Assembly (NCBI GenBank): GCA_947497945.1
Contig: CANMIP010000014.1
Span: 1-64,000, forward strand
Direction of reading: 5' to 3'
Length of the DNA stretch: 64,000 bases
Source: an uncultured Tropicimonas sp.
GTDB lineage: Bacteria; Pseudomonadota; Alphaproteobacteria; Rhodobacterales; Rhodobacteraceae
Shown here: piece after piece, positions 1-64,000 of the stretch
How the letters are laid out: every line of letters begins with the position of its first letter
Position numbering within the stretch: position 1 is the stretch's first letter
Made by a program: the position numbers and the translations under genes
The notes under the pieces: generated by a model
What the model was told of the DNA's origin: nothing
What the model saw: the letters and a program-made list of their open reading frames with translations, nothing else
The model's database searches: none

Positions 1-71
1 AGATTGCAGCTACGCTGCCAACTGGAACCTCGTCGCAGCCCCCATCGCTTCAAGGTGATTGTCCACAGGCC

Positions 72-3000
72 CTAGTAGTCGCGTTCGAAATAGACGCCCA
101 CGGAGCTGTCGCCGCTGGAACTGGCCGTGCCCTTGATGGTGACATTCTTGTGCAGGTCGATGTTGAGATCGATCTCGGTGTCACCTTCGCTGTCGGCCAC
201 AAACTCGGTGTAGATATTCTCGCTGAGATATTTGCCGGCCCGCACTTCGGTGCCGCCATCATCCGTGGTGGCCAGGTCGAGATCGTCCAGCCCCAGACCC
301 TCGCGCAGGCCGGCGGTGAGCCCTCCGCCGCCGTGCCCGGTCAGATTTGCCACGGCACTGGCCAGCTGCACCGCCTGAAGCGGTGACAGATCGGTGACGC
401 TCTTGCCGAAGAGGAAGCGGGCGAGCACCTCGTCTTCGGGCAGGTCCGGCACCGAGGTCAGCTTGAATTGCGGGTCGTCCACCGGCCCGGAGATCACCGC
501 GAGGAACTCGAAATCGTCCTGGGTCGAGGAGGCGGTGAGGTCCAGGTAGGGCTTGAGCCCGCCGGCCATGGAGACGGTGCCCTCTTCCATGTCGAGCCGT
601 TTGCCGAGAATGTCGAGCCGGCCGCGGATCACCTCGATCTCGCCGACCGGGGTCGGGCTGGCCGTGGTGCCGCCGATGACCAGCGCTCCGCCGAGCTCGG
701 TGTCCAGCCCGCGGCCACGGATGAAGATCTGTTCCGGCGCCCGGACCGTGATGTCGAGGCCGTAAGCCGGCCCGCCGCCGCCACCGCCGGAGCTGCCAGA
801 CCCCTTGTCTTCCTTTACGAGGCCCGCGCGCTTGCGGGTCAGGAAGACGCCGGCCGGTTCGCCGACATGTTTCAGCTCCGGGATGGCGCCGCCGAAGCCG
901 AGCCCGCCATCGGGGATGCGGATCTCCGTACGGCCGACATCGATACGGCCGGCGATGCTTGCCGCGCCTGTCAGCGGGCCACTGACCTGCACTCCGCCAT
1001 CGAGTGTCGTTGTGAAAAGCGTCGGGTCGGTCAGGACGAAACCGTTCAGCGAGGCTTCGAGATTGGCGACCATGCCGCCGGTCAGCTGTAGCGAGCCGCG
1101 GGCGCCGAGCCCGCCGCCGGCGGGGCCGTTGGCCGAAGCGTCGATCTGCAGCGCCGCGCCGTTCAGGCCGAGATTGACGGAGATGTCGCGAAGGCTCTGG
1201 CGCAGCGTCGGCAGGGCCAGTTCGCCGCCGCTGACCGTGACCGTGCCGGAGAGGGCTTCCAGCGACGGCGCGCCGTTGACGGCGATATCGAAGGCGGCGG
1301 TTCCCGAGACGGAATTGGGCGCAAGAACGCCATTGGCCAGCGCCAGCGGCGCGGTGCCGTTGGCGTCGAGCACGACGGTGGCGAAATCGGCCGCGACCGT
1401 TCCGGAGACGTTGGAGGAGACGCCCTGCGGGCCCAGTGTGTCGAGCGTGACCGCGTAGCCGTCGCCGCTCTGGGACACCGCGCCATTGGCGGCGAACCCG
1501 CCGGTGACGCCGGGCGCGAAGGGGGCGACGGAGGGCATGTCCAGCGACAGGTCGATCGACGTGGCCCCTTGCGCCACGGTGCCCGCGATGGTGGCGGTGC
1601 CGTTATAAGGCAGGCCGGCATCGAGGGTGACGTTCCAGCGGCCTTCCGTGGCTTCCTTTGCGTCGCCCTTGAGGGTGAGCGGACCGGAATAGGCCGGGAC
1701 GAGCGCGCCGATATCGGGCAGGGCAGCCTCGAAGGCGAGTTGCGAGGCGCCGGCGCCATAGGTGCCGCCGGCCGACACGGTGCTGGCATAGGGGCCGTTG
1801 GCATCCACCATCAGCTCCCAGGCGCCGCTCTCCTGCTGCGCCGCGCTGGCGGTGGCGTTGAGCGCGCCGGGGACGCCCGGGACGAAGGCGGAAACCTGCG
1901 GCACATCGAGAATGACCGCCAGCTCGGTTGCGCTGGCGCCGACCGCGCCGTCGATATTGGCCTGGGCGCCCTGCGGTCCGTCGGCGTCGAAATCGATCGC
2001 CCAGCGGCCGTCGCCGGTCTCGGCGGCGTTGCCCGTGGCGCGCAACGGGCCGGAGACCTGCGGCACGAAGCCGGCGAGATCGGGAATGGAAATGTCGAGG
2101 TCGAGATCGCTCTTGCCGCCGCCGGCAACGCCGTCGATGGCGGCCTGTGCGCCTTGCGGCCCGGAGGCATCGAGATCGACCTGCCAGAGACCGTCGCCGG
2201 CATCCGTCGCTTTGCCATTGACCCGGACGGGGCCGGGGACGCTCGGCACGAGCGGGGCGAGATCGGGCAGGGCGGCGAGGAAATTGACCTCGCCCGGACC
2301 GCCGCCAACCCGGCCGTCCAGCGCAACGCTGGCCTCGTAGGGCGCGGAACCGTCGAACTTGAAGTCCCAACCGCCGCTGCCGGTTTCGGAGGCGCGGCCA
2401 GTCAGGGCGACAGCGCCGCTATGGCCCGGCACAAGCGGGGCGACATCCGGCAGCGCGATATCGAGCGCGACATCGCTCTTGCCGGGCGCGACCAGCCCCT
2501 CGACAGCGGCTTTCAGCGCGTAGGGACCGTCGATATCGAGATCGACATCCCATTCGCCGGCAACCTGTTCGCCAGCCCGTCCTGCGATGCGGACAGGGCC
2601 CTCATGGCCGGGAACGAGCGGCGCGATATCGGGGAGGGAAAGGTCGAGCGTGACGTCGCTCTCGCCCGGATGGACCCGGCCGGCAACCTTGCCCGCAAGC
2701 GCGTAGGGGCCGGCGAGATCGAGCCCGACCTGCCAGTCGCCCGCGCCGGTCTCCCGTGCCGTGCCGGCGAGTGTCAGTTCGCCTTCATGCCCGGGCAGGA
2801 CCAGCGAGACGTCGCTCAGCGCGGCATCGAAGCCGAGATCGGAGCTGCCGCCCCCGACCTTGCCCTTGGCATCGGCGGTGACGGCGCGGCTGCGCAGTTC
2901 GAAATGATCGAGAACGGTTCCCTCCAGGTCCCGGCGCGCGGCCGTGGAGATCGTGACGGGGCCGTCGAGCAGGCGGTCGGCGGTCTCCTCGCCGATCGAG

Positions 3001-4622
3001 AGGCCGGTGGCCTCCACATCGGCGGTGACGGCAAATTGCCCGCCGAGCGGGTCGCCCGCGCCGGAAAGATAGGCCTCGGCCTCGCCGGTCAGCGGGCGGC
3101 CGGCCAGGGTCGAGAAGCGCGAGATGTCTTCGGCGCGCAGCCGGCTTTCGCCGGAGAGTTTCAGCGAGCGCTCGGCGATACGCAGGTCGCCCAGGATATT
3201 GGCGCCGAAATCGTCGCCATCGGCATAGAGGCGGGTGACATTGAGCGCGCTGCCCTGTTCCCAGGACAGCCCTGCACCGCCGCCGAGCGTCTCGCCGAGC
3301 GCCTCGGAGAGGCCGGGATCGGCCATCGCGAGGCCGGCAATGTCGAAGAGCAGGTCGGCGGTGATCGCCGCGCCGCCCTCGGTCGTGATCCGGCCGGTGC
3401 CGTCCAGCGCGAGGCTGTCCAGCGTCGCGGCCTCGGTCTCGACGCCGACCGCTTCCGCCGTCAACTGCCAGCGGTCGCTCTGGGCGGCGTCGAAGCTTGC
3501 ATCGAGCGTGACGCCGTCCAGGTAGGTGCCGGGGCCGGAGACCGGCAGGCGCAGCCGCGTGCCATCCGAGCGTCCCATCCGGCCGTCAAGCGCGAAGGCC
3601 GTGGGCAGGCCGTCCGTGCCGAGGCTGAGGCTGCCCTCGAGCGCGAGCGCCTGGGCGGTCAGCGCGAAGCCGGGCAGCTCGAAAGCGCCCTCCGGATCGC
3701 GGCTGCCCTCGGCCTGGAGCCGGATATCGGTGCCGAAGAAATCGTGGAACTCTGCCGGCAGCAGGGGCGTGATGTCGCCGCCGATATCCGCCGTGAAGCC
3801 GGTCTCGCCCGCGTCATTGCCGGTCAGGCTGACCGCACCGGTGATCCGCTCCGTGCCATCGGTGGCCAGCGCGATATCGGCGGTGAAACCGGTGAGCGGC
3901 CCTTCGCCCGCGATCTTCAGCGCGACCGACGGCTCGCCCGGCAGCTTGAGCAGCGAGGTGATCAGCCCGCCCGCGTCTTCCTCTACCTCAAGATCGAGCG
4001 ACAGGGTGCTGCTTTCATTGACGAAACTGCCATGCAGGCTGATGTGGTCTTCCGGCCCGTCGAGTCGGCGTGTTTCCAGGTCGACCTTGCCTTCGCCGCC
4101 CGCGAGCTGAACCCCGCCTTCGAGGCCGAGCACCGCTTCCTGGCCCAGCACCGTCTCGCCGAGCTCGGCGCGTTCGATCGCCAGCCGGTCGATGCGGATC
4201 GAGACCGGCAGCTCGGGCAGGGAGAAGCCGGAAGCCTCGGCCTTGGGCGCATCCGGCAGCTCCGGCAGGGCGCTGTCGGCGGCGGCGGGAACGGGCAGGC
4301 GCGCCACGATCAGCTCGCCCGCGACCAGCGTCTCCACCGAGAGATTGCCGCGCAGGAGTGCGGCCCGGCTCCAGTCCAGCTCGGCATCGCGCAGGGTCAG
4401 CCAGACGCCTTCGTCATCGGCGATGGTCAGCTCGCCGAGGCGCGCGGCCCCCGAGAGCAGCCCCTCGAAGCCGCTGATCCGGACCTCGCGGCCACCAGTG
4501 GAGAGCTTGTCCTGCAGGAAGCGTTGGATCATCCCGCCACCATCCTCGTCATCCTGGGCGAGCGCCGGCGGAGCGAGGAGGAGAAGGCAAGAGGCGAGGG
4601 CGGCGTGGCGGGCAAGTTGCAT
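72..4622 (-). CDS. tamB: Translocation and assembly module protein TamB
   Basis: Inner-membrane-anchored periplasmic protein that works with TamA to assemble outer-membrane proteins and move lipids across the periplasm. The 1516-residue product begins with a hydrophobic signal/anchor (about residues 1-22) and ends in the conserved DUF490 domain (about the last 330 residues), as in the family. The middle is a long beta-rich region with about eight repeats of some 62 residues, each opening with an LVPGHEG-like turn (DNA about 1395-2820). This fits the lipid-groove repeats of TamB-type bridge proteins. The ATG overlaps the tamA stop by one base (TGATG), so the two are translationally coupled. 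Strong call. Confidence 0.95.
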   Translation of the reverse strand: MQLARHAALASCLLLLAPPALAQDDEDGGGMIQRFLQDKLSTGGREVRISGFEGLLSGAARLGELTIADDEGVWLTLRDAELDWSRAALLRGNLSVETLVAGELIVARLPVPAAADSALPELPDAPKAEASGFSLPELPVSIRIDRLAIERAELGETVLGQEAVLGLEGGVQLAGGEGKVDLETRRLDGPEDHISLHGSFVNESSTLSLDLEVEEDAGGLITSLLKLPGEPSVALKIAGEGPLTGFTADIALATDGTERITGAVSLTGNDAGETGFTADIGGDITPLLPAEFHDFFGTDIRLQAEGSRDPEGAFELPGFALTAQALALEGSLSLGTDGLPTAFALDGRMGRSDGTRLRLPVSGPGTYLDGVTLDASFDAAQSDRWQLTAEAVGVETEAATLDSLALDGTGRITTEGGAAITADLLFDIAGLAMADPGLSEALGETLGGGAGLSWEQGSALNVTRLYADGDDFGANILGDLRIAERSLKLSGESRLRAEDISRFSTLAGRPLTGEAEAYLSGAGDPLGGQFAVTADVEATGLSIGEETADRLLDGPVTISTAARRDLEGTVLDHFELRSRAVTADAKGKVGGGSSDLGFDAALSDVSLVLPGHEGELTLAGTARETGAGDWQVGLDLAGPYALAGKVAGRVHPGESDVTLDLSLPDIAPLVPGHEGPVRIAGRAGEQVAGEWDVDLDIDGPYALKAAVEGLVAPGKSDVALDIALPDVAPLVPGHSGAVALTGRASETGSGGWDFKFDGSAPYEASVALDGRVGGGPGEVNFLAALPDLAPLVPSVPGPVRVNGKATDAGDGLWQVDLDASGPQGAQAAIDGVAGGGKSDLDLDISIPDLAGFVPQVSGPLRATGNAAETGDGRWAIDFDADGPQGAQANIDGAVGASATELAVILDVPQVSAFVPGVPGALNATASAAQQESGAWELMVDANGPYASTVSAGGTYGAGASQLAFEAALPDIGALVPAYSGPLTLKGDAKEATEGRWNVTLDAGLPYNGTATIAGTVAQGATSIDLSLDMPSVAPFAPGVTGGFAANGAVSQSGDGYAVTLDTLGPQGVSSNVSGTVAADFATVVLDANGTAPLALANGVLAPNSVSGTAAFDIAVNGAPSLEALSGTVTVSGGELALPTLRQSLRDISVNLGLNGAALQIDASANGPAGGGLGARGSLQLTGGMVANLEASLNGFVLTDPTLFTTTLDGGVQVSGPLTGAASIAGRIDVGRTEIRIPDGGLGFGGAIPELKHVGEPAGVFLTRKRAGLVKEDKGSGSSGGGGGGPAYGLDITVRAPEQIFIRGRGLDTELGGALVIGGTTASPTPVGEIEVIRGRLDILGKRLDMEEGTVSMAGGLKPYLDLTASSTQDDFEFLAVISGPVDDPQFKLTSVPDLPEDEVLARFLFGKSVTDLSPLQAVQLASAVANLTGHGGGGLTAGLREGLGLDDLDLATTDDGGTEVRAGKYLSENIYTEFVADSEGDTEIDLNIDLHKNVTIKGTASSSGDSSVGVYFERDY

Positions 4623-6436
4623 CAGAAAGCCTGTCCGATCCCGATATAGAGTTGAACTTTTTCGGCGTCATCCGGACCGCCGTTGACGGGTGTCGCGATA
4701 TCGACACGGATCGGGCCGAAGCCGGTCTTGTAGCGTACGCCAAGCCCGGCGCCGGACATCCATTCGCCGGTTCCGTCGTAAAACTCCTCGGCCCCGACAT
4801 AGCCGGCATCAACGAAGCCGACGACGCCGAGATTGCCAGCAACATAGGAGCGCAGCTCGGCGGAGGTCGCGACATAGGAGCGGCCACCGATGATCGTGTC
4901 GTCATATTCGCCCGCTCCGAGCGACTGGTAGGGCTGGCCACGGACCGAGCCGCCGCCGCCGGCGAAGAAGAGATAATCGGCCGGAGCGCCGGAGATTTCC
5001 GGCCCGTAGAGGCTGCCCAGTTGCAACCAGCCGGCGATCACCGTGTTGCGCTTCTCGCCGAAGCCGAGATAACCGCGCAGGTCGACCTCGCTCAGCACGC
5101 CGTTTTCCATGTTGTCCACACCGACAAAGGGGCGCAGCTCGGCGGCGAGGAAATAGCCGCGCGTGGCGTCGAACTCGTTGTCCCGCTTGTCCCAGGAGAG
5201 CTGGAGGGGGAAGGAGAACATCTGGTATTCCCGCTCGCCAAAGGCGTCGTCGACCTTGGAGATGCGGTAGTCGAGCCCCGCGCGCAGCTCCAGCTCGTCC
5301 GAATAGTGCCAGGCGAAGGCGCCGCCGATCTCGGCAAGCGTGCTGATATATCCGGGTTCGTCTTCATGCTCGATCGCGGCCCTCAGCAGCGCGTCCACAT
5401 CCGGATGGAAGGTCGCGGGGCGTCGGAAGATGCCGGAGAGATAATAGTCCATGCCGTTGTCTTCGGCCGTCGAGCCGATATTCTCGACATCGAGGTCGAA
5501 GCGAAGGTTCTCCGCACCTCCAAGTAGATTGCGGTGCATCCAGTAGGCATTTACCCGTCCGCCCTCCTGGCTCGAAAGCTCAAGCCCGAATCCAAAGCGG
5601 CGGCGCTTTTCTTCCAGCACGTCGGTCTCGATGGTGAGCTGGTCGCCGGGGCCGACCTGTTCGGCTTCCTTCATCGAGATCGAGCGGAAGGCGCCGGCGC
5701 GGCGCAGGCGCTCGGCGGCATCTTCCAGTTCCTCGGGGCTGAAGGTCTCGCCTTCGGGCAGGCCGGCAATGGCGACGATCCGTTCGGTCCGCATCCGCTT
5801 GTTGCCACGCACGACCATCGGGCCGAAGCGCAGTTTCGGGCCCGGATCGACCGTCAGCCGCGAGGCGATGGTGGAATTGGGGTGATTGGCGGTGATGTCC
5901 TCGCCCGCGAGCTCGGCCTTGGCATGTCCCTCGTCGCGCCAGGAGGAAACGGCCGTGCTCGCCGCCTTGCCGATCAGTCCCGATTGCGCGATCTCGCCCG
6001 TCGCGTAGCCGTCGGGCAGTTCGGTCTTCGGGGCGAGCGGGGTCACGCTGGCCTCCGAGAAGAAGAATTGCGGGCCGGGTTCGACAGTGATGGTTATGTT
6101 GGAGATCGAGCCCGGCGGGCTGAGGGGCGAGATATCGGCCGCCTCGCGCCCGTCGATCCGCACCGAGATCTTGCCGCCGTAATAGCCCTGGCCATAGAGG
6201 ACCGAGATCATGCGCTTGTATTCGGCGCGTGCCGTGCCGAGCAATTCCTCGGGGCTTGTGCGCTCCTCTTCCTGCGCCTGCTTGATCATTGAGGCGCTTT
6301 CGAGTGTCGCGGCAAGCCTCTCTTCCGCGCCCGGCGCATTGAAGGTGACGGTGTTCAGCGCGGCGGCCGGAAGGGCACAGAGCCCGGACAGGATTGCTCC
6401 GCCCAGACACGACATGATGGGGTACCTGGATTTCAT
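4622..6436 (-). CDS. tamA: Translocation and assembly module protein TamA (Omp85 family)
   Basis: Outer-membrane partner of TamB. The 604-residue form chosen here starts at a methionine followed by a clear signal peptide ([18 protein letters not shown], cleavage near ALPAAA). The frame remains open 33 codons further upstream, but that extension is charged and would bury the signal. N-terminal POTRA domains fill about residues 30-260. The rest is an Omp85 beta-barrel rich in aromatic strands and ending in a C-terminal Phe (IGQAF), the usual BAM recognition residue. It diverges from the ParA gene and is co-transcribed with tamB. Confidence 0.93.
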
Positions 6437-6810
6437 CGACACTATCCCTCGCCCTCCTGGGCCCGCTTCCGAATTCCCGGAACAGGACCAGTCCTGTTTT
6501 TTGCGGTTGTAACGTGAGGCGGACGAAACCGCCAAGGGCGAATGGCGCAGGCGGCCCGGAAATCTGGCGGGATGTTGCCAGAGCGGGCGGGTTCCGGGCG
6601 TGGTTCCGGCGCAGATCGCGGGGCGAGGCGGGAAAGCGGCAGGTTGCGCGGCGCGGAGGGCTGCACCGTCCGGTCCGGAGCGAATCCCCCTCCGCGCGTC
6701 GGCGGGGGCTGGCCATTTGCCTCACCCATGCGACGGGGGCCGGCGGTTGTGCCCAATCGGCATCTGCGTCACCATTCCGCGCAGATGAGGCGACGAGAGC
6801 GGGGCATCCC
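6437..6810. other. Intergenic region between divergent tamA and ParA gene
   Basis: This 374-bp gap must hold the promoters of both divergent genes. Apart from a T-run near 6497-6502 I see no convincing hairpin, operator or small gene. Open frames across it are GC-rich shadows without recognisable motifs. Confidence 0.4.
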
Positions 6811-7449
6811 ATGGCCGGACAGACGATTACCGTTGCGCAGCAGAAGGGCGGCAGCGGCAAGACCACGGTTGCGGTCAATCTCGCGGTGCATCTGATGGCG
6901 CAGGGCCACTCGGTCGCGGTGCTCGATACCGATCCGCAAGGCTCGCTCGGGCGCTGGTTCATGACCCGGCTGGAAGCAACCGATGGCGCGCCGGGGCTTG
7001 AGTTTTCGACCGCGTCCGCCTGGGGCGTTGGCTATGAATGCGAGAAGCTGCGCCGGACGAATGACTTTGTCTTCATAGACACCCCGCCCAAGGCCGACAG
7101 CGACCTGCGCCCGGCGCTGCGCGAGGCCGATCTCGTCCTCGTCCCGGTCTCCGCCAGCCAGCTCGATCTCTGGGCGACGGAGGCGGTGCTGGAGCTGGTT
7201 GAACGGACCCGAAAGTCGGCGCTGACCGTGCTGAACCGGGCGCGGGCGGGGACACGGCTTTCGTCTGAGATGGTTGAAGGGATGCAGGGGCTCGACGCGC
7301 CGGTCGCCGAGACGGTGCTTGGCAATCGCGTGGTCTTCGCAGAGGCGCTCGGGCAGGGCTTCGGCGTGCAGGAGCGGCAGCGTTCGGGCAGGGCGGCGTC
7401 AGAGATCGCGGCACTCTGGAGCGAGATTGCAGGCATATTGGGGCGGTGA
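6811..7449 (+). CDS. Orphan ParA-family ATPase
   Basis: Deviant-Walker ATPase of the ParA/MinD superfamily, 212 residues. The start was placed at the ATG giving [10 protein letters not shown], because the P-loop KGGSGKTT then lies at residues 12-19 as in the family; the open frame continues upstream without homology. A Walker B-like segment, [13 protein letters not shown], follows at about 85-97. It is short and has no N-terminal HTH and no parB beside it, so it resembles stand-alone ParA proteins that position protein clusters or flagellar/chemotaxis complexes rather than a plasmid-partition ATPase. The cargo cannot be told from the sequence. Confidence 0.85.
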
Positions 7450-7640
7450 AGGCGGGATTGCCCGGGGCGTCGTAGATCGACCGGCCGGCATTTCTCCGTG
7501 CGGGTCCGTCCTTGGTCGGAGCCTGCGCTTCGCATGTACAGTAACGGGATGCGCAAGAGAGGACCTCCGGCTCAGACCGTCCTGAAAACCGCCGGAAATG
7601 TTGGCAAGGAGCCGTTTGCGGGCTTTGGGGCGGTGCGCTG

Positions 7641-7875
7641 ATGGGCACGGAATCAAGGCCGAAGGCCGCCGTGCCAGCGCCTGCCCGTCCCGGCGGGCTG
7701 GCGCTTTAATCACCGGGCGTAACGCTCTGACCTTCTTCGAATTTGGCAAGGATGAAGTGCAGACCCCAGATGTTGCAGCGCCACCCCACGGGCAGGCGCT
7801 GGCACGGCTGGCGCAACGCTCTAACCGCCGGTTTGGCATCCGCGCCCCGTTCAACGAACGTCTTCTTCTTTGAAG
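7641..7875 (+). repeat. Dispersed intergenic repeat, copy A (inverted-repeat ends)
   Basis: Copy A of an element found three times in this window. Its core (7668-7808, 141 bp) is bounded by a perfect 21-bp inverted repeat (7668-7688 and 7788-7808) around a 99-base centre. The centre carries a conserved block at 7757-7785 with GTGCAGACCCCAGATGTTGC. Similarity to copies B and C extends on the left into GGGCACGGAATC. A second inner pairing (CTGGCGCT with AGCGCCA) would extend the hairpin. It lies between convergent genes. No transposase or target duplication is visible. Confidence 0.8.
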
Positions 7876-7964
7876 CGCAAATGGCGCCCGGCTCCGGAAA
7901 GCGCCGATCTGCCGGAGTTCCCGACAGGCGGCTGCCTGATAGGAGCGCCGCAAGGCCTCTCGGG

Positions 7965-9041
7965 TCAGCGCCGCAGACGGTTCGGCAGCAGGGATGCGAC
8001 GAGTTCCGGCCCAAGCTCCGGTGGCCGCCCGGTGGCCAGGTCCGCCAGCAGGCGCGCGGCGGCCGGGGCGGTCTGGAAGCCGTACCCGCCCTGTCCCGCG
8101 CACCAAAGGAAGTCTGGCGCCGTCGGGTCCGGACCGAGGACGAGCGCGCGGTCTGGCGCGAAGCTGCGCAGGCCGGCCCAGGTGGTCTCGACGCGGGTCA
8201 CCTCCACCGTGGCGAAGGGCTGGTAGCGCGCGAGCCCCTCGGCGATGACCATGTCATCGGCCCAGGCATCCTGCGGCTCGACCGGGTCCTCGTCGGCCGG
8301 CGAGACCAGCCAGGCGCCGGCATCGGGCTTGGCGTACCAATCCTCCCCGGCCTCGTCGACAAAGGGCCAGGCCCGGGTGTCGAGCCCGTCCGGCGCCGGC
8401 AGCCGCGCCATCGAGCGGCGCAGCGGGCGAATGCCGATCGGCGCGACACCGGCCATCCGCGCGACCTCGTCGGCCCAGGCGCCGGCCGCATTGACCAGCC
8501 GCTTCGCCTCGAACGCGCCGTCCTGCGTCGTGACCTGCCAGCCGTTCCCCAGATGTCGGATCGCGGTGACGGCCTGGCCGGTCCGGATCTGCGCCCCCAT
8601 ATGGCGGGCGCTTTTCGCGTAATGCTGCAGCAACCGGTCTGTATCGAGGTCGAAGGCGGTCTCGAGCCAGGCCGCGCGGCTGCAATGCGCCGTGTTCAGG
8701 ATCGGCCAGATCTCGCGCGCCTCGGCCGGGGACAGCTCCTCGGCGCCGAAAGAGGCATGTTCGCGCTCGAACAGCGCCTCCCGGTCCGGCGCGGACACCA
8801 TGAGGAACCCGCGTTTCGACAGCACCTCGGTTGCCGCATGGGTTTCCGCGCTGGCGGAGTTCAGGGCGCGCACCGCGGGGTTGCCATAAGCTTCCAGGAA
8901 CATCGCCGCGGAGCGACCCGAGGCGTGGTAGCCAAGTGCCGTTTCCGCCTCCAGCAGGCAGGCCGACTGTCCGGCGCGCGCTAGCTCGGCCGCGACCGAG
9001 AGGCCGGCAATCCCGCCGCCGATGATAAGGTAATCTCTCAT
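7965..9041 (-). CDS. FAD-dependent amino-acid oxidase-like oxidoreductase (DadA/DAO family)
   Basis: 358-residue glycine/D-amino-acid oxidase-like flavoenzyme. An N-terminal Rossmann dinucleotide site, IIGGGIAGLS (residues 6-15), is followed by a Glu at the end of strand 2 (LLEAE) for the FAD ribose. The C-terminal GQGGYGFQTAPA is the second FAD contact typical of DAO proteins. The substrate is not predictable; sarcosine, glycine or a D-amino acid are all possible. It is a single gene facing left, with repeat copy A just downstream of its stop, and divergent from nrdR. Confidence 0.85.
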   Translation of the reverse strand: MRDYLIIGGGIAGLSVAAELARAGQSACLLEAETALGYHASGRSAAMFLEAYGNPAVRALNSASAETHAATEVLSKRGFLMVSAPDREALFEREHASFGAEELSPAEAREIWPILNTAHCSRAAWLETAFDLDTDRLLQHYAKSARHMGAQIRTGQAVTAIRHLGNGWQVTTQDGAFEAKRLVNAAGAWADEVARMAGVAPIGIRPLRRSMARLPAPDGLDTRAWPFVDEAGEDWYAKPDAGAWLVSPADEDPVEPQDAWADDMVIAEGLARYQPFATVEVTRVETTWAGLRSFAPDRALVLGPDPTAPDFLWCAGQGGYGFQTAPAAARLLADLATGRPPELGPELVASLLPNRLRR

Positions 9042-9366
9042 GCCGCTTTCATGCCACCAAGCGCGGCGGGGGAAAAGCGCCCAAACCGCGCGGCGGGCAG
9101 GAAAAACCGGCCTTCGCCAAGCGTGCTGAGAATATGGTCATTTTCTCCGTCAGGCGGGATTTTCCTCGCCGGGAAAATCTTTTGCGGAGGAAGCCGGACG
9201 ATGCCTCTTCGAGAGGTTGCTTTCGTCGGGAGCAAGCCGTGTGGTGCGGAACACCGACAAGATAGGGTATGTGGATAAATCCCCTACCCAAGCATTCGAG
9301 GCTGTCCTATAGTCATCGTAACAAGAAGGGGGACCACCCCCAGGGGCAGTAGGAAAGGGGACGCCA
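9042..9366. other. Intergenic region upstream of nrdR
   Basis: This 325-bp divergent gap holds the nrdR promoter and the promoter of the leftward oxidoreductase. An 8-bp stem (9158-9165 with 9172-9179) followed by TTTT is visible, but no gene reads into it from the left. A strong purine-rich ribosome-binding region (GTAGGAAAGGGG) precedes nrdR. Confidence 0.4.
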
Positions 9367-9834
9367 ATGCGGTGCCCGTTTTGCGGAAATGTCGATACGC
9401 AGGTCAAGGATTCACGGCCGGCGGAGGACCATGTCGCGATCCGTCGACGGCGGTTCTGTCCGTCATGCGGCGGTCGTTTTACCACATATGAGCGCGTGCA
9501 GCTGCGCGACCTGGTGGTGATCAAGTCCAACGGGCGGCGCGAGGATTTCGACCGCGACAAGCTGGAACGGTCTGTTCGTATCGCGTTGCAGAAACGACCG
9601 GTGGAGCCGGATCGGATCGACCAGATGATTTCCGGCATCGTGCGGCGGCTCGAGAGCATGGGCGAGACGGATATCAAGTCCACGACCATCGGCGAGATCG
9701 TCATGGAGACCCTGGCGCGGATCGATACCGTGGCCTATGTCCGCTTCGCTTCCGTCTACAAGAACTTCCAGGCAGCTGACGATTTCGACAAGTTTGTCAG
9801 TGAGTTGCGGCCCGGGGAGTCGGCGCCCGAGTGA
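9367..9834 (+). CDS. nrdR: Transcriptional repressor NrdR
   Basis: Global repressor of ribonucleotide reductase genes that senses dATP/ATP. The 155-residue product has the zinc ribbon Cys3-x2-Cys6 ... Cys31-x2-Cys34, then an ATP-cone domain over about residues 46-140 ([20 protein letters not shown] is its first strand-helix). Length and architecture are standard. The stop codon overlaps the GTG of ribD by four bases, so nrdR and ribD are translationally coupled, as in many alphaproteobacteria. Confidence 0.97.
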
Positions 9835-10946
9835 GCGCTGTGACCCAGGCCGACCGGCGCTTCATGGCGCTGGCCATCGCGCTTGGAAGGCGCGGGCTGG
9901 GGCATGTCTGGCCGAACCCGGCGGTCGGCTGCGTGATCGTCCGGGAGGGGCGGATCGTCGGTCGCGGCCGGACCGAATCCGGCGGGCGGCCGCATGCGGA
10001 GACCAAGGCGCTGGCCCAGGCCGGCGCGGCGGCGCGCGGTGCCGTGGCCTATGTCTCGCTGGAACCTTGCGCCCATCACGGCAAGACGCCGCCCTGCGCC
10101 GAAGCGCTGGTTGCCGCCGGCGTGGCGCGGGTGGTGACGGCGGTGACCGATCCTGACCCACGCGTGGCAGGGGGCGGACATGCGATCCTGCGCGCGGCCG
10201 GGATCGAGGTCGTGACCGGTGTGCTCGAACAGGAGGCGCGCAGGGCCAATGAGGGGTTCCTGCGCCGCGTGACCTCAGGCCGGCCGCATCTGACATTGAA
10301 ACTGGCGATCTCGCTCGACGGGCGGATCGCGACGGCGACCGGCGAGAGCCAGTGGATCACCGGCCCGGCGGCGCGGCGCGACGTGCATGGGCTGCGCGCC
10401 TGCCACGATGCGGTGCTGGTCGGCGCCGGTACAGCGCGGGCGGATGATCCGTCCCTGACCGTGCGGGGCCTTGGCGTGCGGCACCAGCCGGTGCGGATCG
10501 TGGCTTCGCGGCATCTCGACCTGCCGCTGGAGAGCCGGCTCTACAAGGAAATTTCCGCAGCCCCGGTCTGGCTTTGCCACGGCAAGGATGCTGTTGCGGA
10601 CCGGCGCGACGCCTGGACCACGCAAGGCGCGCGGCTGATCGCGATCGACCGGCAGCAAGGCCGTCAACTCGATCCGGCGGCGATGCTCGACGCGCTCGGG
10701 GCGGCGGGGCTGACGCGGGTGTTCTGCGAAGGCGGCGGGTCGCTGGCCGGTGCGCTGCTCAATGCCGGGCTGGTTGACGAGTTGGTGACCTACACCGCCG
10801 GGATGGCGCTTGGCGCCGAGGGCCAACCCTGTCTCGGCGCGATGGGGATCGACGCGCTGTCCGACGCGCCGCGCTTCCGGTTGGCGAGTCTGCGGGCGGT
10901 CGGGCCGGATGTCATGGCGCGGTGGCGACCGGTGGAGATGCGCTGA
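9831..10946 (+). CDS. ribD: Bifunctional riboflavin biosynthesis deaminase/reductase RibD
   Basis: Carries out the deamination and side-chain reduction steps of riboflavin synthesis. The start is GTG in a GTGA overlap with nrdR. The N-terminal cytidine-deaminase-type domain shows the zinc signature HAETKAL near residues 53-59 and [11 protein letters not shown] near 79-89. The C-terminal RibD reductase domain runs from about residue 150 to 371. The usual alphaproteobacterial next gene, ribE (riboflavin synthase), is absent here. Repeat copy B starts directly at the ribD stop instead, suggesting the old operon was broken at this point. Confidence 0.96.
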
Positions 10947-11240
10947 AGGGCACGGAAACACGACAGAAGGCTTCCGTCCTATCAAGCATTGCAACGCAAT
11001 GCCCTGCCGGCGGGTGATTGCTTGCAATCGCCCAGAGGCAGCGCCTGCCCGTGCCGGCGAGCTGGCACTTTGTCATCCGCGTGCAACGGATTGAACGTCT
11101 TCGGGTTTGGCCGGGATAAGGTGCAGACCCCAGATGTTGCAGCGCCGCCCCACGGGCAGGCGCGGGCCCGGCTCGCGATATGTCTCTTTGCAACCGCAGA
11201 GAACGGCCGCTTTGTCCGCGAGGCAGGCACTTGCAGGTTT
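10946..11240 (+). repeat. Dispersed intergenic repeat, copy B
   Basis: Second copy of the element, starting at the ribD stop codon. A perfect 13-bp inverted repeat (11041-11053 and 11151-11163) brackets a centre of the same length as in copies A and C. The central block GTGCAGACCCCAGATGTTGC is at 11121-11140. The outer part of the stem seen in A and C is degraded here. A second small palindrome, GCATTGCAACGCAATGC, sits in its left flank near 10987-11003. Confidence 0.75.
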
Positions 11241-11293
11241 TCGCAAAGAAAAAATGCTGGTTTCGCCGCGGTTCCTTGCCAATGCGCTCCCGT

Positions 11294-11349
11294 GCCGGGT
11301 GTTGCAGGAGGTTCGGTTCTTGACCCGGCCTCGCGCTTTTGCGAGGGGA
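11294..11349 (+). promoter_or_regulatory. Two stacked hairpins over the trmB ribosome-binding site
   Basis: GCCGGGT (11294-11300) can pair with ACCCGGC (11323-11329), immediately followed by CTCGC (11330-11334) pairing with GCGAG (11341-11345) around a short T-rich loop. The 3' arm of the second hairpin overlaps the Shine-Dalgarno GAGGGGA (11343-11349) seven bases before the trmB ATG. This could limit trmB translation. It does not match a riboswitch class I can name. Confidence 0.4.
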
Positions 11350-11355
11350 CGCGTC

Positions 11356-12078
11356 ATGTCTGATAACAAGCCCGACACCGCCCCCACCGGCGCCCCTTGG
11401 CGCAATTTCTACGGTCGCCGCCACGGCAAGACGCTGCGGCCCAGCCAGCAGGGCTATCTTGAGGAGGATCTCGCCAGCCTCTCGCCGGGGCCGGTCGACT
11501 GGGACGTGAACCCGGACCGCAAACCGCTCGACCTCGACGCACTCTTTGGCGGGCGCGAGACCTGGCTGGAGATCGGCTTTGGCGGCGGCGAGCACATGGT
11601 GCACCAGGCGGCGAGCAACCCGCAGGTCGGGATCATCGGCTGCGAGCCCTACATCAATGGTGTCGCCATGCTGCTGGGCAAGATCCGCGCGGCTGGGGTG
11701 GAGAATCTCGCCGTGCATCCCGGCGATGCGCGCGACATGTTCGACGTGCTGCCCGAGGCGTCGATCTCCCGCGCCTTCCTGCTCTATCCCGACCCCTGGC
11801 CGAAGAAACGCCATCACCGGCGGCGTTTCGTGACCCCCGAGTATCTTGAGCCGCTCGCCCGCGTGCTCCGCCCCGGTGCGGTCCTGCGGGTTGCGACGGA
11901 CATTCCCGACTATGTTCGCCAGACGCTGGAACAGGTGCCGCGCCACGGTTTCACCTGGACGGCCGAAACGCCGGAGGATTGGCGCGCGCCCTGGGATGAC
12001 TGGATCTCGACGCGCTATGAGCAGAAGGCGCTGCGCGAGGGCCGCGTGCCACATTACCTGACCTTCCTGCGCGACTGA
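11356..12078 (+). CDS. trmB: tRNA (guanine-N7-)-methyltransferase TrmB
   Basis: Makes m7G46 in tRNA using S-adenosylmethionine. The ATG at 11356 gives a 240-residue protein beginning MSDNKPDTAP, after a GAGGGGA ribosome-binding site; the open frame upstream is repeat-derived. The SAM-binding loop is LEIGFGGGEH, and the family motifs NPYIN-like (CEPYINGVAML) and PDPWPKKRHHRRR follow, the latter the catalytic and tRNA-contacting signature. Length and motifs are normal. The promoter region contains repeat copy B and a hairpin over the start. Confidence 0.95.
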   Translation: MSDNKPDTAPTGAPWRNFYGRRHGKTLRPSQQGYLEEDLASLSPGPVDWDVNPDRKPLDLDALFGGRETWLEIGFGGGEHMVHQAASNPQVGIIGCEPYINGVAMLLGKIRAAGVENLAVHPGDARDMFDVLPEASISRAFLLYPDPWPKKRHHRRRFVTPEYLEPLARVLRPGAVLRVATDIPDYVRQTLEQVPRHGFTWTAETPEDWRAPWDDWISTRYEQKALREGRVPHYLTFLRD

Positions 12079-12148
12079 CGTCGATTCCTGTCAGAGATTG
12101 CCGGGTTGGCATGTAATCTGGAGCCGTCCTTGATTTCGAGGGAAGCCC

Positions 12149-13219
12149 ATGTCCGACATCCGCATCACCAATTGCCACACGCATCTGTTCACGACGGCCC
12201 ATGTGCCGAAGCTCTACCCGCATCCGCTGGTCTCGCTGATCCGCGCCTTCCCGAGGCTGATCGGCGTGGCACGCTGGGGGCTTTCGGCGCTCGGGCAGGA
12301 ACACTGGGCCGGCGTGGTCGCGCGGCTGGAACGGTTTCGAGCGACGGGGGACCAGGCGCTTCAGGCCGATGTTCTGCGCGCGATGCTGCCGCACTACCCG
12401 GCGGATGCGCGCTTCGTTATCCTGCCGATGGACATGGCGCATATCGGGCATGGCGAAGTGCAGGCGGATCTGCGCATGCAGCATGACGAGCTGGCCGAAC
12501 TGGCCGCCGACCCGGTGCTCGGTCCGCGTGTCATCCCGTTTGCGACGGTCAATCCGAACGCGCCGGACTCGGTGGCCGAGGCGCGGCGGGCGATCGAGCA
12601 ACTCGGCTTTCGGGGTCTCAAGATCTATCCCCGGTTTGGTTTCGCGCCCGACCACCCGGCGCTGATGGAGGAGATTTACCCGCTGCTGCGCGACCGCAAC
12701 CTGCCGGTGATCTCGCATTGCGCCCGCGGCGGCGTCATGGGGCGCGGCCTGCCGCTGGCGCTGGCGGACAGCTACACCGACCCGCGCGCGATGCTGCCGG
12801 TGCTGGAAAGGTTTCCCGGGCTGCGGGTCTGTCTTGCGCATTTTGGCGGGCAGGTTGACTGGCGCAGCTATGTCGAAGAGGGGATCGACCCGCTCGACCC
12901 CGGCGCGCGGGAGCGCAACTGGCTGGCCTCGGTCCTCGACCTGTTGCGGTCGGGCGAGTGGCCGGGGCTCTGGACCGATATCTCCTACACGCTGTTCCAT
13001 TTCGACGATTTCGCGCCCTTCCTGCGGGTCTTCATGGGCGAGGAACGGGTGCGGTCGCGGGTTCTTTTCGGCTCGGATTACTACATGATCAAGCGGGAGA
13101 AGCTGTCCGAGCGGGCGATCTGTTTCCGGCTGCGCAATACGCTCGGGGAAGATTGGTTCCGCGAGATTGCCGAGACCAATCCCGGCATCTGGCTGGGGGA
13201 AGCGAAAAAGGCCGGCTGA
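12149..13219 (+). CDS. Amidohydrolase family (amidohydrolase-2 type) metal-dependent hydrolase
   Basis: 356-residue TIM-barrel protein of the amidohydrolase-2/ACMSD-like family. Metal-ligand motifs are visible in order: NCHTHLF (His10, His12), SHCARGG mid-protein, LAHFGG, and FGSDYYM near residue 310 with the conserved Asp. Members hydrolyse or decarboxylate varied small molecules, so the substrate cannot be assigned. Its stop codon directly abuts the stop of the convergent MarR gene. Confidence 0.75.
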   Translation: MSDIRITNCHTHLFTTAHVPKLYPHPLVSLIRAFPRLIGVARWGLSALGQEHWAGVVARLERFRATGDQALQADVLRAMLPHYPADARFVILPMDMAHIGHGEVQADLRMQHDELAELAADPVLGPRVIPFATVNPNAPDSVAEARRAIEQLGFRGLKIYPRFGFAPDHPALMEEIYPLLRDRNLPVISHCARGGVMGRGLPLALADSYTDPRAMLPVLERFPGLRVCLAHFGGQVDWRSYVEEGIDPLDPGARERNWLASVLDLLRSGEWPGLWTDISYTLFHFDDFAPFLRVFMGEERVRSRVLFGSDYYMIKREKLSERAICFRLRNTLGEDWFREIAETNPGIWLGEAKKAG

Positions 13220-13657
13220 CTAGTCGCCCAGCAGCTTCGGAAGCAAATGCAGCAACGCCTCCCGCTCTGCGTCCGAGAGCGGCGCGAGGGTCTCTGCATT
13301 GACCTCCTCCACGATAGCATGCAGGCGCGGGGACAGCGCCGCGCCGGCCTGGGTGGCGTGAATCTCATGCGCCCGGCGCGAGGTCGGGTGCGGGCGGCGT
13401 TCCACCAGCCCCTGCTCCTGCAACCCGTCCAGCGCGCGTGAGATCACATAGGCCGGACGGTGGTAGCGCTTGGCGATTTCGGCCTGGGTGACGCCCTCAT
13501 GTTCCAGCACCGTCATCATCACCGGGAATTGCGGCAGGCTCAGCCCGAGCTTGGCAAGCTCCGTTCCCATCCTCTCATCCATCCGCCGCGCAAGCCGCTG
13601 GATCCTCCAGCCGAAGCTCGCCTCGCGGATGGCACGGGTCTCGTCTCTCACATTCAT
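13220..13657 (-). CDS. MarR-family transcriptional regulator
   Basis: 145-residue winged-helix regulator. The HTH lies around QAEIAKRYHRPAYVISRALDGL (about residues 58-79), followed by a wing rich in charged residues (VERRPHPTSRRAHEI). MarR proteins usually repress a divergent neighbour and respond to small aromatic ligands or oxidants. Here the divergent target is the cytochrome b561-DUF2269 pair, and a perfect palindrome lies in the shared intergenic region. Start chosen at the first ATG, with family-typical length. Confidence 0.9.
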   Translation of the reverse strand: MNVRDETRAIREASFGWRIQRLARRMDERMGTELAKLGLSLPQFPVMMTVLEHEGVTQAEIAKRYHRPAYVISRALDGLQEQGLVERRPHPTSRRAHEIHATQAGAALSPRLHAIVEEVNAETLAPLSDAEREALLHLLPKLLGD

Positions 13658-13695
13658 GTCCCTTGCCTATGCTCCGCACCTTACATGTGCAATAA

Positions 13696-13727
13696 TTGCA
13701 ATTGCAAGTTTAGCATATGCAAGTTTA
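13696..13727. promoter_or_regulatory. Candidate MarR operator: palindrome plus direct repeat
   Basis: TTGCAATTGCAA (13696-13707) is a perfect 12-bp palindrome. It overlaps the first of two direct repeats GCAAGTTTA (13704-13712 and 13719-13727) spaced 15 bp apart. The stretch is AT-rich against a GC-rich background and lies midway between the MarR and cytochrome b starts (13657 and 13758), where a MarR dimer would be expected to bind. Confidence 0.6.
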
Positions 13728-13757
13728 TCCTGTCGTTACAGAATCGGAGACACGCAC

Positions 13758-14291
13758 ATGACCCGCTACCACCCCCTCGTCGTCGTCCTGCACTGGCTTT
13801 TGGCCGGGATGATCGTCCTTGGCCTCATCATGGGCGGCAACGTCCTGGCCGAGACCGCCAATGATGACCCGTTCAAGCTCACCGCCCTGCGCATGCATAT
13901 GTCGATGGGGATGATCATCCTCGCGCTAATGGTGCTTCGGCTGGTCACGCGCCTCGCCACACGCAAGCCGCCCCAGTCCGATATCGGCCATCCGTTGCTC
14001 AACCGGCTCGGGCAGGCGATGCATTGGTCCCTCTATGTCGTCGCTACCGCGCTCTGCCTGTCGGGCCTGGCCACCGCGACCATGGCCGGGCTGCCGGGGA
14101 TCGTCTTTGGCGGCTCGGGCGCTGCGCTGCCCGCGGATTTCGCCGTCTTCCCGCCGCGCGCGGCGCATGGGGCGCTGGCATTCCTGCTCGGGTTGCTAAT
14201 CCTCGGACATGTCGGAGCCGGGCTCTGGCACCAATATATCCGCCGTGACGGGCTATTCGGCCGCATGTGGTTCGGTAGTCGGGAAGGGTAG
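13758..14291 (+). CDS. Cytochrome b561-family membrane protein
   Basis: 177-residue four-helix di-heme membrane protein that passes electrons from the quinone pool or other donors. The ATG at 13758 begins MTRYHPLVVVLHWLLAG, placing His12 in the first helix. Further candidate heme ligands are in LRMHMSMG, QAMHWSLY, RAAHGALA and LGHVGAGLWH, one per helix as in the family. It diverges from a MarR repressor and is followed five bases later by a DUF2269 gene, so the two probably form a small regulated operon. Its redox partner is unknown. Confidence 0.87.
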   Translation: MTRYHPLVVVLHWLLAGMIVLGLIMGGNVLAETANDDPFKLTALRMHMSMGMIILALMVLRLVTRLATRKPPQSDIGHPLLNRLGQAMHWSLYVVATALCLSGLATATMAGLPGIVFGGSGAALPADFAVFPPRAAHGALAFLLGLLILGHVGAGLWHQYIRRDGLFGRMWFGSREG

Positions 14292-14296
14292 GCGAA

Positions 14297-14776
14297 GTGC
14301 GCAAATTACTGGAGTTCATAAATGAAATCGCCGGCATCATGTATGTCGGCGGAATCCTCAGCCATATTGTCATCGGCGCCACGATCGGCGCGCCCGACGG
14401 GCAGACTGCCGCGACGGTCTATACCTACAAGGAACTGAGCGCCTATATCCTGATCCTGCCGGGACTTGGGCTGAAACTGCTCTGCGACCTGGCCCTGTAT
14501 TTCGGTTTCGGAGTCCGGGCCAACTGGATGAAGGTCAAGCTGGCGATGATCGCCTTTCTGAGCGTCAATGCATTCGTTTTTCTTGTGCCGATGATGCCGG
14601 AATTGCGGGCGATGGCAGAAGCGGTTCCTCCGGCCGATCCGCTGCCGCAGGCCTTCCATGACCTTGAGGCGACCGAGGCGCGTGTCGGCATGTCCAATGT
14701 CATCCCGCTTCTGACGGAGCTGGTCCTGGGAAGCCTCAAGCCGCGGCTCTTCGGGGAGCGGAAGGCCGCCGGGTAA
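14297..14776 (+). CDS. DUF2269-family integral membrane protein
   Basis: 159 residues with four hydrophobic segments (about 8-28, 50-70, 78-98 and 130-145). The N-terminus [18 protein letters not shown] is the signature of DUF2269. It starts at GTG five bases after the cytochrome b561 stop, so it is very likely co-transcribed and under the same MarR control. No biochemical role is established for the family; the pairing with a b-type cytochrome suggests a membrane redox or stress role by inference only. Confidence 0.7.
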
Positions 14777-14843
14777 GCGTCCCGGCTGGACCGTCCGCGC
14801 GCTCTGGGCTAAGCCGCGCGGGGAAACCGCGAAGGAGAGCCCG

Positions 14844-16196
14844 ATGTCGGCACATGGACCCGCCCGCAAGATGACCGCCCGCGCCAGCCTGCCGCTCAAG
14901 GGGCAGGCCGATGTGCCCGGCGACAAGTCGATCTCGCATCGCGCGCTGATCTTCGGCGCCATGGCCGTGGGCGAGACCCGCATCACCGGGCTGCTCGAAG
15001 GCGAGGACGTTTTGGACACCGGCCGCGCGATGGCCGCGCTTGGGGCCGAGGTGATCCAGCACGGGCCGGGCGAATGGTCGGTGCATGGCGTTGGGGTGGG
15101 CGGCTTTGCCGAGCCCGAGGACGTGATCGATTGCGGCAATTCCGGCACGGGGGTGCGCCTGATCATGGGGGCGGTCGCCACCAGCCCGATCACGGCGACC
15201 TTCACCGGCGACGCTTCGCTGCGCTCCCGCCCGATGGGCCGCGTGACGGACCCGCTGGCGCTGTTCGGCACCCAGGCTGTTGGCCGTGAAGGCGGCAGGC
15301 TGCCGATGACGCTGGTCGGAGCCGCCGAGCCGCTGCCGGTCGATTACGTCACGCCGATGGCCTCGGCGCAGGTCAAGTCGGCGGTGCTGCTGGCGGGGCT
15401 GAATGCGCCGGGACAGACGGTCGTGACCGAGGCTGCCGCCACGCGCGACCATACCGAGCGGATGCTGCGCGGGTTCGGCGCCGAGGTTGTGACCGAGAAG
15501 ACCGAGGACGGCTATCGCATCACGCTGACCGGCCAGCCCGAGCTGCAACCGCAGACCATCGCCGTGCCGCGCGACCCGTCTTCGGCGGCGTTCCCGGTCT
15601 GTGCGGCGCTGATCGTGCCCGGTTCCGACGTTCTGGTGCCCAATATCGGCCTGAACCCGACCCGCGCCGGTCTCTTCACCACGCTGCAGGAAATGGGCGC
15701 GGATCTCACCTTCGAGAACCCGCGCGAAGAGGGCGGCGAGCCGGTGGCCGATCTGCGGGCCCGCTACTCGCCCGATATGAAGGGGATCGAGGTGCCCGCC
15801 GAACGCGCGCCCTCGATGATCGACGAATACCCGATCCTCTCGGTTGTCGCCGCCAATGCGACCGGCGTGACCCATATGCCCGGCACCCATGAGTTGCGCG
15901 TCAAGGAGAGCGACCGGATCGACGCCATGGCGGTCGGGTTGCGCGCCTGCGGGGTCGAGGTCGAGGAGACCGAGGACAGTTTTACCGTCCACGGGCTGGG
16001 CGCGGGCAATGTGCCCGGCGGCGCGCTGGCGGAGGCGCGGCTCGACCACCGCATCGCCATGTCCTTCCTGATCTGCGGAATGGCGGCGCAAAAGCCGGTC
16101 ACGGTCGACGATGCCGGTCCGATCGCCACCTCTTTCCCGATCTTCGAGACGCTGATGACGGATCTGGGCGCCCAGTTCCAGCGTGACAATGCGTGA
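14844..16196 (+). CDS. aroA: 3-phosphoshikimate 1-carboxyvinyltransferase (EPSP synthase)
   Basis: Sixth step of the shikimate pathway. The 450-residue product has the N-terminal [15 protein letters not shown] motif, which binds phosphate and shikimate-3-phosphate, the loop [11 protein letters not shown], and the C-terminal LRVKESDRI with conserved Arg/Lys/Glu, all hallmarks of EPSP synthase. The length (450) and the alanine after NSGT-G-V-R resemble the class II-like alphaproteobacterial enzymes. In this lineage aroA normally sits just before cmk and rpsA; here two extra genes separate it from cmk. Confidence 0.97.
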
Positions 16197-16218
16197 GGTC
16201 AGAAGTGAGGCCAATCGG

Positions 16219-16734
16219 ATGTTGAGAATGGGCTGGATCTGCGCGGCGGTCCTCGCAGCCGCGATCTATTTCGTGATGCTCTCCTGGACCCTGCCGGCGA
16301 TTTCGGCGGCGGCGGGCGGGCTGGCGCCCTTCGACATGCGTCCCGGCGGCTATTCGCCCGAAGCAGCGCAGGCCTTCTTGTCGGCGCTCTCGGCGGACGG
16401 CCACGCGCTCTATACCGGGCCGCAGCGTTGGCTGGACCTGTTCTATCCGCCCCTGCTGGCCATCACCTTGTCGGGCCTGATCTGGCGCTTCTTCGAGTCG
16501 CGGAGGGTGCGGATTGTGCTCGTGGCCATCGCATTTGGAGGCATGGTGACCGATTGGGGCGAGAATATCGCCGTTGCGCGGTTGCTGGCCGGCAATACCG
16601 GGAACGGCGCGATCCTGCTCGCCTCCACCCTGACCATCACGAAATCGGCGCTGCAAACCATCGTGATCTGCGCTGCGGTGTTCGCGGTGATCCGCGCGGT
16701 CGTACAGCGGGCGGACAAGGGTCGTCAGGGCTAA
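16219..16734 (+). CDS. Membrane protein of unknown function
   Basis: I do not recognise this protein. Started at 16219 (GAGG eight bases upstream) it has 171 residues and four hydrophobic segments: about 4-26, a weaker one after the GPQRWLDLFYPP turn, VLVAIAFGGMVTDW, and a last one near QTIVICAAVFAVIRA. Alternative starts are ATG 16189 and GTG 16183, which would overlap the aroA end. It follows aroA closely and is probably co-transcribed with it. Confidence 0.6.
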   Translation: MLRMGWICAAVLAAAIYFVMLSWTLPAISAAAGGLAPFDMRPGGYSPEAAQAFLSALSADGHALYTGPQRWLDLFYPPLLAITLSGLIWRFFESRRVRIVLVAIAFGGMVTDWGENIAVARLLAGNTGNGAILLASTLTITKSALQTIVICAAVFAVIRAVVQRADKGRQG

Positions 16735-16843
16735 GGCGCTGGCGGAGCGTCGGCGCGCGTCGATACACGCGGCGTCGGGCGGGGCTTGACGAGGCGGCGG
16801 TCCCGGGCGAGCTTCCGCCGAAGCCATGGCAGGAGAGATCGGT

Positions 16844-17248
16844 TTGACACAGCGCGGAAGCTGCCTTTGCGGCGCCATTCGATACAGCGTGGACGGCCCG
16901 CTGCGACCGGTCATTGCCTGCCATTGCAGCCAGTGCCGAAAAAGCTCGGGCCATCACGTCGCGGCCACCTCCGCCCGGCGCGAGCATGTGACCATCCTTG
17001 GCGATCCAACCTGGTATGCCTCCTCTGAGACCGCGCGGCGCGGCTTCTGCCCGACCTGCGGCTCGAACCTGTTCTGGGATGGGCCGGGGGCCAACCTCTC
17101 GATCTTCGCCGGCACGCTGGACGGCCCGACCGGGCTGGCAATCGCCGGCCATATCTTCTGTGCCGACAAGGGCGACTATTACGAGATTCCGGAGGGCCTT
17201 CGCCGTGTCGATGGCGAGGATCCGGCGCTCACGACAATGGTGCGCTGA
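16844..17248 (+). CDS. GFA (glutathione-dependent formaldehyde-activating-like) family protein
   Basis: Small zinc protein of the GFA fold. The cysteine pattern CLCG, then [12 protein letters not shown], then [11 protein letters not shown] is the family signature. I placed the start at TTG 16844 (134 residues, [10 protein letters not shown]), because AGGAGAG lies six bases upstream of it and the protein then starts as GFA proteins usually do. An ATG at 16826 gives six more residues but has that ribosome-binding sequence inside the coding region. Despite the name, few members have proven formaldehyde activity, so the substrate is open. Confidence 0.8.
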
Positions 17249-17313
17249 GCCAGCTTCCCCCCGCTGCGCCAATAAGCTATCAGGAATGTCCACCTAGCGA
17301 GGAGGCGGAAAAG

Positions 17314-17928
17314 GTGAGTCTTACAGTCGCCATCGACGGGCCGGCCGCTGCCGGCAAGGGCACCATCGCCCGCGCGGTCGCCGCGCATTTCGGCTTTGCC
17401 CATCTCGATACCGGGTTGCTCTATCGGGCCGTCGGCAAGCGGACGCTTGAAGGCAAGGACGCCCTTGAGGCCGCCGAGACGCTCCAGCCGGAACATTACG
17501 CCGATGCCGAGGCGCTGCGCTCACCCGATGTCGCCCAGGCCGCGAGCGTCGTTGCCGCGATGCCGGAGATCCGCACGGCGCTGGTCAATTTCCAGCGCGC
17601 CTTTGCCCGCCGGCAGGGCGGGGCTGTGCTGGACGGGCGCGATATCGGCACGGTGATCTGTCCCGATGCCGAGGTAAAGCTCTTCGTGACCGCCTCCGAT
17701 GCGATCCGAGCCGAGCGGCGCCACAAGGAGCTGGTCGGCAAGGGCCATCAGGTGACGCTCGAAGAGGTCGCGCATGATCTCGCCGAACGCGACCGCCGCG
17801 ATGCCGCCCGCGCCACGGCGCCGATGACGGCCGCCGAGGATGCGCTGCTTCTTGACACCTCCGCGCTCGATATCGAGGCGGCTGTTGCGCGCGCCGTGGA
17901 AGAGGTCGGCAAGAAAGTCGGAATGTGA
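17314..17928 (+). CDS. cmk: Cytidylate kinase
   Basis: Phosphorylates CMP and dCMP. The 204-residue protein starts at GTG after the strong site GAGGAGGCGG. The P-loop [12 protein letters not shown] is at residues 7-18, followed by the CMP-binding helix with [10 protein letters not shown]. Further family motifs are [14 protein letters not shown] and the lid RAERRHKEL. Its end overlaps the following membrane-protein gene by four bases (GTGA). Confidence 0.96.
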
Positions 17929-18713
17929 TCCGCGCAATCCTTGGCAGGCGGCCTACCGGCGCGCTGGCCACCGGCGCCCTGTTCCCAGCCTGCCTGGTTC
18001 TGCTCGTCGGAACGGCCGCGGCCCTGGCCCGCGGCGCGGCTTTTGGCGAGTTTTCCTGCCGCCTGGAGACCGGGGAAACGGTTGCCCTCCTGCTCGGCGA
18101 GCCAATTCTCGGGCCACTGCCAACGGCGGCGCTCCTGCTGGATGAGGAGGGGCGGCTGCTGGGCTACCAGTTGCTCGCGCCGGGGTATTATCCGTTGCGG
18201 GATGGAAGCTGCCGGATCGCGGACCCGTTCCGCGAGGTGCTTCTCGTCGCCGCGCCCGAGAACGATGCGATTGGCGTGCCGCTGCTTGGCGACGATGCCG
18301 GCGCCCGGCTGATGCGCGAGGATATCGAACCCGGTTATGGCCTCGAACGCGCCTTCGGCTTCCGGGACGCCGGGCTTTGGGAGGTAGGCCCTGCGCTGAG
18401 GCTCTGGAGCGAAGTCCGTTACAAGGCCGACACGCTCTTCTTCGTCGGCGCGCTCGCCTTCACCTTGCTCTTCTGCACAGCACTTCTGCGCGCGCGGGCC
18501 TGGCGCGGGGTTTCGGTCGCGACAACCGTTCTCGGTGTCGTGCTGGCCGGAGGTGTTCTTGCGGGGGAGGCGGTCTTCATCGCCGTTGGCGTCCTGTTCG
18601 ACCTGCCCGGCCTCGCCGCCTGTTTCGCCGCCGCCCTGATCGGCGCGGCCATCTTTGCGCTGCTCCGGGCCGTTCGGACAAGATCCCCCGGCCGCCCGCT
18701 CCCGAAGGCCTGA
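17925..18713 (+). CDS. Membrane protein of unknown function, coupled to cmk
   Basis: A 262-residue protein that I cannot assign to a family. One N-terminal hydrophobic segment (about 14-37) is followed by a soluble region of some 110 residues, then three membrane helices close together near the C-terminus (about 162-182, 190-215, 222-245). The GTG start lies within the cmk stop (GTGA), so expression is coupled to cmk. The topology suggests a domain outside the cytoplasm held by a C-terminal helical bundle. No catalytic motif is visible. Confidence 0.6.
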
Positions 18714-18836
18714 AACCGCGGGCGGATCCCTTGCCCGGCGCGGCGCTGCCCGTACCCTCTTGATGCGCCCCGACAAAGCGGTGCAGGCTGCGCGCGACGC
18801 CGTGACCCGCACGGCACAGGCAAAGGAGCGACAGCC

Positions 18837-19832
18837 ATGAAGAAGCGGCAACTCTACAAGGACGGCCCCGACATTTCCTGTATCGGAATTGGCGGCATGT
18901 CCTTTGCCGATGCCTATGGCCCGACAGACGAGCCAGCCTCCCATGCCATCCTCGACCGGGCGATGGAGCGCGGCGTGACCCATATCGACACGTCCAATGT
19001 CTATGGCAACGGCAAGTCCGAGAATGCCATCGGCAGCTACCTCGCCAGCCGGGGAAGCGCGGCGCGGGACTTCTTTCATATCGCCACCAAGGCCGGGATC
19101 ACCCGCGACGCGGACCGCCCCTTCGACAATTCCGCTGAACATCTCGAACGCGAGCTGGACGGCAGCCTGAAGCGAATGGGGATCGACTGCGTCGACCTGT
19201 TCTATGTGCATCGCCGCGAGGCGGAGCGTCCGATCGAGGAAGTGACCGAGAGCCTTGTCGGGTTGAAAAAGGCAGGCAAGATCCGCGCTTTCGGCTTCTC
19301 CGAGATCGCGCCGAGCTCGCTGCGCCGCGCCGCCGCCATCCATCCGGTGGCCGCAGTGCAGTCGGAATACTCGCTCTCCACCCGCGCGCCGGAACTGGGC
19401 CTCGTCCAGACCTGTGCCGAGCTTGGCACCGCGCTGGTCGCCTTCTCGCCGGTCGGGCGCGGGCTGCTGACGGATGATCCGATCCCTGCCGAACGAGTCC
19501 CGGATCTCTTCTTCCTCTCCACCATGCCGCGCTTTCTCGGCGAGACCTACAAAGCCAACCTGAAGATCTCCGACGGGTTCCGGCGCCTCGCCGCCGAGAT
19601 GGAGGTCCCGGCCGCAGGGCTCGCCATCGCCTGGGTGCTGTCGCGCGGGGAACATGTGATCCCGATTCCCGGCACCCGCTCGGTTGCGCATTTCGACGAG
19701 TTGCTCGCCGGCGCCGATGTCGCGCTGACGGCCGAGGACCTTGCACGGATCGAACAGGTCCTTCCGGTCGGGTGGGCGCATGGCGACCGTTACTCGGATG
19801 TGCAGTGGCGCGGTCCGGAGCGTTTTTGCTGA
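18837..19832 (+). CDS. Aldo/keto reductase
   Basis: 331-residue NADPH-dependent aldo/keto reductase (AKR) with a TIM barrel. It shows the N-terminal GIGGMSFADAYGPTDE loop, the catalytic Asp in HIDTSNVYGNGKSE with Tyr a few residues later, the Lys of HIATKAGI, and the His of LFYVHRRE, making the expected tetrad. The C-terminal IPIPGTRSVAHFDELL holds the cofactor phosphate. It most resembles the broad AKR11/12/13-type family; the substrate is unknown. It is one of several genes inserted between cmk and rpsA here. Confidence 0.9.
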   Translation: MKKRQLYKDGPDISCIGIGGMSFADAYGPTDEPASHAILDRAMERGVTHIDTSNVYGNGKSENAIGSYLASRGSAARDFFHIATKAGITRDADRPFDNSAEHLERELDGSLKRMGIDCVDLFYVHRREAERPIEEVTESLVGLKKAGKIRAFGFSEIAPSSLRRAAAIHPVAAVQSEYSLSTRAPELGLVQTCAELGTALVAFSPVGRGLLTDDPIPAERVPDLFFLSTMPRFLGETYKANLKISDGFRRLAAEMEVPAAGLAIAWVLSRGEHVIPIPGTRSVAHFDELLAGADVALTAEDLARIEQVLPVGWAHGDRYSDVQWRGPERFC

Positions 19833-20089
19833 GCGCGCGAGCGCCGGGACAGGCGAACGTATCCCGCCGCTGTCACAAATGCCTTGTTTATATGGCTTGC
19901 TCCCAGGGCCGGAAGCGATTATAGAGCGCAACGTCACCCAGAAGGCGATTGCCGCCGGTACGCAGACAGGGTCGGGGAAACCTCCGGCCCTTATCGCATT
20001 CCCGGCACAGGCCTTTTTCGACCAATCCAAAGACCGGCGGAGACAACCGCTCGGCCAGATAAAGCGTAAAACAAAGGAAACATAGCTGC

Positions 20090-21769
20090 ATGAGCGCTAC
20101 TAGCATGGAAGAATTCGAAGCCCTCCTTATGGAAAGCTTCGAAATCGACACCCCCAACGAAGGTTCCGTCGTCAAAGGCACCGTGATCGCCATCGAGGCT
20201 GGTCAGGCCATCATCGACGTGGGCTACAAGATGGAAGGCCGTGTCGACCTCAAGGAATTCGCGAATCCGGGTGAAGCTCCGGAAATCGCAGTTGGCGACA
20301 GCGTCGAGGTTTTCCTCGATCGCGTCGAAAACGCCCGTGGCGAAGCCGTCATCTCGCGTGACAAGGCCCGCCGTGAAGAAGCCTGGGACCGCCTGGAAAA
20401 AGCCTATGCCGACGAGGCCCGCGTCGAAGGCGCGATCTTCGGCCGCGTCAAGGGTGGCTTCACCGTCGATCTCGGCGGCGCCGTGGCCTTCCTGCCCGGC
20501 AGCCAAGTCGACGTCCGCCCCGTGCGCGATGCTGGCCCGCTCATGGGTCTCAAGCAGCCGTTCCAGATCCTCAAGATGGACCGTCGTCGTGGCAACATCG
20601 TTGTCTCGCGCCGCGCGATCCTCGAAGAGTCCCGCGCCGAGCAGCGCGCCGAGGTTATCGGCAAGCTGACCGAAGGCGATGCGGTTGACGGCGTGGTCAA
20701 GAACATCACCGAATACGGTGCGTTCGTTGATCTCGGCGGCGTTGACGGCCTGCTTCACGTGACCGACATGGCCTGGCGCCGTGTGAACCACCCCTCCGAG
20801 ATCCTGTCGATCGGCGAGACCATCAAGGTCCAGGTCATCAAGATCAACAAGGAGACCCACCGTATCTCCCTCGGCATGAAGCAGCTGCAGGACGATCCGT
20901 GGAACTCCGTCGAGGGCAAGTTCCCGCTCGAGTCGGTCCATACCGGCCGCGTTACGAACATCACCGATTACGGTGCGTTCGTCGAGCTGGAGCCGGGCGT
21001 CGAAGGCCTGGTGCACGTCTCCGAGATGTCCTGGACCAAGAAGAACGTCCATCCGGGCAAGATCGTTTCCACCTCGCAGGAAGTGGAAGTCATGGTCCTG
21101 GAAATCGACACCGCCAAGCGCCGTGTTTCGCTCGGTCTCAAGCAGACCATGCGCAACCCGTGGGAGCTCTTTGACGAGAGCCATCCGGAAGGCACCGAGG
21201 TCGAGGGCGAGGTCAAGAACATCACCGAATTCGGTCTGTTCATCGGCCTGCCGGGCGATATCGACGGCATGGTTCACCTCTCCGATCTCAGCTGGGATCA
21301 GCGCGGCGAGGAAGCCATCCAGGAATACCGCAAGGGCGATGTCGTCAAGGCCGTCGTCACCGAGGTGGACGTGGACAAGGAGCGCATCTCGCTCTCCATC
21401 AAGGCGCTGGGCGGCGACAAGTTCGCTGAAGCTGTTGGCGGCGTGAAGCGTGGCTCGATCATCACCGTTGGCGTCACCGCCATCGAGGATGGCGGCATCG
21501 AGGTCGAGTACGAAGGCATGAAATCCTTCATCCGTCGTTCGGATCTCTCCCGTGACCGTGCCGAGCAGCGCCCCGAGCGTTTCCAGGTCGGCGACAAGGT
21601 CGACGTTCGCGTCACCAATATCGACAGCAAGACCCGTCGTCTGGGCCTGTCGATCAAGGCACGCGAGATTGCCGAAGAGCGCGAAGCGGTCGAGCAGTTC
21701 GGCTCCTCCGACTCCGGTGCATCGCTCGGCGATATCCTGGGTGCGGCGCTCAAGGGCGACGACGAATAA
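20090..21769 (+). CDS. rpsA: 30S ribosomal protein S1
   Basis: mRNA-binding ribosomal protein of 559 residues. Six S1 (OB-fold) repeats can be followed: the first two are the ribosome-docking repeats (from about residues 22 and 108), and the last four carry the full motif GxVxNITxYGAFVxL...GLxHVSxMSW. Codon use is more biased than in neighbouring genes, as expected for a highly expressed gene. AAGGAA precedes the ATG, and a strong intrinsic terminator follows the stop. The ihfB gene that often follows rpsA in alphaproteobacteria is not here. Confidence 0.98.
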   Translation: MSATSMEEFEALLMESFEIDTPNEGSVVKGTVIAIEAGQAIIDVGYKMEGRVDLKEFANPGEAPEIAVGDSVEVFLDRVENARGEAVISRDKARREEAWDRLEKAYADEARVEGAIFGRVKGGFTVDLGGAVAFLPGSQVDVRPVRDAGPLMGLKQPFQILKMDRRRGNIVVSRRAILEESRAEQRAEVIGKLTEGDAVDGVVKNITEYGAFVDLGGVDGLLHVTDMAWRRVNHPSEILSIGETIKVQVIKINKETHRISLGMKQLQDDPWNSVEGKFPLESVHTGRVTNITDYGAFVELEPGVEGLVHVSEMSWTKKNVHPGKIVSTSQEVEVMVLEIDTAKRRVSLGLKQTMRNPWELFDESHPEGTEVEGEVKNITEFGLFIGLPGDIDGMVHLSDLSWDQRGEEAIQEYRKGDVVKAVVTEVDVDKERISLSIKALGGDKFAEAVGGVKRGSIITVGVTAIEDGGIEVEYEGMKSFIRRSDLSRDRAEQRPERFQVGDKVDVRVTNIDSKTRRLGLSIKAREIAEEREAVEQFGSSDSGASLGDILGAALKGDDE

Positions 21770-21797
21770 TCCCTCACCCGGATCAGCAGAGAATTGG

Positions 21798-21828
21798 AAA
21801 ACCCCGCGACAGTGTCGCGGGGTTTTTC
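21798..21828 (+). terminator. Rho-independent terminator of rpsA
   Basis: AAACCCCGCGAC and GTCGCGGGGTTT form a 12-bp stem around AGT and run into TTTTTC. It lies 29 bases after the rpsA stop. Confidence 0.92.
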
Positions 21829-22378
21829 TTTGGGGCAGAGGATTGCGGAAATGGGGCTTCGCTGCGGTTGCAAGGGCGCTGGCACGGCGCCTTCAGCTCG
21901 AGCCCGGGCCAAGAAGCGCTCCGCTCCAGTCTCCACTTCCGACCCAGATTGCGGATGCCCGTTCCGCGCAGGCGAGCGACGTCAGAAATGGCGCCGCCCG
22001 CGAACCAAGTTTCAGCGCCTGGCGAACCGCAGGAGCGCGACACTGGAACGTGCAATGCCCCTCGTGCCGCGGGATGCCGGGCTCTGCTCTGGCGGTGCCA
22101 ACGGTTTTGCGATTGTGGCAGCGGCGGGGAGGCTTCTCGACCCGATCTGATTGAAGAGCAATCTTGCCCCGACCGGCACGCAAAATGGGAGCCTCTGAAA
22201 TGTTCTGCCCGGCTCTTACGGCCGATCAACAGGATCGGCGATATACGCCTGTCGCTCTTTGCTATCATCGTTCAGTTCGGCTGGTCCGAGAGTTCGCACT
22301 TCGACGGCCTGAAATACGAGCTTTTCGTCTCAGCCCTTGGGAAAGGCATTCGGCCGCTCGAGATGATGGCTGTAGGGA
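21829..22378. other. 550-bp region with no recognisable gene
   Basis: Between the rpsA terminator and the end of the DUF2189 gene I find no frame with family motifs, a ribosome-binding site and plausible codon use. One short stretch on the + strand (about 22233-22370) translates to a more protein-like sequence, SLFAIIVQFGWSESSHFDG, and could be a gene remnant. The site corresponds to where ihfB often lies in related genomes. Confidence 0.35.
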
Positions 22379-23197
22379 TCACTCCTCCGCTGGCGCCACG
22401 GCCCTCTGATAAAGATGCCATGTGGTGTGACCAAGAATCGGCAGGGTGAAGATCAGGCCCAGAAACGCCGGAACCAGCGACAGGATCATGGTGACCGAGA
22501 TGATCGCCGCCCAGGAGAGCATGACAACCGGGTTTTCAGTGACGACACGAATGGACGTGAGCATGGCGGAAACGAAATCCATTTCCCTGTCGAGCAGTAT
22601 CGGCATGCCGATGACGGTCACCGAGAACAGGACAGCCGACAGAAATGCGCCCACGCAGGAGCCGATGGCAAGGAAGGTCCAACCCTCTGGCGTGAAGAAA
22701 ACCGTGTTCAGGAACCCGTCCAGATCCGAAAAGGAGGAGTCTTTCAGGACGATCACCAGCACAGTCCGAAACTGGTAAAACCATACCCACAAGATGAACA
22801 GGGTGACAAAGGCCATCCAGCCCATCTCGCGCTTGCGCTGACTGGCCATCACGGTGAGGATTTCGGACCAGCTGAAACTCTCTCCATCCTGCAATCGGCG
22901 GGACATTTCATACAGCCCGGCGGCCGCGAAAGGCGCGACCAGCGGAAAGGCTATCACGGCGGGAATGATCATCCAGATCTTGCCGAGCCAGACCAGGCAC
23001 CAGACAAACAGGATTCCGAAAACCGCATAGAACAGGCCGAAGAAGCCGCTCATGACAGGGCGCGCCAGAAAGTCGGAGAACCCGGCCTTCAGCGACGCGG
23101 TGATATCATCCGCAGTCACCGTATTGACCTCGGGCATGGCCCGCTGCTGCGGCGTCGGATCGTCCGGTGGTGTGGACCCTGTGGTGTTGGATGTCAT
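22379..23197 (-). CDS. DUF2189 family integral membrane protein
   Basis: 272-residue polytopic protein. The start at 23197 follows the strong ribosome-binding site GGGAGGAG; an upstream extension of the frame lacks one. A polar N-terminus (about 40 residues) precedes six hydrophobic segments in three pairs, the DUF2189 pattern (SGFFGLFYAVFGILF, then IWMIIPAVIAFPLVAPFAAAG). The family is common in alphaproteobacteria, with no established biochemical role. It is a single gene reading toward the rpsA terminator. Confidence 0.8.
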   Translation of the reverse strand: MTSNTTGSTPPDDPTPQQRAMPEVNTVTADDITASLKAGFSDFLARPVMSGFFGLFYAVFGILFVWCLVWLGKIWMIIPAVIAFPLVAPFAAAGLYEMSRRLQDGESFSWSEILTVMASQRKREMGWMAFVTLFILWVWFYQFRTVLVIVLKDSSFSDLDGFLNTVFFTPEGWTFLAIGSCVGAFLSAVLFSVTVIGMPILLDREMDFVSAMLTSIRVVTENPVVMLSWAAIISVTMILSLVPAFLGLIFTLPILGHTTWHLYQRAVAPAEE

Positions 23198-23370
23198 GAC
23201 ACACTCCTCCCAAAGCAAGGCGCCGCGCTGTTCCGTTTGCCAACAGACCCGGCGGTGAAACAGACATCCCGCCTCCCCATGCAAGTTTGTAACAGGTGAG
23301 GCACAAGGGCAAGGGGGGCGCATGGCAACCGAGTCCGCGTCGCCGACCCATGCGGTTGGCGGGCGCCCAA

Positions 23371-23399
23371 AGAAAAAGGCCCCGCCGTTGCGGGGCCTT
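23371..23399 (-). terminator. Rho-independent terminator of the pspA-yiaA operon
   Basis: On the minus strand a 10-bp stem AAGGCCCCGC/GCGGGGCCTT with a four-base loop runs into TTTTTCTTT. It lies 26 bases past the stop of the small membrane protein gene. Confidence 0.9.
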
Positions 23400-23424
23400 C
23401 CTCACGTGCAGGGTCCCTGAACGA

Positions 23425-23697
23425 TCAGGCCTCTTTCTCGGTCACGTAATCCTCAAGAAGCTTCTCGTTTTTCGCCTCTTCAAGGCGCTGGATACGGTCT
23501 TCACGCAGGCGGTCATCGAAGCGGTACTTGACGAAATTCACCAGGCTCAGCGAGAGGAACAGGATGCCGATGGCCCAGTAACCCTTGGTGGCGATATTGA
23601 CCGGGGCGAGCCAGAGCGAGATGGCGAGCATGGTATAGGCAATGAAGACACCGGCGGCGTTGAAGGTGATGATGAGGTTGTTGTCGGACTTTTGCAT
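23425..23697 (-). CDS. YiaA/YiaB-like two-helix inner-membrane protein
   Basis: 90-residue protein with two hydrophobic helices (about 9-29 and 38-55, separated by a short polar turn) followed by a charged, helical C-terminal tail (RLREDRIQRLEEAKNEK). This matches the yiaA/B two-helix domain. Started at MQKSDNN with AAGGA upstream. It lies 46 bases after pspA on the same strand and shares its terminator. YiaA-like proteins are often found with PspA, suggesting a joint envelope-stress role. Confidence 0.8.
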   Translation of the reverse strand: MQKSDNNLIITFNAAGVFIAYTMLAISLWLAPVNIATKGYWAIGILFLSLSLVNFVKYRFDDRLREDRIQRLEEAKNEKLLEDYVTEKEA

Positions 23698-23743
23698 TGT
23701 CAGGATTCCTTGAGTCAAAGTTTGAAAACGGGTCGGGCAGGGG

Positions 23744-24421
23744 TCAAAGATCGGCGCTCAGGCGATCGAGAACGGAGTTGCGCGTGGATTTCAGGGCCAC
23801 TCCAAAGCCCTCGTCGGACAGCTTCTGTGCGATGCCTTCCTGCGACAGGCCATCGTCGATCTCTTTCAGGATCTGGCTCTGCTCGAAGGGATCCTCGCGT
23901 TCGCTCACCCGGCGGATCAGCTTCTCGGCCTCGTCGGCGGCGCTGGAGCTGGCGGCGGTGCGATTCATGCGCTTCTGGATGTCCTGTTCGCGGCGGATGG
24001 CGCGCGCGGTGATGGCGCCTTGCTTGAGATCGACGATCCGGCGATGGGCGGCCTCGACGCTGCCTTGGAGCTGCAGGATCCGTGCTTCCAGCCGGTCAAG
24101 TGTCTGCTTGCGCAGCACATGCTCGTTCTCCATCTCGGCAATGGCGCTGGCAGCCTCGCCGGCAAGGTCTTCGCGGCCCTCGACCAGCGCTGCGCGGGCC
24201 CGGGCGGTGAGATCGGTGATGCGGCTCTCCAGTGCCTCGAAGAGCTTCTTCTCCTGGCGCTGGCGCTGGATCAGCGTGGCCAGCGTTCCCTTCGCGGCGC
24301 CAAGATTGGCCTGGGCTTCGCGGATCTTCTGGTCGATCAGCTCGATGGCGAAATGGTCCTGAAGTCTTTCGTCGGCGCGGGCATTGGCGCCGGTAAACAG
24401 GGTCCTGAGCGTTGCAAACAT
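23744..24421 (-). CDS. pspA: PspA/IM30 family phage-shock protein
   Basis: 225-residue, almost entirely alpha-helical coiled-coil protein with many Glu/Arg/Ala heptads (about residues 25-150), as in PspA/IM30/Vipp1. These bind stressed inner membranes and form ESCRT-III-like assemblies. Started at MFATLRTLFTGANARA, whose amphipathic N-terminal helix is the membrane-binding element. The promoter region contains three copies of a TGAAC-N3-GTTCA palindrome, and the neighbouring TetR gene has a fourth, so this is probably TetR-repressed rather than sigma54/PspF-controlled. Confidence 0.88.
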   Translation of the reverse strand: MFATLRTLFTGANARADERLQDHFAIELIDQKIREAQANLGAAKGTLATLIQRQRQEKKLFEALESRITDLTARARAALVEGREDLAGEAASAIAEMENEHVLRKQTLDRLEARILQLQGSVEAAHRRIVDLKQGAITARAIRREQDIQKRMNRTAASSSAADEAEKLIRRVSEREDPFEQSQILKEIDDGLSQEGIAQKLSDEGFGVALKSTRNSVLDRLSADL

Positions 24422-24446
24422 CGTTTCTCTCCTCGTGAACTTGCCT

Positions 24447-24459
24447 TGAACACTGTTCA
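24447..24459. promoter_or_regulatory. TetR operator copy 1 (pspA promoter)
   Basis: TGAACACTGTTCA, 26 bases before the pspA ATG. First of four sites with the pattern TGAAC-N3-GTTCA. Confidence 0.75.
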
Positions 24460-24481
24460 TGAGGTGAATGTAGGTGAAGGC

Positions 24482-24494
24482 TGAACGTTGTTCA
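24482..24494. promoter_or_regulatory. TetR operator copy 2
   Basis: TGAACGTTGTTCA. Its centre is 35 bp from copy 1. Confidence 0.75.
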
Positions 24495-24503
24495 AGAATA
24501 AAA

Positions 24504-24516
24504 TGAACGCCGTTCA
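24504..24516. promoter_or_regulatory. TetR operator copy 3, overlapping the tetR stop codon
   Basis: TGAACGCCGTTCA. Its last three bases are the stop codon of the TetR gene, so the operator partly dictates the C-terminal codons. Its centre is 22 bp from copy 2. Confidence 0.75.
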
Positions 24517-25122
24517 GGAAACGCTGTGTTGCGCAGTCAGGTTCAATAGAAGGAGTTCGATCATGCGTTCGATATGCTCACGCGGCACACCGGAGATACG
24601 GTCTTCGAGGCCGAGAAGCACGATTCCATGCACGGAAGAGAAGAGCGCCCGCGTCATCAGGGAGATATCGCTGGTCTCCATCTGGGTGAAAATACGCGAG
24701 AGCGGTTCCGAGATCAGGGCAAAGAGCGCTTCCAGCGCGTCGCGATACCAGTCCGGCATCGCCTCGTCATCGCTCATGCGGATATCGAACAGGCAGCGCC
24801 AGAGAAACTCGTTCTCGGCCGCGAAGCGCAGATAGGCACAGGACATGGCGACGAGGCTCTCCTGCGGCGTTGCCTCCGGCACGGCGGCGAGGGCAGCGCG
24901 AACATCGCCTCCCATGCGCCGAAACGTGCGGCCGTTCACATCCATGATCAGGCCGTCGAGATCCTCGAACACATTGTAGATCGCCCCGACCGAACAGCCC
25001 GCCTCGCTCGCCAGCGTCCGCGCCTTGAGGGACGAAAGCCCGGATCGCGCGATCTGCTTCTCGGCAATATCGGTCAGGCTTTGGCGCAAGGCCTCGCGGC
25101 GCGCATCTGTCTTGTCGCTCAT
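24514..25122 (-). CDS. TetR-family transcriptional regulator
   Basis: 202-residue TetR repressor. Started at MSDKTDARREALRQSL. The N-terminal HTH runs over about residues 10-57 with LASEAGCSVGAIYNVFEDLDGL as the recognition region, followed by a helical ligand/dimer domain. It lies upstream of pspA-yiaA on the same strand. One copy of the TGAAC-N3-GTTCA palindrome sits 11 bp before its start and three lie between it and pspA, so it probably represses itself and the pspA operon. The inducing signal is unknown. Confidence 0.9.
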   Translation of the reverse strand: MSDKTDARREALRQSLTDIAEKQIARSGLSSLKARTLASEAGCSVGAIYNVFEDLDGLIMDVNGRTFRRMGGDVRAALAAVPEATPQESLVAMSCAYLRFAAENEFLWRCLFDIRMSDDEAMPDWYRDALEALFALISEPLSRIFTQMETSDISLMTRALFSSVHGIVLLGLEDRISGVPREHIERMIELLLLNLTAQHSVS

Positions 25123-25132
25123 GTCTTCTCCG

Positions 25133-25145
25133 TGAACTCGGTTCA
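25133..25145. promoter_or_regulatory. TetR operator copy 4 (autoregulatory)
   Basis: TGAACTCGGTTCA, ending 11 bases upstream of the tetR ATG and within its expected promoter or leader. Confidence 0.75.
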
Positions 25146-25287
25146 ATCAATAGACCGGATGATGCGGGAGGGGAAGGGGCCACGCTTGCCAGATGCCGGC
25201 CGGGTTGCTACAGACGCGCCAATTCGAACGCCCCCGTAGCCACGCAGGTCAAGCGGACCGCGAGGAGGGGCAATCTGGACAATCGAT

Positions 25288-26238
25288 ATGAACAAGATCG
25301 TTCTGGTGGGACTGCCGGTCGAGGAAGGCTCCGGCCGGCGCGGCTGCGCCATGGGGCCGGCGGCGTTTCGCACGGCAGGTATCGTCGAGGAACTGGAGGC
25401 GCTCGGCTTCGAGGTCGATGACGGGCGCGACCTGCGCGCCGAGGCAACGCCGGATGTGACGGAGTCGCCCGCTCCGCTGAAGAACCTGCCGCAGGTGGCT
25501 GGCTGGGTCCGCGCGGCCTGTTCGGCGGCGCTGGATTGCGGGCAGGGCGGTGCCTTTCCGATCTTTCTCGGCGGAGATCACAGCCTGTCGGCGGGAACCG
25601 TGGCGGGGCAGGCGATGGTCGCCGCCCGTCGCAACCGGCCGCTATTCGTCCTCTGGCTCGACGCCCATGCCGACTTCAACACTTTCGCGACCACCGAGAG
25701 CGGCAACCTGCACGGCACTCCGCTTGCCTTCGCCGCTGGCCAGCCGGGGTTCTCCAAGGGCTTGCCGGAGGGCGGCGCCTTGCTCGGCGGACCGCTGGAG
25801 GCAAGTGTCGACCCCGCAAATATCTGCATTCTCGGGCTGCGCTCGGTCGATCCGGAGGAGCGGGCGCTGGTTCGGGCCGCCGGTGTCGAGGCCTATGATA
25901 TGCGCGCTATCGACGAAACCGGGATCTCGCGCCTGCTCGCGCCCTTCCTGGAGCGGGTCGCCGCAGCCGATGGCATGCTCCATGTCAGCCTTGACGTGGA
26001 TTTCCTCGATCCCGACATCGCGCCGGCCGTCGGCACGACCGTTCCTGGAGGCGCGACCTTCCGCGAGGCGCATCTGGTCATGGAAATGCTGCATGACAGC
26101 GGATTGGTCAGCTCACTCGACCTGGTCGAACTCAACCCCTTCCTCGATGTGCGTGGACGGACTGCGCGACTCATGGTTGACCTGACCGCCAGCCTGTTCG
26201 GGCGCAAGGTTCTGGACCGCCCGACGCGCAGTTACTGA
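25288..26238 (+). CDS. rocF: Arginase / ureohydrolase
   Basis: 316-residue binuclear-manganese ureohydrolase, most like arginase (arginine to ornithine and urea). Metal-binding motifs are in order: GGDHSLSAG, DAHADFNT and the late SLDVDFLDPDIAPAVGTTVPGG, with the conserved His and Asp residues. The substrate-loop segment SGNLHGTPLAF (His-Gly) fits arginase rather than agmatinase. Its stop overlaps the stop of the convergent DUF938 gene by a few bases. It stands alone, with no ornithine cyclodeaminase beside it. Confidence 0.88.
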   Translation: MNKIVLVGLPVEEGSGRRGCAMGPAAFRTAGIVEELEALGFEVDDGRDLRAEATPDVTESPAPLKNLPQVAGWVRAACSAALDCGQGGAFPIFLGGDHSLSAGTVAGQAMVAARRNRPLFVLWLDAHADFNTFATTESGNLHGTPLAFAAGQPGFSKGLPEGGALLGGPLEASVDPANICILGLRSVDPEERALVRAAGVEAYDMRAIDETGISRLLAPFLERVAAADGMLHVSLDVDFLDPDIAPAVGTTVPGGATFREAHLVMEMLHDSGLVSSLDLVELNPFLDVRGRTARLMVDLTASLFGRKVLDRPTRSY

Positions 26239-26912
26239 CGCCGCGCGAAGACGAGGATATGGTTGTTGGCCGGCATGTCATGCCGGTCTTCCAGCTCAAG
26301 CCCGTGCCGGCGGGCCACGGCGTCCAGGTGGTCGATATCGCGCAGGCCCCAATCCGGGTTGTCCGCCCGCAGGTCTGCATCGAAGGCGCGATTGCCTGCG
26401 CCGAAGAACTCCATGCCGCGCCGGAAGGGACCGTAGAGAAAGACGCGACCGCCCGGAGCAAGACAGCGCCCGGCGCCGGTCAGGATACCCTCGGTCACGG
26501 CCCAGGGGGCGATATGGGTGACATTGCCGGCATAGATTGCGGTGAGCGGGCCGAGCGTCCGGATGTCGGGCTGCGAGGACCAGTCATCGGCCGCGTCCAG
26601 TTCCAGCGGCGCGTGGTCGTCGCGCAGAAGGTGGCGACGCCAGGCCCGGATCGAGGCGAGGTGCTCGGGAAACGGATCCGTTGCCTGCCAGTGCAGGGTC
26701 GGGAAGGCGAGCGCGAAGGCAGCGGCATGTTGCCCGGTGCCGGCGCCGATCTCGAGAACGGCGCCGCCCTGTCCGAGCAGGTAGCGGCTCAGCGTGGCGA
26801 TGATCGGCGGCGCATTGCGTTGAAAAACATCGGAAAACAGCCGTGCGTCTCCGGCCAGATCGTGCTGGCCGGGGAGATAGCGTGCTGTGTGTCTCTTGCC
26901 TGGATCGGTCAT
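26232..26912 (-). CDS. DUF938 family SAM-dependent methyltransferase-like protein
   Basis: 226 residues. Started at MTDPGKRHTARY, near the conserved DUF938 N-terminus. The class I SAM-binding loop is VLEIGAGTGQHAAAFA (about residues 54-69), with an acidic residue ending the next strand (WQATDPF). NVTHIAPW and GPFRRGMEF are other conserved family blocks. No substrate has been established. It lies 49 bases downstream of infC on the same strand and may be read from the infC promoter. Confidence 0.82.
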   Translation of the reverse strand: MTDPGKRHTARYLPGQHDLAGDARLFSDVFQRNAPPIIATLSRYLLGQGGAVLEIGAGTGQHAAAFALAFPTLHWQATDPFPEHLASIRAWRRHLLRDDHAPLELDAADDWSSQPDIRTLGPLTAIYAGNVTHIAPWAVTEGILTGAGRCLAPGGRVFLYGPFRRGMEFFGAGNRAFDADLRADNPDWGLRDIDHLDAVARRHGLELEDRHDMPANNHILVFARRQ

Positions 26913-26961
26913 GCGGTGTGGTCCCGGCACACCTTTGCGTGGCCGCCGGGAGCAGTGGTGC

Positions 26962-27507
26962 CTATTTGACGATCGGACCGATCATCATGACCATCTGGCG
27001 ACCTTCCATCCTCGGCATGTTCTCGACCTTGCCGAGTTCCTTGATGTCTTCAGCCACCCGTTCCAGAAGCTCTCGGCCAAGATTCTGGTGGGCCATTTCG
27101 CGTCCACGGAAGCGCAGGGTAACCTTCACCTTGTCGCCATTCTCGAGGAAGCGGAAGACATTGCGCATCTTGACGTCGTAGTCATGCGTGTCGGTGTTGG
27201 GGCGAAACTTGACCTCCTTCACCTCGATCGTCTTTTGCTTCTTGCGCGCTTCGGACTCGCGTTTTTGCTGTTCATACTTGAATTTGCCGAAATCCATGAT
27301 CTTGCAGACCGGAGGATTGGCGTTCGGCGAGATCTCAACGAGATCAAGGCCCACCTGCTCGGCCAATTCCATGGCTCGAGCGGGAGAAACCACGCCGACA
27401 TTCTGGCCTTCCGGGCCGATGAGGCGGATTTCATTGGCCCGGATGCGTCCGTTGACGCGGGGGCCGGTGTCACGCTGGGGCGGCGCGTTATGGGGTCTGC
27501 GGGCTAT
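26962..27507 (-). CDS. infC: Translation initiation factor IF-3, probable AUA start
   Basis: IF-3 binds the 30S subunit and checks the start codon. The conserved protein begins [22 protein letters not shown], and the codon directly before it is ATA (27507-27505), with AGAAGGA eight bases upstream. I therefore place the start at ATA, giving 181 residues, the normal IF-3 length. No ATG or GTG lies nearby. The only standard start in frame is a TTG 22 codons upstream without a good ribosome-binding site. Rare start codons in infC are the known basis of IF-3 autoregulation (AUU in E. coli). N- and C-domains and the linker are intact. Confidence 0.9.
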
Positions 27508-27711
27508 GACGTGCGTCCTTCTGACATTACGAAAAAGTGCGCGGAAAGTAGCCTTACGAGCGCGGTTTTTCAAGCAGTCCCTTGCGGGTTTTGCGAAAGA
27601 CGCAGCGGTTTTGTCAAAGTCTCATTTTGCTGCGCGTGCAAAGTGCCATTAACCGTGCCTCAAGGCGTTCCGGACGGGCCGCCCGTATCAGCCCAGTATG
27701 AGGAAAGAGTT

Positions 27712-28160
27712 ATGAACAAGGTTACCATGGCCGCGATTGGCGTTCTTGTTGTTGCCGGGGGGGCTACCTCCTGACGCAGCAGCCCGAGGAAGCGCCGGCG
27801 CCGGAGTCCGAAGCTGCTGCCGAGGCGGTGACTGCCGAGCCGACGGAGACCGCGGTGAGCGAGGCCGTCGAGGCCGTCGAGGCCGCTGCGGGGGAGGCCA
27901 CCGAGGTGGCGGACGCTGCCGCTGCGGATGTCGCGACCGAAGAAGCTACCCAGGCCGCGTCCGAGGCCGTCAATGCGGCGGACCTTTCCGCGCTCACCCT
28001 CGACGGGTTCAACCTCGACACGGTGTCCGGGTTGATCGACGAGGCTCCGCTGTCGGAGCTCCAGAAAACAACCCTCAAGACCGCCATCGACCAGGCCCAG
28101 TTCAACCCGGCATTGCTCGATGCCGCGCTGGACCAGGTGCGCGGCGCGCTCGGTCTGTAA
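27712..28160 (+). pseudogene. Frameshifted gene for a membrane-anchored Ala/Glu-rich protein
   Basis: An ATG after AGGAAAGAG opens an N-terminal hydrophobic anchor (MNKVTMAAIGVLVVAGG), but the frame stops at 27774. The G7 run at 27757-27763 explains it: one more G restores a 149-residue protein continuing YLLTQQPEEAPAPESE into an Ala/Glu/Val-rich region and a helical C-terminus (LQKTTLKTAIDQAQFNPALL). The downstream codons keep strong coding character, so the lesion is recent, a sequencing error, or slippage control. The function is unknown. The restored protein would be a single-pass membrane or periplasmic protein. Confidence 0.75.
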
Positions 28161-28162
28161 TG

Positions 28163-28193
28163 AAAACCGGGGTCCCGCGTCCGGCGGGACCCC
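28163..28193 (-). terminator. Terminator between convergent genes
   Basis: GGGGTCCCGC (28169-28178) and GCGGGACCCC (28184-28193) form a 10-bp stem with a five-base loop. The T-tract is better on the minus strand (GGTTTTCA), where it would end the amylosucrase transcript; it may act in both directions. Confidence 0.75.
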
Positions 28194-28207
28194 TTCCGAC
28201 GGGCTGG

Positions 28208-30118
28208 TCAACCCGCGGCGTGGAACCAGTGCAGCGCGTAGGGCGCGAGCCCTGACAGGACCGGCCCCAGGGCGGTTTCGGTGTCGAGAAGATCGCGGAA
28301 TTTCGTCGTGCCGAGGATCTCGGCGAGGTCGAGATCCAGCGGCAGCCCGTGTTCCGAGAAATTGGCGAGCACCAGCAGGCGCTCCGGGCCGCGTTGGCGC
28401 AGGAACGCGAAGACATGCGGGCTGTCCGGCCGCAGCAGCCTGAACTCCGTCCCGCCGAAGACGCCATGCGCCTTGCGCAGCGCGATCATCTCCGCAAGGT
28501 CGGCGGCAATGCGCCCCTGGGGCGTGCCCGGATCGGCGGCGGTGTCGAAATCGGTCTCGGTGAGCGCCTTTCGATGCACCCAGCGGGAATCCTCCGCCTT
28601 GCCCGGTGCATCGAGATAGGACGGATCGTTGAATGCGCCGAGATCGTCGCCCTGGTAGAGCAGCGGAAGGCCCGGCATCGACAGCATGATCCCGTTGAGC
28701 AGCTTCACGCGCCGCAAGGCGTGGTCGAGCAGCAGGGCATTGCCTGCCTTCGCCGCGCGCTCCACGCCGGCCAGCGAGGCGAGCGTGCCGCAGACCCGGC
28801 AATCGCCGGTGCTCGGGTTCTCCTGGAAGGGGACGCCCTCGGCAAAGCTGCCCTCGAAACGCCCGGTATAGAAACGGTTCAGGAAGCTGCGGTGATCGCC
28901 GCCATCAATGCCCAGACGCTGCGAGATCGCGTCGTCCCAGGTCCAGCCGATATCATCATGGCAACGGATATAGTTGACCCAAACCGTGCCGTCGGGGATG
29001 GAAAAGCTCCTCTCCAGCGAGGCGCTGAGCAGTTCCGCGCGCCGTGTCGCGAGGCTCTCCCACATCAGCGCCATCATCAGCGGATTGTAGGATATTTCGC
29101 ATTCGTCGAGACCGATATACGCGTTGACCTGGTCGGGATGAACGATGGCCTCCGACTTGAAATGCACATGCGGCGCTGCAATGCGCAGGCAGAGATTGAA
29201 GGTCTGGATCACCGTATGGGCCTTTGGAAGGCTCTCACAGACGGTTCCGAGCTCTTTCCAGACAAAGGCCAGCGCGTCGAGCCGCAGCACATCCGCCCCC
29301 ATCGCGACCAGGTGCAACATCTCGCCCACCACCGAAACGAACACGTCAGGGTTCGAATAGTTCAAGTCCCATTGGAACGAGTTGAAGGTCGTCCAGACCC
29401 ATTTTCCGAGCCTGTCATTCCAGGTGAAGGAGCCGCGCCGGACGGTCGGGAAGATCTCCCGCAATGTCGCGTTGTAGGCTTGCGCCTCGTCCTCATCGAG
29501 TAGGAAATAGAACTGTCCGTAGCGCGGATCGCCGGCCAGCGCCGCTTTCGCCCAGCCATGTTCATTCGACGTGTGGTTGAACACGAAATCCAGAACCAGC
29601 CGGATTCCACGCGTGTGAAGAGCGTCCGCCAGGGCCTTGAGATCCTTGTTTTTCCCCAGGCGCGGATCGACCTTGCGGTAACTGGAGACCGCATAGCCGC
29701 CGTCGCTGTTCTCCTTGGGCGCATCATAGAGCGGCATCAGGTGGAGATAGGTGACACCGAGGCTCTCCAGATAGGGGATGCGGTCGATCATCCCCTTGAG
29801 ATCGCCGCCGAAGAGGTCGACATAGGCCGCCATGCCGACCTGGTCCTCGCCGAGATACCAGGGCTGATCGCCTTCGGCGGGAAGGCCCGCATGGCTCTTG
29901 CGCACCTGATGCGCGGCCAGCGTTTCGACAAGGCTGCGCAGGTGCAGATAGGCGTCGTAGCGCGTGCCGTAGAGGTTCAGGAAATGCTCGAACAGCGCCG
30001 GGAAATTCGCCTTGAGCCGCGTGGTGAAAGCCGCCCTGCGACGGGCGGGGATAGCGGAGAGGTCGATCTCGGCGAGCAGAAGCGCAAGGCTCCTGTCGGT
30101 TTCATAGGAGAGATCCAT
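28208..30118 (-). CDS. Amylosucrase-like GH13 glycosidase
   Basis: 636-residue GH13 enzyme matching amylosucrase in length and layout: a helical N-terminal domain (about 1-90), the (beta/alpha)8 barrel and a C-terminal beta domain. Conserved regions are visible: DFVFNHTSNEHGW (region I), DVLRLDALAFVWK with the nucleophile Asp (II), the acid/base Glu of FKSEAIV (III) and RCHDDIGW (IV). EDQVGMAAYVDLFGGDL is typical of amylosucrases, which make alpha-1,4-glucan from sucrose. Started at MDLSYETDRSL. It is not beside sucrose transport or glycogen genes, so its in vivo role is uncertain. Confidence 0.87.
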   Translation of the reverse strand: MDLSYETDRSLALLLAEIDLSAIPARRRAAFTTRLKANFPALFEHFLNLYGTRYDAYLHLRSLVETLAAHQVRKSHAGLPAEGDQPWYLGEDQVGMAAYVDLFGGDLKGMIDRIPYLESLGVTYLHLMPLYDAPKENSDGGYAVSSYRKVDPRLGKNKDLKALADALHTRGIRLVLDFVFNHTSNEHGWAKAALAGDPRYGQFYFLLDEDEAQAYNATLREIFPTVRRGSFTWNDRLGKWVWTTFNSFQWDLNYSNPDVFVSVVGEMLHLVAMGADVLRLDALAFVWKELGTVCESLPKAHTVIQTFNLCLRIAAPHVHFKSEAIVHPDQVNAYIGLDECEISYNPLMMALMWESLATRRAELLSASLERSFSIPDGTVWVNYIRCHDDIGWTWDDAISQRLGIDGGDHRSFLNRFYTGRFEGSFAEGVPFQENPSTGDCRVCGTLASLAGVERAAKAGNALLLDHALRRVKLLNGIMLSMPGLPLLYQGDDLGAFNDPSYLDAPGKAEDSRWVHRKALTETDFDTAADPGTPQGRIAADLAEMIALRKAHGVFGGTEFRLLRPDSPHVFAFLRQRGPERLLVLANFSEHGLPLDLDLAEILGTTKFRDLLDTETALGPVLSGLAPYALHWFHAAG

Positions 30119-30411
30119 CGGAGAACCCTTCGGTCTTCTGGGGGCATGCGACTCAGCCAGGACCGGCCGCAACAGAGGAAATACACCTTGCGGCAGGTTT
30201 TCCAAAGCGCTTTGATGATCGCTTTTCACGTAAAACCATGTCGGCCGCCTCTATCCGTGGCGCGCTTGGCCCCGTTGTGACCCGAGGACGAGCAGGCCGC
30301 AGAGCTGGCGTCTTGCCCGGGCTGGAGTTGGCAAGATCGGGAAGGGAGAGGGCGAAACCGGGCCGATCTGAACCGCCTGATCTGCGCTGCAGCGTATCAT
30401 ATGGGTGGTTT

Positions 30412-30846
30412 TTGAGTACAATAACGATACGCAAGATACTCTCGGGGCGCGATCTCATCGATGTCGGGGCGAGGGTGAGCGGGATTGCGAGGCTCATGGC
30501 CAATCGCAAGGTTGGTGCCGTCGCCGTGGTCGACGCGGCAGGACCAGTTGGCATCGTCAACGAGCGGATTTTCGTTCTTCGCGCCGTGGCGCGTGAGCTC
30601 TCTTCGGAGCCATCGACCGCGAAGGAGGGGATGACGCCGAACTTGGTCTCGGTCGATATCGACGATGCGATCTCGGATGCGCTTGCCGGCTAGCCGGGCG
30701 ATGCCTGCCGGCCCTCGCTGGTGATGGAGAAGAGACGGGTGGTCGGGTTGCTCTCCAATCGCGACATTCCGGTGGAATATGTCACGATGTTCGAGCATTT
30801 CCGCGAGATGTCGACGGGGCGGGCCGATGATGACGTGGCGGTCTGA
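30412..30846 (+). pseudogene. CBS-domain protein gene broken by an in-frame TAG
   Basis: From a TTG start the frame encodes a first CBS-like domain (STITIRKILSGRDLIDVG ... VGAVAVVDAAGPVGIVNERI) and the start of a second (VSVDIDDAISDALA), then meets TAG at 30691-30693. The same frame continues through VMEKRRVVGLLSNRDIPVEY to a TGA at 30844, which is clearly the end of the second CBS domain. The bases around the stop look scrambled relative to the expected LM..G-ACRHLPVM, pointing to small compensating indels. An intact relative lies at 51961-52389. Confidence 0.8.
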
Positions 30847-30904
30847 GCCGCAGGCCGCGCTCCGCCGGGGCGGAACGCGGTACGGTGTTTGTCGCGGCGG
30901 AGGG

Positions 30905-31765
30905 TCAGTCGACGAAGGCTTTCTCGACGACATATTCCTTCGGCTCGGAATTGGCGCCCTCGCGCAGGCCGTATTCCTCCAGCATGTCCTTCAGCTCGAG
31001 GTTGAAGGCGAGATTGCCGCAGACCATGGCGCGATCCGACTCGGGCGAGATCGGTGGGATGCCGAGATCGTCGAACACTTCGCCCTTGCGCATCAGGTCC
31101 GTGATCCGGCCCATCTTCGGGCTCTCTTCCCGCGTGGTCGTAGGGTAATAGCGCAGCTTCTTGTGGAAATCCTCGCCCATCAGCTCGGCGAGCAGCTCAT
31201 CCTTGCGCAGGTTCTCGATCAGCTCGGCGCCATAAGACAGCTCGCCCACTTCGCGGCAGGTATGGGTCAGGATGATCTCGTCGTAATCCTCGTAGGTCTG
31301 CGGCTCGCGCAGCAGCGAGGCGAAGGGCGCGAAGCCGGTGCCGGTGGCGAAGAACCACAGCCGCTTGCCGGGCAGGATCGCATCATGGACCAGCGTGCCG
31401 ACCGGCTTGGGGCGCAGGATGATCTCGTCGCCCACCGCGATCTTCTGCAGCCTGGAGGTCAGCGGGCCGTCCGGCACCTTGATCGAGTAGAATTCCAGCT
31501 CCTCGTCCCAGTTGGGCGAGGCGATGGAATAGGCGCGCAGGATCGGCTTGGCCTTGCCGGTCTTCGGGTCCGGATCGCCCATCAGGCCGATCATGACAAA
31601 CTCGCCAGAACGGAAGCGCAGCGTCTGCGGACGCGTGCAGCGGAAATGAAACAGCCGGTCCGTCCAGTGCTTGACGTAAGTCACGGTCTGCGCGTCGGGC
31701 AGGGTGGGAACGGCCTTGATCGGGTTTGCGTCGGTCACGGGTCTTTGCTCGGTCATGTCATCCAT
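30905..31765 (-). CDS. fpr: Ferredoxin--NADP reductase
   Basis: 286-residue FAD enzyme that passes electrons between NADPH and ferredoxin or flavodoxin. It has the FAD-binding block RAYSIASPNWDEELEFYSIKV, the NADP-binding loop FFATGTGFAPFASLLR, a Cys-containing nicotinamide strand (LTHTCREVGELSY), and a C-terminal extension ending EYVVEKAFVD as in the bacterial subclass. It follows the sulfate-assimilation operon on the same strand, 69 bases after DUF934, so it can supply reduced ferredoxin to the one-subunit sulfite reductase. Start 31765 is used; ATG 31756 is an equally good alternative. Confidence 0.93.
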   Translation of the reverse strand: MDDMTEQRPVTDANPIKAVPTLPDAQTVTYVKHWTDRLFHFRCTRPQTLRFRSGEFVMIGLMGDPDPKTGKAKPILRAYSIASPNWDEELEFYSIKVPDGPLTSRLQKIAVGDEIILRPKPVGTLVHDAILPGKRLWFFATGTGFAPFASLLREPQTYEDYDEIILTHTCREVGELSYGAELIENLRKDELLAELMGEDFHKKLRYYPTTTREESPKMGRITDLMRKGEVFDDLGIPPISPESDRAMVCGNLAFNLELKDMLEEYGLREGANSEPKEYVVEKAFVD

Positions 31766-31834
31766 TCCGACACCCGGACGGGCGTCGTTCCTGTGCGTGT
31801 ATGCGAGATGTTGAATTTCTGTAAAGGGGAAGCT

Positions 31835-32242
31835 TCAGCTGGCGAGCCGCGACCGATAGTCATGTTCGCGCCAATCGGCGCGGGCGAGCCAGTCGGCTTC
31901 GGGCTGGCGGGCGGCCAGCGCGTCGTCGATTTCGACCTCGTCGAAGCCCGAGCGCCGCGCCATGGCATACTGATCCGCAAGCACATGTCCGCGGGCGCGC
32001 AGCCGGCGGGTATAGCCCATGCGGCGCAGGGCGCGCGCGATCGAGAAACCGCGGCCATCTGCGAAGCTGGGGAAATCGATCCGGATCAGGGCGATCCCGT
32101 CGAAATCGCCCTCCAGCGCGCTCACATCCGTGTCGGAGGCCAGGTCCAGCGCACGGCCCTCCGGCAAGGGGGCGTCGGGCGTGGTGAAGGGGCCTTCGAA
32201 ATCATCGGGCGCGAAGCCCTGGTCGGTCACGATGACAGTCAT
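31835..32242 (-). CDS. DUF934 protein of the sulfate-assimilation operon
   Basis: 135-residue soluble protein of DUF934. The family is found almost only beside cysI/cysH in proteobacteria and is thought to help sulfite reduction; no biochemical function is proven. It has the conserved FPSFADGRGFSIARALRRMGY block (about residues 58-78), then LRARGHVLADQYAMARRSGFDEV. The ATG is two bases after the cysH stop, so the two are tightly coupled. Confidence 0.9.
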   Translation of the reverse strand: MTVIVTDQGFAPDDFEGPFTTPDAPLPEGRALDLASDTDVSALEGDFDGIALIRIDFPSFADGRGFSIARALRRMGYTRRLRARGHVLADQYAMARRSGFDEVEIDDALAARQPEADWLARADWREHDYRSRLAS

Positions 32243-32244
32243 GG

Positions 32245-33000
32245 TCACGCTCCTTGTTCTGTGGCGGCGGATTCGGCGCGGACCATCTTGCCGTCGACGA
32301 AATGGATGCCGCATTCGACCTTGTCCTGGCCCCGCCAGCGCCCCGCGCGGGGGTCCTCGCCTTCGGCGACGGGCGAGGTGCAAGGGGCGCAGCCGATGGA
32401 CGGATAGCCCTTGGCCACCAGCGGGTGGCGCGGCAGGTCATGGGCACGGATGTGATCGGCGATGTCGGAGGCCGACCAGTCTGCCATCGGGTTGAGCTTC
32501 AGCTTGCCGTTCTCTTCCTCGACCAGCGGCAGGGCGGCCCGGGTGCCAGACTGGAAGCGCTTGCGACCGGAGATCCAGGCATCGAAGGGGCGCAGCGCGC
32601 GTTCCAGCGGCCGGGTCTTGCGCAGGTCGCAGCAGGCATCGGTATCGGCCAGGTGCAGCGCATTGGCCGGATCCTCGACCGCAAGGTTAATCGCGCGGGC
32701 GCGGATCACGCGGATGCCGGTGAGGCCAAGCGCGTCGGCCAGGTCGCGCTGGTAGTCCAGCGTCTCGGGGAAGAGCATCTGCGTGTCGATGAAGAGGATG
32801 GGCAGGGCGGGCGCGACCAGCGAGAGCTGGTGCAGCAGCACGACCGAGTCGGCGCCGAAGGAGGAGACCATCGCCACATCCCCCGTCAGTTCATGCTCCA
32901 GCAGTGCCGCCAGCCGCTCGGGGCCGTGCAGCCCCTCAGCGGAGCGCGCAATGATCTCGGCGCGGTTGGCGGGGACGGTTTGGATCAGGTCATGCGGCAT
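32245..33000 (-). CDS. cysH: Assimilatory adenylyl-sulfate (APS) reductase, Fe-S type
   Basis: Reduces activated sulfate to sulfite with thioredoxin. Started at MPHDLIQT (251 residues). The protein has both [4Fe-4S] cysteine pairs of the APS-reductase class, Cys123-Cys124 (DACCDLRKTRPL) and Cys204/Cys207 (GCAPCTSP), and the catalytic ECGIH (Cys230). PAPS reductases lack the first four cysteines, so APS is the expected substrate. It overlaps the end of cysI by 11 bases and is followed by DUF934 after two bases. Confidence 0.95.
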   Translation of the reverse strand: MPHDLIQTVPANRAEIIARSAEGLHGPERLAALLEHELTGDVAMVSSFGADSVVLLHQLSLVAPALPILFIDTQMLFPETLDYQRDLADALGLTGIRVIRARAINLAVEDPANALHLADTDACCDLRKTRPLERALRPFDAWISGRKRFQSGTRAALPLVEEENGKLKLNPMADWSASDIADHIRAHDLPRHPLVAKGYPSIGCAPCTSPVAEGEDPRAGRWRGQDKVECGIHFVDGKMVRAESAATEQGA

Positions 33001-34654
33001 CGCGTTGTTTCTCCGGCCCGTACAGGGCTTCCTTGAAGGGACCCGCGCCGAGACGGCGATAGGCTTGGAGGAAGGTCTCGAACTCGTCGTCGCGGGTTTC
33101 CAGATAGGCAAGCATCAGCCGCTCGATGGCCGGAACGATCTCCTCGTAGGAGAAGCCCGGACCGGTTCGCTGGCCTATGGCCGCTGTCTCGGTGGCGTCG
33201 CCGCCCAGCGTGATCTGGTAGGTCTCGACGCCGCCCCGGTCGAGGCCGAGAATGCCGATATGGCCGACATGGTGATGGCCACAGGCATTGATGCAGCCGG
33301 AGATCTTGATCTGCAGCGGACCGACCTCGTGCTCGATGCGCAGGTCTTCGATGCGGGTGGCGAGCTGCTGGGCGACGGGAATGGCGCGGGCGGTGGCCAG
33401 AGCGCAGTAATCCATGCCGGGGCAGGCGATGATATCCGAGGCCAGCCCGACATTCGCGGTGGCCAGCCCGGCTGCCTTCAGCTCTTCATGCACCGCCGCG
33501 AGATCCGCCTTGCGGACATGCGGCAGGATCACGTTCTGCTGATGCGAGATCCGCAGTTCGTCATAGCCATATTGTTCTGCGAGATCCGCCATGACGCGCA
33601 TCTGCGCCGCCGTCGCGTCGCCCGGCGTCTGGCCATGGGCCTTGATCGAGATGGTGACGATGGCGTGGTCGGGGTCGCGATGTTCCGAGAGGTTGGTATC
33701 GGCCCAGGCGCGGAAAACCGGGTTCTGCCGGGCGGCCTCATAGGCTTCCGTGCCGCCGCCAACAAGGGCCGGCGCGCGGAAACGGTCGCGGATACGGGCG
33801 ATGACGCGCTCGTCCACGCCCTCGAACTCGGTCCGGGTGCGCTCGAAGGCAGCTTCGACCTCGTCGCGGATTGTGTCGATGCCGTTCTCATGGACGGTGA
33901 TCTTGATCCGCGCCTTGTACTTGTTGTCCCGCCGGCCGTGCTGGTTGTAGACGTGGACGACCGCCTCCAGATAGGGCAGCAGCTCGTTCTCGGGAACGAA
34001 ATCGCGGATCACCTTGCCGACCATGGGCGTCCGGCCGAGACCGCCGCCAACGATCACCTCGAAGCCGGGCTTGCCGTCCTTCTCGATCATGCGCAGGCCG
34101 ATATCATGGGCGCGGGTTACGGCGCGGTCATTGGGCGAGCCGGTGATGGCGATCTTGAACTTGCGGGGCAGGAACTGGAACTCCGGGTGGTCGGTGGACC
34201 ATTGGCGGATCAGCTCGGCATAGGGGCGCGGATCGGCGATCTCGTCGGCGGACGCGCCGGCGAAATGGTCCGAGGTCACGTTGCGGATCGTGTTGCCCGA
34301 GGTCTGGATGGCGTGCATGCCGACCTCGGCCAGCGCGTCCAGCATGTCCGGCACATCGCGCAGCTTCGGCCAGTTATACTGGATGTTCTGGCGCGTGGTG
34401 AAATGGCCGTAGCCCTTGTCCCAACGCTCCGCGAGCTCGGCCAGCTTGCGCATCTTCTGCGCGTCCAGCGAGCCATAGGGGATGGCCACGCGGAGCATGT
34501 AGGCGTGCAGTTGCAGGTAGAGCCCGTTCATCAGCCGCAGCGGCTTGAACTCGTCCTCGGTCAGCCCGCCGGCAATCCGGCGCTCGACCTGGGAGCGGAA
34601 CTGCGCATTGCGCTTGGCAAGGAAGGCGGTGTCGAATTCGTCGTAGCGATACAT
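32990..34654 (-). CDS. cysI: Ferredoxin-type nitrite/sulfite reductase (siroheme)
   Basis: Six-electron reduction of sulfite to sulfide. This 554-residue single-subunit siroheme/[4Fe-4S] enzyme has the conserved cofactor cysteines CPGMDYC (C-x5-C) and CINAC (C-x3-C) in the C-terminal half, and basic siroheme-contacting motifs (FTTRQNIQYNW, ISHQQNVILPHV). The two-domain repeat of ferrodoxin-like and Fe-S halves is complete. It has no flavoprotein partner cysJ, and a ferredoxin-NADP reductase is encoded at the end of the operon, so ferredoxin is the likely donor. Confidence 0.95.
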   Translation of the reverse strand: MYRYDEFDTAFLAKRNAQFRSQVERRIAGGLTEDEFKPLRLMNGLYLQLHAYMLRVAIPYGSLDAQKMRKLAELAERWDKGYGHFTTRQNIQYNWPKLRDVPDMLDALAEVGMHAIQTSGNTIRNVTSDHFAGASADEIADPRPYAELIRQWSTDHPEFQFLPRKFKIAITGSPNDRAVTRAHDIGLRMIEKDGKPGFEVIVGGGLGRTPMVGKVIRDFVPENELLPYLEAVVHVYNQHGRRDNKYKARIKITVHENGIDTIRDEVEAAFERTRTEFEGVDERVIARIRDRFRAPALVGGGTEAYEAARQNPVFRAWADTNLSEHRDPDHAIVTISIKAHGQTPGDATAAQMRVMADLAEQYGYDELRISHQQNVILPHVRKADLAAVHEELKAAGLATANVGLASDIIACPGMDYCALATARAIPVAQQLATRIEDLRIEHEVGPLQIKISGCINACGHHHVGHIGILGLDRGGVETYQITLGGDATETAAIGQRTGPGFSYEEIVPAIERLMLAYLETRDDEFETFLQAYRRLGAGPFKEALYGPEKQRDAA

Positions 34655-34733
34655 CTTGGCTCTCCGGTCACGACTTTCATTTATCCCGAAAGAATTATTC
34701 AGGAATGCTGAAAAACGTATTCAATTTCCGTCA
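34655..34733 (-). promoter_or_regulatory. AT-rich gap before cysI with repeated ATTC motifs
   Basis: This 79-bp spacer inside the cys operon is unusually AT-rich and carries GAATTATTC, GAATGCTG and ACGTATTC. Similar ATTC/GAAT half-sites occur in the cysG-Lrp intergenic region, where the Lrp/AsnC regulator should bind. An internal promoter or a second regulator site is possible, but the evidence is weak. Confidence 0.3.
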
Positions 34734-35051
34734 TTATTCAGCGGCGACAGCCAAGCTGTCGGCCTGCTTGCCATGGTGGTAGTTCGAGGGACCGCGGGCG
34801 CGGAAGGTCTCGCGGAAATGCACCGGCTCGGGGCCGTTGCTGCCGGGTTTCGCATCGGCCAGGTAGGCGCCGACGACGATATTGCCCTGCTGCTCGGCAT
34901 CGATCAGCCGGATGGCGGCATGGGCCTCATCCTCGATCAACTCGGCATCCTGCATGTGGCGCGACCAGCGGTCATCCTCGGTGAGATAGACAACATCGCC
35001 TTCGAGCAGGTGATTGGCGGTGACGATTTTCGGCGTGAAGGGGCGGGGCAT
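34734..35051 (-). CDS. DUF2849 protein of the sulfate-assimilation operon
   Basis: 105-residue protein of DUF2849, found between cysG and cysI in many alphaproteobacteria. It starts with PRPFTPKIVTANHLLEGDVVYL and has conserved acidic and His residues in its centre. Its role is unknown, possibly siroheme delivery or assembly, by context. The ATG overlaps the cysG stop by one base. Confidence 0.88.
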   Translation of the reverse strand: MPRPFTPKIVTANHLLEGDVVYLTEDDRWSRHMQDAELIEDEAHAAIRLIDAEQQGNIVVGAYLADAKPGSNGPEPVHFRETFRARGPSNYHHGKQADSLAVAAE

Positions 35052-36451
35052 CAGGCGTGTTCCTTGAGCATTGTTTCTATCCGGGCGGCGACAGAGGCCG
35101 CTTCGCGGGGGGCGAGGCCGAGGAGCATGACTGCCGGTCCGGAGGGGGCGTACGCGGTCATGTCCTCGGCCAATCGACAGAGCCGGCTGGGGAGTACCCG
35201 GGTATCCGGGCGCCCGGCGCTCTCGACGACGGTGACGGGGGTGTCGGGATGTGCGCCATGCATGAGCAGGCGTCCCTGCAGGAAGCGGGCGGCGCGCTTG
35301 CCCATGTAGATGCCGGTCACGGCACCGGGGCGGGCAAGCGCCTGCCAGTCCTGTTCGGCCAGCCCTTCCACGTCATGTCCGGTGATGAGCCGCAGCTCGG
35401 AATTGCGCCCACGCGCGGTCAGGCTGCGGCCGATCTGGGCGGCGGCGGCAGAGGCGGCGGTGATGCCGGGGATGGTCGAATGGGCGATCCCGGCGGCTTC
35501 TAGCGCGTCGATTTCCTCTTCGAGACGGCCGAACACGGCAGCATCGCCGGATTTCAGGCGGACCACCTGTGCGCCGGAGCGACCATGCTCGACGAGCAGG
35601 GCGTTGATGCGCTCCTGCGGCGTGGAAGGGCCAAAACCTTCCTTGCCGGCCTCGAGGATGACGGCCTCGCGGCGGGCCAGTTCAAGGATCTCGGCCGGGA
35701 CGAGCCGGTCATGGACAACCACGTCGGCCTCGTCCAGCGCGCGGCGGGCCTTGAGCGTGAGCAGTTCGGGGTCGCCCGGACCGGCGCCGACGAAGCTGAC
35801 ATGGCCGGGGCGCGCCTCGGCGTCCAGGTGGGCGTGCAGCTCCGCTTCCAGCGCGGCCTCGATGGCCTCGGGACCGGTTTGCGCGGCGCGCGGGCCGGAG
35901 CGGAAATAGAAGGCCGACCAGAAGTCACGGCGAATGCGCCCCATCGGCAGCGCCTCGGCCTGCGCGCGGAAGCGCTTGCCGAGCCGCGCCAGCAGGCCCA
36001 GCGATTGCGGCAGCCGCTCTTCGAGATCGCGCTTGATGGCGCGGGCGAGTACGGGCGCGGCGCCCTCGGTGCCGATGGCGACGGTGACCGGGTCGCGATC
36101 GACAATGGCCGGGGTGAGGAAGGCGGAGGCTTCGAGATTGTCGACCACGTTGACAAGGACGCCCGCCTCCCTCGCCATGCCGGCCACCCGCGCGTCTTCG
36201 GCGGTGTCCTCGTTGGCGGCATAGACCAGGGTGGCGCCGGAGATATCCTCGGTGCCGAGCGGGCGAAGCGAAAGGGTCAGGCGCGCCTCGTCTGCCCAGG
36301 CCTGGATTTCCGGCGCGGGCAAGGGCGCCAAGACATGGATCTGCGCATTGGTCTTGAGCAGCAGGCGCAGCTTTGCCAGGGCGGCATCGCCACCGCCCGA
36401 CAGGACGATCGCCTTTTCGGCGACATCCAGGAAGATCGGGAAATGCTGCAT
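35051..36451 (-). CDS. cysG: Siroheme synthase (multifunctional CysG)
   Basis: Makes siroheme for CysI. The 466-residue fusion has an N-terminal NAD-dependent dehydrogenase/ferrochelatase domain (about 1-200, with VLSGGGDAALAKLRLLL) and a C-terminal uroporphyrinogen-III methyltransferase (about 210-466) with VSFVGAGPGDPELLTLKA, the SAM motif VVRLKSGDAAVFGR and STIPGITAA. First gene of a leftward operon cysG-DUF2849-cysI-cysH-DUF934-(fpr), divergent from an Lrp/AsnC regulator. Confidence 0.96.
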   Translation of the reverse strand: MQHFPIFLDVAEKAIVLSGGGDAALAKLRLLLKTNAQIHVLAPLPAPEIQAWADEARLTLSLRPLGTEDISGATLVYAANEDTAEDARVAGMAREAGVLVNVVDNLEASAFLTPAIVDRDPVTVAIGTEGAAPVLARAIKRDLEERLPQSLGLLARLGKRFRAQAEALPMGRIRRDFWSAFYFRSGPRAAQTGPEAIEAALEAELHAHLDAEARPGHVSFVGAGPGDPELLTLKARRALDEADVVVHDRLVPAEILELARREAVILEAGKEGFGPSTPQERINALLVEHGRSGAQVVRLKSGDAAVFGRLEEEIDALEAAGIAHSTIPGITAASAAAAQIGRSLTARGRNSELRLITGHDVEGLAEQDWQALARPGAVTGIYMGKRAARFLQGRLLMHGAHPDTPVTVVESAGRPDTRVLPSRLCRLAEDMTAYAPSGPAVMLLGLAPREAASVAARIETMLKEHA

Positions 36452-36594
36452 GGACGGGCTCCGTGGTCGGGTTTCTGCACTGCAATATAGAATTTTGTCC
36501 CGGTATTCCGCTAGGGATTGGCAAAAAGAAGGACATGTGTTCTAGGTTCTGCAGCTGCGGAAGTCGTTTTTCGCTGAATTGGAGGAAAACCGGA

Positions 36595-37062
36595 ATGTCG
36601 GTCCGTCTGGATGCGCTGGATCGGAAGATCCTTTCGGAACTGCAACGCGATGCCGACCAGTCGCTCGATGAAATCGCGCGTGCGGTGGGGTCGTCGAAGA
36701 CGCCGGTCTGGAATCGGGTGCGCAAGATGCGCGAGGCCGGGGTGATCCGCCGGACGACCGCGCTGCTCGATGCCGAGGCGCTCGGGCTGGAGGCCTGCTT
36801 CTTCGTGCTGATCCGGACAAGCGAACATGAGGAGGGCTGGCAACAGCGTTTCCTTGAGGCGTTGAACGCGCGGCCGGAGGTGCTGGAGGCTCATCGGTTG
36901 GCAGGCGATATCGACTATATCCTCAAGGTGCAGGTGGCCAATGCGCGGGCCTATGACCGGTTCTACCAGGCGCTGATCTCCGAGGTGCGGATCCACAACG
37001 TGACGGCGCTGCTGTCGATGGAGGAGATCAAGGCCACCACGGCGCTGCCGCTGGAGACCTGA
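36595..37062 (+). CDS. Lrp/AsnC-family regulator, probably of sulfur assimilation
   Basis: 155 residues. Started at ATG 36595 after GGAGG. The N-terminal HTH (LDRKILSELQRDADQSLDEIARAVG ... TPVWNRVRKM, residues 5-45) and C-terminal RAM/AsnC ligand domain (from about 65, ending MEEIKATTALPL) are complete. Its divergence from the cysG operon across 143 bp makes it the likely local regulator. AsnC-type proteins that sense cysteine (DecR/CyuR group) are a fair comparison, but the ligand is an inference. Confidence 0.88.
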   Translation: MSVRLDALDRKILSELQRDADQSLDEIARAVGSSKTPVWNRVRKMREAGVIRRTTALLDAEALGLEACFFVLIRTSEHEEGWQQRFLEALNARPEVLEAHRLAGDIDYILKVQVANARAYDRFYQALISEVRIHNVTALLSMEEIKATTALPLET

Positions 37063-37162
37063 TGGCGGGATGACTACCAACGCAGGGAGGGGCTTCACCG
37101 GGATTGCGGGCCGACCTCCCGCCAAGCCTTCCCTTTTGCAGCAGAAAGGCTATTGCGACAGG

Positions 37163-37600
37163 ATGAACCATCTCGATGACCAGATCCGCCGGATCTTCCA
37201 GCGCACGCGCGTGATCGCCTGTATCGGCGCGTCGCCGAAGCCGGAGCGGCCGAGCCACTACGTGTCGCTCTTCCTGAAGCAATGCGGCTACCGCGTGATC
37301 CCCGTGAACCCGGTCCAGGCCGGCCGCCAGATCTTCGGGGAGACCGTCGTCGCGGAACTTTCCGAGATCGACGCCCCGGTCGACATGATCGACATCTTCC
37401 GCCGCTCCGAGGAGGTCTTGCCCGTTGTTGCCGAAGCAATCGCTGCCCTGCCCGCGCTGCGGACCGTCTGGATGCAGATCGGCATCGCCAATGCGGACGC
37501 GGCCATGCTCGCGCAGGAACAGGGGCTCGACGTGATCGAGAACCGTTGCCCCAAGGTCGAGATCCCGCGGCTGTTCAGGCCGGGCTGGCGGCTCGGCTGA
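37163..37600 (+). CDS. CoA-binding (YccU-like) protein
   Basis: 145-residue Rossmann protein of the CoA_binding/YccU family. Started at MNHLDDQIRR with ACAGG upstream. The nucleotide-binding turn CIGASPKPERPSHYVSLFL (about residues 21-39) and YRVIPVNP are family motifs, and VWMQIGIAN and IENRCPKVE lie in the C-terminal half with the conserved Cys. It probably binds CoA. No defined role is known. It converges with hisE, with four bases between the stops. Confidence 0.85.
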   Translation: MNHLDDQIRRIFQRTRVIACIGASPKPERPSHYVSLFLKQCGYRVIPVNPVQAGRQIFGETVVAELSEIDAPVDMIDIFRRSEEVLPVVAEAIAALPALRTVWMQIGIANADAAMLAQEQGLDVIENRCPKVEIPRLFRPGWRLG

Positions 37601-37604
37601 ACGG

Positions 37605-37916
37605 TTAGCCGCGCGCGGCTTTTTCGGCAATGCCGGAGGTGCCTTCGCGCCGGGCCAGCTCCGCCTCGACATCGGCCAGCGTCACGTCCCGCGCCGCCAG
37701 CATGACCAGCATGTGATAAAGCACATCGGCGGCCTCCGAAGCGAGCTTTTCCCGGTCGCCCTTCACCGCCTCGATGATCGCCTCGACGGCTTCTTCGCCG
37801 AATTTCTCGGCGCATTTCTCCGGCCCCTTGGCCAGCAGTCGTGCCGTCCAGGAGCTCTCCGGATCGGACCCCTTGCGGGCTTCAATCGTCTCGGCTAGCC
37901 GTTCAATCGCGCTCAT
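37605..37916 (-). CDS. hisE: Phosphoribosyl-ATP pyrophosphatase
   Basis: Second step of histidine synthesis. 103 residues with the all-alpha MazG-like fold: SWTARLLAKGPEKCAEKFGEEAVEAIIEA contains the metal-binding Glu-x-x-Glu pair, and LASEAADVLYHMLVML the second acidic pair. It is separate from hisI, as in many alphaproteobacteria. It follows hisF after a 58-base gap on the same strand. Confidence 0.95.
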   Translation of the reverse strand: MSAIERLAETIEARKGSDPESSWTARLLAKGPEKCAEKFGEEAVEAIIEAVKGDREKLASEAADVLYHMLVMLAARDVTLADVEAELARREGTSGIAEKAARG

Positions 37917-37974
37917 CGTCTTTGTCTCTCTGCAAGCCGCGCCCCGGGCGCGGGCTGGTCCAGCGGCCTTGGGA

Positions 37975-38736
37975 TCAGTTCAAACGAACGGGAATCCCGG
38001 CCTCCGCCATGTGTTCCTTGGCTTCCCGGATGGTGTAATCGCCGAAATGGAAGATCGAGGCCGCGAGCACCGCGCTCGCGCCACCCTCGGTCACGCCCTC
38101 CACGAGATGGTCGAGGTTGCCCACACCGCCCGAAGCGATCACCGGCACGCTCACGGCGTCCGAGATGGCCCGCGTCAGCGGAAGGTTGAAGCCGGCGCGC
38201 GTGCCGTCGCGATCCATCGATGTCAGCAGGATCTCCCCCGCGCCCTTGGCCACGACCGTTCTTGCGAATTCCACGGCGTCGATCCCGGTCGGGCGCCGGC
38301 CGCCATGGGTGAAGATCTCCCACTTGCCGGGGCTGACGGTCTTGGCATCGATGGCGACCACGATGCACTGGCTGCCGAAACGTTCGGCGGCCTTGCCAAC
38401 CACATCCGGGTCGGCGACCGCCGCCGAGTTGAAGCTGACCTTGTCGGCGCCGGCCAGCAGCAAGTTGCGAACGTCTTCCGGTGTGCGGACGCCGCCGCCG
38501 ATGGTCAGCGGCATGAAACACTGCTCTGCGGTTCGCGTGGCTAGGTCATACATTGTGCCGCGATTCTCATGCGTGGCGTTGATGTCCAGAAAGCAGAGCT
38601 CGTCGGCGCCAGCCGCGTCATAGGCCTTGGCGGCCTCGACCGGATCGCCAGCGTCGATCAGGTCGACGAAATTGACGCCCTTGACGACGCGGCCTTCCTT
38701 GACGTCCAGGCAGGGGATGATGCGGGTCTTGAGCAT
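37975..38736 (-). CDS. hisF: Imidazole glycerol phosphate synthase subunit HisF
   Basis: Cyclase subunit that closes the imidazole ring with ammonia from HisH. This 253-residue (beta/alpha)8 barrel has catalytic Asp11 ([15 protein letters not shown]) and Asp130 region ([10 protein letters not shown]), and phosphate loops [11 protein letters not shown] and [12 protein letters not shown]. The partner gene hisH is not in the window. It is separated from hisA by an unusual 326-bp spacer. Confidence 0.96.
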
Positions 38737-39062
38737 GGGTGTCCTCTTCGTCGGTCAGGCGCAGACCTGCCATGAATGGCGCGCGAAGGCCAGAGGGCAG
38801 ACGCCTTTCGCGCAGCCGCCGCGCGACACCTGCCCGTCCTTCCGGAACGCCCGCCGCCCGCGAAGGCGCGCTTGCCCCCGGCAGAGGAATCTCTCGAAAG
38901 GGGAAGATACCGGCGCCTTCAGGTCTTCCTTTTTCGGAAAATATCCCGGGGGTCTGGGGGCAGCGCCCCCAGCGACCTGTTGCGTTCCAATCTGGCCTTC
39001 CTTGCGATTTCGGATGCCGCCCGGTCCCGGATTGGCGCCGGCGTCGCGCTATCGAACCGGGT
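38737..39062 (-). repeat. hisA-hisF spacer carrying a REP-like GC hairpin
   Basis: This 326-bp gap within the his cluster has no gene. At 38936-38980 it contains ATATCCCGGGGGTCTGGGGG followed by a palindrome: CTGGGGGC and GCCCCCAG pair at 38954-38972. I remember very similar ATATCCCGGGGGTCTGGGGG stretches as common intergenic palindromes in Rhodobacteraceae, so I call it REP-like. On the minus strand it might also act as a partial terminator between hisA and hisF. Confidence 0.55.
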
Positions 39063-39782
39063 TCACTTGGCCAGAGCAGCCAGCGCTTGGCCGAGATCGA
39101 GCGCTCCATCGTAGAGCGCGCGCCCGGAAATGACGCCGGAAATGCCGACCGCGTCCCGCAGCGCCTCGATATCCTGGAGCGACGACACCCCGCCCGAGGC
39201 GATGACCGGGATGGTCGTTGCCCGGGCAAGCGCCTCCGTGGCGGCAACATTCGGCCCCTGCATCGCGCCGTCACGGTCGATGTCGGTATAGATGATCGCG
39301 GCGATGCCGGCATCCTCGAGCTGCCCGGCCAGGTCGGTGACGGTCACTTCGGTCTCTTCGGCCCAGCCGCGTGTCGCGACCTTGCCGTCGCGTGCATCGA
39401 GCCCCACGGCCACCTTTCCCGGGAAGAGCGAAGCCGCCTCGCGGACGAGCGACGGGTTTTCGACCGCCACGGTCCCGAGGATCACCCGCGCGACCCCTTT
39501 GTCGAGCCACATCTCGATGGTCTCGATGTCGCGGATTCCGCCGCCAAGCTGGACCGGAACATCAACCGCGGCCAGAATCGCCTCGACTGCCTGCGCATTC
39601 ACCGGACGCCCGGCGAAGGCACCGTTGAGATCGACCAGGTGCAGCCATTCGCAGCCCGCTTCGACAAACTGGCGCGCCTGCGCGGCCGGATCGTCGCCAA
39701 AGATCGTGGCCTTCTCCATGTCGCCCTTGAGCAGGCGCACGCAATGGCCGTCCTTGAGGTCAATTGCCGGGTAGAGGATCAT
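39063..39782 (-). CDS. hisA: Phosphoribosylformimino-AICAR-phosphate isomerase HisA
   Basis: Fourth step of histidine synthesis. Started at [17 protein letters not shown], giving 239 residues, the usual length; the frame extends upstream without homology. This (beta/alpha)8 barrel has catalytic Asp8 (AIDLKDG) and the second Asp in [11 protein letters not shown], with phosphate loops LGGGIRDIE and [10 protein letters not shown]. Order hisA-hisF-hisE on the minus strand; hisB and hisH must lie elsewhere. Confidence 0.96.
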
Positions 39783-39918
39783 GTCGCGGCCCTTTCTTCT
39801 TGCTTCGCGCCGTTCTGTGCCATGAGCCGCGCGCGATTGCAAAGCGACGGAACGTTATTATTGATCCCCTGAGCGGGGCTGCGACAGACTGTCCGCAATA
39901 TGAACGGGAGGACACCGA

Positions 39919-40305
39919 ATGAAGAAACTCGCCCTGGCCGCCGCGATCGCCTGTCTCGGCAGCATGGCCGCCGCGGACCCGATCCTCGGGACCTGGAAAA
40001 CCCAGCCCGGTGATGACGGAAACTATGCGCATGTCACCATTTCCCCTTGCGGCGGCGCGATCTGCGGCACGCTCGGCAAGGCCTTCAACGGATCCGGCAA
40101 ATCCGTTTCCTCCGACAAGGTCGGCAAGCGCATGGTCTGGGACATGAAAGCGAGCGGCGGCGGGAAGTATTCCGGCGGCAAGATCTGGGCCCCGGATCGC
40201 GACAAGACCTACAAGTCGAAAATGGCACTGTCGGGCAATGCGTTGAAAGTCTCGGGCTGCGTCGGCCCGATCTGCCGCAGCCAGACCTGGACCCGGGTGC
40301 AATAG
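39919..40305 (+). CDS. Secreted DUF2147 protein
   Basis: 128 residues: a signal peptide (MKKLALAAAIACLGSMAAA) followed by a DUF2147 domain (GTWKTQPGDDGNYAHVTI, then WDMKASGGGKYSGGKIWAPDRDKTYKSKM). Three to four cysteines in the mature part may form disulphides. DUF2147 proteins are small periplasmic or extracellular beta-barrel proteins of undefined role. It is a single gene ending in an intrinsic terminator. Confidence 0.88.
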   Translation: MKKLALAAAIACLGSMAAADPILGTWKTQPGDDGNYAHVTISPCGGAICGTLGKAFNGSGKSVSSDKVGKRMVWDMKASGGGKYSGGKIWAPDRDKTYKSKMALSGNALKVSGCVGPICRSQTWTRVQ

Positions 40306-40377
40306 GCCGACACTGTCGGGGTCAGGTAGCCCCACGGTCGGAGCCTTCGGCCGTGACGCGATGCAAATGCAAGACCG

Positions 40378-40413
40378 GGACCGGACGCCAGCGCGCCCGG
40401 TCCTTTTCTTTCT
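40378..40413 (+). terminator. Rho-independent terminator of the DUF2147 gene
   Basis: GGACCGG (40378-40384) and CCGGTCC (40397-40403) close a stem with a further CGC/GCG pairing inside, followed by TTTTCTTTCT. It ends just before the stop of the convergent mmsB. Confidence 0.82.
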
Positions 40414-40414
40414 G

Positions 40415-41290
40415 TCAGCCCGTGCGGCCACGCGCGGCAAACCGGGGCAGCATGGCGGAAAAGTCCTTTCCGCCGCCATCTTCCGCTTCCACGAATTGCG
40501 TGTAGAGCGCCGTCGCGGCCTCGCCCAGCGGCGTGTCGGCATCGACGGCCTCGGCGGCCTGCTGGCTCAGGCGCAGGTCCTTGAGCATGAGGGCGGCGGC
40601 GAAGCCGGGCTGGTAGTCGTTATCCGCCGGTGAGACCGGGCCGATGCCGGGGGCCGGGCAATAGGCATTCATCACCCAGGAATAGCCCGAGGAGGTCGAG
40701 ACCACGTCGAACATCTTCTGGCGGTCGAGCCCGAGCTTGTCGGCCAGCGCGAAGGCCTCGCAGGAACCGATCATGGTGATGCCGAGGATCATGTTGTTGC
40801 AGATCTTCGCCGCCTGTCCGGCCCCCGCCGCGCCGCAATGCACCGCCTTCTGGCCCATCACCTCGAAAAGCGGCGCGACGGTGGCGAAGGCGTCCTCGCT
40901 GCCGCCAGCCATGAAGGTCAGCGTGCCGGCCGAGGCGCCGCCGACGCCGCCGGACACCGGCGCGTCCACTGCCGACACCCCGGCGGCCTCGGCGGCCTCG
41001 GCCACCGCGCGGGCGCTGTCGACATCGACGGTCGAGCAATCCAGATGTACCGCGCCCGGTTTCATCGCGCCGTGAAGCTGGGCCGCGACGGATCGCAGGA
41101 TCTCGCCATTGGGCAGCATGGTGATGACCACATCCGCGCCGGAGGCCGTGTCCTGTGCGCTGGCCGCCGCCGCGACCCCGTCCGGGCAGGGGGCGGCGAG
41201 GTCGAACCCCGTCACCTCATGCCCCGCCGCCGCCAGATTGGCCGCCATCGGCGCGCCCATGTTTCCAAGTCCGATGAACCCGATCTTCAT
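40415..41290 (-). CDS. mmsB: 3-hydroxyisobutyrate dehydrogenase
   Basis: Oxidises 3-hydroxyisobutyrate to methylmalonate semialdehyde in valine breakdown. 291 residues with the N-terminal NAD fold IGFIGLGNMGAPMAANLA, the substrate loop DAPVSGGVGGASAGTLTFMAGG, and catalytic Lys in GAGQAAKICNNMILG. It overlaps the preceding hydrolase gene by four bases; third gene of a leftward valine operon. The usual next enzyme, MmsA, is not in the window. Confidence 0.95.
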   Translation of the reverse strand: MKIGFIGLGNMGAPMAANLAAAGHEVTGFDLAAPCPDGVAAAASAQDTASGADVVITMLPNGEILRSVAAQLHGAMKPGAVHLDCSTVDVDSARAVAEAAEAAGVSAVDAPVSGGVGGASAGTLTFMAGGSEDAFATVAPLFEVMGQKAVHCGAAGAGQAAKICNNMILGITMIGSCEAFALADKLGLDRQKMFDVVSTSSGYSWVMNAYCPAPGIGPVSPADNDYQPGFAAALMLKDLRLSQQAAEAVDADTPLGEAATALYTQFVEAEDGGGKDFSAMLPRFAARGRTG

Positions 41291-42345
41291 TTTCCGTCCT
41301 CCCCCTGTTCCGCATCCTCGAATGTCAGCGCCGCATTGCCCAGCGGCCGCAGCATCTCGCTCACCATGGAGGGCGTGAGCTCCTCCATCCCGTGTCGCCA
41401 GCGCGGGGACCGATCCTTGTCGATGATCGCCGCCCGGATGCCTTCGAGGAAATCCGATTTCTCCAGCGACCGATGGGTGAAGCGATATTCGAGCCCGAGC
41501 GCTTGCCGGATTTCCGCCCCCTCGCCAAGCCGATGCGCCATCTCCACCGCGCAGCCCATGGCCAGCGGCGAGTTGCGCCCGAGCGCCTTAAGCGTCGCGG
41601 TCGTGAATTCCGTCTCCTCGCTGCGCAGCGAGCGCAGGATGTCGCCCAGCGTCTCGCCGCTGAAATGCCGCTCGATCTCGGGCTGCTTGCCGGCCAGCGC
41701 GCCGTCGGGCGGGGGCGTGGCGGCGGCGTCGATCCGGGTCCAGTCGCCCGTCTCTTCGAGCGCCGCGATCAGCGCCGGCCAGTCCGCTTCGGGCACGAAG
41801 TAATCCGCAAACCCGGCCAGGATCGCATCCGCCGGTCCCATCCGGGTTCCCGTCGTGCCGAGATATTCACCCAGCCGCCCCGGCGCGCGCGCCAGCAAGA
41901 GCGAGCCGCCGACATCCGGGACCAGCCCGATGCCGCATTCCGGCATGGCGATCCGGCTGCTCTCGCAGACAACCCGGTGCGAGCCGTGGCAGCCGACGCC
42001 CACACCGCCGCCCATGGTGAATCCCTGCAGGAAGCTCGCCACCGGCTTCGGAAACTCGAAGATCCGGGCGTTCATCCGGTATTCGTCGCGCCAGAAGCGC
42101 TGGCCGTAACCGTAATCGCCCGCCATCCCGGTGGCATACATCTCGGCAATGTCGCCGCCAGCGCAGAACGCCTTCTCGCCCTCGGCGTCGATGACCAGCA
42201 TGGCGACCGCGTCGTTCTCCGCCCAGTCCTTCAGCGCGGCGTCGATGGCGAGGCACATCTCGTAGCTCAGCGCGTTGAGCGCCTTGGGGCGGGTCAGGGT
42301 GATCCGCCCGGTCCGCCCGACCTTGCGGATGGAAATATCGCTCAT
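41287..42345 (-). CDS. 3-hydroxyisobutyryl-CoA hydrolase (crotonase fold)
   Basis: 352-residue crotonase-superfamily protein. Started at MSDISIRKVGR, overlapping the acyl-CoA dehydrogenase by four bases. The oxyanion-hole segments FCAGGDIAEMY and GFTMGGGVGVG, and the catalytic MPECGIGLVPDVGGS with Glu and Asp, match HIBYL-CoA hydrolase rather than plain enoyl-CoA hydratase, as does the extra C-terminal domain (total about 350 residues). The context between acyl-CoA dehydrogenase and mmsB supports valine catabolism. Confidence 0.93.
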   Translation of the reverse strand: MSDISIRKVGRTGRITLTRPKALNALSYEMCLAIDAALKDWAENDAVAMLVIDAEGEKAFCAGGDIAEMYATGMAGDYGYGQRFWRDEYRMNARIFEFPKPVASFLQGFTMGGGVGVGCHGSHRVVCESSRIAMPECGIGLVPDVGGSLLLARAPGRLGEYLGTTGTRMGPADAILAGFADYFVPEADWPALIAALEETGDWTRIDAAATPPPDGALAGKQPEIERHFSGETLGDILRSLRSEETEFTTATLKALGRNSPLAMGCAVEMAHRLGEGAEIRQALGLEYRFTHRSLEKSDFLEGIRAAIIDKDRSPRWRHGMEELTPSMVSEMLRPLGNAALTFEDAEQGEDGK

Positions 42346-43484
42346 CGATTGCTCACCATCTGCCGCGCCACGATCAGGCGCATGATCTCGTTCGTGCCTT
42401 CGAGGATCTGGTGCACGCGCAGGTCGCGCACGATCTTCTCGATGCCGTAGTCCGCGAGATAGCCGTAGCCGCCATGCAGTTGCAGGCATTGGTCGGCCAC
42501 GCGGCTGCCGGCCTCGGTGACGAATTTCTTGGCCATGGCGCAGAATTTCGTCGCGTCCGGCGCGCCGGTGTCCAGCTTCCAGGCGGCCTGGCGCAGGAAG
42601 GTGCGCGCGGCCTGCAACTCGATCTCCATGTCGGCTAGGCGGAACTGCAGCGCCTGGAACTGGTCGATGCTCTGCCCGAACGCCTTGCGCTCGGACATGT
42701 AGAGCAGCGTCGCGTCCAGTGCGGCCTGCGCGGCGCCGAGGCTGCAGGCGGAGATGTTCAGCCGCCCGCCATCGAGCCCGGCCATCGCATAGGTAAAGCC
42801 GCGCCCTTCCTCGCCGAGCAGGTTCTCCGCCGGCACAGGGGCGTCGTCCATCTGCACGGCCCGTGTCGGCTGGCTTTTCCAGCCCATCTTGGCCTCCAGC
42901 CCGCCATAGGAGAGCCCCGCCGTGCCATCTTCGATCACCAGTGCGGAGATGCCTTTTGGACCGTCCGCCCCGGTGCGCGCCATGACGATATAGGCGTCCG
43001 AATAGCCCCCGCCGGAGATGAAGGCCTTGGTGCCGGTGAGGCTGTAGCCCGCATTGCTGCGCACAGCCTTCGTCTTCAGTGCCGCGGCGTCCGATCCCGA
43101 ACCCGGTTCGGTCAGGCAATAGGAAAACACCGTCTGCATGCTGAGCGCGCGGGGCAGGTAGCGGGCCTTGAGGTCTTCAGAGCCGAACCCGTCCAGCATC
43201 TTGGCGCACATGTTGTGGATCGACAGGAAGGCCGCCACGGAGGCGCAGGACATCGACAACGCCTCGAAGACCAGCGTCGCGTCGAGACGGCTCAGCCCGG
43301 AGCCGCCCGAGTTCTCGGAGACGTAGAGACCGCCAAAGCCCAGCTCGGCCAGTTTCGGCCAGAGATCCTTCGGGATCGTTCCCTCCTCCTCCCAGCGGGC
43401 GGCGTTGGGTGCGATGAATTCTTCGCCAAAGGCGCGGGCCATGTCGAATATGGCCGCCTGCTCCTCGGTCAGTGCGAAATCCAT
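42342..43484 (-). CDS. Acyl-CoA dehydrogenase (isobutyryl-CoA dehydrogenase type)
   Basis: 380-residue FAD enzyme. Started at MDFALTEEQAAIFDM after GGGGAGGAAG. Motifs: FSYCLTEPGSGSDAAALKTKA (FAD/substrate binding), GTKAFISGGGYSD, and the C-terminal QLHGGYGYLADYGIEKIVRDLRVHQILEGTNEIMR, with the catalytic Glu in LEGTNE. As first gene of an operon with HIBYL-CoA hydrolase and mmsB it probably acts on isobutyryl-CoA. Confidence 0.93.
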   Translation of the reverse strand: MDFALTEEQAAIFDMARAFGEEFIAPNAARWEEEGTIPKDLWPKLAELGFGGLYVSENSGGSGLSRLDATLVFEALSMSCASVAAFLSIHNMCAKMLDGFGSEDLKARYLPRALSMQTVFSYCLTEPGSGSDAAALKTKAVRSNAGYSLTGTKAFISGGGYSDAYIVMARTGADGPKGISALVIEDGTAGLSYGGLEAKMGWKSQPTRAVQMDDAPVPAENLLGEEGRGFTYAMAGLDGGRLNISACSLGAAQAALDATLLYMSERKAFGQSIDQFQALQFRLADMEIELQAARTFLRQAAWKLDTGAPDATKFCAMAKKFVTEAGSRVADQCLQLHGGYGYLADYGIEKIVRDLRVHQILEGTNEIMRLIVARQMVSNR

Positions 43485-43649
43485 GAGCTTCCTCCCCAAA
43501 GCTGACGGAAATTGAATATCCGTTCAATTTCCATGGGAGGGGGGTGGGAGGCAAGAGAAATAATCTGGATCGGGGCGCGGTTTTTGGGGCTTTCGGAACG
43601 CCTCAGACAGAGCTCAAGAGGCCAGTTTGCGGACGGATCGGACCTTCGA

Positions 43650-43840
43650 TGGAGTTGCAACACGCACCGACACCCTCCGTGCCCGCGCCGGACCGTGGGC
43701 TGGCGCCGCAACAGTTGTGGTCTGCACTTGATCCCTGCCAAGTCCGAAATCGTTCAATCCGTTGCGCGAGGATGCAGAAACGCCAGACCGCCGGGACGGT
43801 CCGGCGCGGGCACGGCGGCCTTCGGCTTTGATTCCGTGAC
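43650..43840 (-). repeat. Dispersed intergenic repeat, copy C (inverted)
   Basis: Third copy, in the opposite orientation to A and B, between the acyl-CoA dehydrogenase and pirin genes. A perfect 20-bp inverted repeat (43677-43696 and 43796-43815) brackets the same 99-base centre. The arms differ in sequence from copy A, but both arms changed together, so pairing is kept. The rest of the 444-bp gap (43485-43928) shows no gene; it must hold the promoter of the valine operon. Confidence 0.78.
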
Positions 43841-43928
43841 CCTCCGCGCGCAAACCCAACCGCTGCAAACGGCTCTTTGCGGGGGTCGGGAGGTCCGTAT
43901 GTCCCCACCATCGGGCCCCCCGAACACC

Positions 43929-44840
43929 CTAATGTGCCGGCCGGATGAAACTGCCATTGCGCAATTCGCGGAAGGCCTGGTTCAGTTCCTCGCGCGTGTT
44001 CATCACGATGGGACCATGCCAGGCGACGGGCTCACGGATCGGCGCACCGGCGACCAGCAGGAAGCGAATCCCCTCCGGGCCCGCCTGCACGGCCACTTCG
44101 TCGCCGCGCCCGAAACGGATCACGGTCCGGTTGCCGGAGAGGTCGCGGATATTGACCTCCTGGCCCATCACCTCCTTTTCCAGCAACACGCCCTGCGGCG
44201 CGGCCGCATCGGCAAAGGCGCCTGCGCCCTCGAAGACATAGGCAAAGGCCTGCCGCCGCGTATCCACGGGAAAGATCTTTTTCCGCCCGGCGGGCACGAA
44301 GATGTCGAGATAGAGCGGATCGGCCGCGATCCCGTCGACCGGTCCGTTCCGGCCGTAGAACGCACCGGTGATCACCTTGATCCGCGTGCCGTCATCCTCC
44401 TCGATCAGCGGGATCTCGGCGGCTGTGACATCCTGGTAGCGCGGTGTGGTCATCTTCAACTCGCCCGGCAGGTTGGCCCAGAGCTGGAAGCCGTGCATCC
44501 GCCCGGCCGCGCTGCCCTCTGGCATTTCCTGATGCAGGATGCCGGAGCCAGCGGTCATCCATTGCACATCGCCCGCGCCGAGCCGGCCGGTATTGCCGAG
44601 GCTGTCCTGATGCTCGACCGTTCCGTCGAGCACATAGGTGATTGTCTCGATGCCCCGATGCGGGTGCCAGGGGAAGCCGGCGTTGAAATCTTCCGGGCGC
44701 TCGTTGCGGAAATCGTCGAAGAGCAGGAAGGGGTCCATCAGTTCCGGGTCGCGAAAGCCGAAGGCGCGGTGAAGCTTCACGCCGGCCCCTTCCATCGTCG
44801 GTTCGGCGCGGGATATATAGTCGACAGGTCTCAGTGACAT
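43929..44840 (-). CDS. Pirin family protein
   Basis: 303-residue bicupin. Started at MSLRPVDYIS after AAGGAGA. The N-terminal cupin keeps the metal-binding set HPHRGIETITYVLDG (two His), EHQDSLGN (His) and ILHQEMPE (His/Glu), so an iron-dependent quercetinase-type activity is possible, as shown for YhhW. The C-terminal cupin is conserved (GVLLEKEVMGQEVNI, LLVAGAPIREPVAWHGPIVMNTREE). Single gene; physiological role open. Confidence 0.93.
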   Translation of the reverse strand: MSLRPVDYISRAEPTMEGAGVKLHRAFGFRDPELMDPFLLFDDFRNERPEDFNAGFPWHPHRGIETITYVLDGTVEHQDSLGNTGRLGAGDVQWMTAGSGILHQEMPEGSAAGRMHGFQLWANLPGELKMTTPRYQDVTAAEIPLIEEDDGTRIKVITGAFYGRNGPVDGIAADPLYLDIFVPAGRKKIFPVDTRRQAFAYVFEGAGAFADAAAPQGVLLEKEVMGQEVNIRDLSGNRTVIRFGRGDEVAVQAGPEGIRFLLVAGAPIREPVAWHGPIVMNTREELNQAFRELRNGSFIRPAH

Positions 44841-44987
44841 GATCCGTCTCCTTTCAGAGCGTAAGGTAGGGTGCGTTGCCCGATCCGGCAATTCGAACCG
44901 ATGGCCGGTCCGCGCGCTGTTTCTGTGCGAATTTGCAGAGTTCCGATTTCACTCGCGCTCCGCGCCGGTCCCGCGTAATCAGGCAAC

Positions 44988-45515
44988 ATGACAGACCAGA
45001 TCATCGATCCCGACCGCATCCTCGCCACCATCTCGCCCTCCGCGCCGCGTCGCATAATGGGGATCGTGGTGCTTTGCACGCTGGGTGTCTCCGTGCTTTA
45101 TCTTGCCCTCGCCAAGCCCCCGGCCGAGCTGCATTGGCGGCTTTTCCTGCTGATCTTCGGCGCTGCCACAATGTATCTTGCCGATACCTTGCGACGGAGG
45201 ACCGAACACGGCCTCGAGCTGACCTCCGAGGAGTTGCGCGAGGTTGGCGGACGCGTCGTGGCGCGGGTGGAGAATGTGATCCGCGTCGAGCGGGGCACAT
45301 TCGCCGTCAAGCCGTCCAACGGTTTCCTGCTGCGACTGTCCGAATCCGAGGGCGGCAATCGCTGGGCGCCCGGGCTTTACTGGCGGATGGGACGACGGGT
45401 TGGCGTGGGCGGGATCACCGCCGCGCATGAGGCCAAGGCTGTCGCCGAAATCCTGTCAGCGCTGGTCGCCGCACGCGCGTTTGGCGCGGCCGAAGAGGAT
45501 GCGGCGCCGGAGTGA
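44988..45515 (+). CDS. Small membrane protein of unknown function
   Basis: I do not recognise a named family. 175 residues with two adjacent hydrophobic helices (about 23-41 and 50-66) followed by a soluble domain of about 105 residues that looks beta-rich (ELTSEELREVGGRVVARVENVIRVERG). The pair of helices plus a compact cytosolic domain resembles small PH-like membrane proteins conserved in Rhodobacteraceae. Good coding character and no close neighbour on its strand. Confidence 0.7.
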   Translation: MTDQIIDPDRILATISPSAPRRIMGIVVLCTLGVSVLYLALAKPPAELHWRLFLLIFGAATMYLADTLRRRTEHGLELTSEELREVGGRVVARVENVIRVERGTFAVKPSNGFLLRLSESEGGNRWAPGLYWRMGRRVGVGGITAAHEAKAVAEILSALVAARAFGAAEEDAAPE

Positions 45516-45823
45516 CCGGCCGCGGCGCCTGAATAGCAGGACACCGGATGCCCTGGCCGGGCTTGTCCTGTGGAACCGCGCAACACCGGCGGCAGGCTTC
45601 TGTTTCCCCGGCCAGATCCGACGAGGATCAATCTGTTCTCCGCGAGACGCCGGAGGCGAGTCCGTCGGGACGGGCAGGGAGCTGGCATCGCGGGTTTCAA
45701 CCTCGGCGCCGCGCCCCTTCCGGGGTCAGCCCGTTGCTCCGCAAAATCCGGCGCCGCCAATCAGGGCGCAGAGATCCGGACTGCGGCCCTTGTCACATTT
45801 GGTAACAGGGCCGGCAGCCGGGA
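45516..45823. other. Intergenic region, no feature recognised
   Basis: This 308-bp gap between convergent genes shows no gene, no strong T-tailed hairpin and no copy of the dispersed repeat. Confidence 0.4.
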
Positions 45824-46438
45824 TCAGTTGTTGTAGCAGTGCTGGTCTTCGGCGCCGTCATTCAGGAACTTCATCTGTCCCGGCATACGTGGCGCGGTGA
45901 AGACGGTGTTCTCCAGGATCTGGCCATCCAGCCCGACATTGAAGGCCGGGTTGTAGGCCATGAATGTCTCCGCAACGATCAGCTCATCGCCCTTGGGGAA
46001 AAGCGGAACGATGGCTGAATTGGTCACCAGTTCCGTTGTCGTCAGCAAGTCCCGACCGGTCGTCGCCTTCGACCAGCAGACCTCGAGGACCCGCAGGGCC
46101 TCGTCGCCGCAATCGTCCGTGCATTCGATGATGGACAGGCGCAACTGCGTCGCGTGTTCGCCATAGGTCAGGTAATCGTAGATCGTCTCCATCGCGTCGA
46201 AATAGTCCTGATCGATGCCGTCGGATTCGCGGCTGATCATGTCGGCGATGGTATAGGTGGCCTTGAGGTTGATATTCTGGATACGGAACGCGTCGAACCA
46301 GACGAACGAGCCGACATAGACCGCGCAGAGAAGCGGCATGATGATGGCCGCTTCGACCGAGAGCGAGCCGTCGCTGCGGCGTGCGAAGCGGCGCAGGGCG
46401 CGCCGGACGGGGCGGGGGAGCGAAGAAATCACGTGCAT
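45824..46438 (-). CDS. TadE/TadG-type pilus assembly protein
   Basis: 204 residues. Started at MHVISSLPRP. A basic N-terminus precedes a prepilin-like segment, DGSLSVEAAIIMPLLCAVYVG (about 34-54), with the conserved Glu of TadE-like minor pilins. The rest is an exported domain with paired cysteines (IIECTDDCGDEALRV). Last gene of a four-gene leftward cluster of Tad-type surface proteins. Flp pilin and the Tad secretion machinery are not in the window. Confidence 0.82.
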   Translation of the reverse strand: MHVISSLPRPVRRALRRFARRSDGSLSVEAAIIMPLLCAVYVGSFVWFDAFRIQNINLKATYTIADMISRESDGIDQDYFDAMETIYDYLTYGEHATQLRLSIIECTDDCGDEALRVLEVCWSKATTGRDLLTTTELVTNSAIVPLFPKGDELIVAETFMAYNPAFNVGLDGQILENTVFTAPRMPGQMKFLNDGAEDQHCYNN

Positions 46439-46448
46439 CACAGCCTCC

Positions 46449-47000
46449 TCATCCCGGTTCGTTGACAAAGGCGGATTGGGTCATGAGCGCGTAATAGTCG
46501 TCGCTCACCCGTTTGAGTTGCAGCCCGAGCCCGGTCAGCGGGAAGAAGGGTTCCTGCAACACGCAGACCTGGACCAGCATCATCTCGTGCTGGATGCCGA
46601 GCGTGAAGCTCACGGCGGGCTGAATTGCCTCTTCCTTGTCGATGCAGAGCGCCGCATCGGTGCCGAATTCCCAGGATTCCTGGTCGACCGAAGTCAGGTT
46701 GAGGCGAAGATTGTCGTAGCAGTCGGGCAGGATCAGCGCCTGGTTGCAGATCTGATCCTTGACCTCTTCATAATCGGGATTGTCCCATTCGCCGATCCGG
46801 AGCGCGCGCACGACGACATCGGTGGCGCGGTCGAGCATGACCTGGCGAACCATCAGCAGGCCGATCTCGAAGGCGGACATGAAGATCACCATGAAGATCG
46901 GGAAGAGGATGACAAACTCGATGGTAGAGTTCCCGTCCTCCCGGCGCAGACGGCTGAGCCAGGGGCCCATGGTCGAACGCAATTTACTCTTCATCACCAT
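46449..47000 (-). CDS. TadE-family pilus assembly protein
   Basis: 183 residues with the classic TadE N-terminus: EDGNSTIEFVILFPIFMVIF (about 21-40), hydrophobic with the conserved Glu, then MVRQVMLDRATDVVVRALR. The exported part has paired cysteines (QICNQALILPDCYDN). Ten bases separate it from the downstream gene, so the two are co-translated. It probably acts as a pseudopilin-like subunit of a Tad system encoded elsewhere. Confidence 0.87.
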   Translation of the reverse strand: MVMKSKLRSTMGPWLSRLRREDGNSTIEFVILFPIFMVIFMSAFEIGLLMVRQVMLDRATDVVVRALRIGEWDNPDYEEVKDQICNQALILPDCYDNLRLNLTSVDQESWEFGTDAALCIDKEEAIQPAVSFTLGIQHEMMLVQVCVLQEPFFPLTGLGLQLKRVSDDYYALMTQSAFVNEPG

Positions 47001-47171
47001 TCCCTCGAAGATCCCGGAACCGGCCGGTCTCGAATGTCTTACCTTGCACCGACGCTCAGGCGCCTTTTCCCTTGGTTAACAAACACGGCCTCTGTGGCGG
47101 AATTGGGGCGCGAAGCGGTCGAGCCTGCGGTTTGTCCGCACAGTAAGAACAGTTTCCCGCGCCCGTCATGA

Positions 47172-48806
47172 TCACTGCGTGAGTCGCAACTGGTTGATCT
47201 GCAGCGCGATCGAGGCGAAGGCGTTGGAGATATCGACGCTTTGCACATCGTAATAGTAGGTCGGCAGCGAGGCGCAGTCTTCCAGCGTCAGGTCCGCAGT
47301 ATTGTCATTGGTATCCATGCCGATGGTGAAGATCAGGATGCCCTTGTCCTTGGCCGCCGAGCAGATGTCGGAGGTGTTGGGGTTCTTCTCGTTGCCCGAC
47401 CAGGAGGTCGAGCCGGTTGCGCCGATTCCGCGGATGATCTCGTCGTAGTAATTGTCGCCATAGTAGGACGAACCGCTATGCAGGGCACGGGACTTCAGTT
47501 CTGTCGCGAACTTGTCGACCGTCATGTCGGCCCAGACCTCGGGCCAGGTCATCTGGCGCGCATTCGAGCCGCCGATGGGGCTGGTTTCGCGTCTCTTGTC
47601 GTATTTGCTGTAGTAGTTGTAGTACATGGTCTTGCTGCCATCTTTGTACTCGTAGGAGTAGTCGCCGTTATACGTGTAGAGCGGCGAAAGCCCCGAGCGG
47701 TATCCGGCGGCAATGTCACGCTGGTAGGTGTTGGCACCGTCCGACATGACCACGAGGATCTTCATCGTGTTGTCGCGGGAATAGTCGAAGGGCTGTCCGG
47801 CCAGTTCGGCATCGACATCGCCCGACGCGATCAGCTTGGTGAGCACCGGTTGCGAGGAGGGGTCGAGCATCGTCACGCCCCATTTCGTCCCGAGATCGAT
47901 CGAGGTCCAGCCGGAATGATACAGGTCGTCGATTCGCAGCTTGAGGTCCTCGGCATCGGTCGACCAGGGCGCGATCTCGCGATTGCCCGTCGTGTCGCAG
48001 ATGCCGGAATCATAGGCCGTCCAGCCAGTGTTGTAGGGATCGAAATAGGCCATCCGGTTGAGTTCCTGCGTCTGTGTCAGGGTCGTCGTGCGGAAATCGG
48101 CATCCTCGAAGGTCACGCAATGGGCTTTGTCATGTTCGTCTGTCGCATTGTAGTGCTGCAGCAGCGTCTCGCCCACCGTCACCTGCTCGGCGAAGGGGAT
48201 GATGGAGATGGAGGTGGTGCCCTCATCGCCACTGTTGCTGCTGTCACGGGCGACGGAATCGACGAACTCCTTGGCGGCTTCCTTGAGCAGGCCCAGCCGG
48301 GTCGAGCCATTGGTCGCGGTTCGCATCGAGCCCGAATTGTCCAGAACAAGGGCCACTTCGATATCGGCCAGAGTCTCGTTGGCCTCGCCCAGGGCGGGCA
48401 CGCTCAGGGTCTCGATGCCGACCATGTCCATGAACATGGTGTCGATCTGCGCTTCGGAGACTGCGGAAACGGTCCGGTAATTGACGCCTTGCTCAACCGT
48501 GACCGAGACGAGCTGGTCGCTCAGCCCGGCCTTGGAGAAGTAATCTTCGACCACGTCCTGCGGGTCGAGCACCTGTTCGAGGTTGGCTGCGGCCAGCACC
48601 GCCCGGTCGAGCGTGTGCTGCAGCTTGGACCGGGTATATTCGAACCGGGCCGTGTCCAGCGATGCCCCGACGGCCAGCAACATGCAGACCACGATGAAAA
48701 GCGAAAACACGATAAGGCCACCGTCTTCGTTACGAGCGAAGGCGCGGGGCTGTCTCAGTAGCTTGGTCCCCGAACGGGGGGAAATCTTTATCGACATCGT
48801 CGTCAT
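47172..48806 (-). CDS. TadG-like von Willebrand factor A protein (paralogue 1)
   Basis: 544 residues. A TadG/TadE-like N-terminal hydrophobic segment (residues 29-51) follows a short basic tail. The vWA domain begins around 148 with the MIDAS motif DNSGS (156-160). A long Tyr/Ser/Asp-rich insertion (about 370-430) contains TYNGDYSYEYKDGSKTMYYNYY. The C-terminus, SVDISNAFASIALQINQLRLTQ, is nearly identical to that of the next gene. Likely displayed outside the membrane as an adhesin or pilus-associated protein. Confidence 0.87.
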   Translation of the reverse strand: MTTMSIKISPRSGTKLLRQPRAFARNEDGGLIVFSLFIVVCMLLAVGASLDTARFEYTRSKLQHTLDRAVLAAANLEQVLDPQDVVEDYFSKAGLSDQLVSVTVEQGVNYRTVSAVSEAQIDTMFMDMVGIETLSVPALGEANETLADIEVALVLDNSGSMRTATNGSTRLGLLKEAAKEFVDSVARDSSNSGDEGTTSISIIPFAEQVTVGETLLQHYNATDEHDKAHCVTFEDADFRTTTLTQTQELNRMAYFDPYNTGWTAYDSGICDTTGNREIAPWSTDAEDLKLRIDDLYHSGWTSIDLGTKWGVTMLDPSSQPVLTKLIASGDVDAELAGQPFDYSRDNTMKILVVMSDGANTYQRDIAAGYRSGLSPLYTYNGDYSYEYKDGSKTMYYNYYSKYDKRRETSPIGGSNARQMTWPEVWADMTVDKFATELKSRALHSGSSYYGDNYYDEIIRGIGATGSTSWSGNEKNPNTSDICSAAKDKGILIFTIGMDTNDNTADLTLEDCASLPTYYYDVQSVDISNAFASIALQINQLRLTQ

Positions 48807-49007
48807 CTCGCGGCTTGCTTAACGTGCGAAGGGCGGAACAGCCCGATCCCGCCAGTGGACCTTGCGATGGAGACGATAGTTGGACTGGGAAGCGGCGTAT
48901 TTGCGTGTGAAATTGGGCGCAGATGTGGCGCTTGCCCTCAAACCGCATCAATTGAGTGTCGATTTCGGTGATTCTGGCGGAATCCGCCCCGGATCGGTCC
49001 GCCTTTC

Positions 49008-50597
49008 CTACTGCGTGAGGCGCAACTGGTTGATCTGCAGCGCGATGGACTGGAAGGCGTTGGAGATATCGACGCTTTCCACATCATAGAAATAGGTCGA
49101 TTCGGTGGCGCAATCTTCCAATGTGTCGTCGCCGTCGCCATAGGTATCCATGCCGATGGTGAAGACCAGGATACCGGCATCCTTCGCGGCCTGGCAGACC
49201 GTGGAGGTGCGGGATTTCTTGGTGTTGGACCCGGTCACGTCGACGATGTCGTAATAGTAGTCCATGTAGCTGCCGCCATACATCTTCTGCAGGAAGTTGT
49301 AGGTGTAGTAGGTCACGCTCATGTCTTCCCAGAGTTCCGGCCAGGTCATCTGCTTCGCATCGCCGCCGCCATAGGGCGTGTAGCTCCAGTAGCTGTCGCG
49401 GGATTTCTTGACATAGTAATAGGTGTTCGAGCCGCTCGTGTATTCATGCGAATAGGTGCCGTCATAGACGAAGAGCGGCGAGTCTCCCGACCGGTAATCG
49501 TCATTCACGTCGTAGCTCGTCGTGTTCTCGCCATCCGACATCACCACCAGCACCTTGCGGGTGTTGTCGCGGTCGTAATCGAAGGGCTGGCCGATCAGGT
49601 CGGTATCGACGAGCCCACCCTCGGCGAGGGCTTCCAGCACGTCCTGCGTGCCCGGGTCGAGCATGGTCAGGCCCCATTTCGTGCCGATCTCGATCGAGGT
49701 CGAGCCCTCGGCGCTCATATCTCCGATCTTGCCCTTGAGATAGTCGGCATCGCTGGACCACAGAGTGATCTCGCGGTTCTCGTCGGACGGGCAGACCGGC
49801 AGCTTGACATAGCTGTTGTAGTAATAGGGATCGAAATGCGCGACCTGGCGAAGCTCGCTCCTGGTGTCTAGCGCGGCTTCGCCATACTGGCTGGCATCGA
49901 AGGTCACGCAATGGGACGAGTTGTGGTCTTCGGTCGTGGTGTATTGCTCGAACAACTCCTCGCCCACATTGACCTGCGTGGCGAAGGGTACAATGGCCAC
50001 CATGGTCGAGCCGACGGTGTCGTCATCGTCACTATCGTCATCCTCGACGATGATCGTGTCGATGAACTCCTGCGCCGCCGGTATCAGCAGATTCATGCGC
50101 TCGTCGTTATTCTCGCCCATGGAGCCGGAATTATCGAGCACGAGCGCGATCTCCATATCGCCCAGCGTCTCGTTGGCCTCGCCCGTTGCCGGCACCGACA
50201 TCGTGTCCATCCCGAGCATGTCGATCATCATCGTGTCGACAACCGCCTCGGCTTCGGCGGAGACGGTCCGGTAATTCACCCCCTGGCTGACGGTGACGGA
50301 GACCAACTGCTGGCTCAGCCCGGCCTTTTCGAAATAGTCGGTGACCACGTCCTCGGGATCGAGGACCTGGTCGAGGTCGGCCGCCGCGAGCACAGCCCGG
50401 TCGAGCGTGGCCTGGAGCTTGGCGCGGGTATATTCGAAGCGCACGGTGTCCAGCGAGATCCCGATCGCAAGCATCATGCAGATAAGGACGTAGAGGGAGA
50501 AGATGATCAGACTGCCGTCTTCGGAATCCCGAAAGCCGATGCGCCGCATTGGACGCACGCGCTGGTGCCCCTTGGTGTCTGGGTTCCGGAATTCCAT
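49008..50597 (-). CDS. TadG-like von Willebrand factor A protein (paralogue 2)
   Basis: 529 residues, same layout as its downstream neighbour: N-terminal membrane segment (about 30-50), a conserved VRFEYTRAKLQATLDRAVLAA helix, vWA MIDAS DNSGS (155-159), a Tyr-rich insertion, and the tail SVDISNAFQSIALQINQLRLTQ. The two clearly arose by tandem duplication. Divergence is concentrated in the insertions, while both termini are almost unchanged. Metal-dependent adhesion is the usual role of such domains. Confidence 0.87.
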   Translation of the reverse strand: MEFRNPDTKGHQRVRPMRRIGFRDSEDGSLIIFSLYVLICMMLAIGISLDTVRFEYTRAKLQATLDRAVLAAADLDQVLDPEDVVTDYFEKAGLSQQLVSVTVSQGVNYRTVSAEAEAVVDTMMIDMLGMDTMSVPATGEANETLGDMEIALVLDNSGSMGENNDERMNLLIPAAQEFIDTIIVEDDDSDDDDTVGSTMVAIVPFATQVNVGEELFEQYTTTEDHNSSHCVTFDASQYGEAALDTRSELRQVAHFDPYYYNSYVKLPVCPSDENREITLWSSDADYLKGKIGDMSAEGSTSIEIGTKWGLTMLDPGTQDVLEALAEGGLVDTDLIGQPFDYDRDNTRKVLVVMSDGENTTSYDVNDDYRSGDSPLFVYDGTYSHEYTSGSNTYYYVKKSRDSYWSYTPYGGGDAKQMTWPELWEDMSVTYYTYNFLQKMYGGSYMDYYYDIVDVTGSNTKKSRTSTVCQAAKDAGILVFTIGMDTYGDGDDTLEDCATESTYFYDVESVDISNAFQSIALQINQLRLTQ

Positions 50598-51037
50598 CTT
50601 CGTGACCTTGTATGTGCAGATTGGGCGGTGGTCCCAGCGGGCGACCGTGGCTTTAACCTAACAGAAAGAAATTGGTTAATTTTCGACGCCGGCCTCAAGA
50701 AAAGGGGCAATGTGGAGGCAAGTTCGGGGAAGTTTCGCGTCCCCTGCGCGAGACGGCAGGGAGCGGCGGCGGGCGAAAGCGGTGCGGTGCCTCGGCGCAT
50801 CGGCCTTTCGCGCTTGGGGATCAGAGGTTTGCGCGATCCGGAGCGGTTTCGTCTCCAGACCTCGTTACCTTTGGATGTCAGGTGGTTTCCCGCTCACGGG
50901 CGCGCGATCTGGCCGGGGGGCGAGTCGATCTCGTCGCAATCCGGTGCCAGGGGACGGGCAGGGCGCCTGCCACTTGTCTGGATTTTCGCGGCGCCGGTCC
51001 TGTCAGCGGGCCGCTTCATGCACCGCTGTACCGGAAC
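50598..51037. other. Intergenic region upstream of the Tad cluster
   Basis: This 440-bp stretch holds the promoter of the Tad-type cluster, with an AT-rich patch near 50650-50690, and ends at the terminator of the sRNA unit. I see no gene in it. Confidence 0.4.
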
Positions 51038-51118
51038 AAAAAAAAGCGGCGACACCGGGAGGAGGGGTGTCGCCGCCTGTTGACTGCTGGCCCTGTGAGG
51101 GAGGAGAGGGGCCGCAGT
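51038..51118 (-). ncRNA. CcsR-like sRNA unit, single copy, after DUF1127 gene 1
   Basis: Two consecutive hairpins on the minus strand, 11 bases after a DUF1127 stop. The first (51083-51093 with 51108-51118, one bulge) has loop TCTCCTCCCTCACA. The second (51046-51056 with 51066-51076, perfect 11 bp) has loop CCTCCTCCC and runs into eight Ts, a Rho-independent terminator. Paired hairpins with CCUCCUCCC loops behind a DUF1127 gene are the defining features of the CcsR sRNAs of Rhodobacter sphaeroides. Function here is inferred from that likeness. Confidence 0.82.
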
Positions 51119-51129
51119 ATCCTGTCAGA

Positions 51130-51348
51130 TCAGGCCTTGCTGGCGGCCTCGCGGGCCAGTTCACGGAACATCGCGCGGCTCAGGCCGAGGTCGCGGAGGT
51201 CGCGGTCTTGAAGCGACTTCAGTTCGTTCAAGGTCTGATGGTAGGCCACAAACTGGCGCAGCTTGGTCCGCAGGCCCTCGACCATGCCGAAGATCCCGGA
51301 AGCCTCGAGGCCGGTTTCAACGCGGTTGGTGGTGGCAGCGATTTCCAT
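51130..51348 (-). CDS. DUF1127 small RNA-binding-like protein 1
   Basis: 72 residues. Started at MEIAATTNRVET (AGGA eight bases upstream; an ATG two codons earlier is too close to it). The C-terminal half, LNELKSLQDRDLRDLGLSRAMFRELARE, is the DUF1127 motif (L..L.DRDLRDLGL.R). The DUF1127 protein CcaF1 of R. sphaeroides binds RNA and helps mature the CcsR sRNAs; this gene is likewise followed by a CCUCCUCCC-hairpin unit and terminator. Confidence 0.9.
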   Translation of the reverse strand: MEIAATTNRVETGLEASGIFGMVEGLRTKLRQFVAYHQTLNELKSLQDRDLRDLGLSRAMFRELAREAASKA

Positions 51349-51413
51349 TTTCATCTTCCTTCGGATTGCCCGGGACCATCCCGAGCCGGGTTTCAAAGCG
51401 CTTCGATGTGAAC

Positions 51414-51430
51414 TGTTAGCGCTCTCGTTG
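51414..51430 (-). promoter_or_regulatory. Motif shared by both DUF1127 promoters, copy 1
   Basis: TGTTAGCGCTCTCGTTG on the + strand (minus: CAACGAGAGCGCTAACA), 66 bases before the DUF1127 gene 1 start. It differs from the copy upstream of DUF1127 gene 2 at one base. Probably part of a common stress promoter; in R. sphaeroides ccaF1-ccsR is RpoHI/RpoHII-dependent. Confidence 0.6.
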
Positions 51431-51960
51431 GGCTATAACCTAAGGTTTTTCGGGCCGGCGACAATTCCGAGAATGGTCAAACCGGCTATGCATTTTTGCC
51501 GTGAGCCATGCTGTTAGCGTTAATAGGATGGTGATCCCTGCGCCGCCCTTCCGGGCCACGGGCCTATCTTTGCGGCGCCTTGCAGATAAGGGCGTGTGGC
51601 CGCCAACCGTGTTGGTCGGCTGTTCGGCCAGTCCGGTCGTGCAATCCCGCGCGGTCAATTGGCGTTTGCTGCGCGATGCCACCATTCACTGGCGACAAGT
51701 CACTGCTTCCCATGTGCAGCATCACGTCCGTAACCGGACGCGGCCATCCGGAACCCAAGGTGCGGAGGGCTGAAAAGAGCCCTTGAGGTCGTTTGAGAGA
51801 AACCGTCGGAAACCTGGCTCGGGTATCGACGTTTTTTGGCGTCCGCCAGGCGTCGAGCCTGACAGGCGGCGGGAACTCCAGCGGGACTCACGTTTCCATC
51901 TTTATGTCGGACATCGACGCGAGCCGCACCGGCGCAGCGAGTCGAGATTTCGCGGCAGCC
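51431..51960. other. Intergenic region between DUF1127 gene 1 and the CBS gene
   Basis: This 530-bp stretch contains no gene I can support. It includes another CTGTTAGCG (51511-51519) resembling the DUF1127 promoter motif. The short frames in it have no motifs. Confidence 0.4.
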
Positions 51961-52389
51961 CTAACCGCGGACGTAATGCACCAATTGCTCGATGTTGAAC
52001 TGATGCTCGTCAATGATGCTCTTCATCAGGTCACCGATGGATACCAGACCAACCAGGCGTCCGTCATCGATGACGGGCAAATGGCGGATGCGTTTCTCTG
52101 TCATGAGCGCCATGCATGCTTCCACGGTCTGATCCGAAGTCACATAGATGACATCCGGCTCCATCACATCCCTGACAGGAGTGGACGGTGACGTCCTTCC
52201 GGCCAAAAACACATTCCTGGCATATTGGCGCTCGGTAAAGATGCCCTCGACGGTTTCGCCGGTCACTACCATCACCGAGCCAATGTCCGCGTCAGCCATC
52301 AGACGCAATGCGTCCAGCACCATCTGATCGGGGCCTACGGTTGCCACCTCATGCCCCTTCTGTTCGAGAATCTGGTTGATTTTTGTCAT
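51961..52389 (-). CDS. CBS-domain pair protein
   Basis: 142 residues made almost entirely of two CBS domains: residues 8-60 (KGHEVATVGPDQMVLDALRLM ... GIFTERQYARN) and 75-130 (VIYVTSDQTVEACMALM ... RHLPVIDDGRLVGLVSIGDL). Such stand-alone pairs bind adenine nucleotides and modulate partner proteins. It has a good ribosome-binding site (AAGGGGG) and an intact frame, unlike the broken relative at 30.4 kb. The partner is unknown. Confidence 0.9.
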   Translation of the reverse strand: MTKINQILEQKGHEVATVGPDQMVLDALRLMADADIGSVMVVTGETVEGIFTERQYARNVFLAGRTSPSTPVRDVMEPDVIYVTSDQTVEACMALMTEKRIRHLPVIDDGRLVGLVSIGDLMKSIIDEHQFNIEQLVHYVRG

Positions 52390-52989
52390 CTTGCACCCCC
52401 TTTCGGATTACACGGATGCCCCGTCCCTCCCTCGAATTACTTCGCTCACTGGGAAAGACAGTGGACGATGAAATCGGCATTCGGTCAATGACATGCATCA
52501 ACACTTCGAGCAGCCTTTCCGGGCGGCGGCATTGGCTCATGCGCTCCAGGGGGGGCGAAACTGGCCCCGGTCATCAAGGCAGACGCTCGTCCGGATGTTC
52601 CCAATGACCGCCCAACGCCGGCTGTGGCCACCGTCGACGGATCCGCAAATGGCCGGACTATCCGCAGATCTGACCATGACGGCGTTCAAGATGAATGTCC
52701 GGTTTTTTCCGCGCGATCGGATTCCGGACGAGATCGGCAAAGGACTCTGCGACGGCAGATAATGGCCGCAAGGTTGGCGAACTCCCGGACCTGCTGACCA
52801 CCGGATCCCGCCAGGATCCCTGATCCTGGTTTGGGCCTTCTCGATCCAAGCCCGGCTCAGACTGTCGATGCATCGGGAAAACGGCGAAATTCGCAGAGTT
52901 GCATGGGCATCTTCCGCAGACCTCACGCAAGAAGCCTGGCTCTTTTTCCGGAAGTTGGAACGCGCCAACGCGGTTTGCGGACACACCCT
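52390..52989. other. 600-bp region without recognisable genes
   Basis: Between the CBS gene and the sRNA array terminator I see no coding region with motifs or plausible codon use on either strand. It carries the promoter of the CBS gene. Confidence 0.4.
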
Positions 52990-53072
52990 AAAAAAATGGC
53001 GGCGACACCAGGGAGGAGGAGGGTGTCGCCGCCGATATGACAGAAAACCCAGGGAGGAGGAGAGGTTCTCTG
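52990..53072 (-). ncRNA. CcsR-like sRNA unit 5 of the array, with terminator
   Basis: Minus-strand hairpin pair: the first at 53041-53049/53064-53072, the second a perfect 12-bp stem at 52998-53009/53022-53033 running into seven Ts. Both loops contain CCTCCTCCC. This is the only unit of the array with a T-tract, so it ends the whole transcript. Confidence 0.85.
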
Positions 53073-53123
53073 ATCTGGAACCGCGCCTTTCGGCACGGGC
53101 CGGGGAAACCCGGCGAATAAGGT

Positions 53124-53194
53124 GCGGCGACATCAGGGAGGAGGAAGATGTCGCCGCGTAACCGAGAGATCCAGGGAGGAGGACGGATCTTCGG
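53124..53194 (-). ncRNA. CcsR-like sRNA unit 4
   Basis: First hairpin 53162-53172/53184-53194 (one bulge, one G-U), second 53124-53134/53147-53157 (perfect 11 bp). In the second stem an A-T pair replaces the C-G pair of units 3 and 5 (GACATC with GATGTC), so pairing is conserved over sequence. Loops carry CCTCCTCCC. Confidence 0.85.
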
Positions 53195-53252
53195 AACTCT
53201 ATGGTCGCTGCGCCGTCGGGGCGCGTGCCGGACAGTCCGGCGGAATTTGGGT

Positions 53253-53323
53253 GCGGCGACACCAGGGAGGAGGAAGGTGTCGCCGCGTAACCGAAAGACC
53301 CAGGGAGGAGGACGGATCTTCGG
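53253..53323 (-). ncRNA. CcsR-like sRNA unit 3
   Basis: First hairpin about 53291-53301/53314-53323 (imperfect), second 53253-53263/53276-53286 (perfect 11 bp). Loops carry CCTCCTCCC. The linker to unit 2 (53324-53376) is clearly related to the linker between units 4 and 3, showing that whole units were duplicated. Confidence 0.85.
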
Positions 53324-53376
53324 AACTTTATGTCGCTGCGCCGCTCAGGCGCGCCGGAGGCCCGGCCGTGTAAGTT

Positions 53377-53445
53377 GCGGTGACACCAGGGAGGAGGTGG
53401 GTGCCGCCGCCGAAACCGTGACCCAGGGAGGAGGTGGGGCCGTCT
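53377..53445 (-). ncRNA. CcsR-like sRNA unit 2
   Basis: Second hairpin 53377-53387/53400-53410 with one G-U and one mismatch. The first hairpin (about 53418-53443) is the weakest stem in the array. Loops carry CCTCCTCCC. Confidence 0.8.
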
Positions 53446-53481
53446 GGCTTCGTATGTCTGCCCATTCGGGCGGTGTCTTGT

Positions 53482-53552
53482 GGCGGCAACCCCAGGGAGG
53501 AGGAGGGGGCTGCCGCCGTATCAGAAAACCCAGGGAGGAGGACGGGTTTCTG
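53482..53552 (-). ncRNA. CcsR-like sRNA unit 1 (promoter-proximal)
   Basis: Starts 12 bases after the DUF1127 gene 2 stop. First hairpin 53522-53531/53544-53552 (one bulge), second 53482-53493/53506-53517 (one mismatch, CCCC/GGGG top). Loops carry CCTCCTCCC. No terminator follows it, so it is read together with the DUF1127 gene and processed. Confidence 0.85.
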
Positions 53553-53564
53553 AAACTCTATCTC

Positions 53565-53768
53565 TTAAGCCGTTTGCGCGGCCTGCTGGGCCACCGACCG
53601 GATCATCTTCCGGCTGAGCCCCATATCGCGAAGCTCGCCATCGGTCAGGGCCGACAACTCGCTCAGCGCCTGGCGATAGGCCCGGCTGCGGTCGAGGCGC
53701 ACGCGGGCGCCGCGAAAGGCGGCAGTCATCCAGCGTGTGGAGCGGCTGTCTTCTGCTGTCTGCTTCAT
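53565..53768 (-). CDS. DUF1127 small RNA-binding-like protein 2 (CcaF1-like)
   Basis: 67 residues. Started at MKQTAEDSRSTRW after AAGGAGA. The N-terminal half is basic and helical; the C-terminal LSELSALTDGELRDMGLSRKMI is the DUF1127 motif. It is directly followed on the same strand by five CCUCCUCCC-hairpin units, the arrangement of ccaF1 and ccsR1-4 in R. sphaeroides, where CcaF1 binds RNA and affects sRNA maturation. By position it is the best CcaF1 counterpart in the window. Confidence 0.92.
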   Translation of the reverse strand: MKQTAEDSRSTRWMTAAFRGARVRLDRSRAYRQALSELSALTDGELRDMGLSRKMIRSVAQQAAQTA

Positions 53769-54075
53769 GGCCGTCTCCTTTCTCTTCCGGCCCGGATCAT
53801 TCCGGCTTGTTAACCAACCTGCATCGGGCAGGTTTAAATTCCGTTAGCGCCTGACTTGGTTTCTGTTAGCGCCCTCGTTGATACTCAAGATAGGGATAAG
53901 GCCGGTTTTCACAATCGCCCCCGGCTTCAATGCCGCTATGCAGCATTTGCATACGTTGTGCTGACCTTTTGCAGGGCGGGCTGCTGCTTTTTTATGCGGC
54001 GCCGGAACGCCACTTGCGCTCGGGGCGCTGCGCGATAGGTGTGAAGCACGGAATTCCGGAAGAGTAGGTAGGAAA
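53769..54075. other. Divergent promoter region, DUF1127 gene 2 / mrp
   Basis: This 307-bp gap holds the shared motif at 53864-53880 and a second partial copy GTTAGCGC at 53843-53850 for the leftward DUF1127 transcript, and the promoter of the rightward mrp gene. No gene seen. Confidence 0.5.
53864..53880 (-). promoter_or_regulatory. Motif shared by both DUF1127 promoters, copy 2
   Basis: TGTTAGCGCCCTCGTTG on the + strand, 96 bases before the DUF1127 gene 2 start. It matches copy 1 at 16 of 17 positions. A CTTGAG lies just upstream on the minus strand, compatible with a heat-shock-sigma -35, though spacing differs at the other locus. Confidence 0.6.
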
Positions 54076-55170
54076 ATGGCGGTGACGCGGGAAGAAGTTG
54101 TCAAGGCGCTCGGGGCGGTGAATTTGCCGGATGGTGGCGATCTTGTCTCACGCGACCTTGTGCGTGCGGTGAATGTCGATTCGTCCGGGAAGGTCAGCTT
54201 CGTGATCGAGGCCGAGTCAGCCGAGGCTGCGCGGTCCCTGGAGGCGGTTCGACAGGCCGCCGAGGAGGCCGTCTCGCGCCTTGCGGATGTATCCGGCGTC
54301 TCGGCCGTGCTTACGGCGCATGCGGCCGCACCGGCAGGAAACGCAGCGCCAAAGGGCGCGCCGCCAAATCTCAAGGTGGGCCGTCATCCCACCGCGCAGC
54401 CCGCCGGGCCGCAGACCGTTGCCGGGATCGGCCGGATCCTGCTCGTGGGCTCTGGCAAGGGTGGCGTCGGCAAATCGACCGTCTCCGCCAATCTTGCCGT
54501 GGCGTTGGCCCGGCAGGGGCGGCGGGTCGGTTTGCTCGATGCCGATATCTACGGACCGTCCCAGCCGCGCATGATGGGGACCACCAAGCGCCCCGCCTCG
54601 CCCGATGGCAAGGTGATCGAGCCGTTGCATGCGCATGGGGTGACGCTGATGTCGATGGGGTCGCTGCTCAAGGAGGCCGAGGCGGTGATCTGGCGCGGTC
54701 CGATGCTGATGGGCGCGCTGCAGCAGATGCTGGGCGATGTCGCCTGGGGCGAGCTGGACGTGCTGATTATCGACCTGCCCCCAGGGACGGGCGATGTGCA
54801 GCTCACGCTCGGCCAGAAATACCGGACCACAGGTGCGATAGTTGTTTCCACCCCGCAGGATGTTGCGCTTCTGGATGCGCGCCGGGCGATCGACATGTTC
54901 TCCAAGCTGAACGTGCCGCTGCTCGGACTGATCGAGAACATGTCTACTTATATATGTCCCAATTGCGGGTATGAGGCGCATCTCTTTGGCCATGGCGGTG
55001 TGGCGGAGGAAGCGCGCAAGCTGGACGTGCCCTTCCTCGGGGCGCTGCCGCTGGAGATCGAAACCCGGCTTGCCGGGGATTCCGGGCGGCCGGTTGCGCT
55101 CGAGGATGGGGCGGCGGCCGAGGCCTACGCGGCGCTGGCGGCACGGCTCGTCGGCGGCGGCATGGCCTGA
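54076..55170 (+). CDS. mrp: Mrp/NBP35-family iron-sulfur carrier ATPase
   Basis: 364-residue P-loop ATPase that carries [4Fe-4S] clusters to apoproteins. An N-terminal DUF59/MIP18 domain (1-about 78) and an Ala/Pro linker precede the deviant Walker A SGKGGVGKSTVSANLA (about 124-139), the Asp of LLDADIYGPS, and the CxxC of STYICPNCGYEAHLFG that holds the cluster. Length and domains are standard for alphaproteobacterial Mrp/ApbC. Confidence 0.95.
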   Translation: MAVTREEVVKALGAVNLPDGGDLVSRDLVRAVNVDSSGKVSFVIEAESAEAARSLEAVRQAAEEAVSRLADVSGVSAVLTAHAAAPAGNAAPKGAPPNLKVGRHPTAQPAGPQTVAGIGRILLVGSGKGGVGKSTVSANLAVALARQGRRVGLLDADIYGPSQPRMMGTTKRPASPDGKVIEPLHAHGVTLMSMGSLLKEAEAVIWRGPMLMGALQQMLGDVAWGELDVLIIDLPPGTGDVQLTLGQKYRTTGAIVVSTPQDVALLDARRAIDMFSKLNVPLLGLIENMSTYICPNCGYEAHLFGHGGVAEEARKLDVPFLGALPLEIETRLAGDSGRPVALEDGAAAEAYAALAARLVGGGMA

Positions 55171-55537
55171 CGGGTTTTACGACAACAGCGCCGGGGGCCA
55201 TGGGTCCCCGGCATGTGCTCCGGGCGGGACCGGCCTGTCGAGCCTGGCGGCGAACGCCGCGATACCACCTCAATGGGAAATCGTGACACCGGCCCGTCCC
55301 CGGGCTGCGGCAAGACGAATCGGATTCGCTTGCTGGCCTTGATTCGTATGGGAAATCATGGTCCATCCGGCCCCGGAAGGCTGATTTTGGCCCGTTCGTA
55401 GGCGGAAGAGCCCATTTGGAGCATTTTTTTTCGTTAACACGATGCTTCCACATATGGTGTCGATTTTTGAGTGGCCCCCAATCTGTTGCGGTGGATGGCC
55501 TTGGCGTCTTTCCATTTGGAGGCAGTTTGAAGCCAGT
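55171..55537. other. Intergenic region between mrp and the dcw promoter
   Basis: Contains GCCGGGG (55190-55196) pairing with CCCCGGC (55206-55212), a GC hairpin without a T-tract that may weakly end mrp, and an isolated run of eight Ts near 55423-55430. No gene seen. Confidence 0.4.
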
Positions 55538-55563
55538 GTGGGGCCTAGTGGGAGAAAGTGTTG
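55538..55563 (+). promoter_or_regulatory. Candidate MraZ boxes
   Basis: GTGGGG, GTGGGA and GTGTTG occur with exact 10-bp spacing (55538, 55548, 55558) just upstream of the dcw promoter. MraZ binds such helically phased TGGGN repeats to repress its own cluster. Confidence 0.65.
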
Positions 55564-55592
55564 TTGATTTCCATGATGTGTCGGGGCATAAA
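55564..55592 (+). promoter_or_regulatory. Predicted promoter of the UpsM-like leader and dcw cluster
   Basis: TTGATT, 17-base spacer, CATAAA. Transcription would begin near 55599. It directly follows the MraZ boxes. Confidence 0.55.
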
Positions 55593-55598
55593 GATCCT

Positions 55599-55812
55599 AC
55601 ACGATGAGGGCGGGCAAATAAGGGGCGCAACAAAGACCCCGGAACTTCCCAAAGTCAGGTTTCATACAGGCACCCGCATTCATCGAAACGACAAGAGATC
55701 CGACGCGTGAGCGAGCAGACATCCCCCCAGGTGGCACGCGCGATCGGACATACCCAGCGATGGGACGAGGGCGGCGGATCAGACAGTGGCAGCAGTCTGA
55801 TCCGCCGTTTTC
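55599..55812 (+). ncRNA. UpsM-like leader sRNA upstream of mraZ
   Basis: From the predicted start near 55599 to the T-tract at 55808-55811 is about 214 nt. It ends in a perfect 13-bp stem (55772-55784 with 55795-55807) followed by TTTT, placed before mraZ and so able to terminate most dcw transcripts. In R. sphaeroides the 206-nt sRNA UpsM is made in exactly this way from the mraZ 5' UTR. Sequence homology could not be checked. Confidence 0.65.
55772..55811 (+). terminator. Terminator/attenuator in the mraZ leader
   Basis: CGGCGGATCAGAC and GTCTGATCCGCCG pair around a 10-base loop, followed by TTTT. It lies 46 bases before the mraZ start codon and gives the 3' end of the UpsM-like RNA. Confidence 0.88.
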
Positions 55813-55857
55813 ATTCCAGGGGACGAAAAACGGACGAGGCAGCAAGGAGCGCTCACA

Positions 55858-56361
55858 GTGGCGCGAGTGTTCAGAGGTCAGGGCCGCCACAAGGTGGATG
55901 CGAAGGGCAGGGTCTCGGTCCCGGCCACCTTCCGCCGTGTGCTTGAGGCCGCCGACCCGGACTGGACCGACGGCCTGCCGCCCAACCTGGTGATCCATTA
56001 CGGCACCGCAAAACGCTTCAAATATCTTGAATGCTACACGATGGAGGCGATCGCAGAGGTCGACGCCAAGATCGGCAAGCTTCAGCGCGGATCCAAGCCG
56101 CGCCGCACGATGGAAGCCTATTTCAGCGCCCAGACCCATCCCGTCGTGGTGGATGACAATGGCCGCATGCTGATCCCGAGCTGGATTCGCGAGATGATCG
56201 GGCTGGACGGCGACGCGCTTTTCGTTGCCGCGCATGACACCTTCCATATCTGGAACCCCGACACCTATGAGGGCGAAGTCGCACCGCAGGCCGAAGCGCT
56301 GCTCGACGAGCTGCCCGATGACGTGGACCCGCTGGTCCTTCTGGAGGAGGGAGGCTTCTAG
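55858..56361 (+). CDS. mraZ: Transcriptional regulator MraZ
   Basis: First gene of the division and cell-wall cluster; represses the cluster by binding its promoter. 167 residues from a GTG start with AAGGAG eight bases upstream. Two SpoVT/AbrB-like repeats: FRGQGRHKVDAKGRVSVPATFR (about 4-25) and HPVVVDDNGRMLIPSWIREM (about 97-116), each with the DxxGR core. Ends three bases before rsmH. Confidence 0.96.
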   Translation: MARVFRGQGRHKVDAKGRVSVPATFRRVLEAADPDWTDGLPPNLVIHYGTAKRFKYLECYTMEAIAEVDAKIGKLQRGSKPRRTMEAYFSAQTHPVVVDDNGRMLIPSWIREMIGLDGDALFVAAHDTFHIWNPDTYEGEVAPQAEALLDELPDDVDPLVLLEEGGF

Positions 56362-56364
56362 GCC

Positions 56365-57366
56365 ATGGCTGCAGCGTCCCGTCCCCCCGAAAACGATGCC
56401 CCGCATGTTTCCGTTCTGATCGACCCGCTGATCGAGGCGGTTTCTCCGGTGTCCGGCCTCTGGCTGGACGGCACCTTCGGTGCTGGCGGATATGCGCGCC
56501 GCCTGCTGGAGGCGGGGGCCGAGACCGTGATCGGTGTTGACCGCGATCCCTCGGCCTTCACCCTCGCGGCGCCTCTCACGGAGGCCTATGGCGACCGGCT
56601 ACGTCTCGTGGAGGGCCGTTTTTCCGAGCTGGATCAACATGCTGGCGAACCGCTCGATGGCGTGGTGCTCGATCTCGGCGTGTCCTCGATGCAGCTCGAC
56701 CAGGCCGAGCGCGGCTTCTCTTTCCTGCGCGACGGGCCGCTGGACATGCGCATGGGCGGCGACGGACCCTCCGCCGCCGATCTCGTCAACAGCGCGACCG
56801 AGGCCGAGCTGGCCGACATTCTCTATCACTACGGCGAGGAGCGCGCCTCGCGCCGCATTGCCCGCGCGATCATCGCCGTGCGCCCCTTCCACAACACCCT
56901 GCCGCTGGCCGAGGCCGTCGCCTCCTGCCTGCCGCGCCCGCGCCCGGGCCAGATCCACCCCGCAACCCGCGCCTTCCAGGCCATCCGCATCGCCGTCAAT
57001 GACGAGTTCGGTGAGCTGATCTCTGGGCTGGAAGCGGCCGAGCGGGCGCTGAAGCCGGGCGGCAAGCTCGCCGTGGTCACTTTCCACTCGCTCGAGGACC
57101 GCGTCGTCAAGCGCTTCCTGCAGGCCCGGTCCGGCAGCAATGCCCGGGCCAACCGTTACGCGCCCGAGATAGAGGAGCAGACCGCACAGTTCAGGCTGCT
57201 CTCCCGCAAGCCCATCGGCCCCTCGGATGAGGAAATCGCCGCAAATCCACGCGCCCGCTCGGCCAAGCTGCGCCTCGCGGAGCGGACGGATGCCCCAATT
57301 ACCCCGCTCGACCGAACTTCCATGGGCCTTCCGGGCCCGAAAGACTGGTGGAAGGAAACGCCGTGA
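56365..57366 (+). CDS. rsmH: 16S rRNA (cytosine-1402-N4)-methyltransferase RsmH
   Basis: 333 residues. SAM-binding [17 protein letters not shown] (about 35-51), the catalytic-site [29 protein letters not shown], and the RsmH-specific [29 protein letters not shown] and [15 protein letters not shown] are all present. The ribosome-binding site is the GGAGGAGGGAGG run at the end of mraZ. Its stop overlaps the GTG of ftsL. Confidence 0.97.
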
Positions 57367-57719
57367 AGACCTTTTTCTATCTCTGTGCCGCGCTTGCGGT
57401 GATGGGCCTCGCCTTCTGGGCCTACCAGGAAAATTACCAGACCCAGGCCGCGCTGAAGCAATCCGCCAAGACCAAGCGCGAGATTGGCGACCTGCGCCAG
57501 AGCCTTGCCGTTCTCAACGCCGAATGGGCCTATCTCAACCGGCCCGAGCGGCTTGCCGAGCTTGCGGAGATCAATTTCGACCGTCTCGGCCTGCTGCCGC
57601 TGGAGCCCGAGCAGTTCGGCGCGGTCGAGCAGGTGGCCTTCCCGCCGCCGCCGGTGCTCCCGATCAGTGATCCCATCGAAGTGCGTGGCCAGCTTGAAGG
57701 GGAGGCACAATTCCCATGA
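57363..57719 (+). CDS. ftsL: Cell division protein FtsL
   Basis: 118 residues from a GTG in a GTGA overlap with rsmH. A single membrane helix (about 3-20, [18 protein letters not shown]) is followed by a periplasmic coiled coil ([33 protein letters not shown]), as in FtsL. It bridges FtsB/FtsQ and FtsW/FtsI in the divisome. The stop overlaps ftsI by four bases. Confidence 0.92.
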
Positions 57720-59524
57720 TCGAGGAGAAAGAAACGCTCCGGACGCCCCTGCGGCCCATCGCCAGTGTCCTCTCGGCACGGGAAAAAGGCGAAAACCCGG
57801 ACGTGATTGCCCGCGAGAACCTGCGCAAGCGCCACGAGACCGACAGGGACAGCGCCCGCCGCTGCGCCGAAGGACGCCTGCTGGTGCTCGCGCTCTTCTT
57901 CTTCTGCGCCTTCGCCACGATCGGCACCCGCATGGGAATGCTCGCCGCCTCCGAGGCGACCGAACCCCGCGCCGCCGCGACCGGGACCGATATCGTCGCC
58001 TCCCGCGCCAATATCGTGGACCGCAATGGCCGCATCCTCGCCACCAACCTGTCCACCCATTCGCTCTATGCCCAGACCCGCGACATGGTCGAGCCGCATC
58101 GCGCGGCGCAGGAGCTGGCCGTGATATTCCCCGATCTCGATCCCGAGACGCTCGCAAGGGATTTCACCGGCGATCGCAAGTTCCTCTGGATCAAGAAGAA
58201 ACTCAGCCCCGAGCAGATGCAGGCCGTGCATGATATCGGCGAGCCGGGGCTACTTTTCGGCCCGCGCGAGATGCGCCTCTACCCGAATGGAAAGCTTGCC
58301 GCGCATGTGCTTGGCGGCGCCAGCTTCGGCCGCGAGGGCGTGCATTCGGCCGAGGTGGTCGGGGTTGCGGGGGTCGAGAAGGCCTTCGATGCCTGGCTGC
58401 GCGATCCGGCCAATAACGGCGCGCCACTTCAGCTGTCGCTCGACCTGACCGTGCAGGCCGCCGCCCGCGAGGTGCTCCAGGGCGGCATGCACCTGCTCAA
58501 CGCCAAGGGCGCCAGCTCCGTGCTGATGGATGTCAAGACCGGCGAGATCGTGTCGCTCGTCTCGCTGCCCGATTTCGACCCCAATGACCGTCCGCGCCCG
58601 CTGACCACCGGCGATGCCGGCGACAGCCCGCTCTTCAACCGCGCGCTGCAGGGCGTCTACGAGCTTGGCTCCGTGTTCAAGATCTTCACCGCCGCGCAGG
58701 CCATCGATCTCGGGCTGGTCAATGCCCATACGATGATCGAGGCCCATGCGCCGATGAAATGGGGCAAGTTCAAGATCAAGGAATTCAAGAACAAATCCTA
58801 CGGCAAGATCACGGTCGAGGATGTCATCGTCAAAAGCTCCAATGTCGGCACCGCCAAGATGGCGCTGGCGATCGGCGCCGAGCGGCAGAGGGATTTCCTC
58901 GGCTCGCTGGGCTTTCTCGAACCGACCGAGCTGGAAATGGTCGAAGCGCCGACCGGCAAGCCGCTGCTGCCGCCGCGCTGGACCGAAATCTCCACGATCA
59001 CGATCTCCTATGGTCACGGGCTGAGTTCTTCGCCGGTCCATCTCGCGGCCGGCTACGCGTCGCTTCTCAATGGCGGGACGCGCGTCCGTCCGACCTTGCT
59101 GCGCCGGGACCTGCCGCAGCATGGCGAGCGCGTGGTCTCCGAGCAAGCCTCCAAGGCGGCCCGCTCCATGCTGCGCCAGGTTGTCCAGCGCGGCACGGCG
59201 AGCTTCGGCGAGGTGCCGGGCTACGCGGTCGGCGGCAAGACCGGGACGGCCGACAAGCCCAAGCCCAAGGGCGGCTATTACAAGGACAAGGTCATCGCCA
59301 CCTTCGCCTCCGTCTTCCCGGCGCATGATCCCAAATACGTGCTGATCGTGACCTTCGACGAACCGGTCGAAACTTCCGGCACCCAGCCGCGCCGCACCGC
59401 CGGCTGGACAGCCGTGCCGGTCGCGGCCGAAATGATCCGCCGCGCCGCGCCGCTGCTCGGACTGCGACCGGAGCCGGAGCCGGGCGTCGAGCCGCAGGTG
59501 GTAAAGGCCGCACATCAGCAATAG
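57716..59524 (+). CDS. ftsI: Penicillin-binding protein FtsI (septal transpeptidase)
   Basis: Cross-links peptidoglycan at the septum. 602 residues: an N-terminal cytoplasmic tail and one membrane helix (about 57-78), a dimerisation/pedestal domain, and the transpeptidase domain with SVFK (active-site Ser in ELGSVFKIF), SSN (KSSNVGTAKMAL) and KTGT (GGKTGTADK). Order and spacing of motifs are normal for class B PBP3. Confidence 0.96.
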   Translation: MIEEKETLRTPLRPIASVLSAREKGENPDVIARENLRKRHETDRDSARRCAEGRLLVLALFFFCAFATIGTRMGMLAASEATEPRAAATGTDIVASRANIVDRNGRILATNLSTHSLYAQTRDMVEPHRAAQELAVIFPDLDPETLARDFTGDRKFLWIKKKLSPEQMQAVHDIGEPGLLFGPREMRLYPNGKLAAHVLGGASFGREGVHSAEVVGVAGVEKAFDAWLRDPANNGAPLQLSLDLTVQAAAREVLQGGMHLLNAKGASSVLMDVKTGEIVSLVSLPDFDPNDRPRPLTTGDAGDSPLFNRALQGVYELGSVFKIFTAAQAIDLGLVNAHTMIEAHAPMKWGKFKIKEFKNKSYGKITVEDVIVKSSNVGTAKMALAIGAERQRDFLGSLGFLEPTELEMVEAPTGKPLLPPRWTEISTITISYGHGLSSSPVHLAAGYASLLNGGTRVRPTLLRRDLPQHGERVVSEQASKAARSMLRQVVQRGTASFGEVPGYAVGGKTGTADKPKPKGGYYKDKVIATFASVFPAHDPKYVLIVTFDEPVETSGTQPRRTAGWTAVPVAAEMIRRAAPLLGLRPEPEPGVEPQVVKAAHQQ

Positions 59525-59611
59525 TACCGGTAGACCCCGTGGCGAAAAGCGACCAAAAGGGGCGGCATAATTCGCGCGTCCCGTGGGCGCGTCAGACCGA
59601 AGGGGGCAGGC

Positions 59612-61099
59612 ATGAGCGAAATCGCCACGAAATCGCTGGCCGAGCTTGGGCTGACCGCCCAGGGCGGGGCCGAGGCGCGGATCACCGGGCTTGCGGTGGA
59701 CAGTCGCCAGGTCGAGCCGGGCTTCCTCTTCGCCGCGCTGCCGGGAACCAAGGTCCATGGCGGCGAGTTCATCCAATATGCCTTGCGGATGCAGGCCGGC
59801 GCCATCCTGACCGATGCTGAAGGCGCCCGGATCGCCGAGGCCGAGCTGGCCGCGAGCCCGACCACCCTGATCGTCGTCGAGGATCCCCGTGCCGCCCTTT
59901 CGGGCGCCGCGGCGCTCTGGTTCGCCGCGCAACCGGGGGTGATGGTCGCGGTCACCGGCACCAATGGCAAGACATCCGTGGCGAGCTTCACCCGCCAGAT
60001 CTGGGAGGCGCTTGGCTTCGCGGCGATCAATCTCGGCACAACCGGGGTTGAGGGCGCCTGGGAAGCCCCGCTCGCGCATACGACCCCCGAGCCGATCACG
60101 CTGCACCGGACCCTCGCGGCGGCCGTGGCCGAGGGCGTTACCCATGCGGCGATGGAGGCCTCCTCGCATGGGCTGGCGCAGAAGCGGCTCGACGGTGTCC
60201 GTCTTGCCGCTGCCGGTTTTACCAACCTGACCCAGGATCATCTCGACTACCACGCTGATTTCGAAGAGTACTTCGCGGCAAAGTCTGGCCTCTTCTCCCG
60301 TGTTCTCGACGATGACGGTGTCGCGGTGATCCAGACGGATGGCCCTTATGGCGCCCGCATGGCCGAGATCGCCAGCGCCGCCGGGCAGGAAGTCATCCGC
60401 ACCGGGCGCGGCGAGAACAGCCATCTGCGCCTGCTCGGGCTGCGCTTCGACAACACCGGCCAGGACCTCCGGTTCTCCTGGAATGGGCTGCCGCACCAGG
60501 CCCGCCTGAAGCTCATTGGCGGCTTTCAGTCCGAAAATGTCCTCGTCGCCGCCGGGCTGGCCATCGCCTCCGGCTGCGATCCGATCGAGGTGTTCGACTC
60601 GCTGCCGCAGCTCACCGGCGTGCGCGGCCGGATGCAGCTCGCCGCCACGCGCGACAATGGCGCCCCCGTCTTCGTCGATTACGCCCACACGCCCGACGCG
60701 CTGGCCACGGCCCTCAAGGCGCTGCGCCCGCATGTCATGGGCCGGCTGGTCTGCGTCTTCGGCGCCGGCGGGGACCGGGACACCGGCAAGCGTATCCTGA
60801 TGGGCGAGGCGGTGGCCGAGAATGCCGATCTGGGCATTGTCACCGATGACAACCCGCGCTCCGAGGACCCCGCCCTCATCCGTGCCATGGTCAAGGCCGG
60901 CTGTCCCGAGGCGACCGAGGTCGGCGACCGCGCCGAGGCGATCCTGCGCGGCGTGGATGCGCTTGGCCCCGGCGACGCGCTGCTGATTGCCGGCAAGGGG
61001 CACGAGACCGGGCAGTCCGTGGGGGACGTGGTCTATCCCTTTGACGATGTAGAACAGGCCTCGGTTGCCGTGGCCGCGCTGGACGGACATCTGACATGA
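59612..61099 (+). CDS. murE: UDP-MurNAc-Ala-Glu--meso-DAP ligase
   Basis: Adds meso-diaminopimelate to the peptidoglycan precursor. 495 residues: N-terminal UMAG-binding domain with DSRQVEPGFLFAAL, central ATPase domain with VTGTNGKTSVASF, the carbamylated-Lys/His region MEASSHGLAQKRLDGV, and the C-terminal ligand-selective DNPRSEDPA, the loop that marks the meso-DAP (Gram-negative) enzyme. Overlaps murF by four bases. Confidence 0.97.
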   Translation: MSEIATKSLAELGLTAQGGAEARITGLAVDSRQVEPGFLFAALPGTKVHGGEFIQYALRMQAGAILTDAEGARIAEAELAASPTTLIVVEDPRAALSGAAALWFAAQPGVMVAVTGTNGKTSVASFTRQIWEALGFAAINLGTTGVEGAWEAPLAHTTPEPITLHRTLAAAVAEGVTHAAMEASSHGLAQKRLDGVRLAAAGFTNLTQDHLDYHADFEEYFAAKSGLFSRVLDDDGVAVIQTDGPYGARMAEIASAAGQEVIRTGRGENSHLRLLGLRFDNTGQDLRFSWNGLPHQARLKLIGGFQSENVLVAAGLAIASGCDPIEVFDSLPQLTGVRGRMQLAATRDNGAPVFVDYAHTPDALATALKALRPHVMGRLVCVFGAGGDRDTGKRILMGEAVAENADLGIVTDDNPRSEDPALIRAMVKAGCPEATEVGDRAEAILRGVDALGPGDALLIAGKGHETGQSVGDVVYPFDDVEQASVAVAALDGHLT

Positions 61100-62517
61100 G
61101 CGACATCCTCTGGACCTCCGAAGCCGCTGCCGCCGCCACCGGGGGCCGCGTGCCCACGCCCTGGCAGGCGACATCCGTTTCCATCGATACCCGCACGCTG
61201 GAGCCCGGCGCGCTCTTCGTGGCGCTGAAGGATGTGCGCGACGGGCATGATTTCGTCGCCCAGGCGCTGGAGAAGGGCGCCGCCGCCGCGCTTGTGAGCC
61301 GCATCCCCGAAAGCGTGCCGGAAGATGCGCCGCTGCTGATCGTCGAGGATGTGCTCAAGGGGCTGGAGGCGCTCGGCGCGGCGGCCCGGGCGCGAACGAA
61401 GGCGAAGGTGGTCGGCATCACGGGCTCCGTCGGCAAGACCTCGACCAAGGAGATGCTGCGCGCGATCCTGTCGCCGCAGGGCAAGACCCATGCCGCCGAG
61501 AAGAGCTATAACAACCATTGGGGCGTGCCGCTGACGCTCGCGCGCATGCCGGCGGATGCCGTGTATGCCGTGATCGAGATCGGCATGAACCATCCCGGCG
61601 AGATCGCCCCGCTGGCGAAACTCGCGGATCTCGACGCAGCGATGATCACCATCGTCGCCCCGGCGCATCTCGAAGCTTTCGAGAGCGTCGAGGGGATTGC
61701 CCGCGAGAAGGCCTCGATCCTCGACGGCCTGCGCCCCGGCGGCCCCGCGATCCTGAATGCCGATATCGAGACCGCGCCGATCCTCTTCGAAGCTGCCCGA
61801 GCAGCGGGGGCCGATGTCATCGGTTTTGGCGAGAAGGGTATCGATGCTGAACTTCTTGGCGTGGTGCAGCAGGGTGGCCAGACCATGGTCAAGGCCCGCA
61901 TCACCAGCCCGAACGGCGCGTCGCACCCGGTGATGTTCAAGCTGCAATCGCTGGGGCGGCATTTCGCGATGAACGGGCTGGGCGCGCTGGCGGTTGCGTC
62001 CGCCATTGGTGCCGATCTCGCTATCGCCGCCCATGATCTCGGGCTCTGGCTGCCGTTCGAGGGCCGGGGCGCGCGTGAGACCATCACTCTCGACCCGGTC
62101 GAGGAGGCGGCTTTCGACCTCATCGATGACAGCTACAATGCCAACCCGGCCTCTGTCGGCGCCGCGCTGGACATGCTTGCGCTGACCGAACCCAAGGGCC
62201 GCCGCATCGCCATTCTTGGCGACATGCTGGAGCTTGGGGCCGGCGAGGCGGCGCTGCATGCAGCACTGGCCGATCATCCTGGCATGGCGGGGGTCGCGCA
62301 GGTCCATTGCGTCGGGCCGCGGTCTCGCGCGCTCTGGGAGGCGCTGCCCGCCGACCGGCAGGGCAAGTGGTGCGAAGACAGCTCCGAGATGGCCGCGAAG
62401 ATCCATGAATGCGTCGCCCCCGGCGATATCGTGCTCGTCAAGGGCTCGCTGGGCATCCGCCTGGCGCGGGTCGTTGACGCCATCCGAAAACTGGGCCAAT
62501 CGGAGCCCGGCAAATAA
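61096..62517 (+). CDS. murF: UDP-MurNAc-tripeptide--D-alanyl-D-alanine ligase
   Basis: 473 residues. SIDTRTLEPGALFVAL in the first domain, ATP loop GITGSVGKTSTKEML (about 112-126), EIGMNHPGEIAPLAKL, and the C-terminal DDSYNANPASVGAALDML motif of MurF. The ATG lies within the end of murE (ATGA). It completes the pentapeptide before MraY. Confidence 0.97.
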   Translation: MSDILWTSEAAAAATGGRVPTPWQATSVSIDTRTLEPGALFVALKDVRDGHDFVAQALEKGAAAALVSRIPESVPEDAPLLIVEDVLKGLEALGAAARARTKAKVVGITGSVGKTSTKEMLRAILSPQGKTHAAEKSYNNHWGVPLTLARMPADAVYAVIEIGMNHPGEIAPLAKLADLDAAMITIVAPAHLEAFESVEGIAREKASILDGLRPGGPAILNADIETAPILFEAARAAGADVIGFGEKGIDAELLGVVQQGGQTMVKARITSPNGASHPVMFKLQSLGRHFAMNGLGALAVASAIGADLAIAAHDLGLWLPFEGRGARETITLDPVEEAAFDLIDDSYNANPASVGAALDMLALTEPKGRRIAILGDMLELGAGEAALHAALADHPGMAGVAQVHCVGPRSRALWEALPADRQGKWCEDSSEMAAKIHECVAPGDIVLVKGSLGIRLARVVDAIRKLGQSEPGK

Positions 62518-62532
62518 AAAGAGGCAGAGCAT

Positions 62533-63615
62533 ATGCTCTATTGGCTGACGAATTTCTCTGATGGCGGCGACGTCTTCAACCTGTTCCGCTACATCACCTT
62601 CCGCACCGGCGCGGCCTTTTTCACGGCGCTGATCTTCGGTTTCCTCTTCGGACGACCGCTGATCGACCTGTTGCGCCGCAAGCAGGGCAAGGGCCAGCCG
62701 ATCCGGGAGGACGGTCCGGAAGGTCATTTCGTCAAGGCCGGCACCCCGACCATGGGCGGTGTTCTGATCCTCGGCGCGGTCGTCTTCTCGACGCTGCTCT
62801 GGGCGCGGCTGGACAACCCCTATGTCTGGATCGTGCTGCTGGTGACGATGGGTTTCGGCGCCATCGGCTTCGCCGATGACTATGCCAAGGTCTCCAAGAA
62901 CAACACTGCCGGTGTTTCCGGCCGGGTTCGGCTTGGCCTAGGCTTTGTGATCGCCGCGATTGCCAGCGGCATCGCCGCCTGGTTCCACCCGGCGGATCTG
63001 ACCAACCAGCTCGCCTTGCCGGTCTTCAAGGATGTGCTGATCAATCTCGGCTTCCTCTTTATCCCCTTCGCCATGATCGTCATCGTGGGAGCTGCCAATG
63101 CGGTGAACCTAACGGACGGGCTCGACGGGCTTGCGATCATGCCGGTGATGATTGCCGCGGGCACGCTGGGCATCATCGCCTATTTCGTCGGCCGCTCGGA
63201 TTTCACCGAATATCTCGGCCTGCACTATGTCCCCGGCACTGGCGAGTTGATCGTCTTCGTGGCTGGTCTGATCGGTGGTGGGCTGGGTTTCCTGTGGTAC
63301 AACGCGCCGCCCGCGGCCGTGTTCATGGGCGATACCGGCAGCCTCGCGCTTGGCGGCGCGCTCGGCGCCATCGCGGTGTCCACCAAGCACGAGATCGTGC
63401 TGGCCATCGTCGGCGGGCTCTTCGTGGCCGAGGCGTTGTCGGTGATCATCCAGGTGGCCTATTTCAAGCGCACGGGGAAGAGGGTTTTCCTGATGGCGCC
63501 GATCCATCATCATTTCGAGAAGCGTGGCTGGGCGGAGCCGCAGATCGTCATACGCTTCTGGATCATCTCGCTGATCCTGGGCCTGATTGGCCTGGCGACG
63601 CTGAAGATCCGCTGA
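62533..63615 (+). CDS. mraY: Phospho-MurNAc-pentapeptide transferase
   Basis: Makes lipid I at the inner membrane. 360 residues with about ten membrane helices. Family signatures are [10 protein letters not shown], the Asp pair [40 protein letters not shown] and the late [12 protein letters not shown] (conserved His triplet). Fifteen bases after murF, after a weak ribosome-binding site, GAGGCAGAG. Confidence 0.98.
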
Positions 63616-63641
63616 GGCGCAAGGCTCGGAAGGACAAGGAC

Positions 63642-64000
63642 ATGGCCAAGGCCGCTCTGATAACCGGTGGAAATCGTGGCATCGGGCGCGCTATCGCGGC
63701 GGGTCTGGTTGCGCAGGGTTGCGAGGTCACCATAACTGCGCGGGATCGGGCAGAGGGCGCCGAGGCCGCCGCTGCGCTTGGCTGTGACTGGGCGATGGCG
63801 GACCTGCAACGCCCGGACACGCTGCGCCAGTTTGACGGCGCAGGTTTCGACATCCTTGTGAACAATGCCGGAATATTGCCCGAGGGGTCGTTGCTGGAGA
63901 ATCCGCAGGGCTATTTCGATGCGATGGCGGTGATGGTCGATGGCCCGTTTCGCCTCACCCTCGCGATCGCTCCCGGCATGATCGCGCGCGGCTATGGGCG
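63642..64000 (+). CDS. Short-chain dehydrogenase/reductase (partial, runs off the end)
   Basis: First 119 residues of an SDR. The NAD(P) site is TGGNRGIGRAIA (about 8-19) and the structural motif NNAGILPEG is near residues 75-83; the catalytic Ser/Tyr/Lys lie beyond the window. It begins 26 bases after mraY, after GGAAGGACAAGGA, where murD is usually next in the dcw cluster. The substrate is unknown. Confidence 0.88.
   Translation, partial: MAKAALITGGNRGIGRAIAAGLVAQGCEVTITARDRAEGAEAAAALGCDWAMADLQRPDTLRQFDGAGFDILVNNAGILPEGSLLENPQGYFDAMAVMVDGPFRLTLAIAPGMIARGYG

Follow-up and report, generated by a model that had tools for sequence, protein, structure and literature searches.

A five-unit CcsR-like small RNA array behind a DUF1127 gene in an uncultured Tropicimonas sp., and a DNA element shared upstream of such operons

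Anatomy of the array

The window analysed here, a stretch of 64,000 nt from an uncultured Tropicimonas sp., carries on its minus strand a gene for a ccaF1-like DUF1127 protein of 67 aa (53565-53768; PF06568, E 3.3e-9), right behind which ten strand-specific hairpins, forming five two-hairpin units, extend from 53558 to 52990. The original prediction had described these ten hairpins and five units with a boundary at 53552; the array begins at ~53558 instead. All ten hairpins have the loop sequence CCUCCUCCC in common, and the exact 9-mer CCTCCTCCC was found in 10 of 10 loops, with first bases (minus strand) at 53541, 53503, 53434, 53397, 53311, 53273, 53182, 53144, 53060, and 53019. By composition, 0.03 copies are expected over this 590-nt region and 1.3 over the two strands of the 64-kb window. 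Two further copies are present in the window, at 43385 on the plus strand and at 51065 on the minus strand, the latter falling in a second DUF1127 locus. Loops are spaced 37-41 nt apart within units and 69-91 nt between them, and the array folds with -269.1 kcal/mol versus -205.8 kcal/mol for shuffles (z = -10.1, 0 of 100 shuffles equal). The predicted hairpins and units are thus confirmed.

The stems differ between hairpins yet stay paired, as had also been claimed. With ten inner stem pairs scored in each of the ten hairpins, 89% of pairs were standard, a proportion that dropped to 39-57% when the partner was slid by 1-3 nt and to a mean of 70% (maximum 82%) when 3' arms were re-dealt among the ten hairpins in 200 deals. 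Across 534 distinct hairpins from the fetched loci, pairing was 67.5% versus ≤60% when slid and 52.7% with re-dealt 3' arms, this set being looser in that one fixed geometry was forced on bulged hairpins and loop identity was the criterion of selection. The proposed alternation of weaker and perfect stems stood in its first half, the first hairpins of the units (-12.5 to -15.2 kcal/mol) being weaker than the second (-16.6 to -26.5 kcal/mol; 51-nt windows), and only in part in its second: four of the five second stems are unbroken, while that of unit 2 contains one mismatch. A T-tract follows the final hairpin only (T7, 52990-52996), in agreement with the prediction, making the second hairpin of unit 5 the array's only T-tract terminator.

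Assignment to the CcsR type and other loci in the genome

A covariance-model search, suggested with the original prediction as a check, was run against Rfam. At a permissive threshold, RF02791 (CcsR1) matched all five minus-strand units over its full length (1-83 of 83; E 9.6e-14 to 3.5e-8): unit 1 at 53478-53558 (53.8 bits, E 1.1e-11, match 53478-53556); unit 2 at 53372-53453 (42 bits, E 3.5e-8, match 53372-53451); unit 3 at 53248-53329 (56.2 bits, E 2.2e-12, match 53248-53327); its sister, unit 4, at 53119-53200 (60.8 bits, E 9.6e-14, match 53119-53198); and unit 5 at 52990-53083 (54.1 bits, E 9.5e-12, match 52994-53081). At the gathering threshold there were no Rfam matches in the 64-kb window, all five units scoring below the 65.3 bits set for RF02791. 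Because even the best unit falls short of this score, as in most genomes of the family, we call the units CcsR-like and not members of RF02791. In a survey of 394 family genomes, run under stricter filters than the loop-pair survey of 292 genomes described below, RF02791 matched at E ≤ 1e-3 in 324 genomes and reached its gathering score in 17; the Rfam threshold thus hides most of the CcsR-type family. RF02344 (ar14/NfeR1) matched in the array with 26-45 bits, versus a gathering score of 58.8.

The locus has the hallmarks of cuckoo RNA/CIN1: at least two hairpins in which the CCUCCUCCC loops are conserved while the stems vary and still pair, and a small co-oriented DUF1127 gene directly upstream, ending at 53565 with unit 1 starting at ~53558. 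The published ccaF1-CcsR1-4 operon (PMC10253847, PMC8625941) is matched by the loci of Cereibacter johrii JA192 and Luteovulum azotoformans ka25, examined as a positive control, in which 8 exact loops follow the gene of a DUF1127 protein of 71 aa. The layout originally proposed therefore holds on the strength of the DUF1127 match, the five full-length, sub-gathering RF02791 matches and this control: the locus is a cuckoo-RNA/CIN1 locus of the ccaF1-CcsR type, a known kind of operon.

Single units were found behind two further DUF1127 genes. The second DUF1127 gene of the window (51130-51354, minus strand; PF06568, E 7.3e-10) encodes 74 aa given an ATG start at 51354, its open reading frame being listed from TTG 51396, and is followed by one CcsR-like unit with a T8 (51038-51122, minus strand), which gave the sixth RF02791 match in the window (51041-51122, 37.2 bits, E 9.6e-7). 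This locus (51038-51354, minus strand), with its own T-tract, starts 1.6 kb past the array, beyond a CBS-domain gene (51961-52389). A third DUF1127-plus-one-unit locus lies on contig C30 (11400-13100) and has an exact copy of the upstream box described below. In both single-unit loci, one loop is exact and the other a variant. Genome-wide, RF02791 at E ≤ 1e-3 identified seven units (the array's five, the one at 51041-51122, and one on C30), all of which sit behind DUF1127 genes; three of the eight DUF1127 genes found carry units.

The position of the array, co-directional with and directly behind its DUF1127 gene, and the T-rich terminator-like hairpin in which the single unit of each of the two other loci ends, would also suit a structure acting mainly in cis, as a 3' UTR stabiliser or terminator tuning the DUF1127 mRNA, with no trans-acting sRNAs. 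We regard this as very unlikely, given that a T-tract follows only one hairpin out of ten, the final one, that stems vary with pairing kept while all ten loops are the same, which a cis stabiliser would not need, and that the same layout in R. sphaeroides yields processed sRNAs targeting an unlinked mRNA (PMC10253847, PMC8307010).

Unit number across the family and in a congener

The original prediction considered five units an expanded array, a reading that counting across genomes did not sustain. The two-loop pattern (loops 31-61 nt apart) occurred in 262 of 292 sampled genomes, all in the window's family, with at least five loop pairs per genome (both strands) in 90, the window's genome included, more than five in 70, and at least ten in 13; loop pairs are not equivalent to units, as tight arrays also give pairs spanning neighbouring units. 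Direct loop counts per cluster in the fetched loci reached 23 (genome G152), 20 (G015 and G114), 17 (G222), and 16 (G236 and G019). Named examples with more than 10 exact loops are Fertoeibacter niger (12) and Rhodobacter ruber (11), and we take the family to be Rhodobacteraceae because some of its genomes carry loci indistinguishable in appearance from those found in Fertoeibacter niger and Rhodobacter sp. SW2. RF02791 matches numbered seven in the window's genome, the top value among the genomes listed being 11, and a DNA-pattern scan of genome contigs returned 16 named stretches of CcsR1 type. Five units as something exceptional are ruled out by these surveys, with 90 of 292 genomes at five or more loop pairs and one cluster of 23 loops: the expansion to five is true relative to R. 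sphaeroides and to one congener, and ordinary across the family.

Very long single-cluster arrays, of 16 to 23 anti-Shine-Dalgarno (aSD) loops, were seen in one genus (g15; G114, G019, G015, and G152; loci L033-L036). On plasmid pCBA4604-01 of Paracoccus jeotgali (NZ_CP025584.1), seven exact loops lie behind a DUF1127 gene, with no gene listed over the array in the plasmid's table, which is incomplete.

Four units make up the array that follows the DUF1127 gene of G297, the only congener in the sample. Identities between the units of the window (W) and of the congener (V) were 83% for W1-V1, 80% for W2-V2, 84% for W3-V3, 83% for W4-V3, and 83% for W5-V4, with other cross pairs at 61-75%, while W3 and W4 are 89% identical to each other (91% in a shorter cut, 7 of 82 positions differing). 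The simplest reading of these identities is a four-unit ancestor whose unit 3 would have been duplicated in the window's genome; loss of a unit in G297 instead is possible and less simple. Unit number is labile, and the correspondence with the congener shows how it changes. In G297, two more DUF1127-plus-one-unit modules follow the array (C6:20700-23400, locus L093), with a fourth DUF1127-like frame seen by eye at the edge; whole DUF1127-CcsR modules, besides single units, may be duplicating.

Tandem units as alike as 3 and 4 (91%) might also be produced by a repeat element at the DNA level whose hairpins are incidental, or by an error of assembly, named in the original prediction as what could undo the array. 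Both are extremely improbable in our judgement, as seven of seven RF02791 units lie behind DUF1127 genes, the units have orthologous counterparts in another genome, where four are present, and units 3 and 4 are separated by seven differences.

A conserved element upstream of array-linked DUF1127 genes

Of the 78 distinct DUF1127-like frames that the fetched loci contain, 73 have a loop ≤150 nt downstream; we compared the upstream regions of 72 of these, one with a short upstream (L036) having been dropped. These 72 linked upstreams are not independent of each other, several coming from the same genera and most loci having been chosen by their arrays. A conserved block precedes these genes, with the core TGCTGCATrGCrGCATTG followed after ~12 nt by aTTGTgcA-n-gcagCa and then by a ccccatgTt-like element. 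Exact copies of the 13-mer CATRGCRGCATTG occur in 47 of the 72 (mononucleotide-shuffle mean 0.0), and the 15-mer TGCATRGCRGCATTG was matched at ≥14 of 15 positions in 62 of the 72, compared with none among 1440 shuffles and none among 10 array-less DUF1127 genes. The five unit-less DUF1127 genes of this genome have box scores of 9-12, and among six of seven plasmid DUF1127 matches, that of P. jeotgali, with its array, scores 14 and five without an array 10-12. Ten linked genes, including the second DUF1127 gene of the window, score only 11-13, and three frames counted as unlinked (in L015, L017, and L019), with small arrays elsewhere in their loci, score 12, which speaks against a strict rule of box and array.

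In the window, the box copy is TGCATAGCGGCATTG (53928-53942, minus strand), overlapping an inverted repeat, ATGCTGCATAGCGGCAT (53930-53946, minus strand). The 5.79-Mb genome has three exact copies of the 15-mer, two of them in front of the array operon and the C30 locus, respectively, and the third inside a frame that by eye resembles a membrane transporter. At the class level, TGCATRGCNGCATTG is present in 44 of 289 genomes, the window's genome and G002 included; a crude regular expression detected a DUF1127-like frame behind it in 0 of 29 loci (L140-L168, with L161 from family member G002), many of which resemble coding sequence, and the box is therefore not established outside the family. 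The shared DNA element before such operons is the least expected and the new observation of this analysis, and the part of it worth a bench test.

Downstream of the box lies a putative core promoter, TTGTGA-N13-CCCTATCTT (53887-53914, minus strand), recognised by eye and from aligned upstream columns, which by eye is RpoH-like. Enrichment of a crude -10 pattern was not clear, with 7 of 72 array-linked upstreams versus 3.9 in shuffles. For R. sphaeroides ccaF1, an RpoHI/RpoHII promoter is reported (PMC10253847).

Other elements before the array's DUF1127 gene include GCGCTAACAG (53863-53872, minus strand) and GCGCTAACGG (53841-53850, minus strand), and GCGCTAAC was found in 9 of 72 linked upstreams versus 0.6 in shuffles. 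For the repeated GCGCTAAC element we considered a CceR operator (TGTTAnCGnTAACA); the candidate form TGTTA-N4-TAACA occurs in 6 of 72 linked upstreams, and none was seen by eye upstream of the window's array gene. Both DUF1127 upstreams of the window have CAACGAG(A/G)GCGCTAACAG in common (53863-53880 and 51413-51430, minus strand), which also stands before the first DUF1127 gene of G297 (L093) and is a possible operator or leader element.

LsrB/VtlR as candidate regulator

The reverse complement of the box consensus, CAATGCTGCCATGCA, is one base off the 15-mer of Brucella VtlR (14 of 15, by hand), quoted as CAATGCAGCCATGCA (PMC12595884), and the window's copy differs from that 15-mer by two bases (13 of 15, by hand). 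Published boxes are GCAT-N3-TG-N3-T for A. tumefaciens and B. abortus (PMC7486931) and TGCA-N6-GCAT for S. meliloti (PMC10746234); neither is strictly matched by the consensus here, which reads GCAT-N3-AG-N3-T and TGCA-N5-GCAT. VtlR is reported to activate the AbcR2 sRNA and three DUF1127 genes in Brucella (PMC12595884), and sRNAs together with the small-protein gene atu1667 in A. tumefaciens (PMC7486931), while LsrB is described as indispensable for S. meliloti NfeR1, whose transcription it activates (PMC10746234).

Of 30 trxB loci viewed at the class level, 14 have a LysR-like gene next to trxB. No LysR gene was present beside trxB in the window's genome, where the neighbour is by eye an AsnC-like frame, and LsrB at that position was accordingly discarded. 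The ortholog lies elsewhere, at C2:265079-265942, with 52% identity to the trxB-linked LysR protein P0002 (E 5.8e-95; next best match 35%). Used as a query, P0002 had one clear best match in each of six out of six family genomes (49-53% identity), the second best being ≤35%. Judged by these protein matches, an LsrB ortholog is present in this family, in line with PMC7486931 and against PMC11975290, in which LsrB is described as confined to Rhizobiales.

LsrB-type control of the array operon through the upstream box may thus be proposed, at even odds as we see it, from likeness of site and protein. The broader proposal, to which we give an equal chance of being right or wrong, is that the family's aSD sRNA arrays are LsrB/VtlR-activated through the conserved box, and that DUF1127, aSD-loop sRNAs, and LsrB would form one old alphaproteobacterial circuit, shared with rhizobial NfeR1 and with VtlR targets in Agrobacterium and Brucella, in which unit number would be a dose setting changed by tandem duplication. 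In the literature searched, CcaF1 and LsrB came up together, among the matches listed, only in PMC12501420, where LsrB figures once, in a reference. LsrB/VtlR is offered as a candidate upstream regulator for a type of operon whose reported control in R. sphaeroides is by RpoHI/RpoHII (PMC10253847).

Proposed operon function and targets

The whole locus is very probably one stress-type operon, made up of the DUF1127 (CcaF1-like) gene and five CcsR-like units. Its anatomy, homology, and conservation, the unit correspondence, and the upstream element are shown by the sequence comparisons above; for its transcription, processing, targets, and regulator we infer the following course. A promoter at ~53887-53914, with the LsrB/VtlR-like element just upstream, would drive a transcript encoding the small DUF1127 protein, followed by the five units, with the T7 of unit 5 as its terminator. 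By analogy with R. sphaeroides, this transcript would be cleaved, with participation of RNase E and the DUF1127 protein, into mRNA and ~80-nt two-hairpin sRNAs, each with two CCUCCUCCC loops that would pair with purine-rich Shine-Dalgarno regions, leading to a block of translation or to mRNA destabilisation, and the five tandem units would multiply the dose from a single promoter. The units, alike in their loops but not in their stems, are probably redundant in what they target, while stability and processing may vary from one unit to the next. The DUF1127 protein of the array is possibly RNA-binding; as DUF1127 proteins of Agrobacterium work by contacting PhoR as well, and can be substituted there by CcaF1 of R. 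sphaeroides (PMC12501420), this property is not assured.

In the whole genome, the full loop complement GGGAGGAGG lies 3-9 nt before an ATG at 8 sites, compared with 3 for a reversed control. Of these 8, one is antisense to the array itself, and only two of the rest stand before open frames longer than 100 aa, which by eye encode an ABC-type permease and an acetyltransferase-like protein of GNAT type. Full-length complements were set aside as a target list, being too few. The array loops are of the same sense as the 16S tail and mimic its anti-Shine-Dalgarno sequence. The competition with 16S rRNA put forward in the original prediction would then apply to mRNA Shine-Dalgarno sites, and not to pairing with the 16S tail itself, whose sense the loops share. 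Such mimicry would likewise suit global decoys, which would occupy Shine-Dalgarno sites across many mRNAs at once and lower initiation during stress in place of acting on a few specific targets. Clusters with up to 23 loops exist, and the scarcity of full-length complements near ATG may mean that action rests on short generic matches. We nevertheless hold this rather unlikely, as relatives have defined targets: CcsR1-4 target flhR mRNA, with CcsR binding Hfq (PMC8307010), and the predicted targets of NfeR1, which has the same loops, are mostly transport mRNAs, some of them confirmed, reached through three redundant motifs (PMC7143759, PMC10746234). For the array's own predicted sRNAs, support for specific targets is thin.

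Comparison with known systems

The closest counterpart is ccaF1-CcsR1-4 of R. sphaeroides, with which the locus shares a DUF1127 gene, tandem two-hairpin CCUCCUCCC-loop RNAs behind it, one final terminator and, possibly, an RpoH-type promoter. It differs in having five units where R. sphaeroides has four, in unit scores (42-60.8 bits) under the RF02791 CcsR1 gathering score, in two extra single-unit loci in the same genome, and in a DUF1127 protein of 67 aa, with 39% identity to its C. johrii counterpart over 51 aa. A five-unit array is thereby added to a known sRNA family.

As in cuckoo RNA/CIN1, a conserved anti-Shine-Dalgarno loop is combined with unconserved stems and a DUF1127 neighbour labelled CIN1 (PMC4504443, PMC10253847), whereas ten hairpins stand here in one run and the motif is described as having 2-4 (PMC4504443), which fits one unit and not the array. 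The CCUCCUCCC loops are identical to those of S. meliloti ar14/NfeR1 (RF02344), which differs in its three hairpins and its own promoter, and for which the available part of PMC10746234 mentions no DUF1127 gene. With the VtlR/LsrB regulon of Rhizobiales, finally, the locus has in common the combination of sRNAs with DUF1127 or small-protein genes, which are activated there by a LysR regulator (PMC12595884, PMC7486931); the box match to that regulon is a likeness of sequence, in which the published consensus boxes are approached and not strictly matched.
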